A stretch of 37,177 nt of DNA from Gammaproteobacteria bacterium (GTDB lineage: Bacteria; Pseudomonadota; Gammaproteobacteria; Xanthomonadales; Marinicellaceae), in the NCBI GenBank assembly GCA_030432115.1, contig JAUIHY010000005.1, positions 1-37,177 on the forward strand. Direction: 5' to 3'. Positions 1-37,177 of the stretch are shown piece after piece. Position 1 is the first letter of the stretch, and each line of letters begins with the position of its first letter. Made by a program: the position numbers and the translations under genes. The notes under the pieces were generated by a model. The model had not been told where the DNA came from, did no database searches, and saw only the letters and a list, made by a program, of their open reading frames with translations.

Positions 1-324
1 GATTTTGAGTCTGTAGATAAGGTCGTGCATTTATTGACACAGGAACTGGGTACAAAAAACCAAGGTCGTGTACATTGGCACAAACAGTTTACACCAGAGA
101 ATATAGCCAAGCTCAATGGAGGCATGCATCATGGGGGTACCACCATGATGGCCAATAAAGCTGAAGATGGCGTGGTGGACAGTGATTGCCAAGTGTTTGG
201 CGCACCTGGACTTTATGTGGCGGGGAACTCAGTCTTCCCAAACATTGGGTTTTCTAATCCGACGGTTACCCTCATTGCTTTGGCTTTGAAGTTAAGTCAC
301 CACATCAAGGGGCAGTTGTCATGA
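1..324 (+). CDS. GMC-family oxidoreductase, C-terminal fragment (5' truncated by window edge)
   Basis: Frame open from position 1; 'GGMHHGGTTMMA...GLYVAGNSVFPNIGFSNPTVTLIALALKLSHHI' is typical of the GMC oxidoreductase C-terminus; stop overlaps next ATG (ATGA). Confidence 0.85.
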   Translation, partial: DFESVDKVVHLLTQELGTKNQGRVHWHKQFTPENIAKLNGGMHHGGTTMMANKAEDGVVDSDCQVFGAPGLYVAGNSVFPNIGFSNPTVTLIALALKLSHHIKGQLS

Positions 325-1361
325 ACCAGCAAAGAAGGCGCATCATCAAAGCAGCTTTAGCATTGGGTGTTGTCTCCAGTTCAACAGCCTTTTATTTGCT
401 GAAACAAAATAAAAACGAACAAACTGCATTCCAAGACTTAATGGAGGGACTGGTAATACCACCCGCTTTTCAGGAACTAAGCATACAATTTCCAAATGCT
501 GAGCAATTAATAGCTGACATGCATTCTTCTGAAGAACAAAATGGAGACACATTGGTGACCATTTTGAAATCACTCATCAGTCGTGACTATCAACAAAGCA
601 ATTGGATTCAAGTCAACCAATGGTTACTCAGTCACACAGAATGCGTATTGGCTGCAGCGGTCATTCAAATTAAAGGCGTAACAAACGCTATTGAGGATGA
701 ACAAACATTTGAAAATGCACCTGTAGAGCCATTCCTCAAGGTCAATAAATGGGGGCCACAAGAAACTTACAAGGGTGTAAAGTTCAACGAACAACCCGAT
801 GGCCACTGTGGCATTTGGGCCAATATTGAAAACATGCCTGACGGTTTGCGGGTATTTATTGGCGGCAAAGAGCGGCATATTTTTCCCAATGAAAAAGGTT
901 TTACTTCAGGTATTTATGATGAAGTGGATGCTTTTATCAATACCGTTGGCCCATCAGATATCGTGATTTATGATGAAATCAATCACAGAAAACAGGTCAT
1001 TGGAACATTCAATGTATTACCGCCTTTTGATTTCTATCAATATCCGAATGGCAAACCGTCAACCGTTTTTGGCCCCATAGAAAACTGGGGACCTAAAAAA
1101 GCAAGCATAGGTGACGTATTCAATAAACAACCCAATGGTTATGCCGCTTTTTGGTTTAGGCTGAACAGCATGTCGAATCAAGTTCAAATGATTTTTAACC
1201 ATGAAACCTTTCATGCCACTGTAAGAAAAGGGCTGATCACCTCCAGTTTTCCTGCTCAATATTTACCGATCCAGCCTGGAATGTACCCATTAGAATTAAA
1301 GGATATGGTCACTCAAGAGCAAATTATGGTGGGTGAAATAGAAGTCATGGCACAAAAATAA
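321..1361 (+). CDS. Hypothetical exported protein, possible partner subunit of the GMC oxidoreductase (RR-type N-terminus, two internal repeats)
   Basis: 346 aa; N-terminus MNQQRRRIIKAALALGVVSSS resembles a Tat-type signal; ATGA overlap with upstream gene; two copies of a WGP...G..FN.QP.G..A.W module. Confidence 0.7.
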   Translation: MNQQRRRIIKAALALGVVSSSTAFYLLKQNKNEQTAFQDLMEGLVIPPAFQELSIQFPNAEQLIADMHSSEEQNGDTLVTILKSLISRDYQQSNWIQVNQWLLSHTECVLAAAVIQIKGVTNAIEDEQTFENAPVEPFLKVNKWGPQETYKGVKFNEQPDGHCGIWANIENMPDGLRVFIGGKERHIFPNEKGFTSGIYDEVDAFINTVGPSDIVIYDEINHRKQVIGTFNVLPPFDFYQYPNGKPSTVFGPIENWGPKKASIGDVFNKQPNGYAAFWFRLNSMSNQVQMIFNHETFHATVRKGLITSSFPAQYLPIQPGMYPLELKDMVTQEQIMVGEIEVMAQK

Positions 1362-1363
1362 CG

Positions 1364-1392
1364 TTGATATGTTAGAATTCCGTTCACATAAT
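1364..1392 (+). promoter_or_regulatory. Candidate sigma70 promoter for hfq
   Basis: TTGATA (1364-1369) - 17 nt - CATAAT (1387-1392), directly upstream of hfq. Confidence 0.5.
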
Positions 1393-1414
1393 AATAAAGA
1401 GTAGGGTAACCAAC

Positions 1415-1654
1415 ATGTCGAAGTCACAAACATTACAAGATCCATTTTTAAACGCTTTAAGAAAAGAGCGCATTCCTGTGTCTGTTTTTTTGATGAATGG
1501 GATTAAATTGCAAGGTACGATTGAATCATTTGATCAATTCGTGATCGTGTTAAATAACACAACAAATCAATTGGTTTATAAGCACGCGGTATCTACCATT
1601 GTGCCTGCTAAAAATGTCAGCACTTATAAAATTCAGCAAGAAGCTGAAGACTGA
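1415..1654 (+). CDS. hfq: RNA chaperone Hfq
   Basis: 79 aa; [46 protein letters not shown]...[12 protein letters not shown] is a canonical Hfq Sm core. Confidence 0.98.
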
Positions 1655-1681
1655 TAAGTCAAAGCATACTGAAAAGCATCT

Positions 1682-1726
1682 AAAGTAACCTGGTGACGGC
1701 AAGTTTGTCAGAGGTTGCTTTTTTTA
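1682..1726 (+). terminator. Rho-independent terminator between hfq and hflX
   Basis: aagtaacct...aggttgctt stem with an inner tgac/gtca stem, followed by a T-run. Confidence 0.7.
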
Positions 1727-1776
1727 TGCGTGATAAATTAAATACAAAAACCCGAAATATTTAGGAGTTAGGTTAA

Positions 1777-3120
1777 TTGTTTGAACGGTCGAAAAGAGGC
1801 GATAAGGCCATACTGTTATCACCCCATACACCAGATGGTGAATTGGAAGGTGAGGCTTTGGACCGCTTGAATGAATTCAAGGAATTATCCACCACCGCTG
1901 GCGCTGAGATTCTGGCGGTGCTTACCAGCAGCCGTTTGAATGTGGAGCCCAAATTTTACATTGGTACGGGCAAAGCCGAAGAATTGGCGGCATTGGTTGA
2001 GGCCAATGAAGCTGATTTGGTGTTGGTGGATGCGGCACTCAGCCCCGTTCAAGAAAGGAATTTGGAAAAATTGGTGCAAGCCAGGGTGCTTGATCGCAGG
2101 ACTTTGATACTTGATATCTTTTCGCAGCGTGCCCGCTCCTATGAAGGTCAGCTGCAAGTTGAGTTGGCCCAATTGAAACACATGTCCACACGTCTGATTC
2201 GAGGTTGGACCCATTTGGAGCGGCAAAAAGGTGGAATCGGTATGCGCGGGCCCGGTGAAACGCAGTTAGAAACTGACAGGCGATTACTGGCAGTTCGCAT
2301 GAAAAGCCTGAACGCCAAATTAGAAAAGGTGTTGAGGCAACGAGAACAGGGACGCAGGCAAAGGAAAAAATCAGGGGTTAAAATGATTGCCTTGGTGGGT
2401 TACACCAATGCTGGTAAATCCACACTGTTCAACCGACTGACCGACGCCGAAGTCTATGCACAAGACCAGTTGTTTGCCACTTTGGATCCGACGGTGCGCC
2501 AACTGGACAGCTTGTCTGGTACCCAAGCGGTGATGTCAGACACGGTGGGATTTGTGCGAGATTTGCCGCATGAATTGGTGGCCGCTTTCCGAGCCACCTT
2601 ACAAGAAGCTTTGGATGCTGACTTGTTGCTGCATGTGATTGATGATGCCAACCCTGAACATCGCGATCACATGATGGAAGTCAACAAGGTGCTTTTTGAG
2701 CTGAAATTGAAAGACGTGCCAGTGATAGAGGTTTACAATAAAATCGATGCCTCGGGTGCCGAGGCCAATTGGCAAAAAGGACATGAAGGTTCGGCTGACA
2801 AGGTCTGGCTTTCTGCATATACTGAAGAAGGTGTGGATTTATTGATGAAAGCCATTGAAGAACGGCTCAATCGTACCCATCTAACACTGGATTTCAGCCT
2901 GCCTTTGTCTGAAGCGCGTTTGCGGGCGCAGTTTTATCAAGCTGACGCCGTTAAAAACGAAGCGTTTGATGAGGCGGGAAACTGGTTTTTGACTGTCGAT
3001 ATGGCGATTGAAAAGTGGCATCAAATGGCCAAAGCAAATGGTGCTGAAGGTCGGTTTGTGGCATCATTATTGACCGAACACAATCAAAGCGCCCACAAAG
3101 ACAATATTTTCGGAGATTAA
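1777..3120 (+). CDS. hflX: GTPase HflX (TTG start)
   Basis: 447 aa; GGIGMRGPGETQLETDRR, GYTNAGKSTLFNRLT, DTVGFVRDLPHELVAAFRATLQEA; located between hfq and hflK. Confidence 0.96.
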   Translation: MFERSKRGDKAILLSPHTPDGELEGEALDRLNEFKELSTTAGAEILAVLTSSRLNVEPKFYIGTGKAEELAALVEANEADLVLVDAALSPVQERNLEKLVQARVLDRRTLILDIFSQRARSYEGQLQVELAQLKHMSTRLIRGWTHLERQKGGIGMRGPGETQLETDRRLLAVRMKSLNAKLEKVLRQREQGRRQRKKSGVKMIALVGYTNAGKSTLFNRLTDAEVYAQDQLFATLDPTVRQLDSLSGTQAVMSDTVGFVRDLPHELVAAFRATLQEALDADLLLHVIDDANPEHRDHMMEVNKVLFELKLKDVPVIEVYNKIDASGAEANWQKGHEGSADKVWLSAYTEEGVDLLMKAIEERLNRTHLTLDFSLPLSEARLRAQFYQADAVKNEAFDEAGNWFLTVDMAIEKWHQMAKANGAEGRFVASLLTEHNQSAHKDNIFGD

Positions 3121-3121
3121 C

Positions 3122-4264
3122 ATGCCTTGGAATGAACCTGGCAACAATCAATCGGGACCTAACAAGCCCAATAAACCCAATCGCGGCAATGAGCCACAAG
3201 GGTTTGATCAGATTTTTAGTGACTTTTTCAATTCTTTGAAGAGTTTATTTGGCGGTGGTGGATCCTCCAATAACAACGGTGCACAAGCCCCCATTTTATT
3301 TTTTGTGATGGCCATACTCGGCCTGTCATTGTGGAGTGCAGCGTATAGAATCGACCAACCAGAAAGGGGTGTGGTGTTGATTTTTGGTGAGTATTCTCAC
3401 ACCATGCAACCCGGTTTGAATTTCACTCTACCCAAGCCTTTCGCTCAAGTTTATAAAGTCAATGTGGAAACCGTGCGTCAAGAAGACAACAGCGGCCAAA
3501 TGTTAACCGAAGACAAAAACTTGATTGAAATTGATTATTCCATTCAATACCGCATCGATGAAACTCGAGTGAACGATTACTTGTTCAACATCAGTAACCC
3601 ACAAAACACGGTGTCACAAGTGGCAGAAAGTGCGATGAGACAAGTGGCTGGAACCAGCACCTTGGATCACATTGTGAATGAAAACCGCACCGATGTGAAT
3701 TTCAAAGTGCAAAGCGAATTGCAAGCCATGTTGAACGAATACGTGGCCGGTATAGAAATTCGCCAAGTGAACATCACTGAGGTACATCCACCCAGAAATG
3801 TAAAAGAAGCTTTTGATGATGTAGTAAAAGCACGCGAAGACCAAAAAACATACATCAACCAAGCCAACGAATATGCCAAGCGAGTGATTCCTGAGGCTGA
3901 AGGTAAGGTGTTGAAAATCATCCAAGAAGCAGAAGCATATAAAGAGTCTGTTATTGCTGAAGCCAAGGGTAAGGCAGACCGATTTGATTTGCTCAGAACG
4001 CAGTATGAGATGGCACCAGAAGTGACGCGTCAGCGCATGTACTTGGAAACCATGGAATCAGTTTTGGGTGATACGGCCAAGATTGTGATGGACGGTGATG
4101 ACAGCAATTCTTTGATGTATTTACCGATTGATCAATTGATGAAACAGGGGCGCAACCAATCTGCCACCCCAATCGATTTTGGAACCACTGTGGTCAGAGC
4201 ACCCGCAGAATCTGTACAAACCACAAGAAACAATCGCAAAACCAACCGTGGTCGAGGTAATTAA
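3122..4264 (+). CDS. hflK: FtsH protease regulatory subunit HflK
   Basis: SPFH/band-7 protein with Gly-rich N-terminus and one TM; RQVAGTSTLDHIV...REDQKTYINQANEYAKRVIPEAEG; next to hflC. Confidence 0.96.
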   Translation: MPWNEPGNNQSGPNKPNKPNRGNEPQGFDQIFSDFFNSLKSLFGGGGSSNNNGAQAPILFFVMAILGLSLWSAAYRIDQPERGVVLIFGEYSHTMQPGLNFTLPKPFAQVYKVNVETVRQEDNSGQMLTEDKNLIEIDYSIQYRIDETRVNDYLFNISNPQNTVSQVAESAMRQVAGTSTLDHIVNENRTDVNFKVQSELQAMLNEYVAGIEIRQVNITEVHPPRNVKEAFDDVVKAREDQKTYINQANEYAKRVIPEAEGKVLKIIQEAEAYKESVIAEAKGKADRFDLLRTQYEMAPEVTRQRMYLETMESVLGDTAKIVMDGDDSNSLMYLPIDQLMKQGRNQSATPIDFGTTVVRAPAESVQTTRNNRKTNRGRGN

Positions 4265-4266
4265 TC

Positions 4267-5126
4267 ATGAATAAATTGATCTCTTTCTTTGTTGTTTTGA
4301 TCATGCTGGCCATATTGTCCAGTTTCTTCTTGTTCACTGTTAACGAGCAGGAAACGGCCGTTAAATTCAAGTTTGGTGAAATCATTCAAGCCGGATATGA
4401 ACCGGGCTTGCATGTCAAATTACCGATAGTGAACAACATCAAAAAATTCGACAAACGAATCCAAACTTTAGATAACAAGCCAGAACGCGTTTTCAATACC
4501 GATAACGAATACTTGATGGTGGATTACTTCGTTAAATGGCGCATCAGCGATGTCCACTTGTTCTACACCACCAATGAGGGCTTGATTGCCAAGGCCAACA
4601 CCAATTTATCTGGCGTGATCAAAAATGCTTTATTGGAAGAGTTCTCGGTCAGAACATTGGACCAAGTGATTTCAACCCAGCGTTTGGAATTGATGCAAAA
4701 CCTGAAAGCATTGACCAGTACCAAAGCCTTGGATTTTGGTATGGAGATTGTTGATGTGCGTATCAAACAAATCAACTTGGACCAATCAGTCAATGAGTCT
4801 GTTTATAATCGCATGCGTTCAGAAAGGTTGGCCGAAGCGGCAGAACACCGGTCTAACGGTACCAAGGAATCCATCAATATCAAGGCGCAAACAGACAAGA
4901 AAATTCGCATCATGTTGGCAGAAGCTGACCAACAATCAGCGGTTATACAAGGTGAAGGCGATGCCGAAGCCACCCGTTTGTATGCAGAAAGCTTTAACAA
5001 AAACCCTGAATTTTATGCCTTTGTCAGAAGTTTAGAAGCTTATAAAAACAGCTTCCAATCTGGCAGTGGCAGCATGATGGTTTTAGACCCTGACTCTGAG
5101 TTTTTCAAATATTTCAAAAACAAACA

Positions 5127-5130
<4 letters not shown>
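4267..5130 (+). CDS. hflC: FtsH protease regulatory subunit HflC
   Basis: SPFH protein; FLFTVNEQETAVKFKFGEI...YNRMRSERLAEAAEHRSNGTKESINIKAQTD. Confidence 0.96.
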
Positions 5131-6592
<1,462 letters not shown>

Positions 6593-6612
6593 TGAATTCA
6601 GAAAGCACCATC

Positions 6613-6641
6613 AAAAAAGGCCGCGATTTGCGGCCTTTTTT
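6613..6641. terminator. Bidirectional Rho-independent terminator shared by purA (+) and the minus-strand operon
   Basis: aaaaaaggccgcgatttgcggcctttttt. Confidence 0.9.
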
Positions 6642-6659
6642 GTGCTTGTTGCGGCTCGA

Positions 6660-9617
6660 TTAATCTTGCTCAAAGCCATGTTTAAAGATCAGGTCTGGAT
6701 CAAACAGGGTGCACACACCGTACTCGCCTGCATTACTGATGTTGATGTCATCAATCAACCAGTCACCATCACCAACCGAATTGTCGGTACCCATGCGCCA
6801 GCGCACTTGGGCAATTTGGCCTGCATACGCTGATAAATTAACTTCCACCAAGTAAAAACCATTGCTGTCTGCACCCCAAGCCGGAGCCGGTGCAAAGGGG
6901 TGATCATAACCACCGGCCAGATTGACATTGTAACCACCGGTGGTGATGTCGTTGCCCAAATCTTGCCAGTTGTTACCACCATCCAGGGAGATTTCTAATA
7001 TACCACCATCGTAATCACCATTTTGACCTGATTCAAATGTGTGGTTGTGATAGAAACTCAAAACAGAATTGGCCGAAGGTGTGAATGTTTTGGTCACCAT
7101 GAATTTGTCTGAAACTTCTGCCACATCAGTAGAGACAAAAGCATTGCCTGAGCCAGTGGTGTTGTCATTTCCTGTCAGTAAACGCCAATCATCTGTACCT
7201 GCTTGTTGGCCATGAGACCATCCTGCGGCTTCCGCTGCAGCTAAATCAACATAGGATTCCAAGTCGTCAGTAAATGGAACAGCTGTGAACACACCAGTAG
7301 CAAAACCGGATTGCTCGTTGCTGTTGTCATCACTCAATTGATTGTCAGCATCTTTTGCTCGAACAATATAGTGGTAATCAACATCTGACATGACATCAAC
7401 GTCAGCATAAGATATTCCAGTCAGATCTGCGGCAATTTGGTTGGACAAATCAGGCGTGAAACCCGGTGTTTCAGAACGGAACAGGTCATATGTGATTTGT
7501 CCGTTGCCATTGGGACACATGGAAGTCGCAGCGGCCCACTCTACCTCAAGTGCACAAGTTGCTGTGGCTTGGTTGGTGATTGCTGAGATGCCACTGAATT
7601 GTGGTGCCAAAGTACACACACCAGTTGCGGTGGCTGAAACTTGATTGGAATCATCAGCATTACACGCAGCACCATCTGAGGTACGAACCACATAAAAGTA
7701 TTCACTGCCGCCGGATACGGTGGTGTCTTCATAGTTGTATTGACCATCACTGCCCACACCCGGTGTGCTGTCATTGATGGTGGCAATCAATTCATAGCCA
7801 GAACCTGAAGAAGTGCTTCGGTAAATGGAGTACTCGGAAACTTCTGCATCAACCGAGTCATCCCAGCTCAATGCAATCGTGTTATCACTGGGCGTGGTGG
7901 CTGCATTCAAAGTCACCGGTGTCAAAGACAACTGACAACCACAAGATTCAAAGCGGAATGAACCAACTCGGGTTGACCATTGCGAACTAGGATTGTATTG
8001 AGCTGTATACCAGAAGGTACACTCGTCTACTGGATCAACACTGATGGATGAATAGTCACCATATCTTGATGAACCATTGGCAGCTGAACCCTCAATGATT
8101 GAATTTTCACCGCGTGTCATGGTGCCGGGTGCATCATCTTTTAATCGGCCTGCATAACGCATGCCTGCGAATGTGCTGCTGCCTGATGTGTTATAACCCA
8201 AAGCAATGTTGCCAGAACCGTCCATGGCCGCACTGGCCATCCAACGATGAACACCATCATTATTGGTGTAGGTGCCTTCGTCTTTCAATAACCAACCACC
8301 CGTTGCCGTTGCTGCAGGTCGCTCTAGTTGCCACCAACGCACGCCATGGTAATCGTTACCATCCACGTCGGTGACCATGTTACCTACCAGATATTGCTTG
8401 TCATCTATGGTTCTGTGTTGCACACGCCACATCAGAGGTTGCTTTAGCGGGAATAAATTGGTCGAATTGCCAGGTTGTGGTACAGACAAATCACCAAAAT
8501 TTGTGCCACCTAAGTTAGTATCAAATTCTGATATAACAATGTTCGTTGGTCCTGTTAAAGCACTGTTAGATGGCGTATCAAAATCAGTTGTGAACTCCCA
8601 GAGTTCCAGTACATCGGCCGCACCTTGAGCGCCATGGTATTCGCTGTCTCTGTGACGCATAAAAATGGCTGGAGCATCGGCAGGTGGTAAAATATCGCCG
8701 TCTGCATCGGCTGGCATCATGTGTTGAAAGCCGAATCCAGGCAAGCCCGGTGCTTGAAACACTTGGTAACCTCGCGCAGGGTCGCCATTTAGCATATTCT
8801 CTCTGTCAAAAGCATACAGGCGATTGGCCTCATTGGCTCCGACATAATAGCCATCTTGCCAAACACCAAATTTAGGATAATCTGGCAGTTGACCTGAGGC
8901 CGAATCAAATTCATAGATATACCAGGTGCTGCTGTTTTGTGGTCCAATTGGGTCATGCGTTTTTGAAATATATAAACACAATGAATCACCAGTGAACTCA
9001 GTCAAAACCCAGCGACCTTTGGGGTTGCCCGCACCGTTATCAACGAATTGATCAAACATGATGATGGGATCACCATTACCGGCACCACAACCCGTACCAG
9101 AACCAGCTGCAATGGCACTCATGACAAATTGAGTGGCTACTGAACCGTCTGATTTGTTCAAAATCAACACACCAGAACTGTTGCCGTTGTTTATAGACTG
9201 TATGTAATGATCAATACCCACATCACCATTGGTGTCCGATGGATTAACACCTGTGAAGCCTAATCCTTCAACATTGACTATGGTGCTGTCGAACATGGCA
9301 CCACCCAGCTGTGTAGGTTGTTGTGCATTCAATTGTTTGGTGGCCAGGGGATCATAACCAAAGCCACGGCTGGCAGGATCAGGTCTTTGCCAATCTTTTG
9401 GGCGATGGAAGCGAAAGGGTATTTCTTTAACGGCGTCGCCTGGTTTCCATTGATCGGGTTTGGCCAATTCATTCAGTTTAACTGTGACCTTGGCAGGATA
9501 AACAGTTTCACCGACAAATTCAGCGCCATTTTTAGTGGTTTGGGCGGTTGCTACACTTGTTGCCATTGAGCTGGCCAAAAGGGCAACAACCCATGGTTGC
9601 TTTATTGGTGTTCTCAA
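6660..9617 (-). CDS. Large secreted protein with fibronectin type III-like modules and C-terminal DLIFKHGFEQD motif
   Basis: 985 aa; signal peptide; repeated 'YSIYRSTSSGSGYELIATINDS...YFYVVRTSDGAACNADDSNQVSA' FN3-like segments; C-terminal adhesion/jelly-roll-like region. Confidence 0.8.
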   Translation of the reverse strand: MRTPIKQPWVVALLASSMATSVATAQTTKNGAEFVGETVYPAKVTVKLNELAKPDQWKPGDAVKEIPFRFHRPKDWQRPDPASRGFGYDPLATKQLNAQQPTQLGGAMFDSTIVNVEGLGFTGVNPSDTNGDVGIDHYIQSINNGNSSGVLILNKSDGSVATQFVMSAIAAGSGTGCGAGNGDPIIMFDQFVDNGAGNPKGRWVLTEFTGDSLCLYISKTHDPIGPQNSSTWYIYEFDSASGQLPDYPKFGVWQDGYYVGANEANRLYAFDRENMLNGDPARGYQVFQAPGLPGFGFQHMMPADADGDILPPADAPAIFMRHRDSEYHGAQGAADVLELWEFTTDFDTPSNSALTGPTNIVISEFDTNLGGTNFGDLSVPQPGNSTNLFPLKQPLMWRVQHRTIDDKQYLVGNMVTDVDGNDYHGVRWWQLERPAATATGGWLLKDEGTYTNNDGVHRWMASAAMDGSGNIALGYNTSGSSTFAGMRYAGRLKDDAPGTMTRGENSIIEGSAANGSSRYGDYSSISVDPVDECTFWYTAQYNPSSQWSTRVGSFRFESCGCQLSLTPVTLNAATTPSDNTIALSWDDSVDAEVSEYSIYRSTSSGSGYELIATINDSTPGVGSDGQYNYEDTTVSGGSEYFYVVRTSDGAACNADDSNQVSATATGVCTLAPQFSGISAITNQATATCALEVEWAAATSMCPNGNGQITYDLFRSETPGFTPDLSNQIAADLTGISYADVDVMSDVDYHYIVRAKDADNQLSDDNSNEQSGFATGVFTAVPFTDDLESYVDLAAAEAAGWSHGQQAGTDDWRLLTGNDNTTGSGNAFVSTDVAEVSDKFMVTKTFTPSANSVLSFYHNHTFESGQNGDYDGGILEISLDGGNNWQDLGNDITTGGYNVNLAGGYDHPFAPAPAWGADSNGFYLVEVNLSAYAGQIAQVRWRMGTDNSVGDGDWLIDDINISNAGEYGVCTLFDPDLIFKHGFEQD

Positions 9618-9635
9618 ATTACTTCTCCTCTTTTG

Positions 9636-10379
9636 TTATTGGTTTTTTTGATTGATCAACCTGATAAATCCGGTATCAGTTTGTAAGTTGAATTGATTGC
9701 TTGCCTCGACATCACCAAAAACGGTCATTCGACCTGTTTGGACTTGTGATTGCAAAAGCTCGGCATCGTTGCTGCTGGGTTCAGTTCCAGCCACGGTTTT
9801 GAATGCATTAGACGATTGGGTTAAATAATAAACATTGATGTCGCCTTTGTGGCTTTTCAGCTGATGTTTTGTGGCTTTTTTTCCTGATTTGGCATAAAAG
9901 TTGATGTCACCGTTTTGGCTGAACAGGTCCACACTTTGAGATGATTTTATGGTGATGTTGCTGTTACTAGAGGTCGCTTTGACTGGGCTTTTAAGCCCTT
10001 TGCTGCTCAAGTCGCCACCTTCAATTTGAATATCAAGTTGTAGCAGGCTGGGCACAATTATCACGGCATCTAAACGATGATCCTTGGGCAAGTGCTCACT
10101 GTTATTGAAGATGACTTCGGCATAAATTTGATCCGATTGCTCATCAAATGCCAATTGTATTCGGTGTTGTTCAGAGTCTTGAGCCACTGCATGAAACACC
10201 AGTTTTTGATCATCAGTGCTGCGCAAACGGATGTTGCCATAATTGTTTTTAAAGACCAAAGTGGTGGGTTTGCTCAGTTCTTTTTCCCAATGAATGCGTT
10301 CTAATTTGGCATCATCTTGGGCTTTAACTGGAAAGGATGAACAGGATAAAACCAGCAACAGAAACCAAGTTATTTTCAT
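9636..10379 (-). CDS. Hypothetical secreted protein, DUF4097-like
   Basis: ORF extends to 10430; more likely start MKITWFLLLVLSCSSFPVKA at 10379; repetitive beta-rich 'YGNIRLRSTDDQKL...NGDINFYAKSG...KGDINVYY'. Confidence 0.65.
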   Translation of the reverse strand: MKITWFLLLVLSCSSFPVKAQDDAKLERIHWEKELSKPTTLVFKNNYGNIRLRSTDDQKLVFHAVAQDSEQHRIQLAFDEQSDQIYAEVIFNNSEHLPKDHRLDAVIIVPSLLQLDIQIEGGDLSSKGLKSPVKATSSNSNITIKSSQSVDLFSQNGDINFYAKSGKKATKHQLKSHKGDINVYYLTQSSNAFKTVAGTEPSSNDAELLQSQVQTGRMTVFGDVEASNQFNLQTDTGFIRLINQKNQ

Positions 10380-10448
10380 GAGTGTAGGCAAAAAGCCAAT
10401 CACGATAATGCATTCACGGTTTTTCTGCAAGTTGTGGCAACAATAATC

Positions 10449-11552
10449 CTAAAATTTGGGCCAAAGGTCTTTTTGCCAACTGGTGATCACTGCTTGGACT
10501 TCGTATTCCAATGTTGTGTCCGTGCAGGGTATTTGTTTGAAGTTTTTTTCTTGAGGGTCATACCATTGAGAAAAAACCACCGAAGTGATGGTCAATGCCA
10601 CAGCAGCAAAGAAAGCGCTTTTCCCACCAAAATGGTCGGCTACCATGGCCAGAAACAGAAAACATAGCATCAACAAAACAATCAAAAATAAAGCCAATTT
10701 CATGTGTCTTCTGACCAAAGTTTTAAATCCATCCAATGCCTCGGTGTTATCAATGCTGGGATGTTTCATTTGAAATCGCTTTAAATCATTGGCCGCATAC
10801 AAATAGGCTGTCATTTGCGCAATCAAGGTCAATCCAAATAATTCAATCGAATGACCAGCCAAACCATCCCAAACATCAAAATCAGGATAATGTTGCTTGA
10901 CCAAGAAATAGGTGCCATAGCTGACCGAGGCCAACAAGACTATGATTCCAACTACCCAATTGTTTTGAGCCACTTCCCTTTGCATGCCCACTTCGTTTAC
11001 CAAGCCTTTGGGTTCATGTTTTTCGGTGGCCGTACTCGCATGCAACGACTGCCAAATAAGAAACCTTTTGTCAGTTGCACTTGCCATGGCCATGTCTATG
11101 CGCTTATCATCGCTGCTGTGATAACGGGCCATCACGGCCTTTTTGATGCTTTTGTCTTTTTTCTTTCCTTGTGGAATGGTAATGGTCTTGTTTTGTACTT
11201 GGTCGTGAAACACCCAAAAAGTGTCTTCTTCTAATGGCCCTTTGTCGTTGGTGAGGATTTCAATTTTGCTCAAATCGTCCCATTTGAATTTGACCACTCC
11301 ATGCTCATTTTCAAAACGAACACCTGACTCATCACTGGTAAACTGACCCACACTGGCCTGAGCAATCAAACGGTCTGTGATGGACCAAACAACCAAAGCC
11401 ATGACAGCCAAAGCCACAACAAAAGTCGCTAAACCACCCAAACCACTGAGGAATATGCCGCTTTCTGCTGATAAATATATGGCCACCTTGACGCCCAGTG
11501 TACCAGCCAATAAAAACACCATTGTCCAAATCGCTTCCATGATATATTTCAT
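10449..11552 (-). CDS. Hypothetical multi-pass membrane protein
   Basis: 367 aa with several hydrophobic segments; ATGA-type overlap with the dinB stop. Confidence 0.7.
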   Translation of the reverse strand: MKYIMEAIWTMVFLLAGTLGVKVAIYLSAESGIFLSGLGGLATFVVALAVMALVVWSITDRLIAQASVGQFTSDESGVRFENEHGVVKFKWDDLSKIEILTNDKGPLEEDTFWVFHDQVQNKTITIPQGKKKDKSIKKAVMARYHSSDDKRIDMAMASATDKRFLIWQSLHASTATEKHEPKGLVNEVGMQREVAQNNWVVGIIVLLASVSYGTYFLVKQHYPDFDVWDGLAGHSIELFGLTLIAQMTAYLYAANDLKRFQMKHPSIDNTEALDGFKTLVRRHMKLALFLIVLLMLCFLFLAMVADHFGGKSAFFAAVALTITSVVFSQWYDPQEKNFKQIPCTDTTLEYEVQAVITSWQKDLWPKF

Positions 11553-12649
11553 TGCTTGCCCTCAGTATGATTTTCATTAAAAGGTATTTCTTGTTGTCCT
11601 GTGGCTTGGTCATGGTACTGAATCCCCAAGCCCAATAAACGCACCGGCATTTGTTGTCTTTGCCATGCTTTGGCCACCAGTTTTTTGAATGTATCTAGGC
11701 ACAAAGCAGTATGTCCTTGTTGTGCAGTGGTGGTGTTGAAATCACTGAAGCGCACTTTGACATACAATGACTTGATGTCTTGTTGGCGCTTATCCATACT
11801 GCGTTTATGACGTTTTTGCAAAGATTCATACAAACGCTCCACCACAGGCAAGCAAGCCTTTACATCGGTCAGATCGTGTAAAAATGTGTCTTCCACACTG
11901 ACTGATTTTCGAATGCTAGATGTCCTGACCGGTCGATCATCTATTCCACGACACAGGCGATGCAATTGTGCGCCAAAACGACCAAAATGAGTCTGTAGCT
12001 GCTTTAATGAAAGCTGTTGTAAATCCGAGCAAAGGTGCAAACCCAGCTTGTGCATCTTTTCTGCTGTGACTTTACCCACACCAAATATTTTTTTGACAGG
12101 TAAATCACGAACAAAGGCTTCAATGGCCTCTGGCGTGATGACATATTGCCCATTGGGCTTATTCCAATCGCTGGCGATTTTGGCCAAAAATTTATTTGGC
12201 GCAATGCCCGCTGATGCGGTGAGTCGGTGTTCCTGCCAAATGTCTTGACGAATCGCTTGAGCAATCAATGTGGCACTGCCTTGGCAATGGCTTGAACCGG
12301 TGACATCTAAAAAGGCTTCATCTAGGCTCAAGGGTTGAATGGTGTCTGTATAACGTTTGAAGATGGCTTGAATACCCTTGGATTCCTGTTGGTAAACTGA
12401 CATCCTGACCGGCTGAATAACCAATTGTGGGCATTTCTTAATGGCTTGGCCCATCGGCATGGCCGAATGGATACCAAAAGCACGGGCTTCATAGTTACAA
12501 GTGGCGACCACGCCTCGTTTGTTGGGTTGACCGCCAACAGCAATGGGCTGTTCATTGAGCTCAGGAAAATCACGCGTTTCTATGGCTGCATAAAAGCAAT
12601 CCATGTCGACATGGATGACCTTGCGTTGTGGTGCTTTAGAGTCGTTCAT
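11549..12649 (-). CDS. dinB: DNA polymerase IV (Y-family)
   Basis: KVIHVDMDCFYAAIETRD, GVVATCNYEARAFGIHSAMPMGQA, SLDEAFLDVTGS; ORF extends to 12685 but MNDSKAPQRKVIHVDMD at 12649 is the likely start. Confidence 0.95.
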   Translation of the reverse strand: MNDSKAPQRKVIHVDMDCFYAAIETRDFPELNEQPIAVGGQPNKRGVVATCNYEARAFGIHSAMPMGQAIKKCPQLVIQPVRMSVYQQESKGIQAIFKRYTDTIQPLSLDEAFLDVTGSSHCQGSATLIAQAIRQDIWQEHRLTASAGIAPNKFLAKIASDWNKPNGQYVITPEAIEAFVRDLPVKKIFGVGKVTAEKMHKLGLHLCSDLQQLSLKQLQTHFGRFGAQLHRLCRGIDDRPVRTSSIRKSVSVEDTFLHDLTDVKACLPVVERLYESLQKRHKRSMDKRQQDIKSLYVKVRFSDFNTTTAQQGHTALCLDTFKKLVAKAWQRQQMPVRLLGLGIQYHDQATGQQEIPFNENHTEGKQ

Positions 12650-13907
12650 CCACCATGGATTTGGGCAAAGCACCTTTGAGGTCAATCAACAAACCATCAG
12701 TTTTTAAATAGTCGCGCACATTTTGGTCGGTGTATTGTTCATGCGGCACGGCCAAAATAACCATATCATATTGGCCATTTTGAGGTTTACTGATCAGTTG
12801 AATAGACAAATGTTCATCGGCTTCTTTTTCATCAGCCCAAGCATCATGCACATCCACCGATGCATGCAACTGTTTCAATTCATGGACAATATCAGCCACC
12901 CGTGTGTTTCTTAAATCAGGGCAGTTTTCTTTGAAGGTCAGTCCCAAAACCAAAATCTTGGCATCCACAATGTGTTTCTTGTGCAGGGCCATCAGTTTCA
13001 ACACGCGTGATGTCACATATTCGGGCATCGACTCATTGATGCGTCGGGCTGTTGCAATCAACTCAGGGAAGTGCCCGCTTTGTTGTGATTGGTGAATCAA
13101 ATAATAAGGGTCAATGCCAATGCAATGGCCGCCCACCAAGCCTGGTGTGAATTTTAAAAAATTCCACTTGGTGGCCGCTGTATCAATCACGTCCAACACA
13201 TCGATGCCCATCTTGTGGAACATCATCAACAGTTCGTTCATGAAAGCGATGTTGACATCACGTTGGGTGTTTTCAATCGCCTTGGCCGCTTCTGCCACTT
13301 GGATGGTCGGTGCCAGGTGTGTGCCAGCGGTGATGATGCTGTCATACAGTTTTTGTAAAAACCGGGCGGTTTGTTGATCCGAGCCAGACACCACTTTGGT
13401 GATGTTGGTTAAGGTGTGGACTTTATCACCAGGGTTGATGCGCTCAGGAGAATAACCCAAGAAGAAATCTTTATTCAGTTCAAAACCTGTGATTGACTCA
13501 ATCATGCGGCCACAAATGTTCTCAGTCGCGCCAGGGTAAACCGTTGATTCATACACCACCACATCACCTTTGCTCAAAACTTGGCAAATGGTTTCAGTGG
13601 CTGCCTTCAGTGGCGATAAATCGGGGCTGTTGTTATCATCCACAGGTGTGGGCACAGTGACCACGTAACAACTACAAGCAGCCATGTCATTCACCTCATT
13701 GGTGAATCGTAAACCTGCGTTTTGTGCCTGTCTTAAAGCTTCAGGCGTCACTTCCAATGTGCTGTCGTTTCCCGACTGCAGTTCTGCCACCCTTGTTTTG
13801 CTGATATCAAATCCCAAGGTGTCATGATGGGCAGTAAAAGCCACAGCCAAAGGCAAGCCCACATATCCTTGTCCTATCACTGCAATTTTTACGCCCACTG
13901 TGTTCAT
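12636..13907 (-). CDS. tviB: Nucleotide sugar dehydrogenase, TviB/VipA-like (UDP-N-acetylhexosamine 6-dehydrogenase family)
   Basis: KIAVIGQGYVGLPLAVAF, YSPERINPGDKVHTLTNITKVVSG, FTPGLVGGHCIGIDPYYL. Confidence 0.88.
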   Translation of the reverse strand: MNTVGVKIAVIGQGYVGLPLAVAFTAHHDTLGFDISKTRVAELQSGNDSTLEVTPEALRQAQNAGLRFTNEVNDMAACSCYVVTVPTPVDDNNSPDLSPLKAATETICQVLSKGDVVVYESTVYPGATENICGRMIESITGFELNKDFFLGYSPERINPGDKVHTLTNITKVVSGSDQQTARFLQKLYDSIITAGTHLAPTIQVAEAAKAIENTQRDVNIAFMNELLMMFHKMGIDVLDVIDTAATKWNFLKFTPGLVGGHCIGIDPYYLIHQSQQSGHFPELIATARRINESMPEYVTSRVLKLMALHKKHIVDAKILVLGLTFKENCPDLRNTRVADIVHELKQLHASVDVHDAWADEKEADEHLSIQLISKPQNGQYDMVILAVPHEQYTDQNVRDYLKTDGLLIDLKGALPKSMVDERL

Positions 13908-15167
13908 TTAAACCTCGAACTTGGGTAGTTTTTTATCGATTAGGTGTTGGCTTAAGCGCACGTATTTGGGTAAACCGTTGCTTTGAAAAGGGGGAAAGGC
14001 TTCGCCTTCGATCAAAGGCTGCATATAAGTTCGACAAGCCTCAGTGATACCAAAGCCATCTTCGGTGATGTAATCACGTGGTAGCATTTTTTCTACATTG
14101 GCCATGTCTTTCAGTTCAGCAACCGCAATTTCCCATTGATAAGGCGCATCGTTCAAGCGTTTGATCACAGGCATGGTGGAATTTCTCCCAGCCAAGGCCA
14201 ATTCAATGGCCTTTTCGCCCACCGCATAGGCTTGTTCTAAATCGGTTTTGGATGCCAAATGGCGGGCCGAACGTTGCAAGTAATCGCTGATGGCATAGTG
14301 GTATTTATAGCCCAATTCATTGCGCACCAATTGCGCAATCACCGGTGCCACGCCGCCCAACTGGGCATGACCGAAGGCATCGCGGGTACCCGCATCGGCC
14401 AGAAATTCTCCGGCTGGATTGCGCACACCTTCAGAAACCACAATCGAACAATAACCGTGGTTTTCTACCGACCATTTAACACGCGCCAAAAAGGCTGATT
14501 CGTCAAAAGGAATTTCTGGAAACAGGATGATTTGTGGCGGTTCATCATGTGATTGACCTGCCAAGCCACCGGCTGCAGCAATCCAACCGGCATGGCGGCC
14601 CATGACTTCCATAATGAACACCTTGGTCGAACTTTCGGCCATCGATTCAACATCCAAGCTGGCTTCCATCATTGAGGTGGCAATGTATTTGGCTGTGGTT
14701 CCAAAACCAGGGCAGGTGTCGGTCACAGGTAAATCATTGTCAATGGTTTTGGGCACACCAATACAGGTCACATCCAAGCCATGTTCTTTGGCCATTTTGG
14801 ACACTTTATAAGCAGTATCTGATGAATCACCACCACCGTTGTAAAGGAAGTAACCGATGTTATGCGCTTTGAACACTTCAATCAGTCGTTCATATTCGGC
14901 TTTTTGTGCCTCTAAATCTTTCAGTTTAAAACGACAAGAACCAAAAGCACCGCCTGGTGTATGGCGCAAAGCAGCAATGTCTTCATCACTGTGTTGTGCG
15001 GTGTCAATCAATTCCTCTCTGAGCACACCGATGATGCCATTTTTGGCACCAAAGACGGTGCCGATTTGTCCACTTTTACGAGCTGCTTCGATGACGCCGC
15101 ATGCCGTGGCATTGATGACGGCGGTGACGCCGCCTGATTGACAATATAGGGCATTTTTCTTTGACAT
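13908..15167 (-). CDS. 6-phosphofructokinase, probably pyrophosphate-dependent
   Basis: GGVTAVINATACGVIEAAR, NGGGDSSDTAYKVS, PKTIDNDLPVTDTCPGFGTTAKY, MEVMGRHAGWIAA; the PKTIDND Lys is characteristic of PPi-type enzymes. Confidence 0.9.
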   Translation of the reverse strand: MSKKNALYCQSGGVTAVINATACGVIEAARKSGQIGTVFGAKNGIIGVLREELIDTAQHSDEDIAALRHTPGGAFGSCRFKLKDLEAQKAEYERLIEVFKAHNIGYFLYNGGGDSSDTAYKVSKMAKEHGLDVTCIGVPKTIDNDLPVTDTCPGFGTTAKYIATSMMEASLDVESMAESSTKVFIMEVMGRHAGWIAAAGGLAGQSHDEPPQIILFPEIPFDESAFLARVKWSVENHGYCSIVVSEGVRNPAGEFLADAGTRDAFGHAQLGGVAPVIAQLVRNELGYKYHYAISDYLQRSARHLASKTDLEQAYAVGEKAIELALAGRNSTMPVIKRLNDAPYQWEIAVAELKDMANVEKMLPRDYITEDGFGITEACRTYMQPLIEGEAFPPFQSNGLPKYVRLSQHLIDKKLPKFEV

Positions 15168-15367
15168 ATGTTAAATCCTGGTTGATATTTGGCGCCATGT
15201 ATTGACTTGAATACGCGCTGTCGTGTACTGTAGCACGTTTTTTACACAGCTGCGCAGACAAGGCGCGCGGTGTTTCGTGCATGTGGCGAGATTTTACCTT
15301 ATTTTTTGCGACTGTTTCATGACAGCTGATAAAATCCCCACCATTAAGCTAAAGAGAGACATAAGCT

Positions 15368-15931
15368 ATGAGAATTGTTTTATTGGGTGCCCCTGGCAGC
15401 GGTAAAGGCACACAAGCCAAATTTCTGGTCGAAAAACACAACATACCCCACATTTCAACTGGCGACCTGTTGCGTGGTGCCATTGCAGCAAAAACCGAAT
15501 TGGGCTTGGCGGCCAAAGAAGTCATGGACAAAGGTAATTTGGTATCTGATGACATCGTTTTGGGTATGCTCAAAGAGCGTTTGGGTCAAGATGATGCGCA
15601 AAAAGGTTTCATCTTGGACGGTTTCCCAAGGAATTTGGTTCAAGCCGAAATGCTGAGTGAATTATTCACTGAATTGTCATTGTCTTTGGACCATGCTTTG
15701 CTGATCGAAGTCGATCCAGACGAAGTGGTGGCCAGAATCGCCAAACGAGCCGAAATTGAAGGCCGTTCTGATGACACCGAAGAAGTGGTTCGCAACCGCT
15801 TGAATGTGTACAAAGAACAAACGGCACCAGTGGCTGATTTCTACAAAAAACAAGACATCGTCACTGAAATCATGGGCACTGGCTCAATCGAAGACGTACA
15901 AGCCCGTATCGAAGCCGCTTTGCGCTTCTGA
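15368..15931 (+). CDS. adk: Adenylate kinase (short-LID form)
   Basis: MRIVLLGAPGSGKGTQAKFLVEK, HISTGDLLRGAI, GFILDGFPRN; 187 aa, no zinc/long LID insertion. Confidence 0.97.
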   Translation: MRIVLLGAPGSGKGTQAKFLVEKHNIPHISTGDLLRGAIAAKTELGLAAKEVMDKGNLVSDDIVLGMLKERLGQDDAQKGFILDGFPRNLVQAEMLSELFTELSLSLDHALLIEVDPDEVVARIAKRAEIEGRSDDTEEVVRNRLNVYKEQTAPVADFYKKQDIVTEIMGTGSIEDVQARIEAALRF

Positions 15932-15953
15932 TACACCAAATCAAGCACCGATT

Positions 15954-15981
15954 AAAAGGCTCGCACAAGCGGGCCTTTTTT
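15954..15981 (+). terminator. Rho-independent terminator of adk
   Basis: aaaggctcgc-acaa-gcgggccttttttt, 10-bp stem (one G-T) and T-run. Confidence 0.85.
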
Positions 15982-16003
15982 GTAGAACAAGATATTTTGA
16001 CTG

Positions 16004-16252
16004 TTATTTTTTGGTGATGTTTTTCTTAACATGAAATAACTGTTCGCCCACAACTTGATGTGAGGTCATTGGCTTTAAATCATGACCAAATCGCTCACAC
16101 CAAATCTCAAAGTCCAGTTCAGCATGGGGGTCAGTCACCAACACCTCAACCACAGCACCTGCGGGTAATTCGGCCAAGGTCTTTTTTAACAGCATCAAAG
16201 GCATGGGACAATTGAGTCCGCGCGTGTCCAGTTGTGTGGGTGAATCAGTCAT
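16004..16252 (-). CDS. tusA: TusA/SirA-like sulfurtransferase
   Basis: LDTRGLNCPMPLMLLKKTLAELPAGAVVEVLVTDP is the TusA family CPxP signature. Confidence 0.85.
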   Translation of the reverse strand: MTDSPTQLDTRGLNCPMPLMLLKKTLAELPAGAVVEVLVTDPHAELDFEIWCERFGHDLKPMTSHQVVGEQLFHVKKNITKK

Positions 16253-16299
16253 GGGAGCAATTGTAGAGCCGATGGGTGTTTTTTTAAATCCCTAAAATG

Positions 16300-16381
16300 C
16301 AAAAGACCGCTCTGTGGCGGCCTTTCTCGGTCAAAAGATTAAGTAAGGGGGAAAGGGTGTGTGCACTTAATCTTTAACTTG
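16300..16381 (-). ncRNA. Candidate ~80-nt small RNA (or tusA leader attenuator)
   Basis: Predicted start about 16381 downstream of TAAAAT (16393-16388, minus) and a CRP-type site; perfect 11-bp hairpin AAAGATTAAGT/ACTTAATCTTT (16375-16334) with C-rich 20-nt loop, then the 16326-16301 terminator. Confidence 0.45.
16301..16326 (-). terminator. Rho-independent terminator between the rpoH terminator and tusA
   Basis: Minus strand GAAAGGCCGC-CACAGA-GCGGTCTTTT; 10-bp stem with G-U pairs. Confidence 0.75.
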
Positions 16382-16413
16382 AATTCCATTTTAATTATTG
16401 AGTCAAACTTATC

Positions 16414-16429
16414 TGTGAGCAACATCACA
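16414..16429. promoter_or_regulatory. CRP/Clp-type binding site
   Basis: TGTGA-gcaaca-TCACA, perfect match to the TGTGA-N6-TCACA core; centred about 40.5-41.5 bp upstream of the predicted minus-strand start. Confidence 0.6.
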
Positions 16430-16450
16430 AAAGCAATTAATGATTTCAAT

Positions 16451-16476
16451 AAAAAAGGCCGCAATTTGCGGCCTGA
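16451..16476 (-). terminator. Rho-independent terminator of rpoH
   Basis: Minus strand AGGCCGC-AAATT-GCGGCCTTTTTT. Confidence 0.9.
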
Positions 16477-16493
16477 GTAGGTTTTATTTTGCC

Positions 16494-17348
16494 TTAGATC
16501 GCCATTTGCGTTTTCAATTTTTTCAAAGCTGCGGCTTCTAACTGTCTGATACGCTCTGCTGACACTTGGTATTTGGCTGCCAGATCTTGTAGGGTGGCTT
16601 TTTTATCCACCAACCAGCGGCTTTGGATGATGTCCAAAGAACGTTCATCCAATTTATCCAAGCCTTTGAACAAAGCGTTGTGATTTTTATCTGCCTCAGT
16701 GTCTTTGATTAAAGTGGCTTCTGGTGTTGGACTGGTGTTGGTCAACCAAGCTTGTGGTGAATAGTTGCTGTCTTCATCGTCATCAACGGGCAAGTCAAAT
16801 GAAACGTCCTGTCCGTGTAAGCGTGATTCCATTTCGACCACCACTTCGGGTTTGACGTCTAAATCTTTGGCCACGCGGTTGACTTCTTCTTGGGTAAACC
16901 AACCCAAGCGCTTTTTGTTTTTGCGTAAATTGAAGAACAGTTTACGGTGTGCTTTGGTGGTGGCGACTTTTAAAATACGCCAGTTTTTCAAGATGAATTC
17001 ATGAATTTCAGCACGAATCCAATGCACAGCGAAGGAAACCAAGCGCACTTTGTGCTCGGAATCGAATCTTTTGATGGCTTTCATCAAGCCGATATTGCCC
17101 TCTTGGATCAAATCACCCACAGGCAAACCGTAGCCGGAATAGCCTTTGGCCACATAAACGACAAAGCGCAAATGTGACATTACCAGTGCATGAGCGGCTT
17201 CTAAATCATTGTGGTCGCGAACGCGATCGGCCAATGACCTCTCTTCTTCCACTGTGAGTACGGGGATTTGATTAACGGCCGTGATGTATGACTCCAAAGA
17301 GCCTGTGACCGAGGGTACGGGTAAATTTTTTATGGTTGTTTCTGTCAT
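16494..17348 (-). CDS. rpoH: RNA polymerase heat-shock sigma factor RpoH (sigma32)
   Basis: [76 protein letters not shown]-like RpoH box. Confidence 0.96.
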   Translation of the reverse strand: [284 protein letters not shown]

Positions 17349-17458
17349 TTTTTTCTCCTGTCAGTCATCGCTTAATAGCCAATGACGAAGATATTCTGTC
17401 CAGTTTGACCGCTGGAATCAGTCTAAAGTTCCGTCCTCCAATGAGCAACGGAAGCGAG

Positions 17459-17486
17459 ATTATAGCATGTTTAAAATCTCAGTCAA
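17459..17486 (-). promoter_or_regulatory. Candidate sigma70 promoter of rpoH
   Basis: Minus strand TTGACT (17486-17481) - 16 nt - TATAAT (17464-17459). Confidence 0.65.
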
Positions 17487-17502
17487 TGTGCCAATGGTTG
17501 GT

Positions 17503-19353
17503 CTATTTCAATGTCCACTCACATTGACAATGGGCCAGTTGAGCCACACCGTTTTGTTGGTTGTTTAGCACCACAGCCAGCTGTTTTTTCAAGGGTTGTA
17601 ACCACGTTTGAATGTTTGGTTGTATGGTTGCTTTTTCTGGCATCCAAGTGGCGGCTTTGGCTAACATATTGACCAAAAATTGATCTTTGGTGCTCAAGCT
17701 TTGTTCCACCCATTGCACACCATATCGAGAAATCTTGGCCAATTCAGCGGCTTGTTCTATGGCTTGTGTCAGGCCACCCATTTGATCAATCAAGCCCAAT
17801 TCTTTGGCTTGTTTGGCGGTCCAAACGCGGCCACGGGCGATGCGATCAACCATATCAACATCCAAACCACGGGCTGCGGCCACCGATCCGATGAATTGCT
17901 GGTAACCAAATTCAATGTTGCTTTGAATCAATTGGGCAAACTCTTCATCCAATGGTTTGCTGGTGTCAAAAGCCCCCACCCATTTGGTGGTACCCACACC
18001 GTCGCTGTGGATGCCCAATTTATTGAACAACTTGGGGAAGTTCATCAACATGCCATAGATACCTATGGATCCCGTGATGGTGGCCTCATCAGCAAAAATA
18101 CGGTCAGCTGACATTGAAATCCAATAGCCACCAGAGGCTGCCACATTGGCCATGGAAACCACCACTGGCTTACCTGCCACTTTGAGTTGTTCAACTTCTC
18201 TGCGGATTTGTTCTGAAGGATAAACACCGCCACCAGGACTGTTGACCCGCAACACCACGGCACGCACATTTTTGTTCAGCCTGGCTGCTTGTAACAAGGC
18301 GCTGGTAGATTCCCCACCAATGGTGCCAGGATCTTGTCGGCCACCCATGATGCTGCCTTCGGCCACCACCACGGCGATTTGGTCTTTCAGTAACTGTTCT
18401 GAATTGTCGGTATCAAGACTTAAATAGTCTTCATAGGCTATCCCTCGGAAGTGGTTGTTGTCATCATCGAATGAGGAAAGTTCTGCCACATGCTTGTGCA
18501 TGAAACTGCGTTTTTTCACCGCATCCACCAAGCCTGAGTCCACAGCCATATCAGCCACAGAGCCTTTGTTTTCCATCAAGCGCTGGGCTTGTTGTTCAAC
18601 AATGGTGTGTAAATCTTCGACGGCTATACCGCGTCGCTTGGAAATGTCTGCCAAATAGGTGTCCCATAAGTCGTTCATGTAATGCAGACCGGCTTCTTTG
18701 GCCTCCTGAGACATGTCATTGCGGACATAGGGTTCGGCCGCTGATTTGTATTCGCCGACTTTGAACAGGTGTACATCCACACCCAATTTATCCAATCCGT
18801 CTTTGAAGTAACTGCGATAGGAGCCAAAGCCTTGCAAAAACAAAAAGCCCTGTGGGTCCATGATGACTTCATCGGCCATGCTGGCGAAATAGTATTGAGA
18901 TTGAGACAGGTTGGAAGCCAAGGCCACCACGGGTTTGTTGCTGGTTTTGAATTGCTCAACCGCACGATTCAATTCGCGCAAATGGGCCAGACCTGCACCC
19001 CACAAATAATCAGGATCCAAAACCAAAGCGGTGATTTTAGGGTCATTGGCTGCCAGCTTGATGGCTCGGAGCAAATCGCGCATTCGGGTTTCAGGGATTT
19101 GATTGCCACGCAAATTATCAATCGCCTGGCTCATGGCATCGCCAGAATACTGATCAACAACGAAACCTTTGGGGGCCAATACCAAAGCGGTTTTTTCATT
19201 CAACTGAACAGGCATGCCACCCATCCACCAAGCCAAAACCAACACAAATACCAGCAACAACAAGGCATGGCGTGTGAAGTTGGCCAACCAAACAAAGGGC
19301 TTGGTTAAGATATAAAACAAAGTAACAAAAGGATTGCGTTCTTTCTGGCTCAT
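17503..19353 (-). CDS. sppA: Signal peptide peptidase SppA, 67K type
   Basis: 616 aa; N-terminal TM; VVLRVNSPGGGVYPSEQIRREVEQLKVAGKPVVVSMANVAASGGYWISMSADRIFADEATITGSIG. Confidence 0.95.
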   Translation of the reverse strand: MSQKERNPFVTLFYILTKPFVWLANFTRHALLLLVFVLVLAWWMGGMPVQLNEKTALVLAPKGFVVDQYSGDAMSQAIDNLRGNQIPETRMRDLLRAIKLAANDPKITALVLDPDYLWGAGLAHLRELNRAVEQFKTSNKPVVALASNLSQSQYYFASMADEVIMDPQGFLFLQGFGSYRSYFKDGLDKLGVDVHLFKVGEYKSAAEPYVRNDMSQEAKEAGLHYMNDLWDTYLADISKRRGIAVEDLHTIVEQQAQRLMENKGSVADMAVDSGLVDAVKKRSFMHKHVAELSSFDDDNNHFRGIAYEDYLSLDTDNSEQLLKDQIAVVVAEGSIMGGRQDPGTIGGESTSALLQAARLNKNVRAVVLRVNSPGGGVYPSEQIRREVEQLKVAGKPVVVSMANVAASGGYWISMSADRIFADEATITGSIGIYGMLMNFPKLFNKLGIHSDGVGTTKWVGAFDTSKPLDEEFAQLIQSNIEFGYQQFIGSVAAARGLDVDMVDRIARGRVWTAKQAKELGLIDQMGGLTQAIEQAAELAKISRYGVQWVEQSLSTKDQFLVNMLAKAATWMPEKATIQPNIQTWLQPLKKQLAVVLNNQQNGVAQLAHCQCEWTLK

Positions 19354-19460
19354 GGTTTTTATGTCTGTCTGTGTTATTTGATGATACTTTGACCATCATA
19401 AATAGGCATGGTTCATTAGTCACGAATTGATGTTATTTATCAGCGAATTCAGAGAAACAC

Positions 19461-19488
19461 TTGTCACAGCATCAAATCTGCCGATAAT
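19461..19488 (+). promoter_or_regulatory. Candidate sigma70 promoter
   Basis: TTGTCA - 16 nt - GATAAT, about 30 nt upstream of the ATG at 19517. Confidence 0.4.
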
Positions 19489-19516
19489 TATATGCTTGTC
19501 TTTAAGGAATATAAAC

Positions 19517-22438
19517 ATGAAATCCACCACCATATTGACCCCCAAACTGGCCATGGTTCTGGCCATGACTGCGTTGACCAGCAGTGTGATTGCTGAAATA
19601 CCATCAAGTTACAAAAACCAAAAAGCGGCTTGGGATCAGCACCAAAGCATGCGCGAAAACACGCCCTATCATGGCATCAGTTGGCGCAATGTTGGTCCCA
19701 TTTTCCAAGGTGGCCGTGCAGTCGATGTGATTCGACCACATGACCAACCGCATGTGGTTTATGTGGGTTATGCCTCAGGTGGGGTGTGGAAAAGCACCAA
19801 CAACGGCCAAACCTTCAAACCAGTGACCGATCATTTACCGAGCCAAATTGTTGGTTCTTTGGCCATTGACCCGAATGATTCCAATGTTTTGTGGTTGGGC
19901 ACAGGTGAAAACAATTCATCGCGCTCATCTTACGGTGGCATGGGCATTTACCAATCCAAAGACGGTGGTGAAACTTGGGCTTACAAAGGTTTGGGCAGCT
20001 CTGATCGCATTGGACGCATCTTGGTAGACCATAAAGACAGCAACACCATCTATGTTGCAGCGCTCGGGAAATTGTATTCAAAAGGCGGTCAGCGTGGCTT
20101 GTACCGCAGCAGCGATGGCGGTGATACTTGGGAAACCTTAATTGAAGGCAAAGGCTACACCGGTTTTATTGATGTGGCACAAACACCCGATGGCGTGTTG
20201 ATAGCCACAGCTTGGGACCGCTCGCGTAAGGCTTGGGATTTCGTTGAAGGTGGCGAAGGTTCTGCTGTATACCGCAGTGAAGACGGCGGTGATTCATGGG
20301 ATAAAGTGACTCAAGGTTTGCCTTATGGTGAACACATGGGTCGATTGGGCATCACCACTTCGGTGAGCAACCCGAATGTGGTTTACCTGTCACTGGATAA
20401 CCAAACGCCATTACCCGAAAGCGAATGGGATATGGGCGATCAAGCGGTGACCACCAAGCGTTTGAAAAACATGAGTAATGACGAGTTCCTGAGTCAAGCT
20501 CAAAAAGGCATTGAAAGCTGGTTACGTGCCAATTCCTTCCCCAAAGAGATGACCGCAGAAAGTGTCATCGAGCAGGTTAAATCAGGCGAGTTGACACCAC
20601 AGGATTTGATTTCACAATTGGCCGACGATAATGCCAACCTGTTCAATGTTGATATCCGCTCTTTGGAAGTTTATCGCTCTGACGATGCCGGCAAAAGTTT
20701 CTACCGCACCCACAAAGAAGACATCCAGGGCGTGGTTTATTCTTATGGGTATTACTTTGGTCAAATCAAAGTCGATCCCCAAGATGAAAACACCGTATAC
20801 GCCACCGGTGTGCCTTTGATCAAATCCACCGACGGTGGAAAAACCTGGGCTTCTTCTTGGAACTCGACCACCCATGCTGATTTCCAAGCCTTGTGGATCA
20901 ACCCAAAACACGCCAATCACATCATGACCGGAAACGATGGTGGTGTTGATGAAAGTTACGATGGTGGCAAAACGTGGAAAAAAGTCGATCAGCAACCAGT
21001 TGGTCAGTTTTATACCATTGCTGTTGATATGGAAACACCATACAACATTTACGGTGGATTGCAGGATAACGGCACATTGAAGGGATCAAGCACCACTGAT
21101 TGGACCCGCGGTGAATCATGGGAGCGTTTGTTTGGTGGCGACGGCATGCACGTCAACATCGACGATGCCGATAAAATGACCTATGTGGGTTTCCAGTTCG
21201 GTAATTATTTCCGCTTGAGCAGTGGCAAAGCACCGAAGAAAATCAACCCACTGAACTATGTCGGCGAAGAATCGTTGCGCAAAAACTGGAATTCACCGGT
21301 GATGCTATCAACACACAACCCAGACATCGTCTATTTTGCGGGTCAAAAACTGTTCCGCAGCATGAACAAAGGCAACGATTGGGTCGAGATCTCTGATGAT
21401 TTAACCCGCTCTAAGAAACGCGGTAACGTGCCCTTCGCCACCATCACTTCGGTGTCTGAATCACCATTGAAATTTGGTTTAATTTGGGCCGGTACTGATG
21501 ACGGCATGGTTTGGGTCACCGACAATGGCGGTAACGATTGGCGTCAGGTGAATAAAAAACTGCCCAAAGGCAAATGGGTGAGCCGCGTGATGGCCTCTCC
21601 GCATGAAGAAAAACGTGCTTGGTTGTCTTTGAACGGCTACCGAGATGACGACATCCAGCCCTATTTGTACCGTTCAGATAATTTGGGCAAAACATGGAAA
21701 AAAATGGCCAAAGGCCTGCCAAATGAAACCATCAATGTGGTCAAAGAAGATCCTAAAAACGAAAACATCGTTTATGTTGGCACTGACAAGGGGATTTATG
21801 TTTCCACCGATTTGGGGGGAAACTGGCAGATGTTGGGTGAAAATTTACCCACCGTGCCTGTACATGATTTGATTGTTCATCCGCGCGAGAACGAATTGGT
21901 ATTGGGTACCCACGGCCGATCTGTTTTTGTGGCCGATGTGTCACCATTGCAAGGCATGGAAAAAGCCGTTGGTGACAGCGAATTACACATCTATCCGATT
22001 GAAGAGATCAAAGAAGGAGGCCGTTGGGATTCAAAGGTGTTTCCATGGAATTACACTGATGACAAAACGGCGCCACATGTGACATACATTTGGTCAACTC
22101 ATGCAGCTGAGGCGCAGATCAGCATCACGGATGACAATGAATCCTTGTTGTACTCAACCACGGCCAATTTGAAAAAAGGATTGAACCAATGGCACTGGGA
22201 CTATAAGGTCGATGAAAGCATGGCTGTGGCTGCTGAAGCCAAAGCCTTGGCGGACAAAGCAGAAAATGCAGATGAAGAGGATGCTGCTGAAGGCACTGCT
22301 TTGGTTAACAAAGCCAAGACGCCTTATGCCGAATCCAAACGTTTGGGGCATCCACCCTTTATCGAGCCAGGCACTTACCATTTGACTGTGAAGCTGCCTG
22401 AAAAGGCCAAACATTCAGTCGAGTTTAAAGTGAAGTAA
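19517..22438 (+). CDS. Secreted BNR/VPS10-type beta-propeller protein (sialidase/Ycf48-like repeats)
   Basis: ORF opens at 19427; signal peptide and aaggaat RBS support 19517. Repeated 'KSTNNGQTFKPV', 'QSKDGGETW', 'RSSDGGDTWE', 'KSTDGGKTW' motifs. Confidence 0.88.
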   Translation: MKSTTILTPKLAMVLAMTALTSSVIAEIPSSYKNQKAAWDQHQSMRENTPYHGISWRNVGPIFQGGRAVDVIRPHDQPHVVYVGYASGGVWKSTNNGQTFKPVTDHLPSQIVGSLAIDPNDSNVLWLGTGENNSSRSSYGGMGIYQSKDGGETWAYKGLGSSDRIGRILVDHKDSNTIYVAALGKLYSKGGQRGLYRSSDGGDTWETLIEGKGYTGFIDVAQTPDGVLIATAWDRSRKAWDFVEGGEGSAVYRSEDGGDSWDKVTQGLPYGEHMGRLGITTSVSNPNVVYLSLDNQTPLPESEWDMGDQAVTTKRLKNMSNDEFLSQAQKGIESWLRANSFPKEMTAESVIEQVKSGELTPQDLISQLADDNANLFNVDIRSLEVYRSDDAGKSFYRTHKEDIQGVVYSYGYYFGQIKVDPQDENTVYATGVPLIKSTDGGKTWASSWNSTTHADFQALWINPKHANHIMTGNDGGVDESYDGGKTWKKVDQQPVGQFYTIAVDMETPYNIYGGLQDNGTLKGSSTTDWTRGESWERLFGGDGMHVNIDDADKMTYVGFQFGNYFRLSSGKAPKKINPLNYVGEESLRKNWNSPVMLSTHNPDIVYFAGQKLFRSMNKGNDWVEISDDLTRSKKRGNVPFATITSVSESPLKFGLIWAGTDDGMVWVTDNGGNDWRQVNKKLPKGKWVSRVMASPHEEKRAWLSLNGYRDDDIQPYLYRSDNLGKTWKKMAKGLPNETINVVKEDPKNENIVYVGTDKGIYVSTDLGGNWQMLGENLPTVPVHDLIVHPRENELVLGTHGRSVFVADVSPLQGMEKAVGDSELHIYPIEEIKEGGRWDSKVFPWNYTDDKTAPHVTYIWSTHAAEAQISITDDNESLLYSTTANLKKGLNQWHWDYKVDESMAVAAEAKALADKAENADEEDAAEGTALVNKAKTPYAESKRLGHPPFIEPGTYHLTVKLPEKAKHSVEFKVK

Positions 22439-22441
22439 GCG

Positions 22442-23356
22442 ATGTCTGCTGGAAAACAACAACAAAAGCCGTCATTTTGGCGGCATTTGTTTTCATGGCT
22501 GGTGTATTTAAAGCTGTGGTCATGGGCACAGCTGCCCCACCGCATGCTTTTGGGCATCGGTGTGTTGATTGGCTGGTCGTTCAAAAAATTGTCAAAATCA
22601 CGCCGCAGGGTGATTCAAAAAAACATCGAAACCTGCTTTCCCACCTTGACTGATGATGAGCAAAAAACACTTATTGACCAAAACTACCGCGAAACCGGCA
22701 TGATGGTCAGCCACACACTGAAAGCCTTTTTGTCGTGGTCTGATGATTTGTTCAAGGATTTGACCATTGAGGGTGCCGAACACCTCAAAGCGGCACAAGC
22801 CAAAGGCCAAGGTGTTTTGCTGGTTTCAGGTCATTTCACCGCTTTGGACATCGGTGGTCGTGTGATTTGTGGACAGTTTCCCGTTTCTGGCGTTTACCGC
22901 CCGCACAAAAACGCGGTGCAAGAATACGTGGTCAAAACCTCTCGCGAAAAATACGCCAAACAGATGTTTACCCGTGATGAGCTCAAAGGCATCATCAAGG
23001 AACTGAAAGCAGGTGGTATTGTTTGGTACGCCCCAGACCAAGATTACAGACGCGGCCAGTCCATTTTTTCAGACTTTTTCGGCACACCGGCATCCACCAT
23101 CACAGCCACCCATCAATTGGCCCGAATTTCGGGCTGTCAAGTGATGTTCTATTCTGTCAAGCGCATCCCCGAAAAGCCCTATTACCAATTGGCCATCACA
23201 CCACCGTTGGATGATTTCCCCAGCAAAGACGCCCAATTAGACACAGACCGCATCAACCAAGGCATTGAATCTATGGTCAACGAAGCCCCCGAACAATACC
23301 TATGGTTACACAAACGCTTCAAAACCCGACCCGAAGGTGAAGATAAGTTTTATTGA
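22442..23356 (+). CDS. Lipid A biosynthesis acyltransferase (LpxL/HtrB-like)
   Basis: GVLLVSGHFTALDIGGRV (HX4D/E-type motif), GIVWYAPDQDYRRGQSIFSDFFGTPASTITATHQLAR. Confidence 0.92.
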   Translation: MSAGKQQQKPSFWRHLFSWLVYLKLWSWAQLPHRMLLGIGVLIGWSFKKLSKSRRRVIQKNIETCFPTLTDDEQKTLIDQNYRETGMMVSHTLKAFLSWSDDLFKDLTIEGAEHLKAAQAKGQGVLLVSGHFTALDIGGRVICGQFPVSGVYRPHKNAVQEYVVKTSREKYAKQMFTRDELKGIIKELKAGGIVWYAPDQDYRRGQSIFSDFFGTPASTITATHQLARISGCQVMFYSVKRIPEKPYYQLAITPPLDDFPSKDAQLDTDRINQGIESMVNEAPEQYLWLHKRFKTRPEGEDKFY

Positions 23357-23378
23357 AATATTGGATGGACTTAGTATC

Positions 23379-23407
23379 TTGGTGGGCAAAGCGTACCCTA
23401 CTATAAT
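23379..23407 (+). promoter_or_regulatory. Candidate promoter for rhomboid gene
   Basis: TTGGTG - 17 nt - TATAAT. Confidence 0.4.
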
Positions 23408-23461
23408 CTTTGATTGATAATACCAGCTTGAGTTTTGCTCAATCGCAATTACATTAATGTA

Positions 23462-24103
23462 ATGAAAATACCTCATTTAGATCCTGAATTTGCCCGCAGC
23501 CGGAAAGATGCTTGGCCCAAGGCGTTTCGGATAGCTTGTGTACTATTAGCTACCATTTGGATTAGTTTCTTCTTGGCACAAATCCTGCCCATCACACAAT
23601 TTGGCCTAAAGCCCAGACGCTTTGAAGGATTGATTGGCTTGTTCACTATGCCCCTGATTCATGGTGGATGGCCGCATTTGATTGACAACACTTTGCCGAT
23701 GTTTTTGGCGATGTTGGGCTTATTTGGTAATTATCCGAAATTGGCGAAAAAGGTGATGTGGCAGTCTTTGATAATCACGGGTTTGTTGGTTTGGTTCTTT
23801 GCACGGCCTTTGAATCACATTGGTTCCAGTGGTTTGTTTTATGCCTTGCTCAGTTATTTGTTTGTCAGTGGTTTTTTGAAAAAAGACTTGCAGTCGATTG
23901 GTTTGAGCTTGTTGATTGCTTTTTTGTATGGCTCTTTGATTTGGGGTATTCTGCCCGGGCAGCCTGGCATCTCTTGGGAGTCGCATTTGGCGGGATTGTT
24001 GACGGGCTTATATCTGTCATTCCAAACCAGAAAAGAAGAGTTGCCGATATTAAAAGATTGGCGTTTGGATGAAGGGATTGAACCAGGCCCATTCGATGAA
24101 TGA
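23462..24103 (+). CDS. Rhomboid-family intramembrane serine protease
   Basis: IHGGWPHLIDNTLPMF, IGSSGLFYALLSYL (catalytic Ser), SWESHLAGLLTGLY (catalytic His); ORF opens at 23435. Confidence 0.88.
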   Translation: MKIPHLDPEFARSRKDAWPKAFRIACVLLATIWISFFLAQILPITQFGLKPRRFEGLIGLFTMPLIHGGWPHLIDNTLPMFLAMLGLFGNYPKLAKKVMWQSLIITGLLVWFFARPLNHIGSSGLFYALLSYLFVSGFLKKDLQSIGLSLLIAFLYGSLIWGILPGQPGISWESHLAGLLTGLYLSFQTRKEELPILKDWRLDEGIEPGPFDE

Positions 24104-24133
24104 GCCTGGTTATTAGGTTGTGTAATCTGTCCT

Positions 24134-25108
24134 TTATTTGTTTGTTAAGCGGGCTTCTAAGCGTTTAATGATGTCATGTAAACGCGCAGCTTTGGTTTGG
24201 TCCATCGCTTGTTCTTTTACAATCACGGTACCATCAATCAAACTGGCCAGACCGGGCCTCGCTTTCTGAGTACTGGTGGATTTTGATGGACCAGTTTCTG
24301 TGGCTACAAAAGTATAACTGGCTGAACGGAAACCTCGAACCCTGAACCCTTCGGCATCAAAATTAGGCGATGAACCCACTGGGTACGAATAGGCTTCGCC
24401 GTCGAATTGGTCTGTGCCTGTTTTCAAGTAATAGGCTATGTAGTGGTTGGCATCGTCACGCACAACCGCCACCAATTCATTGTATTCTGTGTCATAAAAA
24501 GCCGCTAAGTCGTTGTGACTCAGGGCGTAGTTTGTGCAGTTGTTGTAATCAGTGGTTTCGGATCGACAGCCGGTGACCAAATAATCACCTTGGAATATTT
24601 CGGTTTGTTCAAATACCAAAACATCGGCGATAAAGGGGAAATCATTGGTGTAATTGGACACATCCATCACGAGCTGCCATTCGCCGCGCATTTTTTGTAG
24701 TTCGTCACCGAGAAAGTAATTAAAGCGTTCAATATATATGGGTGCTTGGTCTTTAAAGGTCATTTTGGCGGTGGTTTCAGTGAGAAAATCGATGGTCACT
24801 GATTCATAACTGCTGAGCACGGTCTCTGGTGCTTGGTAAGCACAACCAATACAGCTGCCATCATAGCTGATGGCAACAAAGCTGTCATAATAAGAATTGC
24901 CATCTAAAAATCCCGATGTGGTGAACCAAATGGGGTTACCCAAATCATCATAGACATAAAAAGAACCAAACAAGTGGTTGTCTTGAATTTCAAGTGTGTA
25001 ACCTGAGCCTGATGCATTGGGGTCCCACCAATGCCCAGATTCTGGTGTGAATGAATGTGCTTGAGCAACCAACATTAATAATAAAACAGATAATATTTTT
25101 TTCATCAT
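24134..25108 (-). CDS. Hypothetical secreted protein with GHWWDPNASGSGYTLEIQ motif
   Basis: Signal peptide MMKKILSVLLLMLVAQAHS after GGAGAG; ORF opens at 25171. Confidence 0.7.
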   Translation of the reverse strand: MMKKILSVLLLMLVAQAHSFTPESGHWWDPNASGSGYTLEIQDNHLFGSFYVYDDLGNPIWFTTSGFLDGNSYYDSFVAISYDGSCIGCAYQAPETVLSSYESVTIDFLTETTAKMTFKDQAPIYIERFNYFLGDELQKMRGEWQLVMDVSNYTNDFPFIADVLVFEQTEIFQGDYLVTGCRSETTDYNNCTNYALSHNDLAAFYDTEYNELVAVVRDDANHYIAYYLKTGTDQFDGEAYSYPVGSSPNFDAEGFRVRGFRSASYTFVATETGPSKSTSTQKARPGLASLIDGTVIVKEQAMDQTKAARLHDIIKRLEARLTNK

Positions 25109-25170
25109 TTCTCTCCATATTGAATCAATGACTGTTATATTACGGCTTTTTTCTGAATTGGGAATGAACA

Positions 25171-25950
25171 ATGATAGACATTGGGGCCAACCTGACGCAT
25201 GACAGTTTTGATAAAGACAGGGAAACGGTGATTGCCGAAGCTCAAGCTGCGGGTGTAGAAACCTTTATCATCACCGGTTCCGATGTGGCTTGCTCTCAAA
25301 AGGCCAAGGATTTGGCCCATCAATACAGTGACTGTTGTTATGCGACAGCGGGCATTCACCCTCATCATGCCAGTGATTTTGACGGCGAGGCTGAAGATGC
25401 CATCCAAGCATTATTGAATGATGAGAAAGTGGTGGCTGTTGGTGAAACAGGCCTGGATTATTTTCGAGATTTCTCACCCAGACCAGCACAGATATTTTCT
25501 TTTGAGCGCCACATTAAGTTGGCCATTGAAAATGACATGCCTCTTTTTTTACACCAACGTGAAGCGCACAAAGACTTTTACCCCATTCTAAAAGAGCACC
25601 GGGACGCCTTGGGCAATGTGGTGGTTCATTGTTTTACTGACAATGAACAGGCTTTGTTTGACTATTTAGACTTGGATTGTCACATTGGCATCACTGGTTG
25701 GATTTGTGATGAAAGGCGAGGTGAGCACTTGATAGATTTGGTTCATAACATTCCCAGTGATCGTTTGATGATTGAAACCGATGCGCCCTATTTGATGCCC
25801 AGAAACCTGAAGCCTAAACCCAAATCACGCAGAAATGAGCCCAAATATTTGGCGCACATAGCTGAGGAAGTGGCACGAATTTTGGATTGTGACCTGCTTG
25901 CACTTCAGGAACAAACCACAAGAAACACCAAACTTTTCTTTAAGTTGTAA
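25171..25950 (+). CDS. tatD: TatD-family metal-dependent hydrolase/DNase
   Basis: MIDIGANLTHDSFDKD, AGIHPHHASDF, VGETGLDYFRDFSP, LMIETDAPYLMPRN. Confidence 0.94.
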   Translation: MIDIGANLTHDSFDKDRETVIAEAQAAGVETFIITGSDVACSQKAKDLAHQYSDCCYATAGIHPHHASDFDGEAEDAIQALLNDEKVVAVGETGLDYFRDFSPRPAQIFSFERHIKLAIENDMPLFLHQREAHKDFYPILKEHRDALGNVVVHCFTDNEQALFDYLDLDCHIGITGWICDERRGEHLIDLVHNIPSDRLMIETDAPYLMPRNLKPKPKSRRNEPKYLAHIAEEVARILDCDLLALQEQTTRNTKLFFKL

Positions 25951-25971
25951 TCCTCAATAAAAACTTTGTTG

Positions 25972-25994
25972 GTTGGTCATAAACCATGACCAAC
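25972..25994. other. Perfect 9-bp inverted repeat downstream of tatD (hairpin without a clear T-run)
   Basis: gttggtcat-aaacc-atgaccaac. Confidence 0.6.
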
Positions 25995-26237
25995 TGTTGT
26001 CATGTGCTCATTTCTTATTCAAACTTTGCGTTGAATGGCTGATACCAAGCTACTTAGTGAATGCTGAGGTTGAATACAGTATTTATTGTCTCAAAAAGGG
26101 GCTTGAAAGTCGCCAAAAAGGCCAATAATTTCATTTAAGTTATCAATATGTGACGAAAGTCTCGGAAATGCTAGGGTATTTTTGGTTTTGAGGAATATAA
26201 TAAAATAACATTAGTTAACAATTTCAGAGGTGAAAAA

Positions 26238-26873
26238 ATGAAATATAAATCTTTAGTAGCTTGTGTTGGGCTGGTTTTTGCGGGTTCTTCATGGGGTGAA
26301 AACAGGCATATGGATGACAGGTTAGTCACGGATGCCTTAGAGAAAGCAAGCATGGGTTTTGCAGAAAATGATGTTGTATATGTCAGAGAAAACAGCAATA
26401 AAAGTCAGTCCAACGAACAAATAAAAGGAGTCGGTGGGCTGGTACATGTAGGCTATATGGGTGTTGAATCCCAAGGCAGAACTGGAAACTTTACATACAG
26501 CACCATTTCGGGTTCTGGTGATATTTACCGAACAGGAACAGAAATATTTTCTGACACATTGTTAGAGTTGCCTGACGGATACAGCTTTGATTGGGTACGT
26601 GTTTGGGGACGTGATACAAACGTTGATGAGAATTTAAGATTTTTTGTATTCCAAACATGTTATCCCAGTTTTTCAGCTGGGGCGCCCGATTCAACAAACT
26701 TAGGGACTATAACATCTTCCGGTAATGCTGGAGACTGGTCAGCTTCTGTCTCATTATCTGATGTCACGGTGAACAATACGTCTTGTACATATTATGTCCG
26801 AACAGCATTTGATGACACCGGCAGTTCTTTGCGCTTGTATAAAGTCAGGGCAGAATTGAACCCAGCACTTTAA
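26238..26873 (+). CDS. Hypothetical secreted protein, tandem paralog A
   Basis: Signal peptide; shares RTGNF, VWGRDTNVDEN, QTCYP, LYKVRA with the next ORF. Confidence 0.75.
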   Translation: MKYKSLVACVGLVFAGSSWGENRHMDDRLVTDALEKASMGFAENDVVYVRENSNKSQSNEQIKGVGGLVHVGYMGVESQGRTGNFTYSTISGSGDIYRTGTEIFSDTLLELPDGYSFDWVRVWGRDTNVDENLRFFVFQTCYPSFSAGAPDSTNLGTITSSGNAGDWSASVSLSDVTVNNTSCTYYVRTAFDDTGSSLRLYKVRAELNPAL

Positions 26874-26883
26874 GGAGAAAATC

Positions 26884-27564
26884 ATGAAAAAGATAATTAT
26901 ATCTCTTATGGTCATTCCTTTTATTTCTGGAGCCGGTACAGTTGAAGAAGCTGGTGGTAGACTTGGTGATAAAACACCAATCAAAAACCATACAATGGTG
27001 GCTCTTTCTGATGAAAGTAAAAAACCACAAATAAAACCTATATCAGAAAAAGGGGGTGGTAGCCCAATTTATTACCGCTATCATGCTGCCACCGGTGTTG
27101 ACTTTGATGGCAGAACTTCAGATTTTGTTGCAGGTGGAATCGGTCATGGTGTTCGCTCATGCCAAGCAAGTTCTACAGAGCAATTTATAGACCATGAAAT
27201 CAAAATCAAGAATGGAGAAATATTGCAATGGTTTGATGTTTGGGGTAATGACAGTAATGCTACAGAAAACATGACGGCGATTTTATATCGACAATGTTAT
27301 CCAGTATTAGGTTCTGGCCCAAGTGGCGCTGACTTTTTATTGATTGAAGATATCGAAAGGAATGCGGGTAATTTCTTTTATGGAAAGTTCATGAACTTAG
27401 GTTTTGAGGACAATGAACATGAATGTAAATTGATGGCCAGAATTCGGTTTGGAGATTTTCTCAACGGTGATTGTGATGGCTCACAAGATTTACAACTTTA
27501 TAAAGTCAGGGCTCAAATATTAGGAAATGATCTAATATTTATGGACAACATGGAAGATTATTAA
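26884..27564 (+). CDS. Hypothetical secreted protein, tandem paralog B with C-terminal DLIFMDNMEDY
   Basis: Signal peptide; shares RTSDF, VWGNDSNATEN, RQCYP, LYKVRA with paralog A; 10-nt gap and aaggaga RBS. Confidence 0.75.
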   Translation: MKKIIISLMVIPFISGAGTVEEAGGRLGDKTPIKNHTMVALSDESKKPQIKPISEKGGGSPIYYRYHAATGVDFDGRTSDFVAGGIGHGVRSCQASSTEQFIDHEIKIKNGEILQWFDVWGNDSNATENMTAILYRQCYPVLGSGPSGADFLLIEDIERNAGNFFYGKFMNLGFEDNEHECKLMARIRFGDFLNGDCDGSQDLQLYKVRAQILGNDLIFMDNMEDY

Positions 27565-27625
27565 ATACGTGCTGTATTAAAAGTTTGAAAGGCCTGCCAT
27601 GGGAAAATGGTGGGCTTTTTAATGC

Positions 27626-28324
27626 TCAGAGCTTGGGATCATGGCAAATGCCCATAGAAGCCAAATATGCCTTCAAGTTCCTATCTGGGTCATCCTCAAA
27701 ACAACTGCCCTCCACTGAAAGTAGCTTTATGCGATCGATTCGGAAGTTCCGAAAGTCATTCCTTTTTTCACACCAACCGGTTAACAACCACACCGGATTA
27801 AAAAAGAACAATGCCAATGGTTGTATCACTCGACTGGTTTCACGCTGTTGTTCATCTATATAATCCAAATGAATCTTTCTGCGGTTGCGAATGTGCTCAC
27901 GAATTTCTGAGAAATTAACTGTCCAAGGTGCTTTAGGTCGATTGGGTACGGCATAGGTGGTGATTTGTTGTAATTCACCTTGTAAATTTGCGGGTAAAAC
28001 GGCCGCAATTTTATCCAGCGCACTGTTGGCTTTTTCAGCAAAACGGTCATCAGTCCACTGTCGTACCATACTGATTCCGAGGCCAATGGCTTCCAATTCA
28101 TCGGCATCAAAAGTGATGGGTGGCAGGTAATACTTCTTATCAATGGTGTATCCAACACCGGCCTCACCCCGAATGGGTGCCCCTGTATTCATCAAACATT
28201 CAATGTCGCGATACACCGTCCTTTTACAGATGTCAAAGGCATCAGCAATCTGTTGTGCCGTCACGGCTTGCCGCCTTTGCCTTAAAAAATGTGTGATTTT
28301 AATCAACCTGTCAGCACGTCTCAT
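27626..28324 (-). CDS. HTH/WYL-domain transcriptional regulator (YafY-like)
   Basis: MRRADRLIKITHFLRQRRQAVTAQQIADAFDICKRTVYRDIECLMNTGAPIRGEAGVGY; WYL-type C-terminal region. Confidence 0.92.
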   Translation of the reverse strand: MRRADRLIKITHFLRQRRQAVTAQQIADAFDICKRTVYRDIECLMNTGAPIRGEAGVGYTIDKKYYLPPITFDADELEAIGLGISMVRQWTDDRFAEKANSALDKIAAVLPANLQGELQQITTYAVPNRPKAPWTVNFSEIREHIRNRRKIHLDYIDEQQRETSRVIQPLALFFFNPVWLLTGWCEKRNDFRNFRIDRIKLLSVEGSCFEDDPDRNLKAYLASMGICHDPKL

Positions 28325-28369
28325 GGTTAGAAATACCCTGTTTCAATAATCATTGCAGTGTACCAAAAC

Positions 28370-28395
28370 ACTACTGACACCATGCTGTCAGCAGT
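28370..28395. promoter_or_regulatory. Palindromic operator candidate between the WYL regulator and the VOC gene
   Basis: ACTaCTGACA-CCATGC-TGTCAGcAGT. Confidence 0.6.
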
Positions 28396-28447
28396 CCTTT
28401 GTTAAAGTGGATTTTTTAACCACAATAATACTACAGGAGAAATTATT

Positions 28448-28834
28448 ATGCTTGGATACGTCACTTTAGGAACCAATGATTTACCGCGTGCCACCGCTTT
28501 TTATGATGCGTTATTTGAAACGATCGGTGTGGGTCGTTCTATGGAAGAAGAAAATTATTTTGTCGCATGGTCACCTGGCCAACTGTCACCTGGCATTGCT
28601 GCCACTATACCTTTCAATAAGGAGCCCGCCACCGTTGGTAATGGTGTGATGGCGGCTTTATTAATGGAAACGCCAGAACAGGTTAAAACCCTTTACAACA
28701 AAGCGCTGGAATTGGGTGGCGCAGACGAAGGTAAACCTGGTTTCAGGCCAGAAGAGGCCAACAAAGGCTTTTTTGCCGCTTACTTTCGCGACCTGGACGG
28801 TAACAAGCTCAATGCCTTTTGTATGGTTGAATAA
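28448..28834 (+). CDS. VOC/glyoxalase-family protein
   Basis: MLGYVTLGTNDLPRATAFYDALFE...AAYFRDLDGNKLNAFCM. Confidence 0.9.
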   Translation: MLGYVTLGTNDLPRATAFYDALFETIGVGRSMEEENYFVAWSPGQLSPGIAATIPFNKEPATVGNGVMAALLMETPEQVKTLYNKALELGGADEGKPGFRPEEANKGFFAAYFRDLDGNKLNAFCMVE

Positions 28835-28840
28835 GCTGAC

Positions 28841-28884
28841 AAACACCACTGAATCAACTCAAGCTGATTCAGTGGTGTTTTTGT
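28841..28884. terminator. Bidirectional terminator, perfect 16-bp inverted repeat
   Basis: aaacaccactgaatca...tgattcagtggtgttttttgt-type hairpin between convergent genes. Confidence 0.85.
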
Positions 28885-28885
28885 A

Positions 28886-30997
28886 CTAATGCTCAAGAGT
28901 TAGCTCTACCACTTCTTTTTTGGCGGCCATCCGAACCCCAAGCAAGGCATGGTTTTCATCGATATCGGTTAAATAATCAACCTCATCTCTGACCAAACCC
29001 AGCACATTGAATGACTGATTGTTCAAATCGTATGACCACAATTGGTTGTTGCTGTTGATGGCGTAAATCACCTGTCCCTTGATGACAAAGCTGTTTGCTC
29101 TGTCTCCTTGGTTTTCTAAATCCAGAATCTGTTCAGGTTCTACAGCACCAGGCTGCCAAAAACGATCTAATTTGTCTTTATATATCAAGCGACCGTCAGC
29201 AGTTTTTGCTGCCCATTTGACAGGCACACCAGTTATGCTTTTGTTTGTTGAGTTATTCAAATCATATTCAACATATTGGCTCATGCCCTTATCAAACACT
29301 TCTAGCAAAGCTGTGTTGCTCTCACTGTTCCATTGGAACAACTGCCATACTGCATGTGGCATGGGGAAAGTTTTTCGTCTGCCGTCGAGGTAGACTTGAT
29401 TGAGCACCCCATTGGCATTGACCAGTAAACTTTGACCATCAGCTGCCCAGTCTATGCCACGAATGAAACTGTCTTTTGGAAAATCAGTCAGCATGGTGAG
29501 GCTTGGGCCATCGCTGATCCAGAGCTGCTGTTCTCCAGAACGTTCTGACCAGAAGGCAATCAATGAACCGCCGGGTTGAAACATCGCAAAATCTTCTCCC
29601 AGCGTAGACCGCTGAAAAGAGTCATAAGCTTCGATTGGTACGGCTTCGTTGTTCATGTCACGCAGTGGCAACTGAACGATGTCACTGTCATAGCTCCCTT
29701 TGATCATCAACATGCGATCACCATCGGGGTGGAAAACAGGCTGCCCCATCCTTTCATCAAAAGGCAGATTAATTTTAGTCACTACCCCTGAATATGAAAG
29801 GGTGAACAACTGACGGCCTGTACTGAAAATCAATAAATCATCCAAGGGCACAAAATTAGGGCGAACCAGAAAATGTTCACTGATTTCTGGTGGACGCTTG
29901 ATCATGTGGCTGGATAACAGGCTGCCATCGGGTTTCAATATATCGATATACTGTTGGTTGTCATTGTCTATGCGGCTCACCGCAAACAAGTCTTTTTGCC
30001 GCGAATAGGCAAAATCTACCAAGTTACCTTCGCCCGGGCTGTACAAGTCGGTGCTGGCATTGTCACTGGTGGAGTATTGAATCAACTTCCAACGCCCAGA
30101 CTGCTTTTGAAACATGACAATCTTGTCATCACTGACCCATTTGGGTTTGACCACCTTAGATTGCTTACATTGCAGTATGGTTTTGGGTTGTTGTGGGCTG
30201 TTTAAAGCCTGTTCAAAATCTAGTGTAACCAAATCATAGCAATCTTTTTGGGTCACAGGAACATCACAAGCTTGGGTGGCAAAAAACACCAGTTGTTTAC
30301 CGTCCGGCGAAAAATCATGGCTACCATAAGAACCCCAATCTTCAGTCAACTGTATTTCACGCTGGCTGTCTATGTGCTTGGCCCAAATTTTATCTTTGCA
30401 CATCGTGCCCAAATACCTGTGAAAAACAATGTATTCACCATCTGGCGAATAAGTGGGGTCAGTTTCCTTATCATCTGTAGCGGTCAGTGAGTACAAGGCA
30501 TCAAAAGTCATGCCGGCAGATGGTTCAGGCTTTTGGTATGAAAAGCCCCAAAGCCCAAACAACAACAAAGCAACGACAGCAAATATGGACATAAGCTTCG
30601 AAACAGGTGTTTTTAATCCGCTTGTTTTCGAAACATCTTGCTCAAGATTCGCTGGTTTCATCAAGCTGCTTGAGTCATCAGCATGCCAGTTGACCTCACA
30701 TTCCAGGCTGTAACCTTGTTTGGCATGGGTTTTGATAAAAGACTGTCCTTTTCCGTTATCTCCCAAGGCTTTTCTTAATTGGGCAATGCTTCTTTGTAAG
30801 GTGTTGGGTGAGACCACTGTTTCTGGCCAAACTGTATTTAACAAATGGTCTTGACTCACCACTTGACCTTGATGCTCAGCAAGGCAAGTTAAAACAGCAA
30901 GCGCTTTAGGCGGAAGGGTCTGAACCTGTTCTTCTCGGGTGATTTGATTTCTTGATAAATCCACATAAAAATCACCAAGCCAATACTGTTTTGCCAT
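28886..30997 (-). CDS. CadC/ToxR-like membrane-tethered winged-helix regulator with periplasmic PD40/TolB-like propeller
   Basis: N-terminal OmpR-type wHTH 'LPPKALAVLTCLAEHQGQVVSQDHLLNTVWPETVVSPNTLQRSIAQLRKALGD', TM LMSIFAVVALLLFGLWGF, repeated 'TYSPDGEYIVFHR', 'DFSPDGKQLVFFA'. Confidence 0.9.
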   Translation of the reverse strand: MAKQYWLGDFYVDLSRNQITREEQVQTLPPKALAVLTCLAEHQGQVVSQDHLLNTVWPETVVSPNTLQRSIAQLRKALGDNGKGQSFIKTHAKQGYSLECEVNWHADDSSSLMKPANLEQDVSKTSGLKTPVSKLMSIFAVVALLLFGLWGFSYQKPEPSAGMTFDALYSLTATDDKETDPTYSPDGEYIVFHRYLGTMCKDKIWAKHIDSQREIQLTEDWGSYGSHDFSPDGKQLVFFATQACDVPVTQKDCYDLVTLDFEQALNSPQQPKTILQCKQSKVVKPKWVSDDKIVMFQKQSGRWKLIQYSTSDNASTDLYSPGEGNLVDFAYSRQKDLFAVSRIDNDNQQYIDILKPDGSLLSSHMIKRPPEISEHFLVRPNFVPLDDLLIFSTGRQLFTLSYSGVVTKINLPFDERMGQPVFHPDGDRMLMIKGSYDSDIVQLPLRDMNNEAVPIEAYDSFQRSTLGEDFAMFQPGGSLIAFWSERSGEQQLWISDGPSLTMLTDFPKDSFIRGIDWAADGQSLLVNANGVLNQVYLDGRRKTFPMPHAVWQLFQWNSESNTALLEVFDKGMSQYVEYDLNNSTNKSITGVPVKWAAKTADGRLIYKDKLDRFWQPGAVEPEQILDLENQGDRANSFVIKGQVIYAINSNNQLWSYDLNNQSFNVLGLVRDEVDYLTDIDENHALLGVRMAAKKEVVELTLEH

Positions 30998-31091
30998 AAA
31001 TTAATTCACTGTTTGATGGCCTTAATTGTATCTAAATTTTAGCAACCACCATCGAAAAATATCTTTTAATATCAAGTGCTCAACGCATTGA

Positions 31092-31139
31092 CAGTGTCCA
31101 ATCAGCAAGAAATCAGCCATAAATCAGCACAACATCAGG
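31092..31139 (+). promoter_or_regulatory. Array of 11-bp-phased direct repeats (AATCAGC), candidate OmpR/PhoB-type operator
   Basis: AATCAGC at 31100, 31111, 31122; degenerate copy at 31133 (CATCAGG) and CAG at 31092; followed by TATATC at 31144. Confidence 0.6.
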
Positions 31140-31193
31140 TGTTTATATCCAGCGGTGCTTAAGATGGGAGCTTTCACCAAGGAACGTTTGTTT

Positions 31194-32060
31194 ATGAAAA
31201 AACACACATTATTTGCATGGTTACTTCTGGCTCCTTTTGTTGTCTTTTCAGGCAGTCAAAGTTCTGCCTATGAGATGCCAAGAACGCACGTCATTCCAAT
31301 CAATGATGCCGCTAATGATCGCCAATATGAACTGTATATCAAGTTACCCAAAGATTATGAGAAACATCAAAAGGTCAGGTATCCTGTGATCTATTTCACC
31401 GATGCTGTTTGGCACATTGAAGCGTTATCAGCCGCCACCGAATACCTTTTGGAGGACAGCATTTTGGTCGGTATTTCTTGGCAAAAAGACATCGACGATG
31501 CGTTAATCAAAACAGCAGGCGATCACGTCAGCAGGTACAGAGATTACTCACCACGCCCTTCTGATAATCCAGAGCACCAATCTAAATACCATTTTGGTCA
31601 GGCCAAACAGCATTTGGACTTCATACGCAATACCGTGATTAGTTACACAGAAAAACATTACCGAACCGAAACGACCCAACGCAGCTATTTTGGCTATTCC
31701 ATGGGCGGTGAATTTGGCGCGTATGTATTACTGACCCAGCCCGATACCTTCAGTCATTACATCCTAGGCAGTCCTTCACTGGGGCAAGCAGACGCTGAAT
31801 ACCTGTCATCACTCGCCAAAACAAACGCAACTGAGCTGAACAATAGCGATGCCCAAGTATTGATTTCCTACGGAACGTTGGAACAAGAATCAGGCGCCCA
31901 CATTGAAGGCTTGATTTCAAGTTTAAAAGTCCTGCAAGCCCAAAACATGTCAATTTCTCACCCAATAATCGAAGGTAATCACCAAAGTGCATTTCCATTG
32001 ACCGTGGTACAAGCCGTCAGTTGGTTGAGCAACAACTTAAATTCAGGAGAAAAACCATGA
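31194..32060 (+). CDS. Secreted alpha/beta-hydrolase esterase (esterase D/IroE-like)
   Basis: Signal peptide MKKHTLFAWLLLAPFVVFSG; YFGYSMGGEFGAYVL nucleophile elbow; ORF opens at 31155. Confidence 0.87.
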   Translation: MKKHTLFAWLLLAPFVVFSGSQSSAYEMPRTHVIPINDAANDRQYELYIKLPKDYEKHQKVRYPVIYFTDAVWHIEALSAATEYLLEDSILVGISWQKDIDDALIKTAGDHVSRYRDYSPRPSDNPEHQSKYHFGQAKQHLDFIRNTVISYTEKHYRTETTQRSYFGYSMGGEFGAYVLLTQPDTFSHYILGSPSLGQADAEYLSSLAKTNATELNNSDAQVLISYGTLEQESGAHIEGLISSLKVLQAQNMSISHPIIEGNHQSAFPLTVVQAVSWLSNNLNSGEKP

Positions 32061-32938
32061 AAACACAATTACTATTGATGTCCTTATCACTCACCTTTTC
32101 CATCAGCGCACACGGCAACGTTGAAAGAGACTACCCTGTCATGAAAGGCCCATTGTTGGGGCAAAAACCACCAGGAATGGTGGCAGAGCCGTTTGCTCCT
32201 GGCATCATTTCTCAGTCAGGCTGGGAAGTTGAAGGTGTTTTTTCGCCGGCCATGGATGAATTTTATTTCACCACCCGAAGTGGCGAAGGCCAGCCGATTA
32301 CTGTCACCGGTCTGCGCCAACAAGAGGGCATTTGGAAAAAATACATACAATTCAAAAGAAATGGAGAAGTCAGCTTTTCACCAGATGGCCAAAGAATGCA
32401 CATGGCAAAAGGCTATAAAGACCGTGTCGGTGCCGGTTGGTCAGAACGCAAAAGCCTAGGTCCTGATTTTGACCGAAAAGACTGGGGTATTATGCGACTG
32501 ACCGCTTCAGCCAAAGGCACCTATGTCTTTGATGATTATAAAAGCAAAGACGTCATCCGTATATCAACGGTTGAAGATGGACAAAGACAAGCGCCCAAAT
32601 TAATGGGGCCAGAAGTCAATAGTGGTGAATGGACCGCCCACCCTTTCATCGCACCAGACGAAAGTTATCTGATTTGGGACAGTGAACGTGAAGGTGGATT
32701 TGGCGATTCTGATTTGTACATCAGCTTTAAGCAAAATGATGGTTCATGGGGGCCCGCCATTAACATGGGTGAACAAGTAAACTCAGCCGGCTGGGACGCC
32801 TATGCCACAGTCACTTCAGACGGAAAATACATGTTATTCAACCGTCAATTGTCTGAAACCAACACCGACATCTACTGGGTTGATGCCAAAATCATTGAAA
32901 CACTCAGGGCACAAAATCAAAATAAGACCAAGAAATGA
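32057..32938 (+). CDS. Secreted PD40/TolB-like beta-propeller protein
   Basis: ATGA overlap with the esterase stop; signal peptide; 'VSFSPDGQRMHMAKG', 'PFIAPDESYLIWDSEREGGFGDSDLYISF', 'ATVTSDGKYMLFNR'. Confidence 0.85.
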   Translation: MKTQLLLMSLSLTFSISAHGNVERDYPVMKGPLLGQKPPGMVAEPFAPGIISQSGWEVEGVFSPAMDEFYFTTRSGEGQPITVTGLRQQEGIWKKYIQFKRNGEVSFSPDGQRMHMAKGYKDRVGAGWSERKSLGPDFDRKDWGIMRLTASAKGTYVFDDYKSKDVIRISTVEDGQRQAPKLMGPEVNSGEWTAHPFIAPDESYLIWDSEREGGFGDSDLYISFKQNDGSWGPAINMGEQVNSAGWDAYATVTSDGKYMLFNRQLSETNTDIYWVDAKIIETLRAQNQNKTKK

Positions 32939-32979
32939 AGACCAATTTAAAGTTGCTTAAATGATCTTAATCCGAGCCA

Positions 32980-34089
32980 TCAAGTCGCCAATGCGTCTTG
33001 TCGGAACTGTCTTGGCGTTTTATCAACGTGTTGTTTGAAAGCCCTGTTGAATGGCCCCAAAGAATTGTAACCACAGTCAAAAGCAATGGTGGCAATATTT
33101 AGGTGTTGTTTTTCAGGGTTTTTGAGCAGCTCAAGTGCACGCTCAATGCGGTATTTATTTACCATGTGATTGAAATTTCTGAACTTAAGGGTATGGGTGA
33201 TGCATCGAGTCACTTTGTATTCTTGTGCGCCAATGTGTTCGGCTAAGTCAGACACTTTTAAGTTGGACTGAGTGAGCAAGACATCACTTTGAATGGCATC
33301 AATCACTTTATCTGCCAGTAAATTGGCTTCATCGTTTTGACTGGTTTCATCAAGCCTTGACAACAGTGAATCAGCTCGTAAAGTTTTTAAGCGGTACTCA
33401 ACCGCCAAACGGCTGCTTATCAGAACGATGAAGGCACAGCACGTCAGTAAGTCGTTACTCAATTTTGCAGCCAATGTCCCTGCTTCGGCTCCCATTAACC
33501 AAAAAATGGCCAGCGCAACAGGGACGCTGAACACAGCCAAGTAGAAAACCCTGAAACGTTGTTCAGGTACAGAGCGTATTCTATTGAACCCACTGAGCGC
33601 ATCATTCCAGACAAAAACTATGGCTGTGATGCAGATAAAAGAGGCCACATTACTGAACACCCGATAAATTTCATTGGCGGCACCATTGAGGCTTGCTGGA
33701 GGCATCATCGCTTCAATGGCTTCAACAGCAATGATCACAGCAACGACATAAACAGCTTTTGTATTCAAAACCATGCTGTCACGAAACAGCGCCCTGCTCA
33801 ACAGCCAAAACCAAGCACAACCACCAGAACCTAGCACTGCCAAAGTCCCATAAGTCAACCCAGTGGAAGTAGGCAAATACCTGGCCAATGTGCCACACAA
33901 AAGGCACCATGCCAAGCACCACCAAATCAGTTTAAGATGCTCTGTTTTTTTGATTTTTGCCACAACATGGCTAAAAAAACCATGAAAAAACGGCGCTGAT
34001 TCCGGGCTTGTAAAGCGTTCTTTGTTCATTGGGTTCATACGATATCTTCGGGTTTTGCCTCTTTTTCTGGCCGATTTCCAAATCGGCAT
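32980..34089 (-). CDS. AraC-family transcriptional regulator with N-terminal multi-TM region
   Basis: C-terminal 'NFNHMVNKYRIERALELLKNPEKQHLNIATIAFDCGYNSLGPFNRAFKQHVDKTPRQFRQD'; several TM segments; start may be internal (Met at 34038). Confidence 0.92.
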   Translation of the reverse strand: MPIWKSARKRGKTRRYRMNPMNKERFTSPESAPFFHGFFSHVVAKIKKTEHLKLIWWCLAWCLLCGTLARYLPTSTGLTYGTLAVLGSGGCAWFWLLSRALFRDSMVLNTKAVYVVAVIIAVEAIEAMMPPASLNGAANEIYRVFSNVASFICITAIVFVWNDALSGFNRIRSVPEQRFRVFYLAVFSVPVALAIFWLMGAEAGTLAAKLSNDLLTCCAFIVLISSRLAVEYRLKTLRADSLLSRLDETSQNDEANLLADKVIDAIQSDVLLTQSNLKVSDLAEHIGAQEYKVTRCITHTLKFRNFNHMVNKYRIERALELLKNPEKQHLNIATIAFDCGYNSLGPFNRAFKQHVDKTPRQFRQDALAT

Positions 34090-34237
34090 GATTTAAATCA
34101 CCGATTAAAGACAATCAAATCAATGGTAATCATAATAGCACAGCCAGCCTGATACACCAGTACCTATGGTCATGGAAAGATGTGCTTGATTGCGCGATGA
34201 GACATTAATAATTAACCGACTTGATACAGAGGGCATT

Positions 34238-35074
34238 ATGAGCACACAAACTATAACTTCACCATGGTGGCGGTCAGCTCCATTGGCCAAAAAGGCATTG
34301 AATGGATCGGCAAAATTTTGGTTTTCAACGGTTCTGGTTGGCCAAGCAATCTTTTCTTATTACATCGTTATGTTTTATTACAAGGCGACATTGGTAAACC
34401 AAAATATTGAACGCTTCAATGAAATCATGCCTGGTGGCTACATCCAGGGGGATTTTTGGGGCAACATTGCCGTGGTTGCTCATGTACTGCTTGCAGCCAT
34501 CATCACGGTCGGCGGCTTGATTCAACTGATACCTTTCATACGCACAAATTATCCCGCCCTACACAGGTGGAATGGCCGGCTGTATGTCATGACAGCACTG
34601 ACCATCAGCTTGACGGGCATGTTCATGATCATCACACGTTACGAAAAAATTGTTGGCACGTTTATTGGACATGCAGCCGTTACCCTCAATGGCGCCATCA
34701 TAGTGGTGTGTGCTGTACAGGCGTTCAGGTTCGCGCGCCAAAGAAAATTTGCCCAACACCGCATCTGGGCGTTGCGTTTGTTCTTGGCTGCCAGCGGTGT
34801 GTGGATGTTTAGGGTTGGTTTGATGGCATGGCTCAGCATCCACGGCAAACCTGTTGGGTTCGACCCAGTCAGCTTTTCAGGCCCCTTTCTTACCGCACTT
34901 TATATCACGGTCTATATTTTGCCCCTGTTCTTCATGGAAATTTATTTGCGCGCACAAAGAAGCCCATCAGCATCGAAAAAAATGATGACAGCCGCCATGG
35001 TGTTGACCATCAGTTTAATAATGACGCTTGGCGTTTTTGCCGCCACCATGGGCATGTGGTTACCAAGAATTTAA
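34238..35074 (+). CDS. DUF2306 multi-pass membrane protein
   Basis: 'YPALHRWNGRLYVMTALTISLTGMFM...QHRIWALRLFLAASGVWMFRVG'; ORF opens at 34190. Confidence 0.8.
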   Translation: MSTQTITSPWWRSAPLAKKALNGSAKFWFSTVLVGQAIFSYYIVMFYYKATLVNQNIERFNEIMPGGYIQGDFWGNIAVVAHVLLAAIITVGGLIQLIPFIRTNYPALHRWNGRLYVMTALTISLTGMFMIITRYEKIVGTFIGHAAVTLNGAIIVVCAVQAFRFARQRKFAQHRIWALRLFLAASGVWMFRVGLMAWLSIHGKPVGFDPVSFSGPFLTALYITVYILPLFFMEIYLRAQRSPSASKKMMTAAMVLTISLIMTLGVFAATMGMWLPRI

Positions 35075-35292
35075 GGCTTGTAGCTGGGCAGCTCGATGCG
35101 CTGCCCAACCTGACCTAATGAATGTTTCCTGCGTTTTTGCGTAAGGAGCCAGCGTTTGTTAATCCGAATAACAGGGTTCAATGACTGCATTTTTGCCAGC
35201 TTAGCTCATTCAAAACTTGTCGTTCTTTGAGATAAGGGGGGCACAAAAGGCACTTATAATTAAGCTCAAACCTCACACACAGGAGAAATACC

Positions 35293-36369
35293 ATGTATGT
35301 AATCACCAACAGAGAGATTGATGACGGCCAAAAAGGCCTGAAAAAATTCGGTGATAAACCGAATGAAAAAGGCATCAATGAATTGCGACTGGCACATGTC
35401 AGTGATGACTTAAAAGATGTTCAAATTTTTGAAGATGAACTTGATTCAGAAGAAATCAAAACCCTCAGAGAAAAGTTCAACCTTGATATCAGCCTCAGAG
35501 ACAAGTGGTATGTCAGTTTAAAAGTGGCTTGCGAATTGTTTGAACAAGCCGTTAAGGAAAAGAAAAACATTTTGTTTTTTGTCCACGGCTACAACAACGA
35601 CATCGCCGATGTATTAAAAACCGCGAAAATCATAGAAAAAACCTACAACGTCATCGTCATGCCATTCAGCTGGCCTGCCAATGGCGGTGGCTTACCAGGA
35701 AAAATCAGTTACAAAAGCGACAAAGCCGATGCACGCGTCAGTGCCACCGCATTACACCGATTTGTGGGTTTTATCCATGATTTTCACCAGCTGTTAACCG
35801 CTGGCCGGTGTAAAGACATTGAAAAACAATGCCATGCTAAATTTCCCGACAATGCCGAAGCCGCGCAAAGACTGTACATGAAATTGATGGAAAAGCAATG
35901 CAACATCAAGCTCAATCTGGCCTGCCACAGCATGGGCAATTACCTATTGAAATACGCCCTCAAGCCCGAACAAAGTACCTTAAGGCAATTGGTCTTCGAC
36001 AATGTCTCACTCATAGCCGCCGATGCCAACAACAAAGACCATGTCACATGGGTGGACGAAATCAGCGTCCGAAACCGCGTCTTTATCGTCATCAATGAAA
36101 ATGACTACGCCTTGGCTTGGTCAAGAAGAAAACCCGGCGATGAACAGCGCGCCAGACTGGGGCACTACCTCAAAAAACTCTATTCAGAATCAGCCTACTA
36201 CCTCGACTTAACCGATGCCCCCGGCGTCGGAGACGAACACAGCTACTTCAAACTGAAACCCTCAGACCCAGAAAACCTGAAACACATGTTTTTGGATATA
36301 TTCCAAGGCGGCTGTGCTGAAAAACTGATGAGCTACGACGACAGCTTGAATGTATATCGCTTGAGGTAA
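35293..36369 (+). CDS. Alpha/beta hydrolase, DUF900-like
   Basis: 'NILFFVHGYNNDIADVLKTA', 'VIVMPFSWPANGG', 'LNLACHSMGNYLLKYAL'. Confidence 0.8.
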   Translation: MYVITNREIDDGQKGLKKFGDKPNEKGINELRLAHVSDDLKDVQIFEDELDSEEIKTLREKFNLDISLRDKWYVSLKVACELFEQAVKEKKNILFFVHGYNNDIADVLKTAKIIEKTYNVIVMPFSWPANGGGLPGKISYKSDKADARVSATALHRFVGFIHDFHQLLTAGRCKDIEKQCHAKFPDNAEAAQRLYMKLMEKQCNIKLNLACHSMGNYLLKYALKPEQSTLRQLVFDNVSLIAADANNKDHVTWVDEISVRNRVFIVINENDYALAWSRRKPGDEQRARLGHYLKKLYSESAYYLDLTDAPGVGDEHSYFKLKPSDPENLKHMFLDIFQGGCAEKLMSYDDSLNVYRLR

Positions 36370-36385
36370 AAGCATTGCGTATTTT

Positions 36386-36459
36386 GTAGGATGAGCTCCG
36401 CCCATCAAGTTTTTTTATAGGTTTAATATAAATGCTGCGATGGGCAAAACCCATCCTAC
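36386..36459. repeat. REP-like paired palindromes
   Basis: GTAGGATGAGCTCCGCCCATC ... GATGGGCAAAACCCATCCTAC; each arm is itself near-palindromic. Confidence 0.6.
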
Positions 36460-36495
36460 TTGCTAATTCCTAAAATAGAGGTGTTTAGAATTGAT

Positions 36496-36522
36496 GTTGG
36501 TCTTCGCGTTGCTCTGCCCAAC
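36496..36522. repeat. Degenerate REP-like palindrome
   Basis: gttggtcttcgcgttgctctgcccaac. Confidence 0.4.
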
Positions 36523-36613
36523 TTACCTTGCAATTTTTAACATAAATTTATTCATTGAACCAAAACAACAGCACACAGTCTTACAATGAGTTTATTTTTT
36601 AGGAATCAATTTA

Positions 36614-37048
36614 ATGCGCAATTTAAATGACTTACATGTTGCTTCAATTTTTATTTTATTGCTATTCACAATGCCATGCATGGCCTGTTCTTGTGCAAGT
36701 ACACCCATCAATGAACGGTTTGATGAATTTCAATATGTCTTTTCTGCTGAAATTGTAGCTGCTGAGTTGTTGGATGATCCTAACAGTCCCATTCGCTCAA
36801 ACGGAGACAAAATTCAAATCAAAACGGGCACAAGAGATGATTTCAAAGCTGACTCATCTGCACTTAAATTCCTCTATACCAATTCAGCTGGTTCTGCTTG
36901 CGGTATCAACGTCACCATAGGTCATATCCATACTTTTTTAGTCAATGAAAACGGACATGTTTCATTGTGCGGCAGCGTTGTCAGACAAGAAGAAAATGCC
37001 GCGTTCTATCAGCTTTTAAAAGACAGGAATTTAATCGAGAGACGATAG
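36614..37048 (+). CDS. Small secreted protein with CSC N-terminus, NTR/TIMP-like
   Basis: Signal peptide followed by ACSCASTPINERFDEFQYVFSAEIVAAEL; later Cys pair (SACGIN, SLCGSV). Confidence 0.6.
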   Translation: MRNLNDLHVASIFILLLFTMPCMACSCASTPINERFDEFQYVFSAEIVAAELLDDPNSPIRSNGDKIQIKTGTRDDFKADSSALKFLYTNSAGSACGINVTIGHIHTFLVNENGHVSLCGSVVRQEENAAFYQLLKDRNLIERR

Positions 37049-37177
37049 TTTGAAAATCGCTTGCTTGAAACTTATTCAATCATGATTGTTTCAATTGAAT
37101 GGGTTTTCATAATTTCGAAGTTGGCGCAGAGCGCTGCGGTGCCTAACATGTTGACCGGAAAGACTAAAGTTATTCAT

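Follow-up and report, generated by a model that had tools for sequence, protein, structure and literature searches.

The minus strand of the gap between rpoH and tusA very likely carries a real, conserved and formerly uncatalogued small RNA (sRNA) gene with a predicted CRP/Clp class II promoter. The element lies in a stretch of 37,177 nucleotides from a member of the Marinicellaceae (the whole of this stretch is referred to as the window). As an explanation of the whole element – a stand-alone sRNA, activated by CRP/Clp in class II fashion and silencing mRNAs with G-rich ribosome-binding sites by way of a C-rich loop – this reading is probable. A marine family of bacteria thereby gains a well-supported RNA family whose promoter, structure and range of species are described. 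No Rfam family reached its gathering threshold at the locus and nothing convincing appeared at E-values up to 5 (the copy of Rfam used may not include the sX13 model); a literature search found no sRNA paper for Marinicellaceae.

A preliminary description of this DNA had listed, on the minus strand and downstream of a strong rpoH terminator, a perfect TGTGA-N6-TCACA site, the hexamer TAAAAT, a perfect hairpin of 11 bp around a 20-nt loop, and an intrinsic terminator. All were found again, in that order, at 16429-16301, with the rpoH terminator on their 5' side at 16474-16456; Hfq, also said to be encoded in the window, is present. The features are as follows.

16494-17348, minus strand: rpoH (sigma-32), the 5' neighbour in only 4 loci
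16456-16474, minus strand: terminator of rpoH, an insulator between that gene and the sRNA promoter
16414-16429, minus strand: CRP/Clp-type operator TGTGATGTTGCTCACA, unique in the window; same site and spacing in 27 family loci
16388-16393, minus strand: -10 hexamer TAAAAT, exactly 20 nt from the operator; TANAAT/TANACT in relatives
16299-16381, minus strand: sRNA gene with an RNA of about 80-87 nt predicted (from fold, covariance model and conservation)
16330-16378, minus strand: covarying hairpin of 14 pairs and one bulge, 16378-16365 pairing with 16344-16330
16345-16364, minus strand: C-rich loop GCACACACCCUUUCCCCCUU, presumed base-pairing site; near-invariant in the genus and C-rich in 27/27 members
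16301-16326, minus strand: intrinsic terminator of the sRNA (helix 2 of the covariation analysis)
16004-16252, minus strand: tusA-like gene, the 3' neighbour
1415-1654: Hfq gene

The sequence TGTGA-N6-TCACA occurs once in the window (0.06 occurrences expected), and the combination of operator, 20-nt spacer and -10 box, likewise found once, was absent from all of 100 shuffles. The start of the sRNA was inferred from the -10 box together with the point at which conservation among relatives sets in (16381). Since the operator is centred at 16421.5, a start at 16381/16380 places it at -40.5/-41.5, which matches the class II position (about -40.5 to -41.5) proposed earlier. No -35 hexamer stands at the usual spacing from the -10 box of this locus, and the operator overlies the -35 position, as in CRP class II promoters: given the inferred start, the layout is that of the class, which combines a -10 box with a consensus operator at about -41.5 and lacks a -35 box. 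Perfect class II CRP/Clp promoters occur at a few further places in the family (G015:C68:2336, G007:C235:4501, G009:C527:4041, G030:C214:48263 and G031:C92:5340); the first of these would start, apparently leaderless, on an ORF resembling lpxC.

Downstream of the promoter a perfect 11-bp stem, formed by AAAGATTAAGT (16375-16365) and ACTTAATCTTT (16344-16334) and lengthened by GTT/GAC with one bulge, closes the loop GCACACACCCTTTCCCCCTT (16364-16345, minus strand). The RNA folds at -25 kcal/mol (z = -4.9), and none of 200 shuffles was equally stable. The U tail past the terminator stem is short in the window species (about UGCAUUU) and U-rich in other species. In several species (for example L035, L040, L044 and L047) the loop of the terminator is rich in C as well, reaching CCCCCCCC, which recalls the several C-rich loops of sX13.

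Among the rpoH 3' flanks of 29 relatives the element was seen in L002, L003 and L008. A covariance model built from four sequences – of the RNA alone, with no promoter included – detected the RNA once in each of 16 out of 18 Marinicella genomes and once in each of two sister genera; L050, an additional weak match in G013, had no promoter and was dropped. Every one of the 18 matches has its operator exactly 20 nt upstream of the -10 box, and because the model holds no promoter sequence this constant spacing is an independent test. The preliminary description held that absence of the CRP site from close homologous loci would count against its proposal; the site was there, at identical spacing, in every case.

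Substitutions in the RNA follow its predicted pairing. In the 18-sequence alignment, which was fitted to the model and so favours structure somewhat, 94.3% of cells are paired and 14 of 24 pairs have changed on both sides. Double-changed cells number 33 against 9.5 in shuffles (0/500 shuffles reach the observed value), and the signal collapses once the partner is slid by 1-3 columns. Ten of the 14 hairpin pairs have changed on both sides, and for the terminator (helix 2) 100% of cells are paired, with 4 pairs changed on both sides. Conservation and covariation of hairpin and loop among relatives, suggested earlier as a check, are thus evident: covariation is strong and the loop nearly invariant. 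The two Marinicella genomes without the RNA (G005 and G009) resemble assembly gaps: G005 has no tusA match either, and tusA of G009 starts at base 90 of its contig, such that the usual sRNA position falls off the contig.

A promoter-only pattern was then run over 33 family genomes, with the reversed pattern as control. The control matched once; 27 of the 32 sites listed for the pattern are the sRNA, including strongly diverged RNAs from sister genera, each with hairpin, C-rich loop and terminator. The resulting tally of 27 loci comprises 16/18 genomes of Marinicella (g1), 9/11 of genus g3 and 2/3 of genus g4, the g3 and g4 genomes without it being incompletely assembled; the sole g2 genome, G018, does not have the RNA. 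The placement of this genome in the family (f1) looks odd: it consists of 4.7 Mb in two contigs, and its RpoH is just 38% identical. When the g3/g4 set was aligned with MAFFT and folded with RNAalifold, the terminator alone came out, because stem lengths differ, and the hairpins of these genera rest on single-sequence folds. In all 27 members the loop is 14-26 nt long, rich in C-runs and essentially G-free. Within each genus its sequence is nearly invariant; between genera the composition (C runs split by A/U) is kept more than the sequence, the g3 loop being CCCCCATTCCCTATCC and the g4 loops resembling CACCCCATCCCTCCCCCATTCCCTCT. Besides promoter and terminator, the C-rich loop is the sole feature retained across genera.

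A scan for promoter plus loop in one genome from each of 84,980 species gave 25 hits, of which 24 fall in Marinicellaceae (named Marinicella species and related uncultured genomes); the lone hit outside (L101) is cut by a contig end and has no hairpin. A looser pattern over 300 genomes of the order matched 28 family genomes and one other. Taken together, the two scans indicate that the RNA appears confined to Marinicellaceae. An order-wide search with model R2 "matched" 342 of 399 genomes; the loci inspected outside the family (L053-L063, 36-40 bits) are ordinary terminators with no CRP site, and the E-values of that search were for this reason distrusted.

The likely activator can be sought among CRP homologues. 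Marinicella genomes encode one close homologue each, 52-55% identical to E. coli CRP (G018, of genus g2, has no close homologue; best E 2e-5). The Marinicella protein retains the DNA-reading residues R180, E181 and R185, and recognition of TGTGA is therefore expected. The position of S83, a cAMP contact in E. coli CRP, is occupied by glutamate in 6/6 Marinicellaceae proteins aligned and in both proteins of the Xanthomonadaceae-like family f2. The same glutamate is seen in the Marinicella homologue at G000:C74:1656-2261 (L166) and in most other families of the order sampled; f3 (G034) keeps serine. We take E99 of Clp to occupy the same column as S83, which fits the f2 alignment. This glutamate marks a CRP subgroup that binds c-di-GMP, and binding blocks attachment to DNA (PMC10333796; PMC5449483). 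Like Clp of Xanthomonas (PMC10333796, PMC5449483), the Marinicella protein combines CRP-type DNA-reading residues with glutamate for S83, and judged by its sequence it is a Clp-like CRP homologue.

Because S83 is replaced by glutamate as in Xanthomonas Clp, the inducing ligand may be c-di-GMP rather than cAMP. For the Marinicella protein, c-di-GMP binding is a prediction from sequence. A class III cyclase domain is present in 17 of 18 Marinicella genomes and a class I adenylate cyclase in none, so cAMP control is still conceivable. Thus, of the CRP control claimed in the preliminary description, the CRP-like site and class II spacing stand, while the presumed activator is refined to a Clp-type CRP homologue with c-di-GMP as its possible ligand. 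A further proposal, which we put forward tentatively and with considerable doubt, is that c-di-GMP signalling in Marinicellaceae acts post-transcriptionally through this RNA: the Clp-type regulator would drive the near-unique consensus class II promoter and, being released from DNA by c-di-GMP, would cause the sRNA to report low c-di-GMP and to silence genes with G-rich ribosome-binding sites. A C-rich-loop sRNA tied to the global regulator CRP/Clp would in any case connect second-messenger signalling with control after transcription in a specific way that can be tested. CyaR and Spot 42 are enterobacterial sRNAs under direct CRP-family control; the Marinicellaceae RNA resembles them in the predicted control of its gene, but shows no Rfam similarity to them and has different genomic contexts.

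According to the mechanism we propose, a Clp-type CRP-family protein would bind TGTGA-N6-TCACA over the -35 region and activate transcription in the class II manner; RNA polymerase would start near 16381 and stop at 16301, giving an RNA of about 80-87 nt; and the long stem would present the G-free, C-rich loop of about 20 nt, which would base-pair in trans with target mRNAs, at their G-rich ribosome-binding sites or at G-runs close by, and lower their translation. That the RNA is a trans-acting silencer working via this loop is likely by analogy with sX13 of Xanthomonas, a member of the same order, whose C-rich loops repress mRNAs with G-rich motifs independently of Hfq (PMC3771888). sX13 has three stem-loops with 4C/5C loops, lies downstream of polA and is constitutive (PMC3771888). 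It is probably the nearest functional analogue: both are short structured RNAs of the Lysobacterales with C-runs in loops, a range of one family and presumed action on G-rich motifs close to start codons, and the composition of the loop is compatible with repression of the sX13 kind. Membership of the sX13 family is another matter, for the Marinicellaceae RNA has one C-rich hairpin plus a terminator rather than three C-rich stem-loops, has rpoH, groEL, an lpdA-like gene or a PD40 protein gene on its 5' side instead of polA, carries a predicted CRP/Clp class II promoter in place of constitutive expression, and shows no Rfam similarity. C-rich loops are also described for RNAIII of S. aureus, which arrests translation of its target mRNA (PMC2837412), and for Caulobacter GsrN (PMC5869019) and mycobacterial B11 (PMC10470900); lineages and structures appear unrelated, and the likeness is one of mechanism only.

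Targets were sought as AAGGGGGA-N(1-14)-ATG in 18 genomes, with the reversed word as control. Matches exceed the control in most of the genomes, as expected of any Shine-Dalgarno-like word. The search with the loop sequence, recommended at the outset, brought out no conserved target: genes preceded by AAGGGGGA are almost never the same across species, and isolated orthologue pairs only were found (a biotin carboxylase-like pair in G000/G013, one pair in G001/G002 and one lipoprotein-like pair). Pairing of the loop to start regions in the window, hfq included, was unremarkable, and the best duplexes used internal start codons. A role for Hfq is unsupported, because the U tail is short in the window species – a feature that argues against a classic Hfq-dependent sRNA – and because sX13 works without Hfq.

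The failure of a conserved mRNA target to emerge, and a loop that between genera is preserved as composition more than as fixed sequence, would also suit an RNA under CRP/Clp control whose loop is a decoy, titrating an RNA-binding protein or another RNA instead of pairing with mRNA. We consider this unlikely: near-invariance of the loop within each genus is predicted by base-pairing as well, and no widespread bacterial protein known to us is titrated by C-runs.

Another competing reading is a tusA leader or attenuator, in which the promoter belongs to tusA and read-through at the terminator is conditional. This alternative, already raised in the preliminary description, draws on the fact that in 15 of 16 RNA-bearing Marinicella genomes tusA lies directly 3' of the RNA, yet a fixed position upstream of tusA is not maintained. 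In G010 the two are about 7 kb apart, and in 10/10 g3/g4 genomes having both, tusA is on another contig, while promoter, hairpin and terminator persist. The 5' neighbor varies too, being rpoH, groEL, a dihydrolipoamide dehydrogenase-like (lpdA-like) gene or a PD40-type gene (names assigned by reading sequences). Moreover, no alternative antiterminator structure was seen, and a promoter-like TTTAAA-17-TACAAT precedes tusA itself (16288-16260, minus strand). The RNA is thus independent of both rpoH and tusA, and the leader reading is very improbable. A start from the promoter-like element would fall almost on the tusA ATG (window 16288-16252), where there is no obvious Shine-Dalgarno sequence; the tusA mRNA is possibly leaderless. 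In G010 (L035; G010:C107:165371-172770) prepilin-like genes are directly downstream of the sRNA.

That the element is an insulating terminator and nothing else, next to a chance CRP-like site, has in its favor that GGCC-stem terminators are common (the order-wide model search is full of them), but a spacing of 20 nt that is the same in 27 loci, the covariation, and a global scan with nearly all hits inside the family leave it with next to no probability, and as a full explanation it is already refuted. An encoded small protein is just as improbable, for the 27 RNAs have no ORF in common (most are without an ATG and no reading frame is shared) and substitutions preserve pairing.

As to other RNA genes in the vicinity, an RNase P RNA gene is located near the sRNA locus in the sister-genus genome G028 (L048:1820-2174).
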